A stretch of 64,000 nucleotides of DNA from positions 186,001 to 250,000 of the forward strand of contig NZ_QQXL01000001.1 in assembly GCF_003640665.1 (NCBI RefSeq), given 5' to 3'. Below are positions 1-64,000 of the stretch, one piece after another (positions within the stretch are counted from its first letter, which is position 1; each line of letters opens with the position of its first letter). Source of the stretch: Galactobacter caseinivorans (GTDB lineage Bacteria > Actinomycetota > Actinomycetes > Actinomycetales > Micrococcaceae). The notes below the pieces were generated by a model. It did not search any database. It was given only the letters and a program-made list of their open reading frames with translations, and was not told where the DNA came from. The position numbers and the translations under genes were made by a program.

Positions 1-77
1 ACGTCGTGCGGTGTCAGCTTGGCGCGGCGGGTGGCGAGGAAGTCGCGAATCGCGCTCCGGTGATCGGAAGGTTCCAT
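1..77 (-). CDS. XRE-type helix-turn-helix regulator, N-terminal fragment
   Basis: Only the first 25 codons lie in the window; the gene runs off the left edge. The peptide opens MEPSDHRSAIRDFLATRRAK and continues LTPHDV. This matches the N-terminus typical of XRE regulators with a C-terminal MmyB-type ligand-binding domain (acidic start, then REFL-SRRARLTPE). It is divergent from the MFS gene with 142 nt between the starts, and that gap holds a strong nested palindrome. By analogy with other regulator/exporter pairs it probably controls the transporter. The family assignment rests on a short stretch. Confidence 0.6.
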   Translation of the reverse strand, partial: MEPSDHRSAIRDFLATRRAKLTPHD

Positions 78-113
78 GCATTCAACGCTACTCCGGCTCC
101 CGGGCGCTAGAGA

Positions 114-139
114 GGGGGTAGTTCATACCCCCTATGAAC
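114..139. promoter_or_regulatory. Nested palindromic operator between regulator and MFS gene
   Basis: Two overlapping perfect inverted repeats are visible. GGGGGTA-GTTCA-TACCCCC spans 114–132, and GTTCATA-N5-TATGAAC spans 121–139. The site lies about midway between the divergent start codons at 77 and 220, where a dimeric repressor could cover both promoters. Binding by the adjacent HTH protein is inferred. Confidence 0.6.
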
Positions 140-219
140 GCGCTCTCCCGCGCCTGGTCTGCGGCTGATGTCATGGATGCACATCAACACGTCAGCACTC
201 TCAGGAGAGAACACCCCAC

Positions 220-1488
220 ATGAGTACGCACCACCTGGAAGCCGCCCCCCACACGGAGAGCGGGAACACCACACCCGCGCAACCCCGGCTGCCCTTGGTG
301 GTCTACGTCTTGGCGCTGGGCACCTTCTTGATGCTGACCACCGAGTTTGTGGTCGCGGGCATCCTCCCGGAGGTCGCCGGGGACTTGAAGATCTCCCTTG
401 CGCAGGCGGGCGGCCTCATCACGGTGTTCGCGGTGGGCATGATCATCGGTGCCCCGCTCATGGCGTTACTGACCATGCGACTCTCCAAGCGGTTGACGCT
501 TGTCCTTGCACTGGTGGTGTTTATCGTCGGGCATGTGGTGGTGGGCCTTGCCTCGGACTTTTCGGTGTTGCTCGCCGCTCGGTTTGTCACCGCGGTCGCC
601 ACCGGCGCGTTCTGGGCGGTCTCGGCGGTGGTCGCCACGCGGGCCGCGGGTGCGCAGGCCGGCGCCCGGGCCATGGGCATTGTGAGCGCAGGCGGCGCAC
701 TGGCCACGGTGCTCGGCGTGCCCATCGGGGCCTTCGTGGCCCAGATGGCCGGCTGGCGCGGGACGTTCTGGTTCCTGGCCGTTGCCGCCACGGTGGCCGT
801 GGTCTTTGTGGCCCGTTTGGTGCCGGAGGAGGGTCCCAGCACTCAGGTGTCATCGGTGCGCACCCAGTTCAGCGGGCTGCGCTCTGGCCGGCTGTGGCTG
901 GCGCTGCTGGCCTGCACCACCACGACCGGCGGCGTGCTTGCCGCCTACTCCTACATCTCTCCCATCCTCACCGAACAGGCGGGCATCGCCACCGCGTTGG
1001 TGCCCCTGGTGCTGACCGGCTTTGGAGTGGGCTCGTTCATCGGCACCATCGTTGGCGGGCGGTTTGGGGACAAGCACCCGGGATTGATCACCATTCTCAC
1101 GCCCGCCGTCACCACCGCGCTGCTCATCGCCATCAGCGCCACCACGGGGCTTCCCTGGGTCATGACGGCACTGGTCGTGGTCCTTGGGCTGTTCGGGCTC
1201 AGCGCCAATGGCGTGCTGATCCACCTCGCCGTCACCTTCTCTGGGAAGGCCGCGACCCTTGGATCCGCGCTGGCCGTCTCTGCCTTCAACGCCGGCACGG
1301 CCATCGGCACAGCGGTCGCTGGGGCCACGCTCTCTAGCTCGTGGGGCATCCACGGCCCGGCCGCTGTCGGCGCCGTGATCGTCTTCCTGACGCTGGTGCC
1401 GACCATCGCCCTGGCGCTCCTCCAGCGCCGTAAGGCACGGTCGGCGTCACCAACGCAGGCCAAGGGGATGGCCAGCGCCGAGCGCTAG
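220..1488 (+). CDS. MFS transporter, DHA1/AraJ–chloramphenicol exporter type
   Basis: A 422-residue integral membrane protein with a ~25-residue cytoplasmic N-terminus and about twelve hydrophobic segments. The first segment ([19 protein letters not shown]) and the central block [20 protein letters not shown] match the DHA1 branch of the major facilitator superfamily, which holds AraJ, Cmx and similar drug/proton antiporters. An AGGAGA Shine–Dalgarno lies 12 nt before the ATG. The gene is single, is preceded by a palindromic operator and diverges from an HTH regulator, so substrate-induced expression is likely. It ends in the CTAG tetranucleotide that also carries the stop of convergent asd. 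The substrate cannot be told from sequence. Confidence 0.85.
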
Positions 1489-2609
1489 AGCTCCCCGAGC
1501 GCGATCTTGAGCATGCGGCGCAACGGCTCCGCAGCACCCCAGAGCAGCTGATCTCCCACGGTGAAGGCGGAGAGGTACTGCGGGCCCATCTCCAGCTTGC
1601 GCAGGCGGCCCACCGGAACCGTGAGGGTGCCGGAGGCCGCCACCGGGGTGAGGTCTCGCATGGAGTCCTCCTTGGTATTGGGTACCACCTTGCTCCACTC
1701 GTTGTCCTCATCCAGGATGCGCGTGATCTCCTCGATGGACAGGTCCTGTGTGAGCTTGATGGTCAGGGCCTGCGAGTGGGAGCGCATGGCGCCGATCCGC
1801 ACGCACAGGCCGTCCACGACGATCGCGTCTGCGCCGGAGCGGCCCAGGATCTTGTTGGTCTCCACCCCGGCCTTCCACTCCTCCTTGGACTGCCCATTGC
1901 CCAGATCCGCGTCGATCCAGGGGATCAGGTTGCCGGCCAGGGGGACTCCAAACTGGCTGGCGTCCAGCTCCGGGGAGCGCTGAGCTGCCAGGACCTGGCG
2001 GTCGATGTCCAAGATGGCGGAGGCCGGGTCTGCCAGTTCGGAGCTCACCGCGTGGTTGAGCGAGCCAAACTGGGTCAGCAACTCGCGCATGTGGCGGGCG
2101 CCGCCGCCGGAGGCCGCCTGGTAGGTCATGGACGTGGCCCATTCCACCAGCCCGTTCTTGAAGAGCCCGCCGAGCCCCATCAGCATGCAAGAGACGGTGC
2201 AGTTGCCGCCGATGTAGTCCTTGATGCCGCCTGCCAGGCCCGCGTCGATCACCGCGCGGTTGACCGGGTCAAGCACAATGATGGAGCTGTCCCGCGTGCG
2301 CAGGGTGGACGCGGCGTCGATCCAGAGACCGTCCCAGCCGGCCGCGCGCAGCTGTGGGTGGACTGCGGCGGTGTACTCCCCGCCTTGGGCCGTGACGATG
2401 ATGGCCAGTTTGGCCAGCTCGCCCAGGTCGTAGGCGTCCTTCAGCGCCGGGGCGCCCGCGGCAAACGCCGGGGCCGGTGCGCCGGCCTGGGACGTGGAGA
2501 AAAAGACGGGGTCAATCGTGGCGAAGTCGCCCTCATCCACCATGCGCTGCATGAGGACGGAGCCGACCATGCCTCGATATCCAACAAATCCGACGGCCTG
2601 GGAAGTCAT
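1485..2609 (-). CDS. asd: Aspartate-semialdehyde dehydrogenase (E. coli-type)
   Basis: Makes L-aspartate-4-semialdehyde from aspartyl phosphate with NADPH, feeding lysine/diaminopimelate, threonine and methionine synthesis. A dinucleotide-binding start ([10 protein letters not shown], residues 7–16) and the nucleophile Cys137 in [10 protein letters not shown] are present, followed by the substrate-binding [10 protein letters not shown] stretch near residue 277. At 374 residues it resembles the long gamma-proteobacterial Asd class more than the ~345-residue form usual in actinobacteria. A TAGCAT hexamer lies 6 nt before the ATG and no Shine–Dalgarno is visible, so the mRNA is probably leaderless. 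The gene overlaps the MFS stop codon by 4 nt, convergently. Confidence 0.93.
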
Positions 2610-2615
2610 GCACTC

Positions 2616-2621
2616 ATGCTA
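2616..2621 (-). promoter_or_regulatory. −10 element TAGCAT of asd, leaderless start
   Basis: TAGCAT on the minus strand ends 6 nt before the asd ATG, which places the expected transcription start at or within a base or two of the start codon. There is no clear −35 and no Shine–Dalgarno. Confidence 0.45.
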
Positions 2622-2682
2622 CGGAAACCCGGCCGGTGGGCCGGTCTGTGTGACGCGTGATGCCCGACGCCGCGTGGCCGGA

Positions 2683-3042
2683 CTAGGAGCCTGAGTCGCG
2701 CCGTGCTTCCCGCTCGCGGGACGCCTTCTCCCTGGCTTCCTTCTCTTTGGCCTCGATTTCCAGCGCCTCGCGGGCGTTGTAGGCGTTGATGGCCTGCTCG
2801 TCCGTCATGCTCGCCTCGATGGCACCGTGCGCCTCGGCGAGGAGCTTGGTGCGGCGGTTGGCGCACCACAGGGCGCCAAACACGAAGATCTGCGCCACGA
2901 CCACGATGAGGATCACGCCGAGCACGGTCCGGTCTATGACCACGCTCCACACCCCGGCGACCGCGACGACCAGCGCCAGGAGCGGGAAGAGCATGTACCC
3001 CAGAACAAAGAGCGTCTCGGGGCGGCGGGTCAGATCCTTCAT
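2683..3042 (-). CDS. Small membrane protein with charged C-terminal helix
   Basis: A 119-residue protein of unrecognised family. Two hydrophobic segments (about residues 11–33 and 37–58) are followed by a highly charged helix rich in Glu, Lys, Arg and Ala (residues 70–119, EAKEKEAREKAS) that could form a coiled coil in the cytoplasm. Its ATG overlaps the folA stop as ATGA, so it is translationally coupled to thyA–folA. A longer reading upstream ([10 protein letters not shown]) lies inside folA and is less likely. The coupling suggests co-expression with thymidylate synthesis, but no functional link is evident. Confidence 0.8.
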   Translation of the reverse strand: MKDLTRRPETLFVLGYMLFPLLALVVAVAGVWSVVIDRTVLGVILIVVVAQIFVFGALWCANRRTKLLAEAHGAIEASMTDEQAINAYNAREALEIEAKEKEAREKASREREARRDSGS

Positions 3043-3629
3043 GCTGCGGGGGCCTCTCGGTCCAGGTGGGCGGGGGCCGTGCGGCGCCACACCTCAAAGC
3101 GGTAATCGGGGCCAGTGGGAGAGGTATGAAAACCCGCTGGCGTGGGGGAGGCGGAGACCAGCTCGAAGTCTGGGCCAAGCACTGGGGCGGCGGTGTCCCC
3201 GTCAGGGACAAGCACGTCAAGCACGGTCACCAGGGCAACGTCGACGAGCCCGGCCTCCAGCGCCTGGCGATAGACCTGCCCGCCGCCGGCCACCCACACC
3301 ACCTCGGAGCCCTCGGCACCGTCTGCGAGGTCGAGCGCGCGCGGCAGGCTGGTGGCTGCGAGCGCCCCCGCAGCCTCCACCTGTGCGGCGTGCTCGGCGG
3401 ACGTGCTCAGCACCACCGTGGTGCGGCCGCGGAACGGGCGGAAGCTCTCCGGGATGGACTCCCAGGTGCGCTGACCAATGATCACCGGGTGGCCCCAGGT
3501 ACGTTCCTTGAAGTAAGCCATATCCTCCGGGGAACGCCACGGCATGACCCCGCCGATCCCAATCCAGCCGTCCCGGGAGCTCGCATAAATGATCCCGATC
3601 CGGCGCTCGGCCGCGTCGACGCGCGCCAT
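3039..3629 (-). CDS. folA: Dihydrofolate reductase
   Basis: Reduces dihydrofolate to tetrahydrofolate with NADPH, regenerating the cofactor oxidised by ThyA. At 196 residues it is somewhat longer than the usual 160–170. The substrate/NADPH pocket is visible: GWIGIGGVMPW, then SPEDMAYFK holding the catalytic acidic residue, GHPVIIGQRTWESIP for the NADPH phosphate, and WVAGGGQVYRQAL for the second glycine-rich loop. The ATG overlaps the thyA stop in TGATG, so the two are co-translated. The C-terminal ~15 residues (APAHLDREAPAA) are an extra tail. Confidence 0.95.
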   Translation of the reverse strand: MARVDAAERRIGIIYASSRDGWIGIGGVMPWRSPEDMAYFKERTWGHPVIIGQRTWESIPESFRPFRGRTTVVLSTSAEHAAQVEAAGALAATSLPRALDLADGAEGSEVVWVAGGGQVYRQALEAGLVDVALVTVLDVLVPDGDTAAPVLGPDFELVSASPTPAGFHTSPTGPDYRFEVWRRTAPAHLDREAPAA

Positions 3630-4435
3630 CAGACGGCCACCGGGGCCTTGATGCCCGGGTGGTGCTGGTAGTCGTTGATCACAAAGTCCTCAAAGGCGTA
3701 GTCCAGGATGCTCTCCGGGCGGCGGGCAAAGCTCAGCGTGGGGTACTCGAAGGGCTCCCGCGCCAGCTGGGTTTTTACCTGCTCCACGTGATTGTCATAG
3801 ATGTGGCAGTCGCCGCCGGTCCAGACAAACTCGCCCGCCTCCAGGCCGGCCTGCTGCGCCACCATGCGGGTGAGCAGGGCGTAAGAGGCAATGTTGAAGG
3901 GGACCCCGAGGAAGAGGTCCGCGCTGCGCTGGTAGAGCTGGCAAGAGAGCTTGCCATCTGCCACGTAGAACTGGAAGAACGCGTGGCAGGGGGGCAACGC
4001 CATGTTGCCGATCTCGGACACATTCCAGGCGGAGACAATGAGGCGCCGAGAGTCCGGGTTCTCCTTGATCTGCTCCACCACCTGGGAGATCTGATCGATG
4101 TGCTCCCCGTCCGGGGTGGGCCACGAGCGCCACTGCACGCCGTACACGGGGCCAAGCTCGCCCTCCGAGTCGGCCCATTCGTCCCAGATGCTCACTCCCT
4201 GCTCCTGCAACCAGCGCACATTCGATTCGCCACGCAGGAACCACAGCAACTCCAGCGCCACGGACTTAAAGTGCACGCGCTTGGTGGTGATCAGCGGGAA
4301 GGAATCCCCGGCCAGGTCAAAGCGCAGTTGGCGACCAAAGACGCTGCTGGTGCCGGTCCCGGTGCGGTCCTCTTTGTGAGTGCCGGTGGCCAAAACCTCG
4401 CGCAACAAGTCCTCGTACGGCGTGGGGATGCTCAT
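3629..4435 (-). CDS. thyA: Thymidylate synthase
   Basis: Methylates dUMP to dTMP using methylene-tetrahydrofolate. The 268-residue length fits the family. The catalytic Cys150 lies in [13 protein letters not shown], the phosphate-binding Arg in DRTGTGT (residues 23–29), and the dUMP-binding block in [13 protein letters not shown]. The C-terminus KAPVAV matches the closing tail of the enzyme. It heads the coupled thyA–folA–membrane protein unit. TAGACT stands 7 nt before the ATG without a Shine–Dalgarno, which suggests a leaderless message. Confidence 0.97.
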
Positions 4436-4442
4436 GGCCCAC

Positions 4443-4448
4443 AGTCTA
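4443..4448 (-). promoter_or_regulatory. −10 element TAGACT of thyA, leaderless start
   Basis: TAGACT on the minus strand followed by 7 nt and the thyA ATG. The same hexamer is found upstream of tuf, rplN, secY and glmM in this window. No −35 match is seen. Confidence 0.5.
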
Positions 4449-4469
4449 GGCCAGCCAGCTGGGCTGGCC
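4449..4469. terminator. Inverted repeat between GNAT gene and thyA
   Basis: GGCCAGCC-AGCTG-GGCTGGCC is a perfect 8-bp-arm hairpin starting 24 nt past the GNAT stop and abutting the thyA −10. It can act as a terminator for the upstream gene, although the T-run is absent, or as a regulatory site for thyA. Confidence 0.45.
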
Positions 4470-4492
4470 GGTCGTTGCCGGGACTGTTTCCC

Positions 4493-4987
4493 CTAGGCCG
4501 AATGCCTGCCCTTGGGGCGTGTGCCCGACGCCGTGGCGGGGCCGGCCCCCGGGGCGGCTGCAACGCCCGTGGCGGCCTGGTCCTCGCTGGCCCCCGGGGC
4601 GGCTGGAACGCCAGTGGCACCCTCGGTACCGGCCGCGCTCACCGGGCCCGGCGGCGTCGGGCCGCTCACCGCAACCAGGTGGCGGTACTGCGGGTGGCGG
4701 CTCAGGAAGTCCACCACGTAGGAACACGTGGGGATGATGCGTTCCTCGCGGCCCCAGGTGCGCTCCAGCACGATGGCGACGAGGGCCCGTGCGTAGCCGC
4801 GGCCGGAGAACTCTTCCTTGATGATGGTGTGTTGCAGGTCAAGGACCTTGCCATTGCGGCTGAAGCCGAGGAAACCGATGAAGCTGCCCTGAGCTGTGAC
4901 GCCCTGGTCAAAGAGGTTGAAGCGTTCCTGGTCCTCGTCCAATTCCACACGCAATTGTTGCTGGGCAATAAGCGGCGTTGCAGCCAT
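4493..4987 (-). CDS. GNAT-family N-acetyltransferase-like protein (YidJ/COG2388 type)
   Basis: A 164-residue protein whose first ~105 residues look like the short Gcn5-type acetyltransferases of the COG2388 group: GFLGFSRNGKVLDLQHTII, then EEFSGRGYARALV as the acetyl-CoA loop, and IIPTCSYVVDFLSRHPQYRHL at the end of the fold. The remaining ~55 residues are an Ala/Gly/Pro-rich low-complexity tail. An AAGGAG Shine–Dalgarno sits ahead of the ATG. The DNA for the tail holds a copy of the dispersed 12-mer at 4522–4533 and a near copy at 4652–4663. The physiological substrate is unknown. Confidence 0.75.
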   Translation of the reverse strand: MAATPLIAQQQLRVELDEDQERFNLFDQGVTAQGSFIGFLGFSRNGKVLDLQHTIIKEEFSGRGYARALVAIVLERTWGREERIIPTCSYVVDFLSRHPQYRHLVAVSGPTPPGPVSAAGTEGATGVPAAPGASEDQAATGVAAAPGAGPATASGTRPKGRHSA

Positions 4988-5082
4988 GGCGGGCTCCTTC
5001 CGGCGGGACGCTCCCGCGTGATGTGCGACACCCTGAGCCTAACCCGCGCCCATGTCAGTTCGCTCGACGCCTTGGCAGGGCC

Positions 5083-6060
5083 TCAGTCGTCGAAGGGCTC
5101 GTGGATTTCGACCGAGACAATCTTGGACGGGTCATCGATGCGGCGCTGTGCCACGAGGATGGCGCCGGGGCGCAGGTACGGATCCGACTGTGGCAACGCT
5201 GAGCGGGCACCGGAACGGGCGTGGTCGGCAAGCACTGGCAAGAGGGCCGGGAGGACGGGGCGGTGCGTGCATACCACCATGCTCTGTGGCTTGATCAGCT
5301 GCTTCTTGAAGGCCTTGGCCGCCCTGCGCGGGTGCCGGTCGGCCGAGTGCTCCGTCAGCGCGGGGAGCGTCTTGATCTGGAGCTCCCGCAGTGCGGCGTA
5401 GGGAGCCATGGTTTGCATGCAGCGTCGCCACGGGCTGGAGGCCACGCGCTCCGGACGCCAAGCATTGAGAAGAGCGGCCAACCTGGTGGCCTGGCGCCGA
5501 CCTGTGGTCGCCAGCGGGCGTTGGCCCTCCTCGCGGGTCCACGCCGCGCGCGGCTTGGCCTTGGCATGGCGGGCCAGCACCAAGGCGACGGTGTCCAGCG
5601 AATCCCTGCGAAAGGCAGCACGAAGCGCGTCCAACGGCTCGCGATCCACGGCATTGCTGAGGCGGTCGCCCGCTTTGTCCACGTTCATCCAGTGGACCTG
5701 ATCCACCTCGGCGCCGTCGGGGGCCGCGGCGGAGCGCACCTTGGCGGCCCAGTAGAGCACCACCTTGGTGCCCTTGGGTACCTCGTAGGTCACCGCGGGA
5801 AGGGGCAGGCCAAGGCGGATCTTGAGCCCCACCTCCTCTGCCACCTCCCTAACGGCGCACTCGGCCACGGTTTCGCCCTCGTCCAACTTGCCCTTGGGGA
5901 AGGACCAGTCGTCGTACTTGGGGCGGTGGATGAGGAGGACTTGCAGCTCTCCGCGATGAAGTCGCCACGGCACGGCGCCGGCGGCCACCACGTCAAACGC
6001 GGTCGACGCCAGCCCCGGTGCGTCACTTGATCGCACCGGCAACTCGACGGACTGGCTCAT
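5083..6060 (-). CDS. mutT1: NUDIX hydrolase–histidine phosphatase fusion (MutT1 type)
   Basis: A 325-residue two-domain enzyme. Residues ~20–155 carry a complete Nudix box ([22 protein letters not shown]). Residues ~165–325 carry a histidine-phosphatase fold with the catalytic His in [10 protein letters not shown] and the second conserved His in [10 protein letters not shown]. The mycobacterial MutT1 enzymes of this build hydrolyse 8-oxo-GTP/dGTP and dinucleoside polyphosphates, protecting the nucleotide pool. The ATG overlaps the ppk stop as ATGA, and pairing of ppk with mutT1 is a known actinobacterial arrangement. The RHA form replaces the more common RHG triad. Confidence 0.88.
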
Positions 6061-8282
6061 GCGCGATGGGACCCCGTGGAGCGCTGGCGCTCACGAGCGC
6101 GCAGGAGCGACTCCTGGATGTCCTCCAGGAGCTCTCCATCCGAGCCGCGGTGATGGCGGGTCCACTGACCCTCGGCATCCAGGTGCCAGGAGGACGTCGC
6201 GGGGTCTAGATAACGGTTCAGCAGGGCCACCACATCGCTCTTTTCCTCGTCGTCGCTGAGCGAGACGAGTGCCTCCACGCGGCGGTCAAGGTTGCGGTGC
6301 ATCATGTCCGCTGAGCCGATGTAAACCGTGGAGTCTCCACCGTTGGCGAACGCAAAGACCCGGCTGTGCTCCAGGAAGCGGCCCAGGATGGAGCGCACGC
6401 GGATGTTCTCTGAGAGCCCAGGCACGCCGGGGCGCAGGGAACAGATGCCGCGCACAATCACGTCCACCTTCACGCCTGCCTGCGAGGCGCGGTAGAGGGC
6501 GTCAACGATGGCCTCATCCACCATCGAGTTCACCTTGATGACCACGCGGCCGGCCAGACCGGCGCGCACGTTCTGGATCTCGCGCTCAATCAGGTCAATG
6601 AGCCCGGAGCGCAGGGAACGCGGCGCCACGAGCAGGCGCTTGAACGTGGTCTTTGGCGCGTAGCCAGAGAGCTGGTTGAAGAGCTTGGACACGTCCTCTC
6701 CCACCTGCGGATCGCAGGTGAGCAGGCCAAGGTCCTCGTAGTAGCGCGCGGTGCGCGGGTGGTAGTTGCCCGTGCCGATGTGCACGTAGCGGCGCAGCGT
6801 GTCCCCCTCGCGGCGCACCACCAGGGAGAGCTTGGAGTGGGTCTTGAGCCCCACGATCCCGTAGACCACGTGGACGCCGGCCTGTTCCAACTTGCGGGCC
6901 CAAGAGATGTTGGCCTGCTCGTCAAAGCGCGCCTTGATCTCCACCAGGGCCAAGACCTGCTTGCCTGCCTCGGCGGCGTCGATCAGTGCATCCACGATCG
7001 GGGAGTCGCCGGAGGTGCGGTACAGGGTCTGCTTGATGGCCTGGACCTTGGGGTCAGAGGCCGCCTGCTCAAGGAACGCCTGCACAGAGGTGGAGAAGGA
7101 GTCGTAGGGGTGGTGCAGCAGGATGTCCCGGCGGCGCACCGCCGCGAAGACGTTGGCGGCCTTGGACGTCTCGGATTCGTTGAGGAACCGGGAGGTCTTG
7201 GCGAGGTGCTTGGGGTAGTGCAGCGAGGGGCGGTCGATGGAGGAGATGGCACCAAGGCCGCGCAGATCAAGCGGGGAGGGCAGGGAGAAGACCTCGTCGT
7301 CTTCCACGCCCAACTCTCGCACCAAGAGTTTGCGCACGGAGTCAGAGATGTCATCCGCGATCTCCAAGCGGACGGGCGGGCCAAAGCGGCGGCGCAGCAG
7401 TTCCTTCTCCAATGCCTGGAGCAGGTTCTCTGCGTCGTCCTCCTCTACCTCGAGGTCCTCATTGCGGGTTACGCGGAACGTGTGGTGCTCCACCACGTCC
7501 ATGCCGGGGAAGAGCAGGTCGAGGTGCTCACCGATCAGGTCCTCCAGCGTCACAAACCTGGCCGGGGAAGCGGACGAGTGGCCCGCTCGCGGGCCGTCGA
7601 CGGAGACCAGGCGCGGCAGGGCGTCCGGCACCTTCACGCGGGCAAAGAGCTGCTTGCCGGTCAGTGGGTTCTGCACCAAGACGGCCAGGTTCAGGGAGAG
7701 GCCGGAGATGTAGGGGAAGGGGTGGGCCGGATCCACGGCCAGCGGGGTCAGGATCGGGAACACCTGGCGGCGGAACCACGCGTGGAGCCGTTCGCGATCC
7801 GCCTCCTCTAGCTGATCCCAGCGCACAATCGAGATGTTTTCCTTGGCAAGGGCCGGGCGCACCAGCTCGGCAAAGGCCGCTGCGTGGCGCACCTGGAGCT
7901 CGTGCGCACGGTTCAGGATGCTTTCCAACTGATCGGTGGGGTTCAGGCCCGCGGCGCTGGGGACCGCGATGTCCGCGACGATGCGCCGCTTCAATCCGGC
8001 CACGCGGACCATGAAGAACTCGTCCAGGTTGGAGGCAAAGATGGAGAGGAAGTTGACGCGCTCCAGCAGGAACAGATCCGGGTCCTCTGCCAGCTCAAGC
8101 ACGCGGGCGTTGAAGTCCAGCCAGCTCATCTCGCGATCCAGGAAGCGATCAAGCGAGAAGCCGCCCTCCGGCTCGGCCGCCGGCGCAAACTCTGGCAGTT
8201 CGATGCGATCGACCGTCGCCTTGGACGGCGTGACGTCGCGGTCGCCGTAATTGGGCGGCGTCGGGATTGAGCTCGTGTCCAC
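6057..8282 (-). CDS. ppk: Polyphosphate kinase
   Basis: Reversibly polymerises the terminal phosphate of ATP into polyphosphate. The 741-residue protein shows the N-terminal helical domain ([38 protein letters not shown]). The catalytic block has the autophosphorylated His in [14 protein letters not shown] and the second His region [21 protein letters not shown]. The start is GTG with AGGAGG six nucleotides upstream. A ~25-residue N-terminal extension precedes the family start, and the C-terminus is Arg/Ser-rich. It is coupled to mutT1, which hydrolyses nucleotide polyphosphates. Confidence 0.97.
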
Positions 8283-8463
8283 CGGGTCCTCCTGTGAAGG
8301 GGCGTGCGTGGCGAAAAGTCCGGGGGAGCGGACCAGGCGCCTGGGGCGTGAGAGGGAAGTTAGGAAAGAGCAGAGGTACTGAGGTGTGTTCGCCAGGGTC
8401 GCAGATTCCAGAAGGGTCAGCGACCGGCGGCCTCAACGACCACGCTGTCGAACAAGCTGTGAC

Positions 8464-9450
8464 CTAGTTTAGTCGGGCCGGACGCGCGTACATCACATCC
8501 GCGTCCCAGCGCTCAAAGCCGAGTCGGCGGTACAACGCCACGGCCGCCTCATTGTCGGCGTCGACGTAGAGCATGACGTGCTCCAGGCCGCGGCTGGCCA
8601 GGTGCCGCAGCCCTGCGACGGTGAGTGCCTTCCCGAGGCCCTTGCCCTGGGCCAACGGGGAGATGCCGACGGCGTAGACCTCGCCCACAGCCTCGCTGGA
8701 TTGGCCCCGGGCGTCCTGGGCGGCCGGGTGCACCTTGGTCCAGTGAAAGCCCAGCACTGTGTCCGCCGCATCCACGGCCAGGAGAAAGCCGGCCGGGTCA
8801 AACCAGTCGCTGCGCTCGCGTTCTAGCAGGTCATTGAGCGTCATGCGGCCCTGCTCTGGGTGGTGGGCAAAGGCTGCGGCGTTGATTTCCAACCAGGCCT
8901 GCTCGTCGCGTCCCGGTTCAAAGGCGCGCAGTCGCACGCCTTCTGGTAGCGGCGCCTCGTCGACGTCTTGGGCGGCCTTGCGGCGCATGCGCCACAGATC
9001 GCGGACCGGGACCAGCCCGTGGCGTTGGGCCAGCTGCGCGGCGGCGCGGTCGTCGCCGTGGGACCAAGCCTCCACAGCGGCGTCGCCCATGGCCGTCTCG
9101 AGGTGCGCTGCCAGCTCGCCGCCGAGCCCCCGGCCGCGATTCTCCGGCCTGACGACCATCTCAATCACCGTGGGGGAGTCCGGTGCGGAACTCAGCACGG
9201 CGGCGCCGGCTACCTCCGCGTCGTTGTGTTGGGGGCCGGCAACAAAGACGGCCAGCACGCCGCCCACGGAGTCGGCGTCCTCCGCGGTGCGCAGTTGCAC
9301 CCACGTCTGTTCGTTAAAGGGTGGGTTCCCGTCCGCTTCCTCGCTGGCGCGGGCCAGCTGAGCAAGCGCCTCAAGCACGGAGTCGGAGGGGCGGCCGCGA
9401 AAGGACTGGAGGCTCCACTCGCGTTGGGCGGAAGCGGGGTTCTGGCTCAT
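8464..9450 (-). CDS. mshD: Mycothiol synthase
   Basis: Transfers acetyl from acetyl-CoA to Cys-GlcN-Ins, the last step of mycothiol synthesis, so the organism uses mycothiol as its low-molecular-weight thiol. The 328-residue protein has two GNAT domains. The N-terminal one is degenerate; the C-terminal one carries GEVYAVGISPLAQGKGLGKA and the characteristic VMLYVDADNEAAVALYRRLG. TACGGT lies 6 nt before the ATG, and the only purine-rich stretch (GGAGG) is too close to act as a Shine–Dalgarno, so a leaderless message is likely. The mshD–glnR neighbourhood is shared with mycobacteria. Confidence 0.94.
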   Translation of the reverse strand: MSQNPASAQREWSLQSFRGRPSDSVLEALAQLARASEEADGNPPFNEQTWVQLRTAEDADSVGGVLAVFVAGPQHNDAEVAGAAVLSSAPDSPTVIEMVVRPENRGRGLGGELAAHLETAMGDAAVEAWSHGDDRAAAQLAQRHGLVPVRDLWRMRRKAAQDVDEAPLPEGVRLRAFEPGRDEQAWLEINAAAFAHHPEQGRMTLNDLLERERSDWFDPAGFLLAVDAADTVLGFHWTKVHPAAQDARGQSSEAVGEVYAVGISPLAQGKGLGKALTVAGLRHLASRGLEHVMLYVDADNEAAVALYRRLGFERWDADVMYARPARLN

Positions 9451-9456
9451 GCCTCC

Positions 9457-9462
9457 ACCGTA
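9457..9462 (-). promoter_or_regulatory. −10 element TACGGT of mshD, leaderless start
   Basis: TACGGT on the minus strand ends 6 nt from the mshD ATG. The spacing equals that seen at asd and the 39-residue membrane peptide gene. Confidence 0.4.
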
Positions 9463-9578
9463 GCCCGCAGCGGCTCCGCGGCCCAGAGGAAGACCGGTGG
9501 CTCAGCACATAGCGCAAGAGCAACGGCCCAAGAGAAGCCGGCTGCCTCACTCAGCAGTTGGCGTCCCGGCGCTGCGAA

Positions 9579-10271
9579 CTACGCGCCTGCTTCGTCCTGC
9601 GGCGCCGCGTCGGCCGCACTGAAGCGATATCCCACGTTGCGCACGGTGCCAATGAGCTGCTCGTGATCTGATCCGAGCTTGGCGCGCAGGCGGCGCACGT
9701 GCACGTCCACGGTGCGGGTCCCGCCAAAGTAGTCATAGCCCCACACCTCCTGGAGCAACGCCTCGCGTGTGAACACGCGGCCCGGATGTGCGGCCAGGTA
9801 CTTCAGTAGCTCAAATTCCTTGAAGGTGAGGTTGAGGGTGCGGCCCGCCACCTTGGCTGTGTAGGAGTCCTCGTCGATGAAGACGCCGTGGACCTTGATG
9901 CGCACCGGGCCGGGCTCTGGCTCGTCGCGGTGCCGACTAGCCAGACGCAACCGTGCCTCCACCTCAGCCGGGCTCGCCCCACTGAGCATGACGTCGTCGG
10001 CTCCCCACTGCGGGCCGACGGCCGCCATGCCGCCCTCGGTCAGAACCAGCAGAACGGGCGTGCTGACGCGCAGCGTTGCGGCGGATTGGCACAGGGAGCG
10101 CGCGCCGACCAGGTCCTGGCGGGCGTCGATCAGCATCACGTCGGCCGGTTTGGCCAGCGATGAGGGCTCCGGCCTGGCCAGCTCAACCTCGTGGCCCAGC
10201 AAATCGAGGGAGGGCAAAACGGCGGGAATACCGGGCGCGAGCGTGAGTAGCAAGACGTGCGCCACGTGCAC
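9579..10271 (-). CDS. glnR: GlnR-like orphan response regulator, winged-helix
   Basis: A 230-residue OmpR-family protein. The N-terminal ~110 residues form an atypical receiver domain ([38 protein letters not shown]). The C-terminal domain (residues ~125–215) is a winged helix with [38 protein letters not shown] and [14 protein letters not shown]. The order and wording match actinobacterial GlnR, the global nitrogen regulator, and in mycobacteria glnR also neighbours mshD. No sensor kinase gene is adjacent, as expected for GlnR. The start is GTG at 10271 or GTG at 10265; the latter has better spacing from a GAAAG box. Confidence 0.85.
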
Positions 10272-10491
10272 TCACTTTCGCCGGGAGGCCAGATCCGTGC
10301 GCTGGTGCGCCGGTGGCCTCAGCTTACGCAATGGCGTGTTCCGGCCGCGTTTCTGGGGCGGCCTGCGCTGCTTTGTGTCACGCGCAAAGGTGCGCGGCGC
10401 CGGGGGTGGCCCGGGCGTCAGCCCAGACGTCGGCGCGGCCGAGGTTCCCAGCCTGGGCAGGCGCCGGTGGCGCATGCGGCAGGATGGACCC

Positions 10492-11214
10492 GTGAGGATC
10501 CCCACGTTTTTACTTAGTGCCCTAGCCGCCGTTGTTGTCCTGGCGGTGCCCTTTGCGTTGCCGGAACAGCTCTTCACGGGGGGTGTGGTGGTGGTTGTGG
10601 CGCTGCTGACGGCCACGGTCAGCGCGCTGTTCCCCCGCATCACCGGCCTTGGTGCGCCCCTGGCGGTCTCCTGTGTGCTGGCGCTGAGCGGCGGCACGGC
10701 GATCGCCACCACCGTGCTTGCTCCTGCGCCGCTGCGCTTGCTGTGGTGGGCGGTGGTGCTTGGCTTCACGGTGCTGGCGCTCTTCCTGGTGCAGCTGTTG
10801 CGCGGGACCGGCGCGCAGGATCGCGTGACGTCTGTGGCCACCGCGATCGCGGGCGCGTTCATGGTGGATTCGAGCGCCGGGTGGGTCGCTTGGTACCTGG
10901 ACCTCTCGCGGGGCATGGATGGATGGCGCCCCGCGGCGTGGCTCTGCGCTGGGGTGGGCGTGCTGCTGGCTTTGGCGGTGGCGTGGGCGCTGAACCGGCG
11001 GGTGGACTCGGGCTGGGGCGCCCCGGAGCCCAGCGCCACACGCGCCAGATCCGGTCGCCGGGCCTCGCGCGCGGGTTCGCCTCGCATGGCGCCTGCCACA
11101 CTGCCCGACGCCGCTGCGGAGCCGGGAGCGCTGCTCTCTGTCGGTTCTGCGCTGACTGCTGTGCTCGCGATAGGGCTGGTGCTAGATCTCATTGCGCGCC
11201 CACTACTGGGTTGA
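10492..11214 (+). CDS. Actinobacterial membrane protein of unknown function
   Basis: A 240-residue protein with about five hydrophobic segments (residues ~5–60 as two or three, ~75–105, ~120–140, ~145–168 and a last one at ~215–238). A Pro/Arg/Ala-rich cytoplasmic loop (RARSGRRASRAGSPRMAPATL) separates the fourth and last. The GTG start was chosen because a much longer upstream extension would overlap divergent glnR and lacks membrane character. A CAGGAT hexamer lies 6 nt before the GTG and no Shine–Dalgarno is visible. The loop DNA carries a dispersed 12-mer copy (11102–11113). No family was recognised. Confidence 0.75.
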   Translation: MRIPTFLLSALAAVVVLAVPFALPEQLFTGGVVVVVALLTATVSALFPRITGLGAPLAVSCVLALSGGTAIATTVLAPAPLRLLWWAVVLGFTVLALFLVQLLRGTGAQDRVTSVATAIAGAFMVDSSAGWVAWYLDLSRGMDGWRPAAWLCAGVGVLLALAVAWALNRRVDSGWGAPEPSATRARSGRRASRAGSPRMAPATLPDAAAEPGALLSVGSALTAVLAIGLVLDLIARPLLG

Positions 11215-11219
11215 GCAGT

Positions 11220-11225
11220 TAGGAT
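11220..11225 (+). promoter_or_regulatory. −10 element TAGGAT of the small membrane peptide gene
   Basis: TAGGAT followed by 6 nt and an ATG; it lies only 5 nt past the stop of the previous gene. It fits the leaderless pattern seen at asd and mshD, but the overlapping purines could also serve as a weak Shine–Dalgarno. Confidence 0.4.
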
Positions 11226-11231
11226 GGCGGC

Positions 11232-11351
11232 ATGCATGGTGAATTCTTGGGCCTCGAGATCTTCTTCTACTGCCTCCTCGGCATCGCCGGGTTGGCCATG
11301 GCTGGCTTTGCCGCCTTGGTGATTGGCAAGCTGTTCAAGGGCCAGAAGTAG
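11232..11351 (+). CDS. Single-span 39-residue membrane peptide
   Basis: A short gene of 40 codons including the stop. It begins MHGEFLGLEIFFYCLLGIAG, continues with a second apolar stretch (LAMAGFAALVIGKLF) and ends KGQK. One or two hydrophobic helices with a Lys-rich C-terminal end predict a small inner-membrane peptide with its tail in the cytoplasm. It sits 17 nt after the preceding membrane protein gene and 11 nt before the nitrobindin-like gene, in the same direction. Its position ahead of the nitrobindin/YgfZ pair suggests a conserved small protein, but no function is known to me. Confidence 0.65.
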   Translation: MHGEFLGLEIFFYCLLGIAGLAMAGFAALVIGKLFKGQK

Positions 11352-11362
11352 GGCAATCGCGG

Positions 11363-12121
11363 ATGCCGATGGAGCTTCCGGTCGACCTCACTCCTGAGCT
11401 GGTTCCGCTTTCCTGGCTGCTGGGCAGCTGGGAGGGATACGGGATGCTTGGCGAGGGTGAAGCAGGAGACCAACACATCTTCCAGCGCGCCACTTTCACC
11501 GATACGGGCCTGCCCGTCGTGGAGTACCGCGCGGAGACCTGGCTTGCTGACTCGGATGGCACTGTGGTTCGCCCCCTGGCGGTGGAGAGCGGCTTCTGGC
11601 AGCTTGACCGCCCCCTGACTGAGGCGGATGGTGGGCCAGGGCTGGAGCCTGCGGACGTGGTCCCGGCCCTGCGCAACGCAGACGCCGTGGAGGAACTGCG
11701 CAACGATCAGGACGGTTTTGACCTGGTCGTGAACATCAACCACCCCCGCGGCATCTCTGAGCTTTACTACGGCTCCATTAAGGGCCCGCAGATCACGCTG
11801 GCCACGGACGCCGTGGTGCGCGGTCAGAACGCCCGCGAGTACGCGGCGGCCACGCGGATCTTTGGACTCGTCAATGGCGACCTTTTTTGGCGCTGGGATG
11901 TCTCTTCCGGTGACGAGTCCGGGCTCAAGGCACACGGCTCTGCGGCGCTGAAGCGGCTCCCGGAGCGGACCAAGCGCCGCCACCAGGCCGCAGATGCGGC
12001 CTCAGCGCAGGCGGCCGGAGCACCGGACCTGACGCCGGGCGAGGGCAGCACGGACGGCCCCACCACCGGAGCCGGCCCTGCCGGCTCAGACCACTCTGAC
12101 AAGGGGAACACCCCAGCATGA
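11363..12121 (+). CDS. Nitrobindin-like (FABP/THAP4-type) heme-binding beta-barrel protein
   Basis: A 252-residue protein whose residues ~10–200 form the ten-stranded barrel of bacterial nitrobindins. The signature LLGSWEGYG is near residue 20, with TWLADSDGTVVRPLAVESGFW and NHPRGISELYYGSIKGPQITLATDAV following. Related proteins bind ferric heme and isomerise peroxynitrite to nitrate. The last ~50 residues are a hydrophilic Ala/Gly/Thr-rich tail. The stop overlaps the start of the YgfZ-like gene (ATGA), so the two are co-translated, joining two stress/repair functions. ATG codons at 11363 and 11369 are both possible starts. Confidence 0.82.
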   Translation: MPMELPVDLTPELVPLSWLLGSWEGYGMLGEGEAGDQHIFQRATFTDTGLPVVEYRAETWLADSDGTVVRPLAVESGFWQLDRPLTEADGGPGLEPADVVPALRNADAVEELRNDQDGFDLVVNINHPRGISELYYGSIKGPQITLATDAVVRGQNAREYAAATRIFGLVNGDLFWRWDVSSGDESGLKAHGSAALKRLPERTKRRHQAADAASAQAAGAPDLTPGEGSTDGPTTGAGPAGSDHSDKGNTPA

Positions 12122-13269
12122 GCACCACCCCGGACAACACCCCGGACACGCAGGCCGCCTCCGACGCATCGGTGGCGGCCTTTGTGTCCCCCCTCCTGTC
12201 CTGGCCAGGGGCGGTGAATGAAGGCGGCGCGGACGCGGGGATCCCCGCGCACTACGGCGCGCCGTTGCGTGAGGGAAGGGCCCTCGCGGACGGCCAGGCG
12301 TTTGTGGACCTCTCCACCTGGGGGGTCGTGACCATGACCGGGCCGGACCGCCTGCGTCTGCTCCATTCCCTCAGCTCCCAGGGGCTGGACCGGTTGGCGG
12401 AGCAGACCCCCACCCGGACGTTGTTCCTGGATCTGCAGGGTCGCATCGAGTTTGACGCCCGCGTGATCGACGACGGGACCACCAGCTTCCTCATCGTGGA
12501 ACCGCACCGGGCCGGCGCGCTGGCCGCGTGGCTGGATTCCATGCGCTTCATGATGCGCGTGGAGGTCGCGGACGCCACGCAGCAGTGGGCGGTGGCGGGC
12601 AGCAATGCCGAGTGGACTCTTGACGGGGCGGACCTGGGCCCTCGCTGGGTGGACCCGTGGCCGCAGGTGCAGCCCGGCGGCTACCCCTACTCCGTGGTGG
12701 AAGAGCACCCTGGAGCGGAGAACGACTGGCGCCTTGACCTGATCCCGCGGGATCAGTGGGAGCAGGTGGCCAAGCGGCTGGTGGCAGAGGCGGGGCTCAG
12801 CCCGGCCGGACTCATGGCGGCGGAGCAACTGCGGGTCGCGGCCTGGGAGCCAAGCCAGGCCCACGAGATGGACCACAAGTCCATTCCGCATGAGTTGGAC
12901 CTGCTCCGCACCGCTGTGCACATGAACAAGGGCTGCTACAAGGGCCAAGAGACCGTGGCGCGGGTCCACAACCTTGGCCATCCGCCGCGCCGACTGGTGT
13001 TCCTTGATTTGGACGGCATGGAGCACACGGTGCCATCCCCTGGTGCGCCGATCCTGGCGGACGGGCGCACCATCGGCTCCGTGACCTCTGCCGTGCTGCA
13101 CCACGAGGCAGGTCCCATTGCCCTGGCCGTGATTCGCCGCAACGTGGACCCAAGCCTCACGCTGGTGGTCCAGGACGGCGACACCAGCTACGCCGCCGCG
13201 CAGACCACCATCGTGGCGCCTGACGCCGGCAGCGTGGTGGGGCGCCCCCAGGGGATCCGCCGGCTCTGA
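12118..13269 (+). CDS. ygfZ: YgfZ/GcvT-type folate-binding protein
   Basis: A 383-residue member of the tetrahydrofolate-dependent aminomethyltransferase-like superfamily. The YgfZ hallmark K-G-C-Y-x-G-Q-E is present near residues 272–279 (NKGCYKGQETVARVHNLG). The N-terminal domain shows FVDLSTWGVVTMTGPDRLRL and LLHSLSSQGLD. YgfZ proteins assist assembly or repair of iron–sulfur enzymes in a folate-dependent way. It is coupled to the nitrobindin-like gene upstream. The C-terminal beta-barrel (GAPILADGRTIGSVTSAVLH) is intact. Confidence 0.88.
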   Translation: MSTTPDNTPDTQAASDASVAAFVSPLLSWPGAVNEGGADAGIPAHYGAPLREGRALADGQAFVDLSTWGVVTMTGPDRLRLLHSLSSQGLDRLAEQTPTRTLFLDLQGRIEFDARVIDDGTTSFLIVEPHRAGALAAWLDSMRFMMRVEVADATQQWAVAGSNAEWTLDGADLGPRWVDPWPQVQPGGYPYSVVEEHPGAENDWRLDLIPRDQWEQVAKRLVAEAGLSPAGLMAAEQLRVAAWEPSQAHEMDHKSIPHELDLLRTAVHMNKGCYKGQETVARVHNLGHPPRRLVFLDLDGMEHTVPSPGAPILADGRTIGSVTSAVLHHEAGPIALAVIRRNVDPSLTLVVQDGDTSYAAAQTTIVAPDAGSVVGRPQGIRRL

Positions 13270-13291
13270 GTATCACCCGGCCATGCGCCGT

Positions 13292-13310
13292 CGGGCAACG
13301 GCCGTGCCCG
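13292..13310. terminator. Hairpin between convergent ygfZ and pfkA
   Basis: CGGGCA-ACGGCCG-TGCCCG forms a short stem in the 43-nt convergent gap. Its 5' arm belongs to a variant copy of the dispersed 12-mer (13286–13297). There is no T-run, so termination is only a possibility. Confidence 0.4.
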
Positions 13311-13312
13311 GC

Positions 13313-14341
13313 TCAGCCGAAGAGCAGCGCGGCCTCGTCGTAGCGGTGCTGCGGCACCGTCTTGAGCGACTCCAGCGCTGCCTCAAGGGGGACGCGGTGG
13401 ATGTCGGTGCCGGTGAGGGCAACCATGCGGCCCCAGTCGCCATCCGCGACCATGTCAGCCGCGCCCATGCCCATACGGGTGGCGAGCACCCGGTCAAAGG
13501 CCGTGGGGGTGCCGCCGCGCTGGATGTGGCCAAGGGTGGTGCAGCGGGTCTCGATCCCGGTCATGTCCTCGATCAGCGGCGCCAACCGGTCCCCGATTCC
13601 GCCAAGCCGCTTGCGGCCGTGGCGGTCAAGGCCTAGCGGGGTGTGCACCTCCTCGGCGTCCTCTGGCACAAAGCCCTCCGCGACCACAACGAGCGGCGCA
13701 CGCCCGCGATCCTCGGCGTCTCCCACCCACTCGGCAATCTGGGCCATGGTGACCTTCTGCTCGGGAATGAGCACGGCGTGCGCGCCGGCCGCCATGCCGG
13801 TGTGCAGGGCAATCCAGCCCGCATGCCTGCCCATGACCTCCGCGACCATGCAGCGATGATGTGACTCACCGGTGGTACGCAGGCGGTCAATGGCCTCGGT
13901 TCCGGTTTGCACCGCGGTATCAAAGCCGAAGGTGTAGTCGGTGCCGCCCAGGTCGTTATCGATGGTCTTTGGCACGCCAACAATGGGCAGACCGGCGTCC
14001 GCGAGGCGCTTAGCGCCCGCCAGGGTTCCCTCGCCGCCAATGGCTACGAGGCCGTCCAACTGGTGGCGATCCAGCGCGGCCGCAACGCCGTCCACGCCGC
14101 CTTCGGGGTGGTCAAAGGGGTGCGTGCGGCTGGTGCCAAGAATGGTGCCGCCCTGCTTGGAAATGCCGCGAACCATGGAGCGTTCCAGGTTCATGAACTC
14201 GCCCTGGAGCAGGCCGCGCCAGCCGTCAAGGAAGCCCAGGTATTCCTGGTCGTGGGACTTGATGCCGTTGAGCACGGCTCCGCGAATCACCGCGTTGAGG
14301 CCGGGGCAGTCTCCGCCGCTGGTCATAATGCCGACGCGCAT
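13313..14341 (-). CDS. pfkA: 6-phosphofructokinase (group III, actinobacterial)
   Basis: Phosphorylates fructose-6-phosphate to the 1,6-bisphosphate in glycolysis. The 342-residue protein has the nucleotide-binding start MTSGGDCPGLNAVIRG, the phosphoryl-donor site IGGEGTLAGA (residues 101–110), the catalytic VPKTIDNDL (123–131) and MGRHAGWIALHTG. Gly105 is the ATP-type residue, whereas Lys125 is the residue seen in PPi-type enzymes; this mixture is characteristic of group III PFKs. ATP is the more likely donor but PPi cannot be excluded by eye. A GAGAGAG ribosome-binding stretch precedes the ATG. Confidence 0.93.
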   Translation of the reverse strand: MRVGIMTSGGDCPGLNAVIRGAVLNGIKSHDQEYLGFLDGWRGLLQGEFMNLERSMVRGISKQGGTILGTSRTHPFDHPEGGVDGVAAALDRHQLDGLVAIGGEGTLAGAKRLADAGLPIVGVPKTIDNDLGGTDYTFGFDTAVQTGTEAIDRLRTTGESHHRCMVAEVMGRHAGWIALHTGMAAGAHAVLIPEQKVTMAQIAEWVGDAEDRGRAPLVVVAEGFVPEDAEEVHTPLGLDRHGRKRLGGIGDRLAPLIEDMTGIETRCTTLGHIQRGGTPTAFDRVLATRMGMGAADMVADGDWGRMVALTGTDIHRVPLEAALESLKTVPQHRYDEAALLFG

Positions 14342-14453
14342 TCTGGGACTCTCTCTCGTCGTGACCTACATCTTCATGAGGGGCACGACGTTGGGCCCAG
14401 TGCTGCAACACCAGTGTATCCCGCCTCACACTTTGCCGCAGAGAGGTGAGGCT

Positions 14454-14738
14454 TTAGCCCTTGATGGTGGGCCCGTTCTTGCTTGGCCGGTTCTTGGTGG
14501 CGCGGCCCACGAGCCGCTCCAGCGGGATGGATTCATCACTCCACGGCAGCACCAGCCAGAGCACCGCGTAGAGACCCACGCCGATGACCGGCAGCAAAAA
14601 GAGGACCAGCGTGATGAGGCGGACCAGGTTTGCGTCCCAGCCAAAGCGTTGGGCCACGGCCGCGCAGATCCCTCCCAACCAGCGGCGCGGGCCGCGTCGG
14701 AAGGGCTGGGCGCGTAAGGCGCGGTAGAGGGGCTGCAC
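14454..14738 (-). CDS. PspC domain membrane protein
   Basis: A 94-residue protein dominated by a PspC domain: RRWLGGICAAVAQRFGWD leads into one or two membrane segments (RLITLVLFLLPVIGVGLYAVLW). In proteobacteria PspC senses envelope stress and activates the phage-shock response. Actinobacterial PspC-domain proteins are often separate small membrane proteins. The start is GTG with TAGGAG six nucleotides upstream. The C-terminus is basic and cytoplasmic. It lies between aspartate aminotransferase and pfkA in the same direction without tight coupling. Confidence 0.88.
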   Translation of the reverse strand: MQPLYRALRAQPFRRGPRRWLGGICAAVAQRFGWDANLVRLITLVLFLLPVIGVGLYAVLWLVLPWSDESIPLERLVGRATKNRPSKNGPTIKG

Positions 14739-14805
14739 GGTGACTCCTAGGGGGTTGGCTACGTGGTGGCTGGCAAGCTAGCTAGCTGGCTCGGGGCGGG
14801 CTGGC

Positions 14806-15993
14806 TTAGGAGAGGAGTTCGCGGATGCGGCGCACGCCCTCCGCCAGGTCCTCATCTCCCAAGGCGTAGGAGAGGCGCAGGAAGCCGGAGGGGCCAAAGG
14901 CCTCGCCGGGCACCACGGCCACCTCGGCGCGCTCGAGGATGAAGTCGGCCAGTTCAGCGGACGTGGTGGGGGTGAAGCCCTGGTAGTCGCGATTCAGCGC
15001 GTCACGGACGTCCACGTAGGCGTAGAAGGCGCCCTCCGGGGTGGGGCAGTGGAAGCCGGGAACCTCGTTGAGCCCTGCGACCATCGCCTTGCGGCGGCGG
15101 TCAAAGGCCACCTTCATCTGCTCGACGGCGTCGAGGGGGCCGGCCACGGCGGCGGCGGCCGCCATTTGGGCCACGTTGGAGACGTTGCCCGTGGAGTGCG
15201 ACTGCAGGTTGGAGGCGGCTTTGATGACGTCCGCAGGGGCGATCATCCATCCCACCCTCCATCCGGTCATGGCGTAGGTCTTGGCCACGCCGTTGAGGAT
15301 GACGACCTTCTCCAGTTCAGGGGTGGCCGTGGCGATGGACGTGAACACGGCGTTGTCATAGGTGAGGTGTTCGTAGATCTCGTCGGTGACGACCCACAGG
15401 TCATGGGCCAGGGCCCAGGCGCCAATCGCCGCGGTCTCCTCCGGCGTGTAGACGGCGCCGGTCGGGTTGGACGGGGAGACAAAGAGCAGGATCTTGGTGC
15501 GATCGGTGCGCGCGGCCTCCAGCTGCTCCACCGTGACCTTGTAGCCCTGTTCCGGGCCGGCAAAGACGTCCACGGGGACACCGCCGGTGAGGCGGATGGC
15601 CTCCGGGTAGGTGGTCCAGAACGGCGCGGGGACAATCACCTCATCCCCGGGATCCAGCAAGGTCTGGAAGGCGTTGTAGACCGCCTGCTTGCCGCCGTTG
15701 GTGACGAGGATCTGGTTCTCCTCGATGCTCAGGCCGGAGTCACGCTGCATCTTCTCAACGATGGCCGCACGCAGCGCCGGCTGGCCGGTGGTGGGGGAGT
15801 AGCGGTGAAAGCGCGGGTCCTGTGCCGCGGCCACCGCAGCGTCCACCACATAATCTGGGGTGGGGAAGTCGGGTTCGCCCGCACCAAAGCCGATGACGGG
15901 GCGCCCGGCGGCCTTCAGGGCCTTGGCCTTGGCGTCCACCGCCAGGGTTGCGGAGGGGGCGATGGCAGCAATGCGAGCGGAAATGCGAGACAT
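14806..15993 (-). CDS. aspC: Aspartate/aromatic aminotransferase, class I (PLP)
   Basis: A 395-residue fold-type I aminotransferase, most likely interconverting aspartate and oxaloacetate with 2-oxoglutarate/glutamate. Visible landmarks are [13 protein letters not shown] (38–50), [11 protein letters not shown] (176–186), the pocket [12 protein letters not shown] (203–214), and the PLP-binding Lys238 in [15 protein letters not shown]. The Ala before the Lys replaces the usual Ser. A longer open frame continues upstream through the tRNA-Trp gene and is rejected; ATG 15993 has an AAGGA box 11 nt upstream. ATG 16005 is the alternative. The aspartate/tyrosine/prephenate specificity is not resolvable by eye. 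Confidence 0.88.
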
Positions 15994-16159
15994 GGACGTC
16001 GTCATCCTTGGAGGTCGAGGCGATTCTCTGGTGGCCATCAGGCCGGTCCGCCGCGGAGGGCGGCGGGCGGCCAAGGTGATCTCCATCCTATCGGGGCGGG
16101 CCTGTGTGTGGGCGGTGAGCGTCACATGCGTCAGTTCGACGCGACGGCCCGTGTGCATG

Positions 16160-16165
16160 TAGTCT
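16160..16165 (+). promoter_or_regulatory. Candidate −10 (TAGTCT) for tRNA-Trp
   Basis: TGTAGTCT gives a −10 hexamer TAGTCT preceded by TG. A loose TCGACG −35 lies 18 nt upstream. It is 43 nt before the mature tRNA, a reasonable distance for a tRNA–secE–nusG transcript. Confidence 0.35.
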
Positions 16166-16208
16166 TTCTTCTCGGTGTTGCCCTCCTGCCGGAGCGGCGC
16201 GCCAACGA

Positions 16209-16281
16209 AGGGCAGTGGCGCAATTGGTAGCGCAGCGGTCTCCAAAACCGCAGGTTGCAGGTTCGAGTCCTGTCTGCCCTG
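16209..16281 (+). tRNA. trpT: tRNA-Trp (CCA anticodon)
   Basis: 73 nt that fold as a cloverleaf. The acceptor AGGGCAG pairs with CTGCCCT, with discriminator G. The D-arm region is GGCGCAATTGGTAGCGC, the anticodon stem GCGGT/ACCGC holds loop CTCCAAA with anticodon CCA, and the T-arm is CAGGTTCGAGTCCTG. The 3' CCA is not encoded. It lies immediately upstream of secE, a common actinobacterial order. Confidence 0.95.
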
Positions 16282-16374
16282 CGATCGGGGCTTTTCCCCG
16301 ACTGACGGCGTGGATCATCGGCAAGTTCGCCGGGGTCCGCGCCGTATCGACATTGAGGGACACGGAGGCTGAAG

Positions 16375-16626
16375 GTGACCGACACCGCTGTGAAGGGACC
16401 CGGATCGGGCAAGAAGAAGCGCGGCTTTTTCGGCGCCATCGGACTGTTCCTAGCCCAGGTAGTGCAGGAGCTGCGCAAGGTCGTTTCTCCGACCCGCAGT
16501 GAACTGATCAATTACTGGCTTGTTGTCCTTGCCTTCGTGGTGCTGGTCATGGTGATTGTCGGATTGCTTGATGGCCTCTTCGGCCAGCTCTCCATCTGGA
16601 CCTTCACCCGCCCCAAGGAAGTTTAG
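16375..16626 (+). CDS. secE: Preprotein translocase subunit SecE
   Basis: The 83-residue clamp subunit of the SecYEG channel. A basic N-terminus (GKKKRGFFGAIGLF) is followed by the conserved amphipathic helix VVQELRKVVSPTRSELINYW and one transmembrane segment (LVVLAFVVLVMVIVGLLDGLF). The start is GTG with GGAGG about six nucleotides upstream. The single-span form is usual outside enterobacteria. It lies between tRNA-Trp and nusG, as in most bacteria. Confidence 0.96.
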   Translation: MTDTAVKGPGSGKKKRGFFGAIGLFLAQVVQELRKVVSPTRSELINYWLVVLAFVVLVMVIVGLLDGLFGQLSIWTFTRPKEV

Positions 16627-16695
16627 GTCGCGGCGACGACAGCGTCGTCGCCGTGTCCCACCCTCACGTATCGAGTAGGAAAGCAGGAAGTTCGC

Positions 16696-17580
16696 GTGCC
16701 CGAGCAGGAACTCGAAGCCCAGAACCACGACGAGACTCCGTTCTCCGACGTGGACGCCCCCGCCGAGCAGGAGCTCGCTGCAGAGGCTCCCGAGGAGACC
16801 GTTTCCGAGGAGTCCTCTGAGACCGTGGAGGCCGCTGAGTCCGCCCAGACGGCAGCTTCCGAAGCGGAGACTTCTGATGAAGCAGCGTCTGAGGATGCTG
16901 TCTCTGATGAGGCCGCCTCCGAGGAGGAGCCCGCCGCCGCGGACGAGTCCGAGGATGACGAGGATCCGAATGCCAAGATCCTTGAGGAATTCCGCACCAA
17001 GCTGCGTCGTCAGCCGGGTGACTGGTTCGTGATTCACTCCTACGCCGGTTACGAGAACCGCGTGAAGGTGAACCTGGAGACCCGCATCCAGACCCTCAAC
17101 ATGGAGGATTTCATCTACGAAATCCAGGTCCCCATGGAAGAGGTCGTGGAGATCAAGAACACCACGCGCAAGATTGTGCGCCGCGTGCGCATCCCCGGCT
17201 ACGTGCTGGTGCGTATGGAACTCACGGATGCCTCCTGGGGCGCCGTGCGCCACACCCCCGGTGTCACCGGCTTTGTGGGCAACGCCCACGATCCCGTGCC
17301 GCTGAGCCTGGATGAGGTGTACTCCATGCTGGAGCACACCGTCATCCCTGCCGCGGATGCGGAGCGCACCGGCAAGGCCCCCAAGGTGCCGGTCACCGAT
17401 GTGACCGTGGACTTTGAGGTCGGCGAGTCCGTCATGGTGAATGACGGCCCGTTCGAGACGCTCCCGGCCACGATCTCGGAGATCAAGTTGGAGGCCCGCC
17501 AGCTGGTGGTGCTCGTTTCCATCTTCGAGCGCGAGACGCCGGTGACGCTGTCGTTCGCACAGGTCAACAAGATCACCTGA
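16696..17580 (+). CDS. nusG: Transcription termination/antitermination factor NusG, acidic extension
   Basis: Binds RNA polymerase and couples transcription to translation or Rho. At 294 residues it is far longer than E. coli NusG (181). The first ~95 residues are an extremely acidic Glu/Ala/Ser tract, then the NGN domain follows ([20 protein letters not shown], residues ~113–225) and a C-terminal KOW domain ([16 protein letters not shown]). The start is GTG. Acidic N-terminal extensions occur in other actinobacterial NusG proteins and may contact the ribosome or polymerase. Confidence 0.96.
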
Positions 17581-17611
17581 TCCTTGGCTCCTCGGAGCCT
17601 CACATCATCTT

Positions 17612-17669
17612 CGTTTCGCCCGGCTTGCTTGGTTGGGTGAAACGGTGCAGGACGCCGCGCCACGGCGTC
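17612..17669 (+). other. Two hairpins between nusG and rplK
   Basis: CGTTTCGCCC (17612–17621) pairs with GGGTGAAACG (17635–17644), with one G·U. GACGCCG-CGCCA-CGGCGTC follows at 17651–17669, just ahead of the rplK ribosome-binding site. The pair may be a nusG terminator/attenuator or part of an rplK leader through which L1 represses its operon. Confidence 0.5.
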
Positions 17670-17725
17670 TATCCTCCCGGCCACGCTCCTGTGTGTCGGG
17701 ACACGCAAGAAGGGAAGGACCATTC

Positions 17726-18157
17726 ATGGCCCCCAAGAAAAAGGTCACTGGCCTTATTAAGCTGCAGATCCAGGCAGGCGCCGCTAACCCGGCCCCGCCG
17801 ATCGGCCCGGCGCTGGGTCAGCACGGCGTCAACATCATGGAGTTCTGCAAGGCGTACAACGCCGCGACCGAGTCGCAGCGCGGCAACGTCATCCCGGTGG
17901 AGATCACCGTGTACGAGGATCGCTCGTTCACGTTCATCACCAAGACCCCGCCGGCAGCAGAGCTCATCAAGAAGGCCGCGGGTGTCCCCAAGGGCTCCGG
18001 CGTGCCGCACACCGACAAGGTCGGCAACCTGACGCAGGCTCAGGTTGAGGAGATCGCCACCTCCAAGATGGAGGATCTCAACGCCAACGATCTGGCCGCC
18101 GCGTCCAAGATCATCGCCGGTACCGCCCGTTCCATGGGCATCACCGTCAAGGGCTGA
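17726..18157 (+). CDS. rplK: 50S ribosomal protein L11
   Basis: The 143-residue L11 of the GTPase-associated centre. Conserved blocks are [17 protein letters not shown], the Pro-rich [20 protein letters not shown] and [12 protein letters not shown] at the C-terminus. The N-terminal domain is the thiostrepton-binding region and looks unaltered. GGAAGGA precedes the ATG. It is followed by rplA, as is general. Confidence 0.97.
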
Positions 18158-18277
18158 AAGCCCTCACTCGGTTCTCGTCGCAACAGCGACGGGGCCATCC
18201 AGACGTCACCGACCCGGTGACGGTGGAAGGGTCGCGCGCGACCCGCATGACCACGACTGCACAAGGAGCACAAGCAG
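18158..18277 (+). other. Structured rplK–rplA spacer
   Basis: The 120-nt spacer holds three inverted repeats: CGTCGC-AACA-GCGACG, GTCACCG-ACC-CGGTGAC and the perfect 16-bp palindrome GGGTCGCGCGCGACCC at 18229–18244. Spacers between these two cistrons are usually short, so RNA structure affecting L1 expression is plausible. Confidence 0.45.
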
Positions 18278-18982
18278 ATGGCAAAGCGCAGCAAAGCATA
18301 TGAGGCCGCGGCCGCCAAGATCGAAGAGGGCAAGTTCTACGCCCCGACCGAGGCCCTGAACCTGGCCCGCGAGAACGGCTCGGCCAAGACCGATGCCACC
18401 ATCGAGGTCGTCTTCCGTCTTGGTGTGGATCCCCGTAAGGCTGACCAGATGGTCCGCGGCACGGTGAACCTCCCGAACGGCACCGGCAAGGTGGCCCGCG
18501 TGGTCGTCTTCGCCAACGGTGACAAGGCCGACGCCGCCCGCGAGGCCGGCGCCGACTTTGTTGGTTCCGACGACCTGATCGAGAAGATCCAGGGCGGCTG
18601 GACCGACTTCGACGCGGCCGTCGCCACGCCGGACCTCATGGGCAAGGTGGGACGCCTGGGCAAGATTCTTGGCCCGCGTAACCTCATGCCCAACCCGAAG
18701 ACGGGCACGGTGACCATGGACGTCGCCAAGGCCGTCACGGACATCAAGGGTGGCAAGATCGACTTCCGCGTCGACAAGCACTCCAACCTCCACTTCATTG
18801 TGGGCAAGGCGTCCTTCACCCCGCAGGCCCTGGCCGAGAACTACGCGGCCGCCCTGGAAGAGGTGCTTCGCCTGAAGCCGGCCTCCTCCAAGGGTCGCTA
18901 CATCACCAAGGCAACCGTCGCCACCACGTTTGGCCCGGGCATCCCCGTGGACCCGAACGTCACGCGCGTTCTGCCTGCCTGA
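18278..18982 (+). CDS. rplA: 50S ribosomal protein L1
   Basis: The 234-residue protein of the mobile L1 stalk and the usual translational repressor of the L11–L1 operon. Landmarks are [21 protein letters not shown], the RNA-binding [19 protein letters not shown] and [19 protein letters not shown]. The message ends in a strong hairpin 20 nt past the stop, which separates this unit from rplJ. Confidence 0.97.
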
Positions 18983-19001
18983 TCTTTATTGATCAATCCA
19001 G

Positions 19002-19032
19002 AGGGCCTCGGGGGATTCCCCCGGGGCCCTTT
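19002..19032 (+). terminator. Terminator after rplA
   Basis: AGGGCCTCGGGGG, loop ATT, CCCCCGGGGCCCT gives a 13-bp stem with one G·U, followed by TT. It closes secE–nusG–rplK–rplA or the rplKA unit. Confidence 0.8.
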
Positions 19033-19172
19033 GGCATTCCGCGATCACAAGTGCCGGTTTATGCATCCGTGACTGCTGCATTACCCGCCTCCAAGTAATC
19101 GCAGAGGCAGTCTCGCGGAGCTGCGGGGCCCTGCGCTCAGAAGGCCGCGCTTCCCTTAACCTGCCAGGGAGT

Positions 19173-19193
19173 TCATTCCAACAATTGGAATGA
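19173..19193. promoter_or_regulatory. Palindrome upstream of the rplJL promoter
   Basis: TCATTCCAA-CAA-TTGGAATGA has perfect 9-bp arms and is AT-rich against a GC-rich background. It ends 28 nt before the −35 of the candidate rplJ promoter, in an activator-like position. Confidence 0.5.
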
Positions 19194-19221
19194 CAGGAAG
19201 CCGAACAAACCTGCTTTTCAT

Positions 19222-19250
19222 CTCACATTCGCGGGATTCTTTGCTATGCT
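19222..19250 (+). promoter_or_regulatory. Candidate promoter of rplJ–rplL
   Basis: CTCACA (4 of 6 to TTGACA), 17-bp spacer, TATGCT, with TG one base before the −10 hexamer (extended −10). It is the best sigma-70-like match in the 750-nt gap. Confidence 0.5.
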
Positions 19251-19334
19251 AAATCTCGCGTGGTGCGTGATCGCATGACAGGGCGAGGAGCGCCACGCAC
19301 GTTCACCGGATGCCCCCAAGACCCGGTGGACACT

Positions 19335-19407
19335 GTCGCCGGCCGGTCCCCCAATGGGCCGGCGACTGAAGCCCCCTTCCTCCCCCCCAAATTTGGAAGG
19401 GGGCTTC
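19335..19407 (+). other. Tandem strong hairpins in the rplJ leader
   Basis: GTCGCCGGCC pairs with GGCCGGCGAC (19335–19366), followed two bases later by the 13-bp perfect stem GAAGCCCCCTTCC/GGAAGGGGGCTTC (19368–19407, 14-nt loop). Neither has a T-run. They look like structural RNA elements or processing sites. Confidence 0.55.
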
Positions 19408-19656
19408 CTCGCGCCCAGGATCAGGTGCCCCGGTGAGACGCCCCGAGCTGCCTGCCTCCCGTCAGGATCTGCCCGCAGCGGAGGGTGCCCGGCGCCATCG
19501 GAGGGCGCGATTTGGCGGGGGAGGGGGCGGTCTGTATTCTGGACAGGTACCAAAGACCGTTGGTCGCAATGAGCTAGCGCTGATTGCTGAAGGTTCCCGC
19601 TTGCGGGACGACCCACGCAGGCACACGAACTTTGAGCCAGGGCCACGCCCTGCATC

Positions 19657-19694
19657 CGAGCCCCGTGCCTTGCGCCGGGGCTCGTCTCGTTTTT
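19657..19694 (+). promoter_or_regulatory. Attenuator-like terminator before rplJ
   Basis: A 9-bp stem CGAGCCCCG/CGGGGCTCG with a 10-nt loop is followed by TCTCG and five T, ending 34 nt before the rplJ ATG. A factor-independent terminator at this spot fits premature termination control by L10(L12)4 as in L10 leaders. Confidence 0.6.
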
Positions 19695-19728
19695 GGGGTC
19701 CGGCCGACCACACCCCGGAAGGAGGGTT

Positions 19729-20301
19729 ATGGCAACGCCGCAGAAGGAGGTCTCCGTCGAGGAGATCACCGCAGACTTCAAGGAGTCCTCAGCAGCTGTC
19801 CTGACCGAATACCGTGGGCTTACCGTTGCGCAGCTCAAGACTCTCCGTCGCTCACTTGGTGCAGATACCAAGTACACGGTTGTTAAGAACACCCTGACGG
19901 GGATCGCGGCGAAGGCCGCTGGCATCGATGCATTCGATGGCCAGCTTGCCGGACCCACCGCGATCGCCTTCATCAAGGGCGACTCGGTCGCGGCCGCTAA
20001 GGGCCTGACCGATTTTGCGAAGGACAACGAAAAGCTCATCATCAAGGCCGGTTTCTTTGAGGGCCAGTCCATGGACGCCTCTCAGATTGCCGACCTCGCC
20101 GCTCTTGAGTCTCGTGAGCACCAGCTGGCCCGCGTGGCTGGCGTGCTGCAGGCTCCGGCTTCTGCCGCTGTTCGCGTCATCGACGCGTTGCGCCTGAAGC
20201 TCGAGGAAGGTGCCCCGGCTGCTGCCGAGGCCCCGGCCGAGGAAGCTGCCGCTGCCGAGGAGGCCACCCCGGCCGCCGAGGAAGCGACCCCCGAGGCCTG
20301 A
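19729..20301 (+). CDS. rplJ: 50S ribosomal protein L10
   Basis: Base of the L7/L12 stalk. The 190-residue protein has the rRNA-binding domain ([29 protein letters not shown]) and the helical L12-binding region near residues 135–165. The C-terminal ~30 residues are an acidic Ala/Glu tail. The start at ATG follows GGAGG by 4 nt; an upstream in-frame ATG (19693) lies within the attenuator and is rejected. It is the probable autoregulator of its own leader. Confidence 0.97.
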
Positions 20302-20359
20302 GCCTCACACCCATACGTTTTCCGCGGGCTCGCGCCCGCATTCGAGAAAGGACGCCATC

Positions 20360-20731
20360 ATGGCGAAGCTCAGCAACGACGAGCTCCTTGATGCCTTCAA
20401 GGAAATGACCATCATCGAGCTCTCCGAGTTCGTGAAGCAGTTCGAGGAGACCTTCGACGTCTCCGCCGCGGCCGTCGCCGTGGCCGGCCCGGCCGGTGCC
20501 GCGGTCGTCGAGGAGGAGCAGACCGAGTTTGACGTCATCCTCGAGAGCGCTGGCGAGAAGAAGATTGGTGTCATCAAGGAGGTGCGCTCGTTGACCTCCC
20601 TCGGACTGAAGGAGGCCAAGGAGCTCGTCGACGGTGCCCCCAAGGCCGTCCTCGAAGGCGCCACCAAGGAAGCTGCTGAGAAGGCCAAGGAGGTCCTCGA
20701 GGCCGCCGGTGCCTCCGTCACCCTCAAGTGA
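20360..20731 (+). CDS. rplL: 50S ribosomal protein L7/L12
   Basis: The 123-residue stalk protein that recruits translational GTPases. The N-terminal dimerisation helix ([20 protein letters not shown]) is followed by an Ala/Val/Gly-rich hinge and the C-terminal factor-binding domain [27 protein letters not shown] precedes the ATG. A perfect 18-bp terminator hairpin follows, so rplJL ends here instead of running into rpoB. Confidence 0.97.
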
Positions 20732-20765
20732 CTTCTCCCGGGCTCTAGCAGCCCGGCAGCTCTGA

Positions 20766-20809
20766 CAGGAGCCCCCCACCGCCTATGGCGGTGGGGGGCT
20801 CCTGTTCTT
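20766..20809 (+). terminator. Terminator after rplL
   Basis: A perfect 18-bp stem opens at 20766 (CAGGAGCCCCCCACCGCC), has loop TAT and closes at 20804, with TTCTT after it. It is one of the strongest hairpins in the window. Confidence 0.85.
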
Positions 20810-20821
20810 GTGCGACTGGCC

Positions 20822-20876
20822 CTGCTGGACCGGCTCCTGCTGGACCGGCTCCTGCTGGGCCGGCTCCTGCGCGGCC
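20822..20876. repeat. 15-bp minisatellite between rplL and the thiolase gene
   Basis: About 3.5 tandem copies of the 15-bp unit CTGCTGGACCGGCTC with few substitutions. It is intergenic, between the rplL terminator and the end of the leftward thiolase gene. Confidence 0.8.
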
Positions 20877-20900
20877 GGCGCTGCGCTGAGCGCCGGCCGC
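20871..20900. terminator. Hairpin after the thiolase gene
   Basis: GCGGCCGGCGCT-GCGCTG-AGCGCCGGCCGC is a perfect 12-bp stem starting 9 nt past the leftward thiolase stop. No T-run follows on the minus strand. Confidence 0.55.
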
Positions 20901-20908
20901 CGTGCGTC

Positions 20909-22096
20909 TTACTCCGCGCTGAGCAGCAGTGCCTCGCCCTGGCCGCCGCCGCCGCACAGGCTGACGGCTGCCTTGCCTTCGCCGCGTCGGTGCAGCTCCA
21001 GTGCCGCCGTGAGCGCCAGCCGCGCGCCGGAGGCACCGATCGGGTGCCCAAGCGCAATGGCACCACCGTGGATGTTGGTCTTTGACCAGGAGTAGTCCAG
21101 GTCGGCGAGCGACTGCACGCCGACCGCGGCAAAGGCCTCGTTGATCTCCACCAGGTCAAGGTCTCCCACGGACCAGCCGGCCCTGGTCAGCGCCTGGTTG
21201 ATGGCGTTGGAGGGCTGGGAGTGCAATGAGTTATCCGGTCCGGAGACCTGCCCGGAGGCGCCAACAGTGGCCAGGATGGTGGAGCCATTTGCCTCGGCCC
21301 AGTCCCGCGAGACCACGAGCAGCGCCGCAGCGCCGTCGGACAGGGGGGAGGAGTTGCCGGCCGTGATGGTGCCCTCCTTCGCAAAGGCGGGGCGCAGTCC
21401 GCCGAGCGTCTCCACCGTGGTGGTGGGGCGCACCCCCTCATCCGTGTCCACCACGGTGTCACCCTTGCGGCCGCGGATCGTCACGGGGACGATCTCCTCG
21501 GCAAGGAGGGAAGCGGAGGCGGCTGCACGCTGGTGCGAGTCCGCTGCCAGGGCATCCTGCTCCGGGCGGCCGATGCCAAGGCGCGCATTATGAGTCTCGG
21601 TGGAGGAACCCATGGAGATGTTCTCGAAGGCGTCCGTGAGGCCATCGTGAGCCACAGAGTCCACAGCGCTGAAGTCCCCGTAGGTCCAGCCGCTGCGCGA
21701 ACCGGGAAGGAGGTGCGGGGCGTTGGTCATGGACTCCATGCCGCCGGCCACCACCACATCGGCCTCGCCAAGGCGGATCATGCGAGCCGCCTGCGTGACA
21801 GAGAGCAGCCCGGAGAGGCAGACCTTGTTCAGGGTCTCCGCGGGAACGTCCCAACTGATGCCGGCGGCGATGGCCGCCTGCTTGGCCGGGTTCTGGCCGC
21901 AACCCGCCTGGACTACCTGACCCATGAACACGTACTGAACATCGCTGGCGGCCACGCCGGAACGCTCTAGCGCCCCAGAGATGGCGGCGGCGCCCAATTG
22001 CACTGCCTGGAGGGAAGCCTGGGCTCCCTTGAGCTTGGTGAAAGGCGTGCGCGCCCCGCCGATGATGACGGCGTCGCGGGGAGATGCCTGGGACAT
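20909..22096 (-). CDS. Acetyl-CoA C-acetyltransferase (thiolase)
   Basis: A 395-residue thiolase that condenses two acetyl-CoA to acetoacetyl-CoA or cleaves 3-ketoacyl-CoA. The acyl-accepting Cys is in LNKVCLSGLLSV (near residue 88), where most thiolases have CASG. The conserved GGMESMTNAPHLL, NEAFAA, GGAIALGHPIGASGAR and C-terminal CGGGGQGEA (second catalytic Cys) are intact. ATG 22096 has AAGGAGG six nucleotides upstream; a further in-frame extension is rejected. It lies in reverse orientation between rplL and rpoB, which are adjacent in many bacteria. Biosynthetic versus degradative use is not decidable. Confidence 0.9.
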   Translation of the reverse strand: MSQASPRDAVIIGGARTPFTKLKGAQASLQAVQLGAAAISGALERSGVAASDVQYVFMGQVVQAGCGQNPAKQAAIAAGISWDVPAETLNKVCLSGLLSVTQAARMIRLGEADVVVAGGMESMTNAPHLLPGSRSGWTYGDFSAVDSVAHDGLTDAFENISMGSSTETHNARLGIGRPEQDALAADSHQRAAASASLLAEEIVPVTIRGRKGDTVVDTDEGVRPTTTVETLGGLRPAFAKEGTITAGNSSPLSDGAAALLVVSRDWAEANGSTILATVGASGQVSGPDNSLHSQPSNAINQALTRAGWSVGDLDLVEINEAFAAVGVQSLADLDYSWSKTNIHGGAIALGHPIGASGARLALTAALELHRRGEGKAAVSLCGGGGQGEALLLSAE

Positions 22097-22299
22097 AGTG
22101 CCTCCTTGGTGGCCATCGGTGAAGATGCCGATGCTGCTGTCGCTGGCGGTAGCGTGTGTGCCAAAGCCGCCGCCCTTGACGATACTCCGTGCTATGAGCT
22201 TGCACACTTTTGCCGCACGTGTGCCCTGCCGCTGGCTCGCGCCCGCGCCGGAGTCTCCCGTCACGGGGCGCAGTAGGGCAGGGATGCGGGGAAGAGGAC

Positions 22300-22328
22300 T
22301 AGACATGCCGAGGTATTCGTCCTAGGAT
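22300..22328 (+). promoter_or_regulatory. Candidate rpoB promoter
   Basis: TAGACA (5 of 6 to TTGACA), exactly 17 bp, TAGGAT. The predicted start near 22335 gives a leader of ~130 nt that includes the hairpin CTCGCGC-CAGG-GCGCGAG at 22398–22415. This gives rpoBC its own promoter, as expected after the rplL terminator. The rest of the gap back to the thiolase start (22097) shows only that gene's upstream region. Confidence 0.65.
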
Positions 22329-22467
22329 GGACCTTTGCGGCTTCCCATGTCTTCAGTGCGACCTTCATATAGCGGTGGGTCGGACCCCTTTGTGGTGCTC
22401 GCGCCAGGGCGCGAGTAATTAAGCGGAGCCGTACCCGGAAACCTGAAGGTCTGTGGAAGGATCCCTC

Positions 22468-25400
22468 TTGGTCGCCTCGAGCACCTCTACGAACTCAACC
22501 GCTAGTTCAGCCCGTACCGCAGAAGCGGCGGGCCGCCTCTCCTTCGCCAAGATCCACGAGCCCCTCGACGTCCCGGATCTGCTGGCTTTGCAGACCGAGT
22601 CGTTTGATTGGCTTGTGGGCAATGAGCGCTGGCAGGCACGCGTAGTCAAGGCTGACGCCGAAGGCGATAAGGGCGTGGCCCGTATTCCTGGCCTCGCCGA
22701 GATCTTTGAAGAGATCTCTCCGATCGAGGATTTCCAGGGCACCATGTCCTTGAGCTTCTCCGAGCCGGAGTTCGCCGATCCTAAGTACACGATCGCTGAA
22801 TGCAAGGATCGCGACACCACCTACTCGGCCCCGCTGTACGTCAAGGCCGAGTTCATGAACAACATCACCGGCGAGATCAAGCAGCAGACCGTGTTCATGG
22901 GCGATTTCCCGCTGATGACGCAGAACGCGACCTTCATCATCAACGGCACGGAGCGCGTCGTCGTCTCCCAGCTGGTGCGTTCACCTGGTGCCTACTTTGA
23001 GCGCACCCCGGATAAGACCTCCGATAAGGAGATCTTCTCCGCCAAGGTGATCCCCTCCCGTGGCGCCTGGTTTGAGCTGGAGATCGACAAGCGCGATCAG
23101 GTCGGCGTTCGCCTCGACCGCAAGCGCAAGCAGTCCGTCACGGTGCTGCTGAAGGCTCTTGGCTGGTCCGAGGGTCGCATCCTCGAGGAGTTCGGTGGCT
23201 ACGACTCCATCCGCGTGACGCTGGAGAAGGACACCGTCCAGACCGAGGACGAGGCGCTGCTGGATATCTACCGCAAGCTGCGCCCGGGCGAGCCGCCCAC
23301 GGTGGAGGCCGCCAAGACGCTTCTGGAGAACCTCTACTTCAACCCGAAGCGCTACGACCTCGCCAAGGTGGGCCGTTACAAGCTCAACCGCAAGCTGGGC
23401 GTAGATGTGGACATCGCCTCGCCGGATGCCTCCGTCATGTCAGAGGCTGACATCGTCGCGATGATCCACTACCTGGCCGCGCTGCACGCCGGCCAGAAGA
23501 GCATCGCGGGCTCCCGCGAGGGCCAGGCCATGGACATCCGCGTTGAGGTCGACGACATCGACCACTTCGGCAACCGTCGCATCCGCGCCGTGGGCGAGCT
23601 CATCGAGAACCAGGTCCGTACGGGCCTGTCTCGCATGGAGCGCGTGGTGCGTGAGCGCATGACGACGCAGGACGTCGAGGCCATCACGCCGCAGACCCTG
23701 ATCAACATCCGCCCTGTGGTGGCTGCGATCAAGGAGTTCTTCGGTACCTCGCAGCTCTCGCAGTTCATGGATCAGAACAACCCGCTGGCCGGCATCACGC
23801 ACAAGCGTCGTTTGTCCGCGCTGGGCCCGGGTGGTCTTTCCCGTGACCGCGCAGGCATGGAAGTTCGAGACGTTCACCCGTCCCACTACGGCCGCATGTG
23901 CCCCATCGAGACCCCTGAAGGCCCCAACATTGGCCTGATCGGTTCGCTGGCCACCTACGGTCGCATCAACCCGTTTGGCTTCATCGAGACGCCCTACCGC
24001 AAGGTGGTGGACGGCGTCGTCACCGAGCAGGTTGATTACCTGACGGCGGATGAGGAGCTTGACTTCCAGATCGCTCAGGCGAACGCGCCCCTGGATCCCA
24101 AGGGCCACTTCGAAGAGGACCTGGTCCTCTGCCGCGAGCGTGGCGGTGGCGGTGAGCCCGTGCTTTCCGAGCCCGAGCACATTGACTACATGGACGTCTC
24201 CCCGCGCCAGATGGTCTCGGCCGCAACGGCCCTGATTCCGTTCCTGGAGCACGACGACGCAAACCGCGCACTCATGGGTGCCAACATGCAGCGTCAGGCA
24301 GTGCCCCTGCTCAAGACCGAGGCCCCTGTGGTCGGTACCGGCATGGAGAAGTTCCTTGCCGTTGACTCCGGCGACGCCGTCATGGCCAAGAAGCCGGGCG
24401 TTGTCACCGTGGTTTCCGCGGATCTGGTCACCGTCATGAACGACGACGGCACCGAGACGCACTACCCGATCATGAAGTTCGCTCGCTCTAACCAGGGCAA
24501 CGGTTACAACCAGCACGTGGTGGTCACCGAGGGCGATCGCGTGGAGCACCAGTCCCTCATCGCCGACGGTCCCGCGACCGACGGCGGCGAGCTTGCCCTT
24601 GGCAAGAACCTGCTGGTGGCCTTCATGCCGTGGCACGGCCTCAACTACGAGGACGCGATCATCCTCTCCGAGCGCATGGTCTCTGAGGATGTGCTCACCT
24701 CGATTCACATCGAGGAGCACGAGGTGGACGCCCGCGACACCAAGCTGGGTGCCGAGGAAGTCACGCGTGACATCCCGAACGTCTCCGAAGAGGTGCTGAG
24801 CCAGCTCGACGAGCGCGGCATCATCCACATCGGTGCCGAGGTCGAGGCCGGCGACATCCTCGTGGGTCGTGTGACCCCCAAGGGTGAGACCGAGCTGACC
24901 CCGGAGGAGCGCCTGCTGCGCGCCATCTTTGGTGAGAAGTCCCGCGAAGTGCGTGACACCTCCCTGAAGGTGCCCCACGGCGAGTCCGGCACGGTCATCG
25001 GTGTGCGCATCTTCGATCGCGAGAACGACGATGAGCTGCCCCCGGGCGTCAACCAGCTGGTCCGCGTGTACGTGGCCCAGAAGCGCAAGATCACCGTGGG
25101 TGACAAGCTCTCCGGCCGTCACGGCAACAAGGGCGTCATCTCCAAGATCCTGCCGATGGAAGACATGCCGTTCCTTGCGGACGGTACGCCGGTGGACATC
25201 ATCCTGAACCCGCTGGGTGTTCCGGGTCGTATGAACGTGGGCCAGATCCTCGAGATCCACCTTGGTTGGGCAGCCAAGCAGGGTTGGAACGTCGAGGGCG
25301 AGCCCGAGTGGATCAAGGATCTGCCGAACTTGCCTCGCGTGTCCGGCCCCACCAAGGTCGCCACCCCGGTGTTCGACGGTGCCAACGAGGACGAGATTCG

Positions 25401-25974
25401 TGGACTGCTGGATCACACCGCGCAGACCCGCGATGGCGTGCGCCTGATCGGCAACACCGGTAAGACGCAGATGTTCGACGGCCGCTCCGGCGAGCCGTTC
25501 CCGGACCCCGTGTCTGTGGGCTACATGTACATCCTGAAGCTGCACCACCTGGTGGATGACAAGATCCACGCACGCTCCACGGGTCCGTACTCCATGATCA
25601 CGCAGCAGCCGCTGGGCGGTAAGGCCCAGTTCGGTGGACAGCGCTTCGGTGAGATGGAGGTGTGGGCGCTGGAGGCTTATGGCGCCGCGTACACCCTGCA
25701 GGAGCTCCTGACCGTGAAGTCGGATGACATCCACGGTCGAGTGAAGGTCTACGAGGCCATCGTGAAGGGCGAGAACATTCCCGCCCCTGGCGTGCCTGAG
25801 TCCTTCAAGGTGCTGCTCAAGGAAATGCAGTCGCTCTGCCTGAACGTCGAGGTTCTTTCGACTGAGGGAGAGAAGATCGAGATGCGCGACCAGGACGAGG
25901 AAGTCTTCCGGGCCGCCGAGGAATTGGGCATCAACCTGTCCCACGTGGAGCCTAGCTCCGTCGACGAGGTCTGA
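22468..25974 (+). CDS. rpoB: DNA-directed RNA polymerase beta subunit
   Basis: The 1168-residue catalytic beta subunit. TTG at 22468 is taken as the start because GGAAGGA lies seven nucleotides upstream and the peptide [14 protein letters not shown] matches related RpoB starts; GTG 22453 is the alternative. The rifampicin region ([31 protein letters not shown]) has the wild-type residues, so no target-based rifampicin resistance is evident. [20 protein letters not shown] and the C-terminal [20 protein letters not shown] are intact. It is followed by rpoC after 117 nt. Confidence 0.98.
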
Positions 25975-25982
25975 TCCTCGTT

Positions 25983-26051
25983 GCGGGTGGCCGGTTTCCC
26001 CGGCCACCCGCATTCCTCCGCCTTTCCGCCGTCGGGCACTGCCCCACGGCG
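25983..26051 (+). other. Two hairpins in the rpoB–rpoC spacer
   Basis: GCGGGTGGCCGG-TTTCC-CCGGCCACCCGC (25983–26011), then a bulged hairpin with arms CGCCGT/ACGGCG and GGGC/GCCC (26027–26051). The 5' arm of the second is a variant of the dispersed 12-mer. Partial termination or mRNA processing between the two subunit genes is possible. Confidence 0.55.
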
Positions 26052-26091
26052 ACGACTTCCGAACTTTGAATGAGAGAGAGCAAGGACCCAC

Positions 26092-29000
26092 ATGTCCAAC
26101 GAACCCTCCTTCGGCCTCATGCGCATCGGCCTCGCCACCGCGGAACAGATCCGCGAGTGGAGCTACGGCGAGGTCAAGAAGCCTGAGACCATCAACTACC
26201 GCACGCTGAAGCCAGAGAAGGACGGCCTTTTCGGCGAGCAGATCTTTGGCCCCACCCGTGACTGGGAGTGCGCCTGCGGCAAGTACAAGCGTGTCCGCTT
26301 TAAGGGCATCATCTGTGAGCGTTGCGGCGTCGAGGTGACCCGTTCCAAGGTCCGTCGTGACCGCATGGGCCACATCGAGCTTGCCGCTCCCGTGACCCAC
26401 ATCTGGTACTTCAAGGGCGTTCCCTCGCGCTTGGGTTACCTGCTTGACCTGGCACCGAAGGACCTGGAGAAGGTCATCTACTTCGCTGCCTACATGATCA
26501 CCTCCGTGGATGTGGATCGTCGTCACGACGAGCTGCCGAACCTGCAGGTGCAGCACGACCTCGAGGTCAAGAAGATCGCTGATACGCGTGATTCTGACAT
26601 CGCCGCAGTCGGTCAGGACCTGGAAAAGGACCTGGCTCGCCTGGAGGATGAGGGCGCCAAGGCCGCCGAGAAGAAGAAGGCCCGCGACTCCGCCGATAAG
26701 GTCATGTCTCAGATCCGCAAGCGTGCGGACCTGGAAATTGATCGTCTCGAGCAGGTCTGGGACCGCTTCAAGGGCATCAAGGTCGGCGACCTGGAGGGCG
26801 ATGAGGGTCTCTTCCGCACCATGCGTGAGAAGTACGGATTGTTCTTCTCCGGTTGCATGGGCGCAGAGGCCATTCAGAAGCGCCTGCAGGATTTCGATCT
26901 TGCCGCAGAGGCCATCTCCCTTCGCGAGACCATCGCGACGGGTAAGGGCCAGCGCAAGACGCGTGCCCTGAAGCGCCTCAAGGTCGTCAACGCCTTCCTG
27001 GCCACGGAGAACTCGCCTGAGGGCATGGTTCTTGACGCCGTTCCGGTGATCCCGCCGGAGCTTCGTCCCATGGTGCAACTGGACGGTGGCCGCTTCGCGA
27101 CCTCCGACCTGAACGATCTCTACCGTCGCGTGATCAACCGCAACAACCGCCTCAAGCGCCTGCTTGAGCTGGGTGCTCCGGAGATCATCGTCAACAACGA
27201 GAAGCGCATGCTGCAGGAGTCCGTGGACTCGCTGTTCGACAACGGTCGTCGCGGTCGCCCGCAGACCGGGCCGGGCAACCGTCCGCTGAAGTCCCTCTCT
27301 GACATGCTCAAGGGCAAGCAGGGTCGCTTCCGTCAGAACCTGCTCGGCAAGCGCGTGGACTACTCCGGCCGTTCGGTCATCGTGGTTGGTCCGCAGCTGA
27401 AGCTGCACCAGTGTGGTCTGCCTAAGCAGATGGCCCTGGAGCTCTTCAAGCCGTTCGTGATGAAGCGCCTGGTTGATCTGAACCACGCGCAGAACATCAA
27501 GTCCGCCAAGCGCATGGTGGAGCGTTTCCGTCCGCAGGTCTGGGACGTGCTGGAAGAGATCATCTCCGAGCACCCCGTGCTGCTGAACCGCGCACCCACC
27601 CTGCACCGCCTCGGCATCCAGGCGTTTGAGCCGCAGCTGATTGAGGGTAAGGCCCTCCAGCTGCACCCGCTCGTCTGTGCCGCGTTCAACGCCGACTTCG
27701 ACGGTGACCAGATGGCAGTTCACCTGCCGCTGAGCCCCGAGGCCCAGGCGGAGGCGCGCATCCTGATGCTCTCCTCCAACAACATCCTGAAGCCTTCGGA
27801 CGGCCGCCCGGTCGCCCTTCCGGCCCAGGACATGATCATCGGTCTGCACCACCTCACCACCAAGCGTGAGGGTGTGGACGGCGAGGGCCGTGCCTTTGGC
27901 ACGGTCGCCGAGGCGATCATGGCTCACGATCGTGGGGATCTGCACCTGAACGCGGTCGTCAAGATCCGCGTGGAGGGCTTTGTGCCCTCCGAGGAGCAGC
28001 CGGCACCCGAGGGCTGGGAGCCGGGTCAGACCGCGCTGATCGAGACCTCGCTTGGGCAGGTGCTCTTCAACGAGACCCTCCCCGAGGACTACCCCTGGTT
28101 CGAGGGCCTGGCGACCAAGAACTCCTTGGGTGACCTGGTCAACGACCTGGCAGAGCGTTACCCCAAGGTCGTCACGGCCGCCACGCTGGATAATCTGAAG
28201 AACTACGGCTTCGCTTGGGGAACCCTCTCCGGCGTGACCGTGGCCATCTCGGATGTCACGTCCAACATGAACAAGCCCGCGATCCTTGAGCCTTATGAGG
28301 CCCGCGCGCTGAAGGTGCAGCAGCAGTACGACAACGGCCTGATCGCCGATGACGAGCGCCGCTCCGAGCTGATCGACATTTGGACCCAGGCCACCGATGA
28401 GGTTGCCGAGGCCATGAAGAACGGCATGGAGAAGCTCAACACCATTAACCGCATGGTCACCTCCGGTGCCCGCGGTAACTGGCTGCAGCTGCGTCAGATT
28501 GCTGGTATCCGTGGCCTCGTGGCCAACCCGCAGGGCGAGATCATCCCGCGTCCGATTAAGTCCTCCTACCGTGAGGGTCTGTCGGTTCTCGAGTACTTCA
28601 TCGCCACGCACGGTGCCCGTAAGGGCCTGGCGGATACGGCTCTGAAGACCGCCAACTCGGGTTACCTGACCCGTCGTCTGGTGGACGTCTCGCAGGATGT
28701 CATCGTGCGTGAGGACGATTGCGGTACCACCCGCGGTCTGCTCGTGCCGATTTCCACCGGCGAGGGCGAGTCGCGTCACCTTCACGAGACCGTGGAGAAC
28801 TCGGCTTACACCCGCACGCTGGCTCAGGACGTGGTGGATGCCAACGGCGAGATCCTGGCCTCGGCCGGCGACGACGTCGGAGACGTGCTCATCGACAAGC
28901 TGTACGCGGCGGGCGTGGATCAGATCCGCGTGCGCTCCGTGCTGACCTGTGAGTCCGCTGTCGGTACCTGCGCGCTGTGCTACGGCCGTTCCTTGGCCTC

Positions 29001-29976
29001 CGGCAAGCTCGTGGACATCGGTGAGGCAGTCGGCATCATCGCCGCACAGTCCATCGGTGAGCCCGGCACCCAGCTGACCATGCGTACCTTCCACTCTGGT
29101 GGTGTTGCCTCCTCCGGCGATATCACCCAGGGTCTGCCCCGTATCCAGGAGCTCTTCGAGGCCCGTACCCCCAAGGGTCTTGCCCCGATCTCCGAGGCGG
29201 CGGGTCGCGTGTCCATCGAGGACGGCGATCGTTCGCTGCGCGTCGTGGTGACGCCGGATGATGGCTCCGAGGAAGAGGCATACCCGGTGCTGCGCCGTGC
29301 GCGTCTGCTGGTGAGCGATGGCGAGCACATCGAGGTGGGCACCCAGCTCGCCGCGGGCGCCATCGACCCCAAGCAGGTCCTGCGTGTGCTTGGCCCCCGT
29401 GAGGCCCAGAAGTTCTTGGTCCGCGAGGTCCAGGACGTCTACCAGAGCCAGGGTGTGGGTATCCACGACAAGCACGTTGAGGTCATCGTGCGGCAGATGC
29501 TGCGTCGCATCACGGTCATTGACCAGGGTGATACCAAGCTGCTGCCGGGTGAGCTCACGGATCGCGCTACCTTCCAGAACGCGAACCGCCAGGCTGTCTC
29601 TGAGGGTCTGCGTCCGGCTTCCGGCCGTGACGAGCTGATGGGCATCACCAAGGCCTCGCTGGCCACCGACTCGTGGCTCTCGGCCGCCTCCTTCCAGGAG
29701 ACGACCCGAGTGCTGACGCAGGCGGCCATGGAGGCCAAGTCGGATCCGCTGCTGGGTCTGAAGGAGAACGTCATCATCGGCAAGCTGATCCCGGCCGGCA
29801 CCGGCCTGGATCGGTACACGCAGGTGGAGGTGGAACCGACGGAGGAGGCCAAGGCCTCGTTCTACTCGGGTCCCAGCGCGTTCACCGGCTTCGACTACAG
29901 CGGTGTTGATGGACTGGGTGGAGAATTCTCTGCCATGTCCATGGACGACTACGGCTTCGGCCAGGACTTCCGCTGA
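26092..29976 (+). CDS. rpoC: DNA-directed RNA polymerase beta' subunit
   Basis: 1294 residues. The N-terminal zinc ribbon ([20 protein letters not shown] plus CGVE, residues ~58–80) and the Mg-binding catalytic motif [12 protein letters not shown] near residue 535 are present. The second zinc site ([14 protein letters not shown]) and bridge-helix region ([19 protein letters not shown]) are also intact. GAGAGAGCAAGGA precedes the ATG. No insertion or truncation is seen. A strong terminator lies ~60 nt past the stop. Confidence 0.98.
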
Positions 29977-30034
29977 GGTCCACGGTCGCCGCGGTGAAGC
30001 GCTGAGGCGCTAGAGCGCGGCGACCACCAGAATC

Positions 30035-30080
30035 GGCGAAGCCCGCCATCACCCTTGAGGTGGTGGCGGGCTTCGCCGTT
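30035..30080 (+). terminator. Terminator after rpoC
   Basis: A 19-bp stem (30035–30053 with 30059–30077, one G·U) with loop CTTGA, followed by GTTT. It ends the rpoBC unit. Confidence 0.85.
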
Positions 30081-30424
30081 TCCGGGTCCGTCGCCCGGGT
30101 CCAGCGGGCACCCGCGCCCGACGCCGTGGGGTCGCCCGGGTGCGCACCGCACCGGTGAGGGCGCCGCTGACGCGGCCCCGCGCCGTCGTGCAGGGGGAGT
30201 GGGGAGCCTCACCCTCTGGTCTTGCCCTGCTTCTGGTACAGTAAGCAGTGAGAGTTTTCATGTGGCGAAGTGGACCCAGTCCGTGCCGCGCGTAGGTTGC
30301 GCGGCGTACGCCACACTTTCGCACGCCTACGGTCCTTTCCGCGGTAGAGCGAGAAAACGACCACGCCGAACCTGACGCCACGCGGCGGGGCGGCATCAAA
30401 GCGACAATGACGGAGGACACGAAA
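30081..30424 (+). other. rpsL upstream region, no gene
   Basis: A gene-free stretch of about 340 nt. It includes a variant of the dispersed 12-mer (30115–30126). An extended −10 candidate is present: TG at 30234–30235 and TACAGT at 30237–30242, with poor −35. A ~180-nt leader to rpsL follows. GAGGACACGAAA provides the ribosome-binding site. Confidence 0.5.
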
Positions 30425-30799
30425 GTGCCTACTATTCAGCAGCTGGTCCGTAAGGGCCGGACGCCGAAGGTCACCAAGACCAAGGCCCCCGCCCTGAAGG
30501 GCAACCCTATGCGTCGTGGCGTGTGCACTCGTGTGTACACCACCACCCCGAAGAAGCCGAACTCCGCCCTGCGTAAGGTCGCCCGCGTGCGCCTTGCCGG
30601 TGGCGTTGAGGTCACGGCTTACATCCCGGGCGTGGGCCACAACCTGCAGGAGCACTCCATTGTGCTCGTGCGCGGTGGTCGAGTGAAGGACCTTCCCGGT
30701 GTCCGTTACAAGATCGTCCGCGGCGCGCTTGACACCCAGGGTGTCAAGGGCCGCGGCCAGGCTCGTTCACGCTACGGCGCCAAGAAGGAGAAGAAGTAA
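30425..30799 (+). CDS. rpsL: 30S ribosomal protein S12
   Basis: The 124-residue decoding-site protein. It begins [11 protein letters not shown] at a GTG, so the longer MTEDTK extension is rejected. [13 protein letters not shown] and [12 protein letters not shown] show the Lys residues at which streptomycin resistance mutations arise, here in wild-type form. The stop overlaps the rpsG ATG as TAATG. Confidence 0.97.
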
Positions 30800-31269
30800 T
30801 GCCTCGCAAGGGTCCCGCGCCGAAGCGCCCCATCGTCAATGATCCGGTTTACGGGTCCCAGCTGGTCACCCAGCTGATCAACAAGGTGCTTCTTGACGGC
30901 AAGAAGTCCACCGCCGAGCGCATCGTCTACGGTGCCCTCGAGGGTGCTCAGGCCAAGACCGGCACCGATCCGGTGGCGTCCCTCAAGAAGGCCATGGATA
31001 ACATCCGCCCGGCCCTCGAGGTTCGCTCCCGTCGTGTTGGTGGCGCCACCTACCAGGTTCCGGTTGAGGTCAAGCCGGGCCGCGCCACGGCGCTGGCCCT
31101 TCGCTGGCTGGTCGGCTTCTCCAAGGCTCGCCGCGAGAAGACCATGACCGAGCGTCTCATGAACGAGATCCTGGATGCCTCCAACGGTCTCGGCGCTGCA
31201 GTCAAGCGTCGCGAAGACACCCACAAGATGGCCGAGTCCAACAAGGCCTTCGCTCACTACCGCTGGTAA
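30799..31269 (+). CDS. rpsG: 30S ribosomal protein S7
   Basis: The 156-residue head-domain assembly protein. [20 protein letters not shown], the rRNA-binding [16 protein letters not shown] and the C-terminal [14 protein letters not shown] are all typical. It is translationally coupled to rpsL and is a candidate autoregulator of the str operon. Confidence 0.97.
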
Positions 31270-31280
31270 GAACGCCCCGT

Positions 31281-31306
31281 CGGGGCCCGGGATCACCCGG
31301 GCCCCG
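31281..31306 (+). other. Hairpin in the rpsG–fusA spacer
   Basis: CGGGGCCCGGG-ATCA-CCCGGGCCCCG is a perfect 11-bp stem 12 nt after rpsG. With no T-run it probably stabilises or processes the str mRNA. Confidence 0.6.
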
Positions 31307-31332
31307 CTGGTCCTCATCAAAGGGAGATCACC

Positions 31333-33447
31333 GTGGCACTTGACGTGCTCACCGACCTGAACAAGGTCCGCAACATCGGCATCATGGCCCACATCGATGC
31401 CGGCAAGACCACCACCACGGAGCGCATCCTTTTCTACACGGGTGTGAACCACAAGCTGGGCGAGACGCACGACGGTGCCTCGACGACCGACTGGATGGAG
31501 CAGGAGAAGGAGCGCGGCATCACCATCACGTCCGCGGCCGTCTCTGCTTACTGGAACGGTAACCAGATCAACATCATCGACACCCCCGGTCACGTTGACT
31601 TCACGGTCGAGGTCGAGCGCTCCTTGCGTGTGCTCGATGGCGCCGTTGCCGTCTTCGATGGCAAGGAGGGCGTTGAGCCCCAGTCCGAGACTGTCTGGCG
31701 TCAGGCCGACAAGTACGACGTGCCGCGCATCTGCTTCGTCAACAAGATGGACAAGATGGGCGCTGACTTCTACTTCACGGTAGAGACCATCGTCAGCCGC
31801 CTTGGCGCCACCCCGCTGGTCATGCAGTTGCCGATCGGCTCCGAGTCGGAGTTCATCGGTGTTGTTGATCTGCTTTCGATGAAGGCCTTTGTCTGGGAGG
31901 GCGACGCCAAGGGCGACGTCTCCTTGGGCGCTGCTTATGAGACCAAGGAGATCCCCGCGGATCTGCTGGAGAAGGCAGAGGAGTACCGCGCCAAGCTCGT
32001 TGAGCAGGTTGCAGAGTCCTCTGACGAGCTCATGGAGAAGTACCTGGAAGGAATTGAGCCCTCCAACGAGGAGCTCAAGGCCGGCATCCGCAAGATGACG
32101 ATCAGCTCCGTTGCCTACCCCGTGTTCTGTGGCTCTGCCTTCAAGAACCGTGGTGTGCAGCCCATGCTGGACGCCGTCGTTGATTACCTCCCCTCTCCGC
32201 TGGACGTGCCGCCGATGATTGGCCACGACCCGAAGAACGAGGAAATCGAGATCATCCGCAAGCCTTCTGAGGACGAGCCCTTCTCGGCGCTTGCCTTCAA
32301 GATCGCTACGCACCCCTTCTACGGTCAGCTCACCTTCGTGCGCGTCTACTCGGGTCACCTCGATGCAGGCTCCGCGGTGTTGAACTCCACCAAGCAGAAG
32401 AAGGAGCGTGTTGGCAAGCTCTTCCAGATGCACGCCAACAAGGAGCAGCCGGTAGATAACCTGCACGCAGGCCACATCTACGCGGTCATCGGCCTCAAGG
32501 ACACCACCACGGGTGACACCCTGTGCGACCCGGCCAAGCCGGTTGTCCTCGAGTCCATGTCCTTCCCGGACCCGGTCATCTTCGTGGCGATCGAACCCAA
32601 GACCAAGGGTGACCAGGAGAAGCTCTCCACGGCCATCCAGAAGCTCTCCGCTGAGGACCCGACCTTCACGGTCTCCCTCAACGAGGACACCCGCCAGACC
32701 GAAATCGGCGGCATGGGCGAGCTCCACCTGGACATCCTGGTGGACCGCATGCGTCGCGAGTTCAAGGTTGAGGCCAACGTTGGCAAGCCGCAGGTTGCTT
32801 ACCGTGAGACCATCAAGAAGAAGGCCGAAAAGGTCGACTTCACTCACAAGAAGCAGACCGGTGGCTCCGGCCAGTTCGCTAAGGTGCAGGTCACCTTTGA
32901 GCCGCTGGACACCTCCGAGGGCGAGCTCTACGAGTTCGTCAACGCGGTGACCGGTGGTCGCATCCCGCGCGAGTACATCCCCTCCGTGGATCACGGCATC
33001 CAGGACGCCATGCAGCTCGGTGTCTTGGCTGGCTACCCCATGGTGGGCGTCAAGGCCACCCTTCTGGACGGCGCTTACCACGACGTCGACTCCTCCGAAA
33101 TGGCGTTTAAGGTTGCCGGCTCGCAGGTGTTCAAGGAGGGTGCTCGCCGCGCCAGCCCCATCATCCTTGAGCCGCTGATGGACGTTGAGGTCCGTACTCC
33201 TGAGGAGTACATGGGCGACGTCATCGGTGACTTGAACTCCCGTCGTGGCTCCATCCAGTCCATGGAAGAGGCCGCAGGCGTGAAGGTCATCAAGGCTGGC
33301 GTTCCGCTGTCCGAGATGTTTGGCTACATCGGTGACCTGCGTTCAAAGACGCAGGGCCGCGCGGTGTACTCCATGAAGTTTGCGTCCTACGCCGAGGTTC
33401 CCAAGGCCGTGGCGGAAGAGATCATCCAGAAGTCCCGCGGCGAGTAA
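31333..33447 (+). CDS. fusA: Elongation factor G
   Basis: The 704-residue translocase GTPase. The G-domain motifs [15 protein letters not shown] (G1), RGITITSAA (G2), DTPGHVDFT (G3) and [10 protein letters not shown] (G4) are intact, and domain IV ([18 protein letters not shown]) and [20 protein letters not shown] follow. The start is GTG with AAAGGGAG upstream. It is the only EF-G gene seen in the window, between rpsG and tuf. Confidence 0.98.
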
Positions 33448-33460
33448 TCAAAGCGGACGG

Positions 33461-33487
33461 GAGTGGGCTCCATGATGGAGCCCACTC
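33461..33487 (+). terminator. Hairpin after fusA
   Basis: GAGTGGGCTCC-ATGAT-GGAGCCCACTC is a perfect 11-bp stem 14 nt past fusA. It lacks a T-run, and tuf has its own promoter candidate downstream. Confidence 0.6.
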
Positions 33488-33555
33488 TCACTGGCCGTCC
33501 TTAGCGGGGCGGTCGGACGAATCCGGTTCGCCACTGGCGATCCGGGACCAGAAAT

Positions 33556-33585
33556 TTCAATAAACCCCAAAGCCCTCAGTAGACT
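33556..33585 (+). promoter_or_regulatory. Candidate tuf promoter
   Basis: TAGACT −10 with a weak TTCAAT −35 at 18-bp spacing, in an AT-richer pocket. The implied leader is ~60 nt to the GTG of tuf, ending in AGGAGG. Confidence 0.45.
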
Positions 33586-33651
33586 GAAGACAGCTTGCTC
33601 GCAGATCGCGAGTGAAGTCTCAGCTAGCTGAGAACAGTTCTAGGAGGAACA

Positions 33652-34842
<1,191 letters not shown>

Positions 34843-34890
34843 TGCTCGCCCTCACGGGCAAGTAATTGCTGGACGCTAGCCGTCTAGTTG

Positions 34891-34922
34891 AAGGGGGCTC
34901 GGCATTGCGCCGGGCCCCCTTT
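34891..34922 (+). terminator. Terminator after tuf
   Basis: AAGGGGGCTCGGC-ATTGC-GCCGGGCCCCCTT is a 13-bp stem with one G·U, followed by T. It ends the str operon. Confidence 0.85.
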
Positions 34923-35063
34923 GGCGTGCCGTCTGGAGTGTGGGACGCAGCTATCCACAGCCAAGAAGAGGGGGCGCTCAGCGGGGGAGTTGTGGGGTAA
35001 GCTCATCTGTATATCCACTCGGTGGATTTACTAGCGCTTCGGCGAAGGGGGTGTCCCACGATC

Positions 35064-38000
35064 ATGTTCTTCTCTTGGATAGTGTTGCTCGTTGGTGTGG
35101 TGCTGATCTGTGTCGGCTCAAGCCGCATGAGCGCCGGCAAGGCGGCACTGAAGGCGGCGCAGGATCAGTTCAACGACGCCTACCTTCGCGGCTTCCGCGC
35201 GGGCTCAGAGTCGGCGCGCGGGCCGGGTGCGGACCAGCAGGTGCGCGGGCAGCGGCCCGCCCCCACCATCATGCGCCCTCTGCCGGCGCCCCCGGGCCCG
35301 GGGCAACAGGGCCCAGTGCCTCCCAGCATGCCGGTTCAGCGAGCCCCCGGCCTGGGGTCCGCGTTGGGTGCCGCGCCCGCTTCGGCGCTGCGGCCCCCTG
35401 CGTTCTCGGGCCAGGCGTTGCCGGGCCAAGCGATGCCGGGCCAGGCGTTGCCGGGCCAGGCGTTGCCGACCCACGCGGGCCAGGCCTCCCCGCAACTGCA
35501 CGTGCCAGCGCCGGCGCGCAAGGCGCCGGTAGATCGCCGCGCGGTGCTTATCAATGTCGTCCTTGGCGCGGCCACCTTCTTGCTGGTCGTGGCTGCGGGA
35601 CTGTGGGTCGGCACCCGGCTTGACCCCATCGGCCAGGGTGTCGCCCTCATGGCACTTTCTGCGGCCTTCTACGCCGCCGGGCTCGTGCTGCATCAGCGCC
35701 AGCCCCGCCTGCGGCCGGTGGCGTTGGCCTTCTCCATCTCCGGACTGGCCCTGTTGCCCATCGTGGGCGTGGCCTGGTGGGTGCAGTTCCCGGAACAGGG
35801 ACCGGCCGCGTGGCTCGTGGTGTCCGCCGTGGGCACCGTGGCGTACCTCTTTGCCGCCGTTCGTCTCGATTCCAGGGTGGTGGCTGCCTTGGGTGTGGTC
35901 TTTGCCGCCTCCGGTGCCTTCACCTTCGGCGCGGCGATGCGCAGCGGCATCGCCTGGTATGCCGCCAGCTCCACCCTGCTCGCCGTCCTCCTCTCTCTGG
36001 TCGCCACACGGTGGGCACATCGTCTGCCCCGAGTGCTCCATCAGACGTTTGTGGTGGCCCACCGGTTGCTGGTGCCGAGCTACCTTGCCGTGGCCCTCTG
36101 TGTCTTCCCGTGGTTGAGGGCACAAGACTCCCTGATCATCACCGCATCCGCGCTCCTCTACTACGTGGTCCAGCGACTTCTGGCGCCGCAGCGCGACCGC
36201 AGCCTGACTCGGTGGGGTGCGCGGGCGGCGTCGATCGGTGTGGTGCTTTCCGCCGGAGCGGTGGCAGAGCTGCCAGGCAACGTCATGCTGCGCTGCGCCG
36301 CCGTCGCGGTGGTGCTGGTGGCAGGCCAGTCGGTGTGGGCTCTGCGCCGCGATGGTGTGTCCTTCGCCCGGACGACGGCGCCCGGCACGACCACACCAGG
36401 GGCGCTGGCCTGGGCAGAGCGGGGAGAAAGCCGCCGGACGCCCGCCATCCTGATGTCTGTCGCCGCGGCCTTCGCCCTGTGTGGGACGGAGGTGGGACAG
36501 CACGTCCCCAGGGCAAGCGCCGCGTCCTTCCTGGACGTCTCACTCAACTGGAGCTGGTACCTGGTCTTGGCCGGCGTGGTGGTGTTCACCCTCGTGAAGG
36601 CGATGTCCCCGGCCCTCCCCGTCTTGTGGCGGATGATCCTGCTTGGGGGCGCCACGCTGGGTGCCGTCATTGAGCCTGCCTCCTCGCGGCCGTGGGCAGG
36701 GGCCTTCCTCCTGTTCGCCGTCGCGCTGGTGTCCGCGCTGCAGTGGTCCAGGGAATCGGGTGCAGCGTGGCGGACCGGCTTCGGAGCCCTGGCGCTCGGC
36801 GCGGGCCTGGGGTCCTCCGGGCCGCTCGCCGCTGACCTGGCGGTGACCCTGGGAGCCAGCGACGCCCTGCGCGGCAACGTGATGAGCCTGGTCTGGGCGG
36901 TGGGCGCGCTGGGTCTAGGCACCTGGCGCGCGGCGGTGGCCGTGAGCCAACGCAGCGAGACCCGGGGAGGCCGGTTCCACTGGGGCGCAGGCGCGCTGCT
37001 GTCCGCCGCGGTGGGCGCAGGAAGCAGCCTGGCGGTGGACTGGCGCGCGGCCTCACCGCGTGGCGGACGCGTGGGGGCGCACGGCTTGACCTTTGACGCG
37101 TTCGGTCAGCATCCGGACCCCCTGGCCGTGACCGGTGTGATGGTGGCGATCCTGGCGCTGGCCGTGGCCACGGTGGCTGCCACCCAGCTCTTCTTGGCAA
37201 GGGGGGCGCTGCGTCAGCACCTGCCAGGTCAGCAACTGCCAGGCCAGCAACTGCCGGGCGAGAACGCCACCGAACCGGCGCCCTACACCCTGGCTCCTTT
37301 TGCACTGGCTCCTTTTGCCCTGGCCGCCCCGGCCGTAGTGCTGGGCGCGGTGGTGGGCGGCGCGGGCGACCGTGTGCTCGTGGTGCTGGTGGCCTACCTG
37401 TGTGCAGCCGGGCTCTGTGTGGCCGGTTCACAGGTCTGGGGGAGGAGCTGGAGCGCCCTCGGTGCCACTGCCGCGCTGTTGATGGGCCAATGGCAGGTGC
37501 TCTCCATGACCGACGCTCCGGGCGTGGTGGTTCTGCCCATCACGGCGGCGATTCTGCTGGCGGGAACCGTCGTGGCCACCACCGGCCCGCGCGCTAGCTG
37601 GGCCCGGGTGGTCAGCGCGAGCGTTGCGGGCGCGCTGATACTTGGACCCTGGGCGGAGGCCCTGCGGACACGCCTCGCGATCTCCGCGGATGCCGTGCAA
37701 CCGGTGGCCTTTACCTTGTTGCTCCTGCTGGCGGTCGCAGCCGTGCTCTGGCACGCGCGGGTGGCGCGCCAACTGGGAACGCCAGTGGCCGGGGTCTCCG
37801 TGGCGCTGCTTGCAGTGGGGCTCACCGCGCTGCGTGCCGTTGATGGGCAGTGGAGCTGGTGGTGGGGATCGCAGGTGCTGAGCGCCTACCCGGCCACCGA
37901 GCTCGTGTTCTCTTGGGCCGCACCGGCGTTGGTGCTCCTCGCCGGGGCGTCCGTCAAGCTGTGGACGCGTCATTGCACCCGGCTGGGTCAGGCCAGCGCC

Positions 38001-39584
38001 TGGGCCACCGCGGCCCTTCTGCTGCCGGCATTCCTTCTGGGACCCACAGTGCTGGCACACCAGGAGGGTGGGCTGTTGATGTTGATCGGCGCCGTGCTTG
38101 GCGCCCAGGCGTTCGCCGCGCGCTCCCTCGCCTTGCGCTCCGCTCAGACGCCGGGAAGCGTGCTCCTGCTCTCCACCAGCCGGATGATGCCGGTCCCCGC
38201 CGCCGGCGCCCTGCTGTGCGGCGTCTGCATCAGCATCATGGGGCAGACCCCGCTGTGGCTGGGATGGATTGCCGCCGCCGCAGTGGCGGTGAGCGCGATT
38301 CCCGCGATGTGGGCGGGCCAGCACGTGGCGTCGAATGCGGGGGGAGCGCCGGGCCACGGGGGATACCGGCGCACCTTCCGCCGCCACGGCGACGACGTGA
38401 TCAGCGTCGCGGCCCCCTTCCTGAGCCTGATCATCCTGGGGGCGGTCGTGGTTGCCGGGCCGGGAGTCACCGTGTTGGCCACGGCCGCCGCGCTGGCCTA
38501 CCTCTTCCTCGCCGCCACGCGAGCCGCGTGGTGGATGGGCCTGCTCGCCTTTGGCGCCACCGCCTGCGCGGCGGTTCAGGCGGTGCTTGACCTCTCCGTC
38601 GGCGCGCAAGAACCACGATCGTGGATCCTGGTCCACGCGGTGCTATTGGCGCTGCTGCCCGCGGTGCTCACCCGCCGCGTCGCCATGCGGGGACGTGTTT
38701 CGGCAGTGGAATCCCAGCTTCACCGCGGGGCGGGGTGGGTGGCGGCCGGCCTCCTGACGCTTGGCGCCGTGACCGGGCTGGCCGCGGGTCACGACCCGGC
38801 GTGGCTGGCATGGGCCGTGGTGGCGGATCTGGTGCTCGCCTCCCAGGCGTCATGGTTACTGCTGCGTTCCAAGGACCAGCAGCGCCTCCACTCGGTGGTG
38901 GACGCCGGGATGGCCCTTGCCGCCCTCGCCGTGGTGCGTGCGGCCGCCGTGGAGGGGGACCTCCGGGTGGCACCCTTCTGGTTCTTGGTGGTCCTGGCGG
39001 CAGTCCTGATCGGCACCGCCTGGTGGCGCAGGGCGCACAAGCCCTCCCAGCAACTGCGCGCGTGGTCCGCCGCGGCGATGCTGACGCTTGCGCTCTTCAC
39101 GGTGGTGCTCGGCACCACCGGAACGGACGAGGAGTGGGCGCGTCACGCGGTGCTGGTGGCACTCTTTGCCCTGCTCCTGGTGACGGGCGCGGCGTTCGAC
39201 GACGCTGCAGCCACCTGGATTGGCCTGGCGGGCCTGTGCGTGGACGTACTCGTCGCAGCGCGCCACCAGACAGTCGCCATGCTCTTCCTCCTCGCCGTGA
39301 TGCTCTTCGGCATCGCCACCTGGCTCCTGCTGCGCAAGAGCCGCCAGGCCCAGCACCAGGCCGCCCGCCCGCCAGTGGGGCCGCCACTCCCGCCGAACCA
39401 AGGGCTCCGGCAGGAGCAGGCACCCGTGCAGCGGCCGAGCCTGGGAGGGGCCATGGGCCAGGCAGTGCCACCACAAAGCCAGGCCGTCCCGCCGAACGGA
39501 CACCAGCCGTCGCTTCGCCGGGTCCAGCCCAACAGGCCGGGCCCTGCCAACCCGCCCCCACCGGCGTCGGGCAGAGAAGACTAA
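35064..39584 (+). CDS. Giant polytopic membrane protein (1506 aa), unknown
   Basis: A single membrane helix at residues 2–20 is followed by a ~135-residue Pro/Gln-rich linker containing LPGQA repeats (near 115–138). About forty hydrophobic segments then run nearly without soluble domains to residue ~1440, and a Pro/Gln-rich cytoplasmic tail closes the protein. A loop near 716–755 holds two further repeats (LPGQQ and LAPFA). ATG 35064 is preferred over GTG 35022 because it begins the first membrane helix (MFFSWIVLLVGVVLIC). The architecture recalls DUF2339/DUF2157-like multi-span proteins but no motif confirms this. It is rich in GCG and CGG codons, unlike the ribosomal genes around it. It stands alone between terminators at 34891 and 39601. 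Confidence 0.85.
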   Translation: MFFSWIVLLVGVVLICVGSSRMSAGKAALKAAQDQFNDAYLRGFRAGSESARGPGADQQVRGQRPAPTIMRPLPAPPGPGQQGPVPPSMPVQRAPGLGSALGAAPASALRPPAFSGQALPGQAMPGQALPGQALPTHAGQASPQLHVPAPARKAPVDRRAVLINVVLGAATFLLVVAAGLWVGTRLDPIGQGVALMALSAAFYAAGLVLHQRQPRLRPVALAFSISGLALLPIVGVAWWVQFPEQGPAAWLVVSAVGTVAYLFAAVRLDSRVVAALGVVFAASGAFTFGAAMRSGIAWYAASSTLLAVLLSLVATRWAHRLPRVLHQTFVVAHRLLVPSYLAVALCVFPWLRAQDSLIITASALLYYVVQRLLAPQRDRSLTRWGARAASIGVVLSAGAVAELPGNVMLRCAAVAVVLVAGQSVWALRRDGVSFARTTAPGTTTPGALAWAERGESRRTPAILMSVAAAFALCGTEVGQHVPRASAASFLDVSLNWSWYLVLAGVVVFTLVKAMSPALPVLWRMILLGGATLGAVIEPASSRPWAGAFLLFAVALVSALQWSRESGAAWRTGFGALALGAGLGSSGPLAADLAVTLGASDALRGNVMSLVWAVGALGLGTWRAAVAVSQRSETRGGRFHWGAGALLSAAVGAGSSLAVDWRAASPRGGRVGAHGLTFDAFGQHPDPLAVTGVMVAILALAVATVAATQLFLARGALRQHLPGQQLPGQQLPGENATEPAPYTLAPFALAPFALAAPAVVLGAVVGGAGDRVLVVLVAYLCAAGLCVAGSQVWGRSWSALGATAALLMGQWQVLSMTDAPGVVVLPITAAILLAGTVVATTGPRASWARVVSASVAGALILGPWAEALRTRLAISADAVQPVAFTLLLLLAVAAVLWHARVARQLGTPVAGVSVALLAVGLTALRAVDGQWSWWWGSQVLSAYPATELVFSWAAPALVLLAGASVKLWTRHCTRLGQASAWATAALLLPAFLLGPTVLAHQEGGLLMLIGAVLGAQAFAARSLALRSAQTPGSVLLLSTSRMMPVPAAGALLCGVCISIMGQTPLWLGWIAAAAVAVSAIPAMWAGQHVASNAGGAPGHGGYRRTFRRHGDDVISVAAPFLSLIILGAVVVAGPGVTVLATAAALAYLFLAATRAAWWMGLLAFGATACAAVQAVLDLSVGAQEPRSWILVHAVLLALLPAVLTRRVAMRGRVSAVESQLHRGAGWVAAGLLTLGAVTGLAAGHDPAWLAWAVVADLVLASQASWLLLRSKDQQRLHSVVDAGMALAALAVVRAAAVEGDLRVAPFWFLVVLAAVLIGTAWWRRAHKPSQQLRAWSAAAMLTLALFTVVLGTTGTDEEWARHAVLVALFALLLVTGAAFDDAAATWIGLAGLCVDVLVAARHQTVAMLFLLAVMLFGIATWLLLRKSRQAQHQAARPPVGPPLPPNQGLRQEQAPVQRPSLGGAMGQAVPPQSQAVPPNGHQPSLRRVQPNRPGPANPPPPASGRED
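35408..35468 (+). repeat. 15-bp repeat encoding LPGQA pentapeptides
   Basis: Four tandem copies of GGGCCAGGCGTTGCC with one variant copy (CAAGCGATG), in frame, encoding GQALP/GQAMP units in the N-terminal linker of the giant membrane protein. Confidence 0.85.
37215..37259 (+). repeat. 15-bp repeat encoding LPGQQ pentapeptides
   Basis: Three in-frame copies of a 15-bp unit (CAGCAACTGCCAGGC type) in an extramembrane loop of the giant protein. The sequence is unlike the first repeat at DNA level but gives the same LPGQ core. Confidence 0.75.
37290..37325 (+). repeat. 15-bp repeat encoding LAPFA
   Basis: Two exact-length copies of CTGGCTCCTTTTGC(A/C) plus a partial third, in frame, at the start of a membrane segment of the giant protein. 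It is notable for its T-run against a GC-rich gene. Confidence 0.75.
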
Positions 39585-39600
39585 GCGCCGCTCGCTCTGA

Positions 39601-39641
39601 GTGATGCCGCCGCCAGGCCACCGGCCAGGCGGCGGCATCAC
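39601..39641 (+). terminator. Terminator-like hairpin after the giant gene
   Basis: GTGATGCCGCCGCC/GGCGGCGGCATCAC is a perfect 14-bp stem whose 13-nt loop itself contains GGCC-ACC-GGCC. It starts 17 nt past the stop and has no T-run. Confidence 0.65.
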
Positions 39642-40000
39642 GCGCGTTGGCCGGGCGAAGACGCGGCGACGGATGTGGGATCCGACACCCGAATTGGCGA
39701 ATCCGCGGCAGATCTGCGAGGATAGTCAAGTTGCGCTTGCGCAGATTTGGGTCACGACGCTCCTCCTGACGGAGGGTGAAGATGATCCGAGGAGCCAGAG
39801 CAACCCGATCCCGTAGAAGAGTGTGTCATCCTGCTGTTCTCAACAGCGCGACACGCCCGAGTACGGGGGTCGGAGCCACGGCGGGGCGAGGAACCCGGGA
39901 ATCTTCCCGGATTCGGCTCGTCGGTGGCGTGCCGGTCCGCAAGGGCCCGTTCGGCACCACAACTTACATAGTGCTAACCAAAGAAATGAGGCCAGAAGCC
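39642..40000 (+). other. S10 operon promoter and leader region
   Basis: About 360 nt without a gene. A possible promoter is TTGGCG-N18-GAGGAT (39694–39723). The ~270-nt leader that would follow holds CCGGGAA-TC-TTCCCGG (39895–39910) inside a GAGCC/GGCTC closing pair, and a stem-loop GTGCCG…CGGCAC (39929–39957). Such a leader could be an autoregulatory target, as in other S10 operons. An open frame continuous with rpsJ crosses it but has no ribosomal similarity. Confidence 0.45.
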
Positions 40001-40309
40001 ATGGCGGGACAGAAGATCCGCATCCGGCTGAAGTCGTATGACCACGAGGTCATTGACACGTCCGCCCGCAAGATCGTTGATACGGTCACCCGCGCCGGCG
40101 CGACTGTTGTCGGCCCCGTGCCGCTGCCGACGGAGAAGAACGTGTACTGCGTTATCCGTTCGCCGCACAAGTACAAGGACAGCCGCGAGCACTTCGAGAT
40201 GCGCACCCACAAGCGCCTCATCGACATCGTGGACCCGACTCCGAAGGCCGTTGACTCGCTGATGCGTCTCGACCTGCCGGCGGATGTCAACATCGAAATC
40301 AAGCTCTGA
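40001..40309 (+). CDS. rpsJ: 30S ribosomal protein S10
   Basis: The 102-residue first cistron of the S10 operon, also the NusE antitermination partner of NusB/Nus[18 protein letters not shown] and the loop [20 protein letters not shown] are diagnostic. ATG 40001 is chosen because the family starts at [10 protein letters not shown]; upstream in-frame codons encode no conserved residues. GAGG lies ten nucleotides upstream. Confidence 0.97.
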
Positions 40310-40327
40310 GGGAGGTGCTGAGAGACT

Positions 40328-40978
40328 ATGACCGCAACCCGTAATGTCAAGGGACTGCTGGGCACGAAGCTCGGCATGACCCAGGTTTGGGACAGCAACA
40401 ACAACATGATCCCGGTGACTGTGGTGAAGGCCGACTCCAACGTCGTGACCCAGCTGCTGAACCAGGGCAATGATGGTTACACCGCTGTGCAGATCGGCTT
40501 CGGCCAGATCGACCCGCGCAAGGTGACCAAGCCGCTCGCCGGCCACTTCAAGGCTGCCGGCGTCACGCCGCGTCGCCACGTCGTGGAACTGCGCACCGCG
40601 GATGCTGCCGACTACAACCTGGGCCAGGAATTGTCTGTGGAGCTCTTTGAGGCCGGCCAGAAGGTCGACATCGTGGGCACCACCAAGGGCAAGGGCTTTG
40701 CCGGCGTCATGAAGCGTCACGGCTTCCACGGCGTTGGAGCCTCGCACGGTTCGCACAAGAACCACCGCAAGCCCGGTTCCATCGGTGAGGCTTCCACGCC
40801 GAGCCGCGTTTTCAAGGGCCACCGCATGGCTGGCCGCATGGGACACGTTCGTCACACCACGCTGAACCTCACGGTTCACGCTGTGGACGTGGAGAACAAC
40901 CTCCTGCTCATCAAGGGCGCCGTCCCGGGCGCTCGTGGCCAGGTTGTCCTGGTCCGTTCTGCCGTGAAGGGAGCCTGA
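40328..40978 (+). CDS. rplC: 50S ribosomal protein L3
   Basis: A 216-residue assembly-initiator protein near the peptidyl-transferase centre. [17 protein letters not shown] is the N-terminal signature, and the long central extension [20 protein letters not shown] is present. GGGAGGTG precedes the ATG. Confidence 0.97.
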
Positions 40979-40982
40979 AACC

Positions 40983-41588
40983 ATGGCTACGAAGGCACTG
41001 AAGGTCGATCTCCCCGCGGAGATCTTTGACATCCAGACCAACGTTCCGTTGCTGCACCAGGTCGTTGTGGCACAGCTTGCTGCCGCCCGCCAGGGCACGC
41101 ACAAGACCAAGAACCGTGGCGAGGTGTCCGGCGCAGGTCGCAAGCCGTTCAAGCAGAAGGGCACCGGCCGCGCCCGTCAGGGTTCAATCCGCGCCCCGCA
41201 CATGACCGGTGGTGGCGTTGTCCACGGCCCCACGCCGCGTGACTACTCGCAGCGCACCCCCAAGAAGATGAAGGCAGCCGCCCTGCGCGGTGCGCTTTCG
41301 GATCGCGCCCGTCACGGTCGCATCCACGTCGTCGAGTCCCTCGTCTCCGGGCAGACCCCGTCGACGAAGGACGCGCTGGCAACCTTGCGCTCCATCTCTG
41401 ATCGCAAGAACCTGCTTGTGGTGATCGATCGCTCGAACGATGTCGTGGCCCTCTCGGTCCGCAACATCGAATCGGTGCACTCCCTCTACGTCGACCAGCT
41501 GAACACGTATGACGTGCTCGTCTCGGACGATGTGGTGTTCACCAAGGCAGCTTTCGAGGCCCTGGTTAACAAGGAGGACGCCAAGTGA
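40983..41588 (+). CDS. rplD: 50S ribosomal protein L4
   Basis: 201 residues. The tunnel-lining loop [20 protein letters not shown] and [20 protein letters not shown] are conserved. It starts 4 nt after rplC and its stop overlaps the rplW GTG (GTGA). In E. coli L4 represses the S10 operon; whether this holds here is unknown. Confidence 0.97.
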
Positions 41589-41893
41589 GCGCCGCGTTCA
41601 ACAAGTCCGTTCACGATGTGCTGATCCAGCCCGTCGTGTCCGAGAAGTCCTACAACTTGATCGACGAGGGTCGTTACACGTTCATCGTGGACCCCCGCTC
41701 GAACAAGACCGAGATCAAGTACGCCGTGGAGACCATCTACGGCGTCAAGGTGGCCTCGGTCAACACCATCAATCGTCCGGGTAAGCGCACGCGTACCCGC
41801 TTCGGGTGGGGGCAGCGCAAGGACACCAAGCGCGCCATCATCACCCTCAAGGGCGATGCCACCATCGACATCTTCGGCGGTCCGCTCGCCTGA
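41585..41893 (+). CDS. rplW: 50S ribosomal protein L23
   Basis: The 102-residue tunnel-exit protein and docking site for trigger factor and [23 protein letters not shown] and [20 protein letters not shown] identify it. The start is GTG overlapping the rplD stop. Confidence 0.97.
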
Positions 41894-41923
41894 GCGGAGA
41901 CCACTTTAACGAGGAAATGACAC

Positions 41924-42763
41924 ATGGGTATCCGTAAGTACAAGCCGACAACCCCGGGCCTTCGCGGCTCGTCGGTTGCCGACTTCTCCGAAATCACGCG
42001 CTCGACGCCTGAGAAGTCTCTCCTGCGTCCGCTCACCAAGTCCGGCGGTCGTAACAACACCGGCCGCATCACGACCCGTCACAAGGGTGGTGGCCACAAG
42101 CGCCAGTACCGCGTGATCGACTTCCGTCGTCACGACAAGGACGGCGTGCCGGCGAAGGTCGCTCACATTGAGTACGACCCCAACCGCACCGCTCGCATCG
42201 CGCTGCTCCACTACCTGGACGGCACGAAGCGCTACATCATCGCCCCGAACAAGCTTTCTCAGGGCGATCGTGTCGAGTCGGGTCCGACGGCTGACATCAA
42301 GCCGGGCAACAACCTGCCGCTGCGCAACATCCCCGTTGGTACGGTCATCCACGCTGTGGAGCTGCGTCCGGGCGGCGGTGCCAAGATGGCACGGTCCGCT
42401 GGCGCCTCCATCCAGCTGGTGGCCCGCGAGGGTCGCTTTGCTCAGCTGCGACTGCCCTCCGGCGAAATCCGCAACGTTGACGTGCGCTGCCGCGCAACCG
42501 TCGGCGAGGTCGGCAACGCCGAGCAGTCGAACATCAACTGGGGCAAGGCCGGCCGCATGCGCTGGAAGGGCGTCCGCCCGACCGTGCGTGGTGTGGCTAT
42601 GAACCCCGTCGATCACCCGCACGGTGGTGGCGAGGGCAAGACCTCCGGTGGCCGTCACCCGGTCAACCCGAACGGTAAGCCCGAGGGTCGCACGCGTCGC
42701 CCCAACAAGGAAAGCGACAAGCTCATTGTGCGTCGCCGTCGTACCGGCAAGAACAAGCGATAG
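41924..42763 (+). CDS. rplB: 50S ribosomal protein L2
   Basis: The 279-residue peptidyl-transferase-centre protein. [20 protein letters not shown] near the N-terminus and the catalytic-centre region [20 protein letters not shown] (with the conserved His) are unchanged. The C-terminus is basic. Confidence 0.98.
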
Positions 42764-42775
42764 GAGCTCGGAGAC

Positions 42776-43057
42776 ATGCCACGCAGCCTGAAGAAGGGCC
42801 CCTTCGTTGATCAGCACCTGTATCTCAAGGTGGTGAAGGAGAACGAGAAGGGCACCAAGAACGTCATCAAGACGTGGTCCCGCCGTTCAATGATCGTGCC
42901 CGACATGCTGGGACACACGATTGCCGTGCACGACGGACGTAAGCACGTCCCGGTGTTTGTCACCGAGTCCATGGTTGGCCACAAGCTGGGCGAATTCGCG
43001 CCGACGCGCACGTTCCGCAGCCACGTCAAGGACGACAAGAAGGGCAAGCGCCGCTGA
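42776..43057 (+). CDS. rpsS: 30S ribosomal protein S19
   Basis: The 93-residue head protein of the 30S subunit. [38 protein letters not shown] and [16 protein letters not shown] are all family signatures. It lies 12 nt after rplB with GGAG as ribosome-binding site. Confidence 0.97.
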
Positions 43058-43110
43058 CCCTTTGGGGTGAGTTGTGCTAGCTCTTCTTTCAAGACGGAAG
43101 AAGGAAAGCA

Positions 43111-43476
43111 ATGGAAGCCAAGGCTATTGCGCGCCACCTGCGCGTGACGCCAATGAAGGCCCGGCGCGTCGTCGACCTCGTTCGTGGTAAGCAGACGAAT
43201 GAGGCGCTCGCGATCCTGAAGTTTGCCCCCCAGGCAGCTTCAGAGCCGGTGTTCAAGGTTGTCGCTTCTGCGATCGCCAACGCACGTCAGGCCGCCGACC
43301 GTGATGGAGTCGCCTTCAACGAAGATGACCTGTTCATCTCGGAGGCCTTCGTCGATGAGGGACCGACCATGAAGCGGTTCCAGCCGCGAGCTCAGGGTCG
43401 CGCGTTCCGCATCAACAAGCGCACCAGCCACGTCACCGTGGTCGTAGCGACGCCTGAGAAGGGTGGGGAGAAGTAA
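43111..43476 (+). CDS. rplV: 50S ribosomal protein L22
   Basis: A 121-residue tunnel protein; its hairpin loop contacts macrolides. [20 protein letters not shown] and [20 protein letters not shown] (loop) are present without insertions. The stop is directly followed by the rpsC ATG. Confidence 0.97.
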
Positions 43477-44295
43477 ATGGGTCAGAAGATCAACCCGAAC
43501 GGCTTCCGACTCGGCATCACCACCGACCACAAGTCGCACTGGTTCGCCGATTCGAACAAGCCGGGTCAGCGTTACGCTGACTTCGTCAAGGAAGATGTCA
43601 AGATTCGCGAGCTCATGACTAAGGGCATGGATCGCGCTGGCATCTCCAAGGTGGAAATCGAGCGCACGCGTGACCGCGTTCGCGTCGACATCCACACCGC
43701 CCGCCCGGGCATCGTCATCGGTCGCCGTGGCGCCGAAGCCGATCGTCTGCGCGGCGAGCTGGAGAAGCTCACCAGCAAGCAGGTTCAGCTGAACATCCTC
43801 GAGGTCAAGAACCCCGAGATCGACGCTCAGCTTGTTGCGCAGGGTGTTGCAGAGCAGCTTGCTTCTCGTGTCGCGTTCCGTCGCGCCATGAAGAAGGCCA
43901 TGCAGTCGGCCATGCGTGCAGGTGCCAAGGGCATCCGCGTGCAGTGCGCCGGTCGCCTCGGTGGCGCTGAGATGAGCCGCAAGGAGTTCTACCGCGAGGG
44001 CCGCGTGCCCCTGCACACGCTCCGTGCGAACATCGACTTCGGCATGTTCGAGGCCAAGACGACCTTCGGCCGCATCGGCGTGAAGGTCTGGATCTACAAG
44101 GGTGACGTCACCGACAAGGAGCTTGCTGCACAGCAGGCTGCAGCCCCGCAGCGCGGCGGCCGCCGTGATGATCGTCGCCCCGGTGGCGGCGAGCGTCGTG
44201 GCCCCGGCGCCGGTGGTGGCGAGCGTCGCCGTCGTAACGACCAGGGTGCCCCGGCTCCCGAGGCCGCTGCGGCACCGGAAGGGGGACAGGCCTGA
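43477..44295 (+). CDS. rpsC: 30S ribosomal protein S3
   Basis: 272 residues: KH domain ([20 protein letters not shown]) and C-terminal domain ([20 protein letters not shown]). A ~55-residue Arg/Gly/Ala-rich tail ([18 protein letters not shown]) follows, typical of actinobacterial S3. The stop overlaps the rplP ATG as TGATG. Confidence 0.97.
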
Positions 44296-44711
44296 TGCTG
44301 ATTCCGCGTCGAGTCAAGTTCCGTAAGCAGCACCACCCCAAGCGCAATGGCATGGCCAAGGGCGGCACCACGGTGTCGTTCGGCGAGTGGGGCATCCAGG
44401 CGCTGACGCCGGCCTATGTGACTAACCGTCAGATCGAGGCCGCTCGTATCGCCATGACGCGCCACATCAAGCGCGGCGGCAAGGTGTGGATCAACATCTA
44501 CCCGGACCGTCCGCTGACCAAGAAGCCTGCCGAAACCCGCATGGGTTCCGGTAAGGGTTCCCCCGAGTGGTGGGTCGCCAACGTCAAGCCGGGACGTGTG
44601 CTCTTTGAGCTCTCCGGTGTCAATGAGGAAGTTGCTCGTGAGGCCCTGCGCCTGGCGATCCACAAGCTTCCGCTGAAGGCGCGCATTGTGCGCCGTGAGG
44701 GTGGTGAATGA
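44295..44711 (+). CDS. rplP: 50S ribosomal protein L16
   Basis: The 138-residue A-site protein of the 50S subunit. [33 protein letters not shown] and [20 protein letters not shown] are diagnostic. It is coupled to rpsC and 3 nt from rpmC. Confidence 0.97.
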
Positions 44712-44714
44712 TCC

Positions 44715-45026
44715 ATGGCCATCGGTTCGAAGGAACTTTCGGTCGAGAACCTGGAAGGGTTCGACAACGCCCGCCTGGGTGAGGAGCTGAAGAACGCCAA
44801 GAAGGAGCTCTTCAACCTGCGCTTCCAGTCGGCCACGGGTCAGCTCGAGCAGCACGGCCGTATCTCGGTTGTGAAGCGCGACATCGCCCGCATTTACACG
44901 ATCCTGCGTGAGCGCGAGCTCGGCATTCGTGAAGAGGTCGTTGCCAAGGTCGAAGAGACCAAGAAGGCGACCAAGAAGAAGTCCACCAAGAAGGCCGAGG
45001 AAACCCCGGCTGAGGACGCCGAGTAA
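44715..45026 (+). CDS. rpmC: 50S ribosomal protein L29 with Lys-rich tail
   Basis: The L29 fold is residues ~8–72 ([38 protein letters not shown]). A ~30-residue Lys/Glu/Ala tail extends it to 103 residues against the usual 65–75. L29 sits at the tunnel exit near L23. The stop overlaps rpsQ as TAATG. Confidence 0.96.
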
Positions 45027-45316
45027 TGAGCGAAAAGGAGAACGCCGTGACTGAGCAGGCTGAAGCCCGCAATTACCGCAAGACCCTTCGCGGTTACGTG
45101 GTGTCCGACAAGATGGACAAGACCATCGTCGTTGACGTCGAGGACCGTGTGAAGCACGCCCTTTACGGCAAGGTGCTGCGTCGCAACAAGAAGGTCAAGG
45201 CTCACGACGAGCAGAACTCCGCCGGTATCGGCGACTTCGTTCTGATCGCCGAGACCCGTCCGCTGTCGGCCCAGAAGAACTGGCGCCTGGTGGAGATCGT
45301 CGAGAAGGCCAAGTGA
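45026..45316 (+). CDS. rpsQ: 30S ribosomal protein S17
   Basis: A 96-residue OB-fold primary rRNA-binding protein and the last cistron before a long spacer. [20 protein letters not shown] and [12 protein letters not shown] identify it. The ATG overlaps the rpmC stop; an internal GTG (45048) is a weaker alternative. The ~14-residue N-terminal extension is acidic. Confidence 0.96.
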
Positions 45317-45355
45317 TCCGTTCCCTCGCCTAGCCGAGGGACAGATCCACACACG

Positions 45356-45395
45356 GGACCCGGAATCCTGCGAGCAATCGCAGGATTTCGGGTCC
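45356..45395 (+). terminator. Hairpin with GNRA tetraloop after rpsQ
   Basis: An 18-bp stem, 45356–45373 pairing with 45378–45395 with one G·U, closed by the GNRA loop GCAA. No T-run follows directly. It is likely the end of the S10 operon transcript or a processing point. Confidence 0.65.
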
Positions 45396-45410
45396 TGCGT
45401 GTTATGGGGG

Positions 45411-45416
45411 TAGACT
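45411..45416 (+). promoter_or_regulatory. −10 element TAGACT for spc operon
   Basis: TAGACT directly after a G-run, 16 nt past the hairpin; the same hexamer as at tuf, secY, thyA and glmM. A −35 is not evident. Confidence 0.4.
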
Positions 45417-45660
45417 CGGGGTTCTGTGCGTGCTGCGCGGGGAGACTATCCACCTCCCGTTGCAGCACAAGCACCGCACCGGTATGCCGGCTTCAGGGTG
45501 CAGCACAGCCTCGGCTCGACCGCCTCGGCCCCGATTCCGATCGTTGCTAACGCCACGCGTTACGCGAAGGAATGGGGGGTAAGCGATGAGCAGAGTGGAC
45601 CATCAACCCGTTCCGCAAGGCTCCGAGTACGGAGAACCAGCGAGACGACAGGAGATATAA

Positions 45661-46029
<369 letters not shown>

Positions 46030-46031
46030 AC

Positions 46032-46394
46032 ATGGGTGCAAAGATCAAGAAGGGTGACCTGGTTCAGGTCATCACCGGCGCCAACGCCAAGCGCGGCGGC
46101 GACCTCGGCAAGCAGGGCAAGGTCCTGCGCGTGTTCCCGACCGACAGCCGCATCCTCGTTGAGGGTGTCAATGTCGTGACGAAGCACTCCAAGGTCGGTC
46201 AGACTGACCGTGGTTCCAAGACCGGCGGCATCGAGCACATCGAGGCCCCGATTCACGTCTCGAACGTGGCCCTGGTGGACCCCGAGACCAAGAAGCCCAC
46301 CCGTGTCGGGTTCCGCGAGGAAACCGTCACCAAGGATGGCGTCGAGAAGACCGTGCGCGTGCGCTACGCCAAGGCTTCCGGAAAGGCCCTGTGA
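46032..46394 (+). CDS. rplX: 50S ribosomal protein L24
   Basis: The 120-residue KOW-type assembly initiator. [20 protein letters not shown] is the KOW motif and [20 protein letters not shown] follows. The stop overlaps the rplE ATG as TGATG. Confidence 0.97.
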
Positions 46395-46963
46395 TGACCG
46401 AAGCAGCAGTCAAGATCACGCCGCGTCTGAAGACCAAGTACCAGGACGAGATTCGTTCCGCACTGAACGAGCAGTTCAAGTACGGCAACGTCATGCAGAT
46501 CCCGGGCCTGGTTAAGGTCGTTGTCAACATGGGTGTCGGCGAGGCCGCTAAGGACTCGAAGATCATTGAGGGCGCCGTGCGCGACCTCACTGCCATCACC
46601 GGCCAGAAGCCGATGGTGACCAAGGCTCGCAAGTCGATCGCTCAGTTCAAGCTGCGCGAGGGTATGCCGATTGGCACCCACGCCACGCTGCGCAACGATC
46701 GCATGTGGGAGTTCGTGGACCGCCTCGTCACGCTCGCTCTGCCCCGTATCCGCGACTTCCGCGGCCTCAACGGCAAGCAGTTTGACGGCAACGGCAACTA
46801 CACCTTCGGTCTCACCGAGCAGGTCATGTTCCACGAGATCGACCAGGATTCCATCGACCGCACCCGCGGCATGGACATCACGGTCGTGACCACGGCCAAG
46901 ACTGATGAGGAAGGCCGCGCGCTGCTCAAGGCGCTGGGTTTCCCCTTCAAGACCGATAACTGA
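46394..46963 (+). CDS. rplE: 50S ribosomal protein L5
   Basis: The 189-residue 5S rRNA-binding protein. [40 protein letters not shown] and [20 protein letters not shown] are typical. ATG 46394 is preferred over GTG 46391, which lies in the rplX stop. It is followed by rpsH without the usual S14 gene. Confidence 0.97.
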
Positions 46964-47025
46964 TCCAACTACGTCGAAGGTCCGTGTTTCACGGAAACCA
47001 CGTCGAGGAAGGGCGTTAGCCCACC

Positions 47026-47424
47026 ATGACAATGACAGATCCCGTCGCAGACATGCTCACGCGTCTGCGTAACGCGAACTCCGCTCACCATGAGGACGTC
47101 ACCATGCCGTCCTCCAAGCTCAAGGTCCGCATCGCCGAGATCTTGAAGGCCCAGGGTTACATCCAGGACTTCAAGGAAGAGGCTGCGGAGGTCGGCAAGA
47201 AGCTGACCATCGACCTCAAGTTCGGTCCGAACCGCGAGCGCTCCATCGCCGGCATCCGCCGTATTTCCAAGCCGGGCCTGCGTGTCTACGCAAAGTCGAC
47301 CAACCTGCCCCGCGTTTTGGGCGGCCTCGGCATTGCAATCCTGTCCACGTCTTCCGGTCTGCTCACAGACCGCCAGGCATACTCCAAGGGTGTCGGTGGC
47401 GAAGTCGTCGCCTACGTCTGGTAA
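47026..47424 (+). CDS. rpsH: 30S ribosomal protein S8
   Basis: A 132-residue 16S rRNA-binding protein, the translational repressor of spc operons in E. coli. [20 protein letters not shown] and the C-terminal [20 protein letters not shown] identify it. The 62-nt gap from rplE is where rpsN/rpsZ normally lies in actinobacteria. Confidence 0.97.
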
Positions 47425-47443
47425 GGGAAGGGAGTAACACACC

Positions 47444-47980
47444 ATGTCCCGTATTGGACGTCTCCCCATCACGGTTCCGGCTGGCGTCGACCTCAAGGTC
47501 GATGGCCAGAACGTCACCGTCAAGGGCCCCAAGGGCGAGCTGACCCACGTGGTCGCTCAGCCGATTCAGGTCTCCATCGAAGACGGCACCCTCACGGTGT
47601 CCCGTCCCGATGATCAGCGCGCCTCGCGTTCGCTGCACGGCCTGACCCGCACGCTGATCAGCAACATGATCATCGGCGTCACCGATGGCTACACGAAGAA
47701 GCTCGAGATCTCTGGCACCGGTTACCGCGTGCTGGCGAAGGGCTCCGATCTGGAGTTCTCACTCGGCTACTCGCACACCATCACGGTGCAGCCCCCGGCC
47801 GGCATCACTTTCTCTGTTGAGGGCGCGAACAAGCTGACCGTCTCCGGCATTGACAAGCAGCAGGTCGGCGAAGCTGCCGCCAACATCCGTAAGCTCCGTA
47901 AGCCCGATCCGTACAAGGCCAAGGGCGTTAAGTACGAGGGCGAAGTCATCCGCCGCAAGGTCGGAAAGGCAGGTAAGTGA
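47444..47980 (+). CDS. rplF: 50S ribosomal protein L6
   Basis: 178 residues with the duplicated L6 fold. [20 protein letters not shown], the first-half GPKGELTHV and the C-terminal [20 protein letters not shown] are conserved. GGAGTAACACACC precedes the ATG. Confidence 0.97.
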
Positions 47981-47982
47981 CC

Positions 47983-48354
47983 ATGGCTCTCGCTATCAAG
48001 GGAAAGAGCAAGGCCGCCAAGCGCGGTCGTCGCCACCTGCGTGTTCGTAAGCGCGTCACCGGTACCGCGGCTCGTCCGCGCCTGGTTGTCAACCGCTCTG
48101 CCCGCCACATGGTGGCGCAGATCGTTGACGACGGCCGTGGCGTGACCGTGGCGTCCGCCAACACGATGGAGGCCGATGTGCGCTCCATCGATGGCGACAA
48201 GACCGCCAAGGCCAAGCGCGTTGGTGAGCTCGTTGCCGAGCGCGCCAAGGCTGCCGGCATCGAAGCCGTGGTCTTTGACCGCGGTGGCAACAAGTACCAC
48301 GGCCGTGTGGCCGCGGTGGCCGACGGCGCTCGTGAAGGTGGGCTGGCGCTGTGA
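47983..48354 (+). CDS. rplR: 50S ribosomal protein L18
   Basis: The 123-residue 5S rRNA-binding partner of L5. [32 protein letters not shown] and the C-terminus [16 protein letters not shown] are diagnostic. ATG 47983 ([10 protein letters not shown]) is chosen; GTG 47977 overlapping the rplF stop is possible and adds two residues. Its stop overlaps the rpsE GTG. Confidence 0.96.
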
Positions 48355-49058
48355 GTGAAGAGAACAACAAGAAGGACACTCAGGTGAGCGAAACTGCTAC
48401 GCAGGCACCCGAGGCCAACGACTCGAACTCGCAGGCCGCTCGCGGCCGTGGCGAGGGTCGTGGCCGCGGCGAGGGCCGCGGTCGCGGTGAGGGCCGTGGC
48501 CGCCGCGACAACAACCGTCGTGGCCAGGAAGAGGAGAAGGACAAGTTCCTCGAGCGCGTTGTCTCCATCAACCGCGTCTCCAAGGTCGTCAAGGGCGGCC
48601 GTCGCTTTAGCTTCACCGCACTTGTTGTGGTGGGCGATGGCAACGGACTCGTTGGCGTCGGCTACGGCAAGGCCAAGGAGGTGCCCGCGGCAATCGCCAA
48701 GGGTGTCGAAGAGGCCAAGAAGTCGTTCTTCCGCGTCCCCCGCGTCGGCACCACCATCCCGCACCGTGTGCAGGGTGAGGCCGCCGCTGGCGTCGTGCTC
48801 CTGATCCCGGCCTCCGAGGGTACCGGCGTTATCGCCGGTGGTCCGGTCCGCGCCGTGTTGGAGTGCGCTGGCATCCACGACGTGCTGTCCAAGTCGATGG
48901 GTTCCACCAACCAGATCAACATGGTGCACGGCACCATCGAGGCGCTGAAGTCCCTTGAGGAGCCGGCAGCTGTTGCCGCTCGTCGTGGGCTGGCCCTGGA
49001 TGAGGTCGTCCCTGCGGCGATGCTTCGCAAGCTGCAGAACACGAAGGCAGGTGCATGA
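48351..49058 (+). CDS. rpsE: 30S ribosomal protein S5 with RG-repeat N-terminus
   Basis: 235 residues. The S5 core ([40 protein letters not shown]) starts near residue 67. Before it lie a Ser/Glu/Ala segment and three GRGEGR hexapeptide repeats plus GRR (residues ~32–52), a flexible basic extension probably exposed on the ribosome. GTG 48351 is coupled to rplR; GTG 48384 would still keep the repeats. Residues around the spectinomycin site are ordinary. Confidence 0.96.
48444..48497 (+). repeat. 18-bp repeat encoding GRGEGR in rpsE
   Basis: Three tandem 18-bp units of the type GGCCGYGGCGAGGGYCGY, in frame within the N-terminal extension of S5. Differences fall at third codon positions, so the peptide repeat is under selection or recently duplicated with synonymous drift. 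Confidence 0.8.
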
Positions 49059-49267
49059 GCATGTCGAAAAACCTGCTCCCCAGCGATGCCAAGTTGTCCA
49101 TCACGCTGAAGAAGTCCGTTGCAGGCACCAAGCAGGATCAGCGCGATACCGTGCGTTCCTTGGGCCTGAAGCGCATCAACCACACGGTTGAGCGCACGGC
49201 AGATGCAGTGACGGTGGGCATGGTCAACAAGGTCAAGCACCTGGTCACGGTCGAGGAGGCCAAGTAA
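49055..49267 (+). CDS. rpmD: 50S ribosomal protein L30
   Basis: 70 residues: [37 protein letters not shown] and [14 protein letters not shown] are the L30 signature. The ATG overlaps the rpsE stop as ATGA; the ATG two codons later is an alternative. Absent from some bacteria but general in actinobacteria. Confidence 0.96.
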
Positions 49268-49269
49268 CC

Positions 49270-49728
49270 ATGGCAGAAAAGAACGAGAGCGCGCTCAAGG
49301 TTCACCACCTGCGTCCGGCTCCCGGCGCCAAGACCGCCAAGACCCGTGTGGGTCGTGGCGAGGCGTCGAAGGGTAAGACTGCAGGCCGAGGCACCAAGGG
49401 CACCAAGGCTCGCTACCAGGTCCGCGCCGGCTTTGCCGGTGGCCAGCTGCCCCTGCAGATGCGCCTTCCGAAGCTGCGCGGCTTCACCAACCCGTTCCGT
49501 GTCGAGTTCCAGGTTGTGAACCTGGACCGTATCTCGGAGCTGTTCCCCGAGGGTGGCGATGTGACCGTTGAGTCGCTCGTCGCCAAGGGAGCCGTCCGCA
49601 AGAACGAGCCCGTCAAGGTGCTCGGCCAGGGCGAGCTCACCGTCAAGGTGGACGTGAAGGTTAACGCCTTCTCCAAGTCCGCACTTGAGAAGATTGCCGC
49701 CGCCGGCGGGTCCACCGAGACCCTCTGA
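49270..49728 (+). CDS. rplO: 50S ribosomal protein L15
   Basis: A 152-residue late-assembly protein. [38 protein letters not shown] and [18 protein letters not shown] are characteristic. It starts 2 nt after rpmD. It is the last cistron before a terminator-like hairpin and the secY promoter. Confidence 0.97.
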
Positions 49729-49760
49729 TCGGCCTCGGCCCGCTGGGCCGAACCTGGATG

Positions 49761-49805
49761 GGGCCCTTGTCTTGGAGCTACGGCTCTGGGGCAAGGGCCC
49801 TTCCC
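49761..49805 (+). terminator. Terminator after rplO
   Basis: GGGCCCTTG (49761–49769) pairs with CAAGGGCCC (49792–49800). The loop carries a smaller GGAGC-TACG-GCTCT hairpin with a stable C(UACG)G-type tetraloop. TTCCCC follows. Confidence 0.65.
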
Positions 49806-49863
49806 CTTCCTGGGACACGTCTGGCAAACGTGCTCCGATTCACTGATCAAGCCGCCAGAGGGC

Positions 49864-49869
49864 TAGACT
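49864..49869 (+). promoter_or_regulatory. −10 element TAGACT for secY–adk
   Basis: TAGACT with a loose TTCACT 19 bp upstream. The leader to the secY GTG would be ~55 nt. It makes secY–adk a separate unit from the spc operon. Confidence 0.45.
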
Positions 49870-49929
49870 CTAAAAGCCGCCGGACGTGTCTCCGGCTCCC
49901 CGTCACCACCTCCCACTGAAGGAGACTGC

Positions 49930-51240
49930 GTGTTCAGCGCCATCGCCCGGGTCTTTAAGACCCCGGATCTGCGACGAAAGTTGCTCTTTACCTTGGGCAT
50001 CATCGTCATCTATCGGATCGGCGTTTACATCCCGGCTCCTGGGATCGACTACACCGCCGTGCAGACGTGTCTTGCCTTGGGCAACACCACCGGCGGTCTC
50101 TACGAGTTCGTCAACCTGTTCTCAGGCGGTGCACTCCTACAGGTCTCGGTGCTGGCGATGGGCATCATGCCGTACATCACGGCATCCATCATCATTCAGT
50201 TGCTACGCGTGGTGGTTCCCAAGTTTGAGGAACTGCACAAGGACGGCTCCGCGGGCCAGTCCAAGCTCACGCAGTACACGCGTTACCTCACCATCGCGCT
50301 TGGCCTCTTGCAGGCCACCACGCTGGTGACCCTGGCGCAGTCAAAGCAGCTCTTCACGGGTTGTGGCGAGGAGATCATCCCCGGCGCCACCATCTGGACC
50401 TTCCTGCTCATCATCGTCACCCTCACCGCAGGCACCATCTTCATCATGTGGCTGGGCGAGATGGTGACGGAGCGCGGTGTTGGCAACGGCATGTCGCTGA
50501 TCATCTTCGTCTCCATCGCGGCAGGCTTCCCCAGCTCCATGCTGGCGATCCTCTCCGATAAGGGCTGGTTCACCTTCATCATGGTGATCATCGTTGGCCT
50601 GATCGTCTTGGGCCTCGTGGTCTTCGTGGAGCAGTCACAGCGCCGCGTTCCGGTGCAGTACGCCAAGCGCATGATCGGGCGCCGCACGGTGGGTGGCACC
50701 TCCACCTACATCCCGATCAAGGTCAACATGGCCGGCGTCATCCCCGTCATCTTTGCCTCCTCACTCCTGGCGCTGCCGATGATGATTGTGCAGTTCAACC
50801 AGCCGCCGGTGGGTCAGAGCATGGCCCCGTGGGTGGAGTGGATCAGCAACAACGTGGCCAAGACGGACGCGCCGTTGCACATCCTGCTGTACGTGCTGCT
50901 GACCTTCGCCTTTACCTACTTCTACGTGTCCATCACGTTCAACCCCATTGAGGTTGCGGATGACATGAAGAAGTACGGCGGCTTTGTGCCCGGCATCCGT
51001 GCCGGTGAGCCCACCGCCAAGTACCTGGGCTTCGTCTCCTCCCGCATCACCTTCGCCGGCGCCATCTACCTGGCCGTCATCGCGGTGATCCCGGTCATTG
51101 CCCTGGTCTTCCTTAACGCCAACCAGAACTTCCCGTTCGGCGGCACCAGCCTGCTCATCATGGTGGGTGTGGGCCTGGAGACGGTGAAGCAGATCAACGC
51201 TCAGATGCAACAGCGCAACTACGAAGGACTTCTGCGATGA
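49930..51240 (+). CDS. secY: Preprotein translocase subunit SecY
   Basis: The 436-residue channel subunit with ten membrane spans. KTPDLRRKLLFTLGIIVIYR, the plug region SGGALLQVSVLAMGIMPYIT and the cytoplasmic RRVPVQYAKR loop are conserved. The start is GTG behind GAAGGAG. The stop overlaps the adk ATG as ATGA. With secE in this window the minimal translocon pair is present. Confidence 0.98.
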   Translation: MFSAIARVFKTPDLRRKLLFTLGIIVIYRIGVYIPAPGIDYTAVQTCLALGNTTGGLYEFVNLFSGGALLQVSVLAMGIMPYITASIIIQLLRVVVPKFEELHKDGSAGQSKLTQYTRYLTIALGLLQATTLVTLAQSKQLFTGCGEEIIPGATIWTFLLIIVTLTAGTIFIMWLGEMVTERGVGNGMSLIIFVSIAAGFPSSMLAILSDKGWFTFIMVIIVGLIVLGLVVFVEQSQRRVPVQYAKRMIGRRTVGGTSTYIPIKVNMAGVIPVIFASSLLALPMMIVQFNQPPVGQSMAPWVEWISNNVAKTDAPLHILLYVLLTFAFTYFYVSITFNPIEVADDMKKYGGFVPGIRAGEPTAKYLGFVSSRITFAGAIYLAVIAVIPVIALVFLNANQNFPFGGTSLLIMVGVGLETVKQINAQMQQRNYEGLLR

Positions 51241-51800
51241 CTCGTCTCCTCATCGTCGGGCCCCCGGGGTCCGGCAAGGGAACTCAGGCCGCCCGCATCA
51301 CCGACCGCCTCGGTGTGGTGGCTATCTCCACCGGCGATATCTTCCGCGCCAACGTCAAGGAGATGACTCCCCTTGGCATTGAGGCAAAGAAGTACATGGA
51401 CGCCGGGGACTACGTGCCGGATTCCGTCACTAACGACATGGTGCGGGATCGGTTGAAGCAGGCCGACGTGGCCGATGGCTTTTTGCTGGATGGCTACCCG
51501 CGCACCACCGCCCAGGTGGCCGAGCTGGAGGACATCCTCGCTTCCGAGAACCAGCAGCTCGACGCCGTGATCCTCCTGGCAGCGGACGAGGACGAGCTCG
51601 TGGCTCGCCTCCTTGGCCGCGCACAGACCGAGGGTCGCGCGGACGACACCGAAGAGGTCATTCGCCACCGCCTGGCCGTGTACCGCGAGCAGACCCAGGA
51701 CGTGGTGGAGGCTTACCGAGCCCGCGGCTTGGTCCGCGAGGTTGACGGCCTGGGTGAGCTGGACGAGGTCACGGCGCGCATCGTGGCGGCGCTGGCCTAG
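51237..51800 (+). CDS. adk: Adenylate kinase (short form)
   Basis: Converts ATP + AMP to 2 ADP. The P-loop is GPPGSGKGTQAARI (residues 7–20), the AMP site FLLDGYPRTTAQ follows, and the lid is short (GRAQTEGRADDTEEVIRHRL), without zinc Cys. At 187 residues it is the short form common in actinobacteria. It is coupled to secY. Confidence 0.97.
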   Translation: MTRLLIVGPPGSGKGTQAARITDRLGVVAISTGDIFRANVKEMTPLGIEAKKYMDAGDYVPDSVTNDMVRDRLKQADVADGFLLDGYPRTTAQVAELEDILASENQQLDAVILLAADEDELVARLLGRAQTEGRADDTEEVIRHRLAVYREQTQDVVEAYRARGLVREVDGLGELDEVTARIVAALA

Positions 51801-51881
51801 CTGGCCGCCGGTCTCCGGCAGTGAGCACGCCCGGTAGCCAACACACCGGGGCAAGCAGAAGCCAAGCAAGCACATCATCAC

Positions 51882-51909
51882 CGCAGCCCCCGCCCCGGCG
51901 GGGGCTGCG
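51882..51909 (+). terminator. Hairpin between adk and map
   Basis: CGCAGCCCCCGCC directly followed by CC and GGCGGGGGCTGCG, a 13-bp perfect inverted repeat. A second weaker GTGTGGG/CCCACAC pair lies just downstream. It is probably the end of secY–adk. Confidence 0.6.
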
Positions 51910-51978
51910 TCGTGTGGGGGAGGGGTCCCCGCCTCAGGGCGGCGCCCACACCCCACGGCATTCACCGAAGGAGGGCCC

Positions 51979-52800
51979 ATGGGCCTGGAACGCATCGAAT
52001 ACAAGAAGCCGGCGCAGCTGCAGCGCATGCATGCCGCTGGCCTGGTCCTGGCCGAGGCGCTTGATCGCACCGTGGCCGCCGCCGAGCCGGGCAAGACCAC
52101 CAAGGACCTGGACGCCGTCTTTGCAGCTGTGCTGGCGCAGCACGGTGCCACGAGCAACTTCCTTGGCTACTACGACTTCCCGGCCACCATCTGCACCTCC
52201 GTCAACGAGGAGGTGGTGCACGGGATCCCTGGGGACCGCGTGCTCCAGGACGGCGACGTGCTCAAGATCGATGGGGGAGCCGTGGTGGATGGTTGGCACG
52301 CCGACTCCGCCCGCACCGTGATCCTGGGGACGGCCGACCCGGAGGATCAGCGCCTCTCTGACGTCACCGAGGAGGCCATGTGGGCCGGCATCGCCGCCCT
52401 GGCGACCGCGCGGCACATCGGCGAGGTCGGCGACGCGATTGATGACTACGTCAGCGCGCAGGACGGGGCGCCCCTTGGCATCCTGGAGGACTACGTTGGC
52501 CACGGCATTGGCTCCGCCATGCACATGGCCCCTGACGTGCTCAACTACCGCTCCGGTCACAAGGGTGCCCGCATCAAGCCGGGCATGGCCCTGGCGATTG
52601 AGCCCATGCTGGTGCGCGGCGAGATCGAGACGCGGACCTTGGAGGATGACTGGACCGTCGTCACCGAGGACGCCTCCCGGGCCAGCCAGTGGGAGAACAC
52701 GGTGCTGGTGCACACGCGGGGGATCTGGGTGTCGACGGTGCCCGACGGCGGTGCGGCGCGTTTGGCACGCTACGGCGTCACTGTGTCGCCGCTGGCCTGA
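51979..52800 (+). CDS. map: Methionine aminopeptidase, type I
   Basis: Removes initiator Met from nascent proteins. The 273-residue enzyme has the metal ligands in LKIDGGAVVDGWHADSAR (two Asp), YVGHGIGSAMHM (His), LAIEPML (Glu) and SQWENTVLVH (Glu). TSVNEEVVHGIPG forms the substrate loop. GAAGGAGGG precedes the ATG. A variant of the dispersed 12-mer (52739–52750) lies in the last codons. Confidence 0.96.
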   Translation: MGLERIEYKKPAQLQRMHAAGLVLAEALDRTVAAAEPGKTTKDLDAVFAAVLAQHGATSNFLGYYDFPATICTSVNEEVVHGIPGDRVLQDGDVLKIDGGAVVDGWHADSARTVILGTADPEDQRLSDVTEEAMWAGIAALATARHIGEVGDAIDDYVSAQDGAPLGILEDYVGHGIGSAMHMAPDVLNYRSGHKGARIKPGMALAIEPMLVRGEIETRTLEDDWTVVTEDASRASQWENTVLVHTRGIWVSTVPDGGAARLARYGVTVSPLA

Positions 52801-52931
52801 CACCAGCGCCGCCTCGGGAGCCGAGGCGGGCTGAACACCCGGCCACGCGGCGTCGAACAGCGCAAAAACGGGGTCTGACACAGTGTGATCAAGGCCATTG
52901 AGCCGGGGGATTTCGCCAGCCCCGATTTATG

Positions 52932-52937
52932 TACTAT
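52932..52937 (+). promoter_or_regulatory. Candidate −10 (TACTAT) for infA operon
   Basis: TACTAT within an AT-rich stretch, ~115 nt before infA; no good −35. The 250-nt map–infA gap holds nothing else recognisable. Confidence 0.35.
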
Positions 52938-53052
52938 TCTTGACCGTTGGTTGTCTGTGTTTGCGTGCCCGTCATCGGGGGCGCAAAGGCGACCACGTCA
53001 TCCATTTATTCCTGGGGTACAACCGTTCCCGGGACCGACGTTAGCGGAGGAC

Positions 53053-53274
53053 ATGGCCAAGAAAGAAGGCGTCATCGAACTGGAGGGCACCGTTACGGAG
53101 GCCCTGCCGAACGCGATGTTCCGCGTGAAGCTCCAGAACGAGCACGTCGTGCTCGCCACGATCTCAGGGAAGATGCGACAGCACTACATTCGCATCCTTC
53201 CGGAGGATCGGGTCGTCGTCGAATTGACGCCGTACGACCTGAACCGCGGGCGCATCGTCTACCGCTACAAGTGA
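53053..53274 (+). CDS. infA: Translation initiation factor IF-1
   Basis: The 73-residue OB-fold factor that occupies the 30S A site. [20 protein letters not shown] and [20 protein letters not shown] are exact family blocks. GGAGG lies four nucleotides upstream. A longer frame upstream lacks similarity and is rejected. Confidence 0.98.
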
Positions 53275-53351
53275 TCGGTACCGGGGCTTCTTAGGAATCC
53301 CGGTGGGGCGATGCCCCACCGACACACAAATCAACACGAAGGAATGCAGCC

Positions 53352-53468
53352 GTGAAGGTCAATCCGAGCGTGAAGCCCATCTGCGAAAAGTGCAAGGTCA
53401 TTCGTCGCAACGGGCGCGTCATGGTGATTTGCGAGAACAACCCGCGTCACAAGCAGCGCCAGGGCTGA
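53352..53468 (+). CDS. rpmJ: 50S ribosomal protein L36
   Basis: A short gene with a GTG start encoding 38 residues: [20 protein letters not shown], then [17 protein letters not shown]. The zinc-binding C+ form is intact, with Cys at 11, 14 and 27 and His33. One Asn more than the 37-residue form lies before the last ligand. It sits in the usual place between infA and rpsM, behind GAAGGA. Confidence 0.95.
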
Positions 53469-53484
53469 TTCCCCTCGGGGAATC
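53467..53484 (+). other. Palindrome at the rpmJ stop
   Basis: GATTCCCC-TC-GGGGAATC starts at the G of the rpmJ stop codon. The 168-nt gap to rpsM shows no other element except the rpsM ribosome-binding stretch AAAGAAG. Confidence 0.5.
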
Positions 53485-53636
53485 GGTTCACACGTTAAAA
53501 AACTGAAAAGGCAGTCCAGCACCGCTCACTGCAGTGAGAACCCCCGGGCCATGGAGGCCGGGGCCGGGTCCCCTCAGGGACGCCGGACGATGAGACTGCT
53601 CCACACCTCCTGGGAACACGAAAGAAGACAACCAAT

Positions 53637-54011
53637 ATGGCTCGTCTCGCTGGTGTAGACATCCCGCGCGAAAAGCGCGTGATCATCGCACTTACTTACA
53701 TCTACGGCGTGGGCAAGACCCGTGCCGAGGAGACCATCGCGTCCACGGGCATTGACCCGTCGATCCGCGTGAAGGATCTCTCCGACGAGCAGCTGGTTCA
53801 GCTGCGCGACTTCATCGAGGGCAACTTCAAGGTTGAGGGTGACCTCCGCCGTGAGGTTGCCGCCGACATCCGCCGCAAGGTGGAGATCGGCTCCTACCAG
53901 GGCATCCGCCACCGCAAGGGCCTGCCCGTCCACGGCCAGCGCACCAAGACCAACGCTCGTACCCGCAAGGGCCCGAAGCAGACCGTCGCCGGCAAGAAGA
54001 AGGCCCGCTGA
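53637..54011 (+). CDS. rpsM: 30S ribosomal protein S13
   Basis: The 124-residue head protein that contacts P-site t[41 protein letters not shown] and [20 protein letters not shown] are characteristic. It is followed by rpsK after 40 nt. Confidence 0.97.
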
Positions 54012-54051
54012 TTCAGCGGCCTATATCCACGGATTTTAGGTAGGAGAGAAC

Positions 54052-54453
54052 ATGCCCCCGAAGGCACGCACAGCGGTCCGCAAGCCGCGTCGCAAGGACA
54101 AGAAGAACGTTGCTCTGGGCCAGGCCCACATCAAGAGCACGTTCAACAACACCATCGTTTCCATCACGGATCCCACCGGCGCCGTGATCTCCTGGTCCTC
54201 CGCCGGCCAGGTTGGTTTCAAGGGCTCACGCAAGTCCACCCCCTACGCCGCACAGATGGCAGCCGAGCAGGCTGCCAAGCGCGCGCAGGAGCACGGCATG
54301 CGCAAGGTCGACGTGTTCGTGAAGGGCCCGGGCTCGGGTCGCGAAACGGCCATTCGTTCGCTGCAGGCCGCCGGCCTCGAGGTTGGCTCCATCTCGGATG
54401 TCACCCCGAGCGCGCACAACGGTTGCCGCCCGCCCAAGCGTCGCCGCGTCTAA
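54052..54453 (+). CDS. rpsK: 30S ribosomal protein S11
   Basis: The 133-residue platform protein. [20 protein letters not shown], the glycine-rich [19 protein letters not shown] and the C-terminus [12 protein letters not shown] are conserved. GGAGAG precedes the ATG. The next gene is rpoA, with no rpsD between. Confidence 0.97.
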
Positions 54454-54469
54454 TCGCGGGTCGCGCGCT

Positions 54470-54519
54470 GGGACGGGTTCTGGCCGAACTCTGAACAGAG
54501 TTCGGCTCGTTCCCGTCCC
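54470..54519 (+). other. Two-tier hairpin between rpsK and rpoA
   Basis: Outer arms GGGACGGG/CCCGTCCC (54470–54477, 54512–54519) enclose GCCGAACTC-TGAACA-GAGTTCGGC (54483–54506). The structure is followed by GTCCCG and no T-run. It lies where rpsD sits in other lineages. Confidence 0.6.
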
Positions 54520-54628
54520 GTCCCGGGACCACCCCGGTCCCACCCGACGATTCACCACCACGGTGTCGTCGTCCTTAGTCGCCATGTGTTGCGTCATATA
54601 GCGGACGCTCGCTGAAAGGACAACATCA

Positions 54629-55615
54629 GTGCTCATTGCACAGCGCCCGACCCTGACTGAAGAGGTCGTCGCCGAAAACCGCTCACGGTTCACCATCGAG
54701 CCGCTGGAGCCGGGTTTTGGCTACACGATCGGTAACTCCCTCCGTCGCACCCTGCTCTCGTCCATCCCCGGTGCCGCTGTAACCAGCGTTCGCATCGACG
54801 GTGTGCTGCACGAGTTCACCACGGTGGCAGGCGTGAAGGAGGATGTCACCGAGATCATCCTCAACGTCAAGCAACTCTCTGTTTCCTCCGAGCATGACGA
54901 GCCTGTCGTCGCCTACCTGCGCAAGCAGGGCCCCGGCGTCGTCACGGCCGCGGACATCACTCCGCCGGCCGGCGTGGAGATCCACAACCCGGATCTGCAC
55001 CTCGCCACGCTCAACGAGAACGGCAAGTTCGACATGGAACTGACCATCGAGCGTGGCCGCGGCTACGTTTCGGCGGCCCAGAACAAGAACGTCGACGCCG
55101 AGATCGGTCGCATCCCTGTGGATTCGATCTACTCGCCGGTCCTGAAGGTGACGTTCCGCGTCGACGCCACGCGCGTCGAGCAGCGCACTGACTTCGACAA
55201 GCTGGTTCTCGATGTCGAGACCAAAGAGTCCCTGATCCCGCATGACGCCGTTGCCTCGGCCGGCACCACGCTGGTGGAGCTCTTCGGTTTGGCCCGCGAG
55301 CTGAACACGGCTGCAGAAGGTATCGAGATTGGCCCGTCGCCGACGGACGCACAGGTTGCGGCCGACATGGCACTGCCGATCGAGGACCTCGAGCTCACGG
55401 TTCGCTCGTACAACTGCCTCAAGCGCGAGGGCATCCACGCTGTGGGTGAGCTCGTTGCACGCTCCGAGGCAGATCTGATGGACATCCGTAACTTCGGAGC
55501 CAAGTCCATCGATGAGGTCAAGCTCAAGCTGCAGGACCTTGGTCTGTCCCTCAAGGACTCCCCGGCCGGTTACGACCTGTCCGCTCACGTGGACGACGTC
55601 GACTACGACGCCTGA
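54629..55615 (+). CDS. rpoA: DNA-directed RNA polymerase alpha subunit
   Basis: 328 residues: the assembly domain ([40 protein letters not shown]) and the promoter-contacting C-terminal domain ([39 protein letters not shown]). The start is GTG behind GAAAGGA. It is followed by rplQ after 69 nt, as in nearly all bacteria. Confidence 0.98.
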
Positions 55616-55684
55616 GTCGCACACACATCTTTAACGGCTCCTGCGCCATCTGGCGGAGCAGGAACCACTTTCTAGGAGAATTCC

Positions 55685-56407
55685 ATGCCTACCCCCACCA
55701 AGGGTCCTCGCCTCGGAGGAAGCCCGGCACACCAGCGCCTCATGCTGGCTAACCTGTCGCTTTCGCTTTTCGAGCACGGCCGTATCACCACCACGGTGAC
55801 CAAGGCCAAGCGCCTTCGTCCCTTCGCCGAGCGCCTCATCACCATCGCCAAGCGCGGTGACCTGGCCTCGCGTCGTCGTGTCCAGTCGGTGCTGGCTCCT
55901 CGCAGCCGCACCAACAAGGGTGTCGTTTACGAGCTCATGGCCAACATCGCCCCGGCGATGGCCGAGCGCGACGGCGGCTACACCCGCATCACCAAGATCG
56001 GCAACCGTGCCGGCGACAACGCGCCCATGGCCGTGATCGAGCTCGTCATGGAGCCCGTTTCTGCCAAGCAGGCCGTCGTCAAGGAGGCCGCCAAGGCCAC
56101 CGAGAAGGCTGCCCCCAAGGCCGAGGCAACGGAGGAGACCCCGGTCGCCGCCGCTGCCGACTTTGACGCCGCCAAGGCTGAGGAGTCCGCCGCCAAGTTT
56201 GACGGTGCCGTCGCCGCCAACGCCGATGGCTCCGCTCCCGAGGGTGCAGAGATCAAGGGCAACGCCGACTCCATGAAGTTCCACGTCCCGGGATCGCGCT
56301 GGTACGACCAGACGATCGCCGAGGTGTGGTTCAAGAACGCCGATGACGCCAAGGCCGCTGGCTTTGAGCCCGCCGGTGGCGAGGCTGCTCAGCAGCAGGG
56401 CGAGTGA
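55685..56407 (+). CDS. rplQ: 50S ribosomal protein L17 with extra C-terminal domain
   Basis: 240 residues, twice the usual ~120. Residues 1–122 are a complete L17 ([60 protein letters not shown]). An Ala/Glu/Lys linker (~130–190) follows. A small globular module is then seen at ~193–233: [20 protein letters not shown], then [18 protein letters not shown]. This module resembles the short domain with IKGN…YHxPGxxxYxxT…F…AxAAG seen in other actinobacterial proteins (sunset or Ada-metal-binding-like). Its role on the ribosome is unknown. Confidence 0.95.
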
Positions 56408-56441
56408 TTCAGGCGGGCTGAGCCCGCACTGATTCATCCCA

Positions 56442-56481
56442 CGAAGGGGCCGTTCGACCGCAAGGTCGGACGGCCCCTTCG
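56442..56481 (+). terminator. Terminator after rplQ
   Basis: An 18-bp stem with a GCAA tetraloop and one G·U. The outer CGAAGGGGCCG pairs with CGGCCCCTTCG. It ends the infA–rplQ unit. Confidence 0.8.
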
Positions 56482-56534
56482 CTGTCCCCGGGGCGCGAGG
56501 CCCGACCCCATTTTTTGGCGGCGGCGCCGCTAGA

Positions 56535-56540
56535 TACGAT
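56535..56540 (+). promoter_or_regulatory. −10 element TACGAT of truA, leaderless start
   Basis: TACGAT followed by 7 nt and the GTG taken as the truA start. The intervening GGGAGGC is one base from the GTG, too close for a normal Shine–Dalgarno. Confidence 0.4.
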
Positions 56541-56547
56541 GGGAGGC

Positions 56548-57414
56548 GTGTCTTCCGAGCCCGCACCCACCCGCTTTGCCCTGACCCTGGCCTACGACGG
56601 CGGCCCCTTCCATGGCTGGGCCCGCCAATCCCAGCTGGGCAGCGTGCAACAGAGCCTCGAGGAGGCGCTGGAACTGATCCTGCGGATGCCCACCCGCACC
56701 GTGGTGGCCGGCCGCACGGACACGGGGGTGCACGCGCGCGGGCAGGTGGTTCACCTGGATATAACGGAACAGGCCCTGAGCCGGCTCGTCACGCGGGATG
56801 GCGGCCTGGATGCGGAGGCCACGCTGGTGCGCCGGCTCAATTCCATCCTCAACGCCAGCACATCGGGGGCCGTGTTGGTCCGCGAGGCCAGGGTGGTTCC
56901 GCCCGGCTTTGACGCGAGATTCTCCGCGCTCTGGCGCAGCTACACCTACACGATCGCCGATGGCATGGACCGCTGGGACCCGCTGCGCCGCGGCGACACC
57001 CTCTTTCACCCCCGTGAGCTGGACGTGGAGGCCATGCAACAGGAGGCTGCCGCGCTGGTTGGCCTGCATGACTTTCTCTCCTACTGCAAGCCGCGCCAGG
57101 GTGCCACCACCATCCGAGAGTTGCAGGAACTGTTGGTGCAGCGCCACGAGGAGGACGGGCTGATCCGCGTCCACCTGCGCGCCGATGCCTTTTGTCATCA
57201 CATGGTCCGCAGCATCGTGGGCGCGCTGATCTCCGTTGGCGAGGCCAAGCGGGAGCCGGGGTGGGCACACGCGCGGTTGCAGGAGCGCGTCAGGGATGCC
57301 AAGACCACCATGGTGGCCGGGCACGCCTTGGTGCTGGAGGCCGTGGGCTATCCAGAGGATCACACAGCGGGGGAGCGGGCCCAGGCCACGCGCGTGCGGC
57401 GCAAGGTGCAGTAG
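56548..57414 (+). CDS. truA: tRNA pseudouridine(38–40) synthase
   Basis: Forms pseudouridine at positions 38–40 of tRNA anticodon arms. The catalytic Asp is in VAGRTDTGVHARGQVVH. Conserved LAYDGGPFHGWARQ, VQQSLEEALELI, SALWRSYTYTI and HMVRSIVGALISVGEAK follow. It is 288 residues from GTG 56548; ATG 56539 would add three. A Gln/Arg-rich C-terminal tail is present. Its place next to rplQ and rplM is common in bacteria. Confidence 0.94.
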   Translation: MSSEPAPTRFALTLAYDGGPFHGWARQSQLGSVQQSLEEALELILRMPTRTVVAGRTDTGVHARGQVVHLDITEQALSRLVTRDGGLDAEATLVRRLNSILNASTSGAVLVREARVVPPGFDARFSALWRSYTYTIADGMDRWDPLRRGDTLFHPRELDVEAMQQEAAALVGLHDFLSYCKPRQGATTIRELQELLVQRHEEDGLIRVHLRADAFCHHMVRSIVGALISVGEAKREPGWAHARLQERVRDAKTTMVAGHALVLEAVGYPEDHTAGERAQATRVRRKVQ

Positions 57415-57749
57415 CCACCTCCGTTGAGCAGTCCATGCGGGATGTGGGCGTCCTTTTCACCCCTGTGTGGTATCCCTCGTCTCCTCGTCTTGGAAGGAAC
57501 CCCCTCCGTCGGGTAACGTGGGGTGCTGTTGTGCATGTGCGTCTTCGACACCACCTGCCTCGCGTGACGGTCCGGTTGCAGGGCCACTGGTTAGCGGGCA
57601 GAGCGAAGACCGAAGTGGAACCCGGACCTGACCTCACCTAGACCCGGGATTTGCGCACAACAACACCACGGCGCCCGCGCCGGGCGGTTCTCACGCCCAA
57701 CTCGGTGCCGGACGTCCGACCAGTACAAGTCAACGAAGGCATATACACA
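57415..57749 (+). other. rplM upstream region with promoter and long leader
   Basis: 335 nt without a gene. TTGGAA, 18 bp, TAACGT (57490–57519) is a good sigma-70-like promoter. It implies a leader of ~225 nt before the rplM GTG, long enough for an L13-type autoregulatory structure, although no strong hairpin stands out by eye. Confidence 0.5.
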
Positions 57750-58193
57750 GTGCGTACGTACACTCCGAAGGCCGACGACGCAGATCGTCAGTGGCACATT
57801 ATCGATGCCAATGACATCGTCCTTGGCCGCCTCGCCAGCCAGACCGCAACTCTGCTGCGTGGCAAGCACAAGCCGACTTTCGCCCCCCACGTGGACATGG
57901 GCGACTTCGTCATCATCATCAACGCCGAGAAGGTTGCCCTCACCGGCGCCAAGCTCGAGAAGAAGCGGGCGTATCGCCACTCGGGTTACCCGGGCGGCCT
58001 GCGCTCCGTCAACTACGCCGAACTGCTCGAGAAGAACCCCGTTCTTGCCGTGCAGAAGGCTGTCAGGGGCATGCTCCCGAAGAACTCATTGGCCGCGAAG
58101 CAGCTGACCAAGCTCAAGGTGTTCCGCGGTGCCGAGCACCCGCACGCCGCTCAGCAGCCCAAGACCTACGAGATCTCGCAGGTCTCCCAGTAA
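57750..58193 (+). CDS. rplM: 50S ribosomal protein L13
   Basis: 147 residues. [39 protein letters not shown] and the C-terminal [19 protein letters not shown] identify it. GTG 57750 begins the family N-terminus and GAAGG lies ten nucleotides upstream; the longer frame is rejected. It is first in the rplM–rpsI unit. Confidence 0.97.
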
Positions 58194-58236
58194 TCCTGGG
58201 CCACCCAAGAGTTAAAGAAACTTCAAGGAGATGACT

Positions 58237-58725
58237 GTGGCTCAGAACGACGAGCTTCTCGAGGAGACCCCCTCGACTTACACCACCGAGTCCAGCACGG
58301 ACGAGGCCGGCGCCCCCGCAGTGGAGCGCAACCTGACCGTCGGCGGTTCCGCCCTTGGTCGTCGCAAGGAGGCGGTCGCACGCGTGCGCATCGTCCCCGG
58401 CTCCGGGCAGTGGACCATCAACGGCCGCGCCCTGGCAGAGTACTTCCCGAACAAGCTGCACCAGCAAGAGGTCAATGACCCCTTCAAGCTGTTGGGCCTG
58501 GACGGCGCGTACGACGTCACCGCTCGCATCAACGGCGGTGGCCCCTCCGGCCAGGCCGGCGCTCTTCGCCTGGGCATCGCCCGCGCGCTGAACGAGATTG
58601 ACCGCGAGAACAACCGCGCAGCACTGAAGAAGGCCGGCTTCCTGACTCGTGACGCTCGCGTCATCGAGCGCAAGAAGGCTGGTCTCAAGAAGGCCCGCAA
58701 GGCGCCTCAGTACTCCAAGCGCTGA
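58237..58725 (+). CDS. rpsI: 30S ribosomal protein S9
   Basis: 162 residues. The S9 core ([40 protein letters not shown]) and the tRNA-contacting C-terminus RKAPQYSKR are intact. A ~30-residue acidic N-terminal extension precedes the core. GTG 58237 is used because AAGGAG lies six nucleotides upstream; ATG 58231 abuts that box. The codons for Lys-Arg and the stop form the start of an 86-bp tandem repeat. Confidence 0.96.
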
Positions 58726-58955
58726 TCCGGGGGCTTCCCACGGCTTGCAGACTGCGTCTGTCTGCCGCGGGGCCCTCGCCCAGGATCGGCGCTCGGATCC
58801 ACAAGCGCTGATCCGGGGGCTTCCCACGGCTTGCAGACTGCGTCTGTCTGCCGCGGGGCCCTCGCCCAGGATCGGCGCTCGGATCCACAAGCGCTGATCC
58901 GGGGGCTACCCACGGCATGCAGACTGCGTCTGTCTGCCGCGGGGCCCTCGCCCAG
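58716..58955. repeat. 86-bp tandem repeat, 2.8 copies, after rpsI
   Basis: Units start at 58716, 58802 and 58888 with CAAGCGCTGATCCGGGGGCT; the third is cut after 68 bp at 58955. Copies 1 and 2 agree throughout by eye; copy 3 has two substitutions (CTACCC for CTTCCC, GCATGC for GCTTGC). Each holds the hairpin GCAGAC-TGCGTCT-GTCTGC and the GC-rich CCGCGGGGCCCTCGCCC. The first unit includes the last two codons and stop of rpsI, so the duplication carried the gene end with it. Confidence 0.92.
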
Positions 58956-58963
58956 CAGCGTTT

Positions 58964-59000
58964 CAGAAATGCCCCGCACCCTTGGTGCGGGGCATTTCTG
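58964..59000 (+). terminator. Terminator of rplM–rpsI
   Basis: A perfect 17-bp stem (58964–58980 with 58984–59000) with loop CTT, outer part CAGAAATG/CATTTCTG. The tandem repeat separates it from rpsI by ~240 nt. From here to glmM (59001–59158) only two dispersed 12-mers and the glmM −10 are seen. Confidence 0.75.
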
Positions 59001-59022
59001 CGTCCGCAAAGCCCCGCAGACG

Positions 59023-59060
59023 CGGCGTCGGGCACCGGCGTGACCACGCGCCGTCGGGCA
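59023..59060. repeat. Pair of dispersed 12-mer copies
   Basis: CGGCGTCGGGCA (59023–59034) and CGCCGTCGGGCA (59049–59060) in direct orientation 26 bp apart, in the rpsI–glmM gap. They belong to the family also found at 2661, 4522, 11102, 13286, 26027, 30115, 39562 and 52739. Confidence 0.7.
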
Positions 59061-59144
59061 GGCGGACCGTCCCGCCGCACCTGGGAGAAGACCCCGAGAA
59101 CGGCTCACCGGCGCATCTGTACGGGAGGTGACGGGCGAAGGAAC

Positions 59145-59150
59145 TAGACT
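59145..59150 (+). promoter_or_regulatory. −10 element TAGACT of glmM, leaderless start
   Basis: TAGACT, 8 nt, ATG. The only purine box (GAAGGA) is 17 nt from the ATG, too far for normal use. Confidence 0.5.
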
Positions 59151-59158
59151 CCTTTTCC

Positions 59159-60508
59159 ATGGGTCGACTTTTTGGAACTGACGGCGTGCGCGGCATGGCC
59201 AACGATTTGATCACCCCCGAGCTGTCCATGGGCCTGGCCCAGGCAGCGGCGGTGGTGCTCGGCTTCAACGAGACCGAGGTGGGGCACAGGCCCGTCGCCG
59301 TGGTCGCGAAGGACCCTCGGATCTCGGGTGACTTCATCTCCGCAGCCATGGAGGCCGGCCTGGCCTCCTCCGGCGTGGACGTCTTTGACGCCGGCACCCT
59401 GCCCACCCCGGCCGCCGCGTACCTGGTCGCGGACCTCGGCGCTGACTTCGGCGTGATGATCTCCGCCTCCCACAACCCCGCAGCGGACAACGGCATCAAG
59501 TTCCTGGCCCGTGGCGGCAAGAAGCTGGACGACGCCGTAGAGGACGCCATGCAGGCCCGCCTGGAGCAGCCGCCGCTGCGCCCCGTGGGGGCCGAGGTGG
59601 GGCGTGTGCGCCGCTTCGCCGACGCGGAGGACCGCTACGTGATGCACCTGCTGCAAACGCTGCCCCACCGCCTCGAGGGCATCAAGGTCGTCATCGACGC
59701 CGCCCACGGCGCAGCCTCGGGGTGCTCCCCGGACGCCTTCCGGGCCGCCGGCGCGGAGGTCATCCTGATCGGTGCGGAGCCCAACGGTCTCAACATCAAC
59801 GACGGCTACGGCTCCACGCACCTGGAGAAGCTCCAGGCCGCGGTCGTGGAGCACGGGGCACACCTGGGCGTGGCCCACGATGGGGACGCGGATCGCTGCC
59901 TCGCCGTGGACGCCGAGGGCACCATCGTGGACGGCGACAAGGAGATGGCGATCATGGCCATCGCTATGAAGGACGCCGGGACGCTGAAGGATGACACGCT
60001 GGTCGTGACCGTCATGTCCAACCTTGGTCTCAAGATCGCCATGCGCAACGCGGGCATCAAGCTCGTGGAGACCGGCGTGGGGGATCGCTACGTCCTGGAG
60101 GCCATGCGCGCCGGCGGCTACAACCTGGGCGGCGAGCAGTCCGGTCACGTGATCATGGCGGATCACGCCACCACGGGCGACGGCGTGCTGACGGGTCTGC
60201 AGATCGCCTCACGGATGGCGGCGACCGGCAAGTCACTCAAGGAGCTGGCCTCCGTGGTGAAGGTGCTCCCGCAGGTGCTGATCAACGTGCGAGGCGTGGA
60301 CAAGGACTCCGCAGCGACGGACGCAGGCGTGCTGGCGGCCGTGGCCCGTGCGGAGCAGCTGCTGGGCGAGGAGGGTCGCGTGCTGCTGCGCCCCTCCGGC
60401 ACGGAGCCCGTGGTCCGCGTGATGGTGGAGGCCGCGGACCACGCCACCGCCCAGGACGTGGCCCGCTCCCTGGCGCAGACCGTGCAGACGGAGCTGGCGC
60501 TGGCCTAG
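59159..60508 (+). CDS. glmM: Phosphoglucosamine mutase
   Basis: Interconverts glucosamine-6- and -1-phosphate, the second step of UDP-GlcNAc synthesis for peptidoglycan and mycothiol. The 449-residue protein has the phosphoserine loop [14 protein letters not shown] (near residue 102), the metal loop DGDADRC, the sugar loop GEQSGH and the phosphate site [28 protein letters not shown] begins it. It is apparently leaderless. A 21-bp terminator follows. glmS, the preceding step, lies 1.7 kb on. Confidence 0.97.
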
Positions 60509-60525
60509 CCCCCGGGAACCCACAG

Positions 60526-60571
60526 CATGAGGAAGGCCTCGCACCCGTTGGGGTGCGAGGCCTTCCTCATG
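60526..60571. terminator. Bidirectional terminator between glmM and mscL
   Basis: A perfect 21-bp stem from CATGAGGAAGG (60526) to CCTTCCTCATG (60571), loop GTTG, in the gap of two convergent genes. It is the longest perfect hairpin in the window. Confidence 0.85.
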
Positions 60572-60610
60572 AGCCAGCCGCAGCGGCGGGCCCGTTGACG
60601 GGGTGGGGGA

Positions 60611-60994
60611 TCAGATGCGCGGGTTGGCCTTGAGCTCGTCGCGGATCTGGGTGAGCAGCTCCACCTGCGGGTCCATGACCTCTTCGGCGGTGATGCCCTC
60701 CTTGGCCGCGCGGCGCTCGGCCATCTTGTTCAGCGGCAGCACGATCGCGAAGTACACGGCAGCAGCGACGATCAGGAAGTTCACGAGCGCGGTCAGCAGC
60801 ACGCCGAACTTGATTTCGCCGACAACGAGGAAGTCGTCGAAGCTCGGCGACCCGACGAGGGTGGAGATGGCCGGCATGAGCACGCTATTGACGAGCGCGT
60901 CCACGACCTTGCCGAAGGCGGCACCGATGATGACACCGATGGCGAGGTCCATGACGTTGCCACGGGAGATGAAATCCTTGAATCCTTTGAGCAT
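60611..60994 (-). CDS. mscL: Large-conductance mechanosensitive channel
   Basis: The 127-residue pentameric safety valve against hypo-osmotic shock. LKGFKDFISRGNVMDLAIGV plus IIGAAFGKVVDALV is the first helix with the pore constriction; the second span is LLTALVNFLIVAAAVYFAIV, and a charged cytoplasmic helix ends the protein. ATG 60994 fits the family start. A GGAGG box lies ~22 nt upstream, so the start signal is unusual; a longer frame to 61066 has no family similarity. Confidence 0.95.
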   Translation of the reverse strand: MLKGFKDFISRGNVMDLAIGVIIGAAFGKVVDALVNSVLMPAISTLVGSPSFDDFLVVGEIKFGVLLTALVNFLIVAAAVYFAIVLPLNKMAERRAAKEGITAEEVMDPQVELLTQIRDELKANPRI

Positions 60995-61126
60995 GCTGAC
61001 AATGCTAGGGGTATTTCCTCCAGGATTCAGCGAATCAGGCCGTGAAACGACGGCGAGATGCCTCACATTGTGTAGGGACCTTAGCGAAGTGTGCGGCGCG
61101 GCGTGGGTAGCCGGGGGAGCACGCGG

Positions 61127-62119
61127 CTACAACTTGCGCAGCAGCATGTGGTGAATCGAGTGGTCCGCGTCCTTGCTCAGCACCAGGCCGGCCCGGCCGC
61201 GGGTGGGACGCACGTTCTCGCGGAGGTTGGGCTCGTTGATGCGTTTCCAGATGTCCAGGGCGGTGGACACCGCCTCCGCATCCCCAAGTTGCGAGTAACG
61301 GTGAAAGTAGCTGGCCGGGTCCGCGAAGGCGCCCGAGCGCAGGCGCATGAAGCGGTCCACGTACCAGCGCTCGATGTCCCTGGTGCGTGCGTCCACGTAA
61401 ATGGAGAAGTCGAAGAAGTCTGAGAGCCCAAGGCCCACCGTTCCGTCAGCGCGCGGCCTGGCAGGGGCCAGCACGTTGAGGCCCTCAACGATCAGCACAT
61501 CAGGGTTGTCCACCACAATCTGCTCTCCCGGCAGGATGTCGTAGGTGAGGTGGGAGTACTTGGGAGCCACCACGTGGGACGCTCCTGACTTGACGGCGGT
61601 GATGAAGCGCAGCAGCGCCTTCTGGTCGTAGGACTCAGGGAAGCCCTTCCGATCCATGATCCCGCGGCGCGTGAGCTCCGCATTGGGATGCAGGAATCCG
61701 TCCGTGGTGATCAGATCCACCTTGGGAGTGCCGGGCCAGCGGCGCAGCAGTTCCTGCAACACGCGCGCGGTGGTGGACTTGCCCACCGCCACGGAACCGG
61801 CCACGCCGATCACAAACGGAGTGCGGCGCCGGTGCTCCCCCAGGAAGCGGGTCGTCACGGAGTGCAGCGAGTCGGTGCCCTCCACATACAGCGCCAAGAG
61901 GCGGGACAGGGGCAAATACACCTCGCGGACCTCGTCCAGGTCCAGCTTGTCACCCAGCGCCGAGAGGCGGCGCACGTCCGCGTCGTCGAGCGGTTGCTCC
62001 AGCTCATCGGATAACCGAGCCCAGGTAGCGCGCTCGAGTCCCACGAAGGGGGAACTCGCGGAATTGTCTCCCAGGCCCATGGACCTGGTCACTGCTCGGT
62101 GTTGACTCACGTTGGCCAT
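61127..62119 (-). CDS. coaA: Pantothenate kinase, type I
   Basis: Phosphorylates pantothenate, the controlled first step of CoA synthesis. 330 residues with the P-loop [20 protein letters not shown] (105–124), the substrate region [20 protein letters not shown] and KGFPESYD, then [11 protein letters not shown]-like residues ([12 protein letters not shown]) and [10 protein letters not shown]. The ~20-residue N-terminal extension is unusual but modest. It is divergent from glmS, with 61 nt between starts. Confidence 0.97.
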
Positions 62120-62167
62120 TGTTCACCGACGTGTTCTGGGTCGCAAAATTTTGAGGGGTCTCGCCGT

Positions 62168-62173
62168 TAAGAT
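62168..62173 (+). promoter_or_regulatory. −10 element TAAGAT of glmS, leaderless start
   Basis: TAAGAT, 7 nt, ATG, with no Shine–Dalgarno. The very short 61-nt divergent gap to coaA supports a leader of zero or near-zero length. No glmS ribozyme is present, as there is no room for one. Confidence 0.5.
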
Positions 62174-62180
62174 GGTGTTC

Positions 62181-64000
62181 ATGTGTGGAATCGTGGGTTA
62201 TGCAGGCCGGACCGACCTCGCGTCGGGTCCCAAGGCTCTTGACGTTGTTCTGGAGGGGCTTCGCCGCCTCGAATACCGCGGTTACGACTCGGCCGGTGTG
62301 GCCGTCGTTGCCGACGGAGAGATCACCTCGCGGAAGAAGGCCGGAAAGCTGGCCAATCTGCTCGGTGAGATCGATGAGAACCCCCTGCCCGCCTCAAACA
62401 CCGGCATTGGGCACACCCGATGGGCCACCCACGGTGGCCCCACCAACGAGAATGCCCATCCGCACCTGGCGGATGGCGGCAAGCTTGCCGTGATTCACAA
62501 CGGCATCATCGAGAACTTCTCCACCCTGAAGCAGGGCCTGGTGGCTCGCGGGCACGTGTTCCTCTCTCAGACCGATACCGAGGTCGCTGCCGCCCTCCTG
62601 GGCGAGGTGTACCACGGCGAGGCCGCCGAGGACCTGACCCTGGCGCTGCGCCTGACCTCCGCCAAGCTGGAGGGTGCCTTCACCCTGCTGGCCGTGCACG
62701 CGGACCAGCCCGGCGTCGTGGTGGCCTCCCGCCGCAACTCCCCGCTGGTGGTGGGCCTGGGAGACGGCGAGAACTTCCTGGGCTCTGACGTCTCCGGCTT
62801 CATCGACTTCACCCGTCGCGCGGTGGAACTGGGCCAGGACCAGGTCGTCACGATCACCCCTGATGACTACACGGTCACCGACTTTGCCGGGAACCCGGCC
62901 CAGGGCCGCGAGTTCACGGTGGACTGGGACGCCGCAGCGGCAGAGAAGGGCGGTTTTGACTCCTTCATGGCGAAGGAGATCCACGACCAGCCCCAGGCCG
63001 TGGCTGACACGCTCCTTGGCCGCGTTGACTCCAACGGCCGCCTGGCCCTGGACGAGCTGCGCATCGACGCGGACGAGCTCAAGGCCATCGACAAGATCGT
63101 GGTCCTGGCCTGTGGCACCTCCGCCTACGCCGCGCACGTGGCCAAGTACGCCATTGAGCACTGGTGCCGCGTGCCCGTGGAGGTGGAGCTCAGCCACGAG
63201 TTCCGCTACCGCGACCCCATCGTCAGCCCCAGCACCCTGGTCGTGACCATCTCGCAGTCCGGCGAGACCATGGACACGCTCATGGCGCTGCGCTACGCCA
63301 AGGAGCAGGGCGCCCGCACCCTGGCCATCTGTAACACTAATGGCTCCTCCATCCCGCGCGAGTCTGACGCGGTGCTGTACACGCACGCCGGCCCGGAGAT
63401 CGCCGTGGCCTCCACCAAGGCCTTCCTGGCGCAGATTACCGCGACCTACCTGCTTGGACTGTACCTGGCCCAGCTGCGAGGCAACCTGTTCCGGGGAGAG
63501 ATCGCGGACACCCTGGCTGACATGGCCGCCATCCCCGCCAAGATCCAGTCCATCCTGGATCGCGAGGATGAGGTCAAGGAGCTGGCCCGTGCCATGCAGG
63601 ACACCACGAGCGTGCTGTTCCTTGGCCGCCACGTGGGCTACCCCGTGGCCATGGAAGGCGCGCTCAAGCTCAAGGAGCTGGCGTACATCCACGCGGAGGG
63701 CTTTGCCGCTGGCGAGCTGAAGCACGGCCCCATCGCCCTGATTGATGAGGGCAAGTCGGTCTTTGTGGTGGTGCCCTCACCCCGTGGGCGCTACTCCATG
63801 CACTCCAAGGTGGTCTCCAACATCCAGGAGGTCCGCGCCCGCGGCGCCAAGACGCTGGTGATCGCCGAAGAGGGCGACGAGGCAGTGCAGGACTTTGCCG
63901 AGTGGGTCTTCCGCGTGCCGGAGACCAAGACGCTGCTGATGCCGCTGCTCACCGTGGTGCCGCTGCAGATCTTTGCCTGCGAGCTGGCCGGGGCCAAGGG
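62181..64000 (+). CDS. glmS: Glutamine–fructose-6-phosphate aminotransferase (partial, 3' end off window)
   Basis: Makes glucosamine-6-phosphate from fructose-6-phosphate and glutamine. The first 606 codons are in the window and no stop is reached. The N-terminal nucleophile Cys is in MCGIVGYAG, with GHTRWATHGGPTNENAHPH and VIHNGIIENFSTLK for the glutaminase domain. Two SIS domains follow (ACGTSAYAAHVAKYAIE, SQSGETMDTLMALRYAKEQG, ELAYIHAEGFAAGELKHGPI). It precedes GlmM in the pathway. The family is ~610–625 residues, so only a few codons are missing. Confidence 0.97.
   Translation, partial: MCGIVGYAGRTDLASGPKALDVVLEGLRRLEYRGYDSAGVAVVADGEITSRKKAGKLANLLGEIDENPLPASNTGIGHTRWATHGGPTNENAHPHLADGGKLAVIHNGIIENFSTLKQGLVARGHVFLSQTDTEVAAALLGEVYHGEAAEDLTLALRLTSAKLEGAFTLLAVHADQPGVVVASRRNSPLVVGLGDGENFLGSDVSGFIDFTRRAVELGQDQVVTITPDDYTVTDFAGNPAQGREFTVDWDAAAAEKGGFDSFMAKEIHDQPQAVADTLLGRVDSNGRLALDELRIDADELKAIDKIVVLACGTSAYAAHVAKYAIEHWCRVPVEVELSHEFRYRDPIVSPSTLVVTISQSGETMDTLMALRYAKEQGARTLAICNTNGSSIPRESDAVLYTHAGPEIAVASTKAFLAQITATYLLGLYLAQLRGNLFRGEIADTLADMAAIPAKIQSILDREDEVKELARAMQDTTSVLFLGRHVGYPVAMEGALKLKELAYIHAEGFAAGELKHGPIALIDEGKSVFVVVPSPRGRYSMHSKVVSNIQEVRARGAKTLVIAEEGDEAVQDFAEWVFRVPETKTLLMPLLTVVPLQIFACELAGAK

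What the first reader, a model, noticed from the sequence alone, without database searches (positions are those of the whole stretch)
34923..39641. 1506-residue, ~40-span membrane protein inserted between tuf and rpsJ
This is the largest gene of the window and the only one of no recognised family in the ribosomal super-cluster. It has almost no soluble domain apart from a Pro/Gln-rich N-terminal linker and tail with LPGQ repeats. It is insulated by terminators on both sides, and its codon use is unlike the ribosomal genes around it. The regular succession of short spans with W/P-rich turns looks like an expanded repeat of a smaller membrane unit. It may be an actinobacterial envelope protein of new type.
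Basis: partly seen in the sequence, partly recalled or inferred. Interest (0 to 1): 0.6.

Follow-up and report, generated by a model that had tools for sequence, protein, structure and literature searches.

The report
Unnamed giant membrane protein between tuf and rpsJ
A very large bacterial membrane protein that no protein-family database names turns out to be the local copy of a real gene family, usually found at the same spot beside the elongation-factor gene in Arthrobacter-type bacteria and also present in some tiny Saccharibacteria; its closest distant relatives with a known role protect cell membranes from toxin damage.

Summary
An intact 1506-codon ORF (35064-39584, +) for a protein of about 40 spans lies between tuf and rpsJ, with strong hairpins on both sides and no Pfam, NCBIfam or PDB-sequence match. 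It is not an orphan. It belongs to a fast-evolving family, uncatalogued here, found in about a third of Micrococcaceae genomes; in 72 of 76 named Micrococcaceae loci the order is tuf>X>rpsJ (the other four are truncated contigs). Relatives occur in one other family of the order (between rplL and rpoB) and in some Saccharibacteria (after dnaK-dnaJ, about 40% identity), but in none of 295 other Actinomycetota sampled. The conserved N-terminal 11-helix block resembles DUF2339 weakly in sequence and EccD tentatively in predicted fold. DUF2339 is the family of Arc3A, a 35-span protein that prevents lysophospholipid build-up. My best guess (confidence 0.35) is an Arc3A-like, lipid-holding membrane solenoid that protects membrane integrity. 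Function is inferred, not shown. Codon use is ordinary for non-ribosomal genes of this window.

The parts
34887..34925 (+). hairpin between tuf and the giant gene (terminator-like)
   Evidence: RNA fold -33.5 kcal/mol, 17-bp stem followed by TTT
35064..39584 (+). giant polytopic membrane protein, 1506 aa, about 40 spans
   Evidence: intact ORF; homologues at the same locus
35064..35126 (+). N-terminal single membrane span (residues 1-21)
   Evidence: hydrophobic stretch followed by basic residues; present in most Micrococcaceae and Saccharibacteria homologues
35172..35204 (+). short cytoplasmic helix motif NDAYLRGFRAG (residues 37-47)
   Evidence: matches AWQEGYDAG in Micrococcaceae and GYWDGYQA in Saccharibacteria
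35205..35534 (+). Pro/Gln-rich linker with LPGQ repeats (residues 48-157)
   Evidence: sequence; variable in relatives
35535..36383 (+). conserved N-terminal membrane block (residues ~158-440), 11 helices
   Evidence: 6 invariant columns in 34 sequences; pLDDT ~90; weak DUF2339 similarity; EccD-like fold match Z 14.0
36063..38165 (+). degenerate ~166-residue repeat region, about four copies (residues ~334-1034)
   Evidence: profile self-comparison, scores up to 72 vs reversed null 32, offsets 166/331/497
39141..39338 (+). conserved C-terminal membrane block (residues ~1360-1425)
   Evidence: conserved columns L, G, W, A, R in 34-89 sequences
39351..39581 (+). Pro/Gln-rich C-terminal tail
   Evidence: sequence
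39601..39642 (+). hairpin after the giant gene
   Evidence: RNA fold -40.1 kcal/mol, no T tract

Best explanation
X is a lineage-specific giant polytopic membrane protein: an N-terminal anchor and short cytoplasmic helix, a flexible Pro-rich linker, a conserved 11-helix membrane block, then a membrane-embedded helical-repeat solenoid and a conserved C-terminal cap. It works like Arc3A (DUF2339). I infer that the repeated hairpins enclose hydrophobic, lipid-lined space that takes up or sequesters aberrant lipids such as lysophospholipids or other membrane-active molecules, and so protects membrane integrity under attack or stress. SHOWN: gene reality, family, synteny, conserved ends with a repeat-based variable middle, and lack of enzyme or transporter signatures. 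INFERRED: solenoid or cavity (prediction), lipid binding, protective role.
For: The family profile aligns to DUF2339 always in the same register (N-terminal block to DUF2339 157-269), with scores 38-75, while reversed, shuffled, SecY and MFS controls are lower (SecY and MFS at most 19.5; for the highest-scoring profile, reversed 44 and shuffled 28). Arc3A (DUF2339, 35 spans, no catalytic residues) prevents lysophospholipid accumulation and protects against phospholipase toxins; divergent homologues complement it (PMC8926400; PMC12663445). AF2 models of the window half and of a whole relative both give an 11-helix N-terminal domain whose best membrane-protein match is EccD of ESX-3 (Z 13-14); EccD3 is itself N-terminal domain, long linker and 11 spans enclosing a lipid-lined cavity (PMC6986878). 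The rest of the relative's model is a repeat solenoid, mostly pLDDT 80-95 from residue 600 on. Internal repeats.
Against: Pfam DUF2339 itself does not match the protein or any gene of this genome. The profile similarity swings with the alignment used (probability 23-94%) and covers only ~110 columns. EccD Z values of 13-14 are within what helical models can reach by chance, and Foldseek finds nothing at E<=0.001. There is no Arc3B, Aas or lipid gene next to it. The family is absent from two near-complete genomes of the same genus, so it is dispensable.
Confidence: 0.35

Rival explanations
1. A structural membrane scaffold: the long repeat solenoid organises or stiffens membrane domains or anchors envelope or division proteins through its N-terminal helix and Pro-rich tails, with no lipid handling.
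For: Length varies freely (about 790-2190 aa) while both ends stay conserved; low-complexity Pro/Gln tails; few conserved polar residues inside the membrane block.
Against: No conserved partner gene was found at the locus; large internal cavities would not be needed.
Confidence: 0.25
2. A transporter, flippase or export channel (possibly EccD-like) of a lipid or envelope precursor.
For: N-terminal domain resembles the EccD 11-span bundle in both models, Z 13-14.
Against: No Pfam or NCBIfam transporter match; no ATPase or ESX gene nearby; no ubiquitin-like domain; the number of spans is variable, unusual for a transporter; Z is within the helical background.
Confidence: 0.15
3. A membrane-embedded enzyme such as a polytopic glycosyltransferase or acyltransferase.
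For: Many-span membrane enzymes of the envelope exist in Actinobacteria (general knowledge).
Against: Invariant residues in 34-89 sequences are F, G, P, W, S, A, L and R, with no conserved acidic or His catalytic set; no family match.
Confidence: 0.05
4. A sensor of membrane stress whose N-terminal cytoplasmic helix signals to a partner, in the way DUF2157-like membrane parts occur in LiaF of the PSP/Lia system.
For: The conserved cytoplasmic GxxxG-like helix motif (AWQEGYDAG, GYWDGYQA) is kept from Micrococcaceae to Saccharibacteria. DUF2157 occurs in LiaF (PMC11237479). Saccharibacteria place the gene after hrcA-grpE-dnaK-dnaJ.
Against: No kinase or regulator partner; no DUF2157 profile match.
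Confidence: 0.15

Closest known systems
DUF2339 (PF10101) / Arc3A of Pseudomonas aeruginosa (PA5114)
   Same: giant polytopic membrane protein (35 spans), no enzymatic residues, variable number of spans; weak profile similarity of the N-terminal membrane block in a fixed register
   Different: no Pfam match; about 40 spans; different N-terminus; no Arc3B, aas or estA neighbour; actinobacterial and Saccharibacteria distribution
Zn-ribbon giants of other families of the order (1224-1694 aa, hit by the DUF2157 model)
   Same: same overall plan: soluble N-terminus, Pro-rich linker, 27-48 spans; C-terminal profile match score 57 vs at most 38 for controls
   Different: N-terminal Zn ribbon instead of a membrane anchor plus AWQEGYDAG helix; N-terminal block not matched (probability about 1%)
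EccD of type VII secretion (ESX-3, 6UMM)
   Same: N-terminal domain, long linker, 11 spans; best membrane-protein structural match in both models (Z 13-14); lipid-lined cavity reported for EccD3
   Different: no ubiquitin-like domain, no ESX genes, about 30 further spans; sequence not compared
Saccharibacteria dnaJ-linked homologues (L238, L239, L259, L263)
   Same: same anchor, helix motif, N-terminal block (about 40% identity to Micrococcaceae members) and C-terminal cap
   Different: 787-1247 aa, middle made of clear 102-104-residue tandem repeats; different locus

Membership tests
tuf-X-rpsJ giant family (defined here) | N-terminal block profile (A2/A4) match | tested here: met
   E 4.6e-77 for the window with A2, which includes it; 2.0e-50 with A4, which does not
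tuf-X-rpsJ giant family (defined here) | lies between tuf and rpsJ, same strand | tested here: met
   (72 of 76 named loci; the other 4 truncated)
DUF2339 / Arc3A | match to PF10101 above its cut-off | tested here: not met
   no match in the protein or the genome
DUF2339 / Arc3A | remote profile similarity of the N-terminal membrane block | tested here: inconclusive
   scores 38-75, probability 23-94% by alignment; SecY and MFS controls at most 19.5
DUF2339 / Arc3A | dozens of spans, no catalytic residues | tested here: met
DUF2339 / Arc3A | prevents lysophospholipid accumulation | not testable with these tools
   needs a knock-out
DUF2157 | match to PF09925 | tested here: not met
   no match in G000; hhalign probability below 1%
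EccD (T7SS) | 11-span fold | tested here: inconclusive
   VIA Z 13-14, within the helical background
EccD (T7SS) | N-terminal ubiquitin-like domain and ESX neighbours | tested here: not met
   N-terminus is an anchor, short helix and Pro-rich linker; neighbours are tuf and rpsJ
Zn-ribbon giants | N-terminal zinc ribbon | tested here: not met
   no CxxC pairs at the N-terminus

The most novel reading that the evidence does not exclude
A previously undescribed family of membrane-embedded alpha-solenoids, grown by repeat duplication, shared by Micrococcaceae and by Saccharibacteria, whose cultured members are epibionts of other bacteria, through ancient lateral transfer, and acting as a lipid-sequestering shield in contests at the cell surface.
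Probability: 0.15. Interest if true: 0.8.

Novelty: new variant of a known kind. Interest (0 to 1): 0.52.

Why it matters
Giant polytopic membrane proteins such as Arc3A are widespread, but how dozens of spans protect a membrane is unknown. This family offers a divergent, repeat-built version at a fixed and easily edited locus in culturable Arthrobacter-type bacteria, with natural presence/absence variation between close relatives, and a simpler form with clean tandem repeats in Saccharibacteria. That makes the lipid-sequestration idea testable, and the patchy sharing between two phyla is a lead on gene exchange between Saccharibacteria and Actinobacteria.

Tried and rejected
Orphan or lineage-unique gene: rejected, homologues found. 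Spurious ORF: rejected by conservation and synteny. Recent foreign island: not supported, GC3 and CAI are those of ordinary genes, and the family sits at this locus in most of the genera that carry it. Ordinary Micrococcales-wide family: rejected, 13 of 198 genomes of the order and 1 of 296 in the phylum sample, the window's own. DUF2157 membership: rejected. A single-sequence genome-contig scan found nothing, and two alignments were too diverse to scan; a closer set worked. Two relatives searches failed on the server. BLAST self-hits gave nothing, probably because of culling, replaced by windowed alignment. Foldseek gave no hit at E<=0.001 for either model. No plasmid copies and no DUF2339 sequences from plasmids to deepen that profile. 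The MFS control was empty, crashed, and redid it. Direction of transfer between Saccharibacteria and Micrococcaceae is not resolved by the tree. The papers search found nothing on a tuf/rpsJ-linked giant protein.

Full report
CHECK OF THE OBSERVATION. The window holds an intact ORF at 35064-39584 (+), 1506 aa. Its flanks are tuf (33652-34842) and rpsJ (ATG at 40001). The stretches on both sides fold into strong hairpins of -33.5 and -40.1 kcal/mol. Its codon adaptation to the ribosomal set is low (0.455), but GC3 is the same (0.84) and ordinary genes of the window also score 0.46-0.6. Composition shifts to 70-72% GC over the gene, which follows from its Ala/Leu/Val/Gly content (first- and second-position GC 0.74 and 0.57). 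LPGQ repeats lie in the N-terminal linker and in one internal loop, not in the tail.

IT IS A FAMILY. Pfam, NCBIfam and PDB sequences give nothing. Within the same taxonomic family, several genera have a 4.3-5.1 kb tuf-rpsJ gap filled by a 1143-1390 aa many-span ORF that aligns with the window protein at both ends. A profile finds it in 36 of 100 genomes, 18 of 32 genera. The named loci are Arthrobacter, Paenarthrobacter, Pseudarthrobacter, Paeniglutamicibacter, Glutamicibacter, Micrococcus, Citricoccus and Sinomonas, so the window is Micrococcaceae (the genus was not identified). In 72 of 76 named loci the order is tuf > X > rpsJ on one strand; the other four are truncated contigs with one neighbour seen. 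Exceptions elsewhere: in one genus (G005, G074) X is inverted, and in G011 it has moved near purF and clpB. In X-less genomes of the same genus (G002, G003) the gap is only ~0.5 kb and keeps a tuf terminator and the rpsJ leader.

DISTRIBUTION. In 198 genomes of the order the family appears only in Micrococcaceae and in one other family (f6), five genomes, there between rplL and rpoB in the opposite orientation (seen directly where both neighbours fall in the fetched stretch). f6 is probably Brevibacteriaceae; that is my inference. In 296 Actinomycetota only the window's genome matched. Relatives also occur in Saccharibacteria: L238 and L239 by name, L259 and L263 by synteny, with 36-38% identity to Micrococcaceae members over the block in A4 and 46 invariant columns there, in genomes of 0.7-0.9 Mb, directly after dnaK-dnaJ in three of them; the fourth contig is too short to show it. 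They are rare there: 5 of 287 genomes. In the tree the window is a long branch inside a Paeniglutamicibacter/Glutamicibacter clade (support 99/72), and the Saccharibacteria position is not resolved. Lateral transfer is likely; its direction is open.

ANATOMY. Both ends are conserved and the middle is variable. In Saccharibacteria the middle is plain tandem repeats of 102-104 residues (score up to 349 against a null of at most 69). The window protein alone shows no membrane repeat above the null, but the Micrococcaceae profile compared with itself gives scores up to 72 (reversed null maximum 32, n=78) with offsets of 166-173, 330-336 and 497-499 columns, i.e. about four degenerate ~166-residue copies.

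STRUCTURE. AF2 of window residues 141-870 gave mean pLDDT 75, with about 90 over the first ~290 modelled residues. AF2 of a whole relative (L039, 1121 aa) gave 79, mostly 80-95 from residue 600 on, with the stretch ~340-580 poor. Foldseek against PDB gave nothing at E<=0.001. VIA-align puts EccD of ESX-3 first or second (Z 14.0, rmsd 5.4, 238 aligned; Z 13.4, rmsd 8.5, 283 aligned), both times over the same N-terminal 11-helix block. Helical models can reach such Z by chance, so this is a lead only. The second half resembles helical-repeat solenoids (7rdr, Z 14.5, rmsd 14).

CLOSEST KNOWN KINDS. hhalign to a DUF2339 alignment made from order-wide hits gives scores 38-75 in one register (family N-terminal block to DUF2339 157-269). 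Controls: reversed at most 44 and shuffled at most 28 against the 75; SecY at most 16 and MFS at most 19.5. Probability varies from 23% to 94% with the alignment. A second known type, Zn-ribbon giants of other families of the order, matches at the C-terminus (57 against at most 38), but not with the larger alignment. DUF2157 is not supported. DUF2339 includes Arc3A, 35 spans, which prevents lysophospholipid accumulation under phospholipase attack and whose divergent homologues complement it (PMC8926400; PMC12663445). EccD3 shows that an 11-span domain behind a long linker can enclose a lipid-lined cavity (PMC6986878).

MECHANISM. Best supported: a membrane-embedded solenoid that holds or shields aberrant lipids, Arc3A-like (0.35). 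Rivals: scaffold (0.25), transporter or EccD-like (0.15), stress sensor (0.15), enzyme (0.05). It works like Arc3A in plan, but formal membership fails on the Pfam test.

VERDICT. A real, uncatalogued, fast-evolving giant membrane protein family with conserved synteny, a supported repeat origin and a surprising occurrence in Saccharibacteria. New variant of a known kind; interest 0.52.

Noticed in passing
L238, L239, L259 (Saccharibacteria loci), positions ~7600-11350: Homologue directly downstream of dnaK-dnaJ in Saccharibacteria, with 102-104-residue tandem membrane repeats in L238, L259 and L263; about 40% identity to Micrococcaceae proteins although nearly all other sampled Actinomycetota lack the family.
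   Followed up: partly
L276-L280 (f6 genomes): In another family of the order the same giant lies between rplL and rpoB, opposite strand: again a gap of the translation supercluster.
   Followed up: partly
L274 (record titled Sporosarcina beigongshangi): Carries a Micrococcaceae-type tuf (92% identity) and a Micrococcaceae giant; the record is probably mislabelled or contaminated.
   Followed up: no
L163-L169: Giant Zn-ribbon plus 27-48-span proteins (1224-1694 aa) in other families of the order, partly hit by DUF2157; look like a parallel unnamed giant family.
   Followed up: partly
L039, L103, L104 downstream of X: A small 3-5-span protein ending LLLxAGPPxxWF lies between X and rpsJ in some genomes (also in X-less L041).
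   Followed up: no
L036 (G011) downstream of tuf: A 2901-aa secreted repeat protein follows tuf in the genome where X has moved away to the purF/clpB region.
   Followed up: no
L121 (G067), L101/L077 (G063), L081/L105 (G051): the genome search reports stop codons within the matched stretch or its frame in some copies; L121 is split into 1005 + 371 aa. Pseudogenes or sequencing errors.
   Followed up: no
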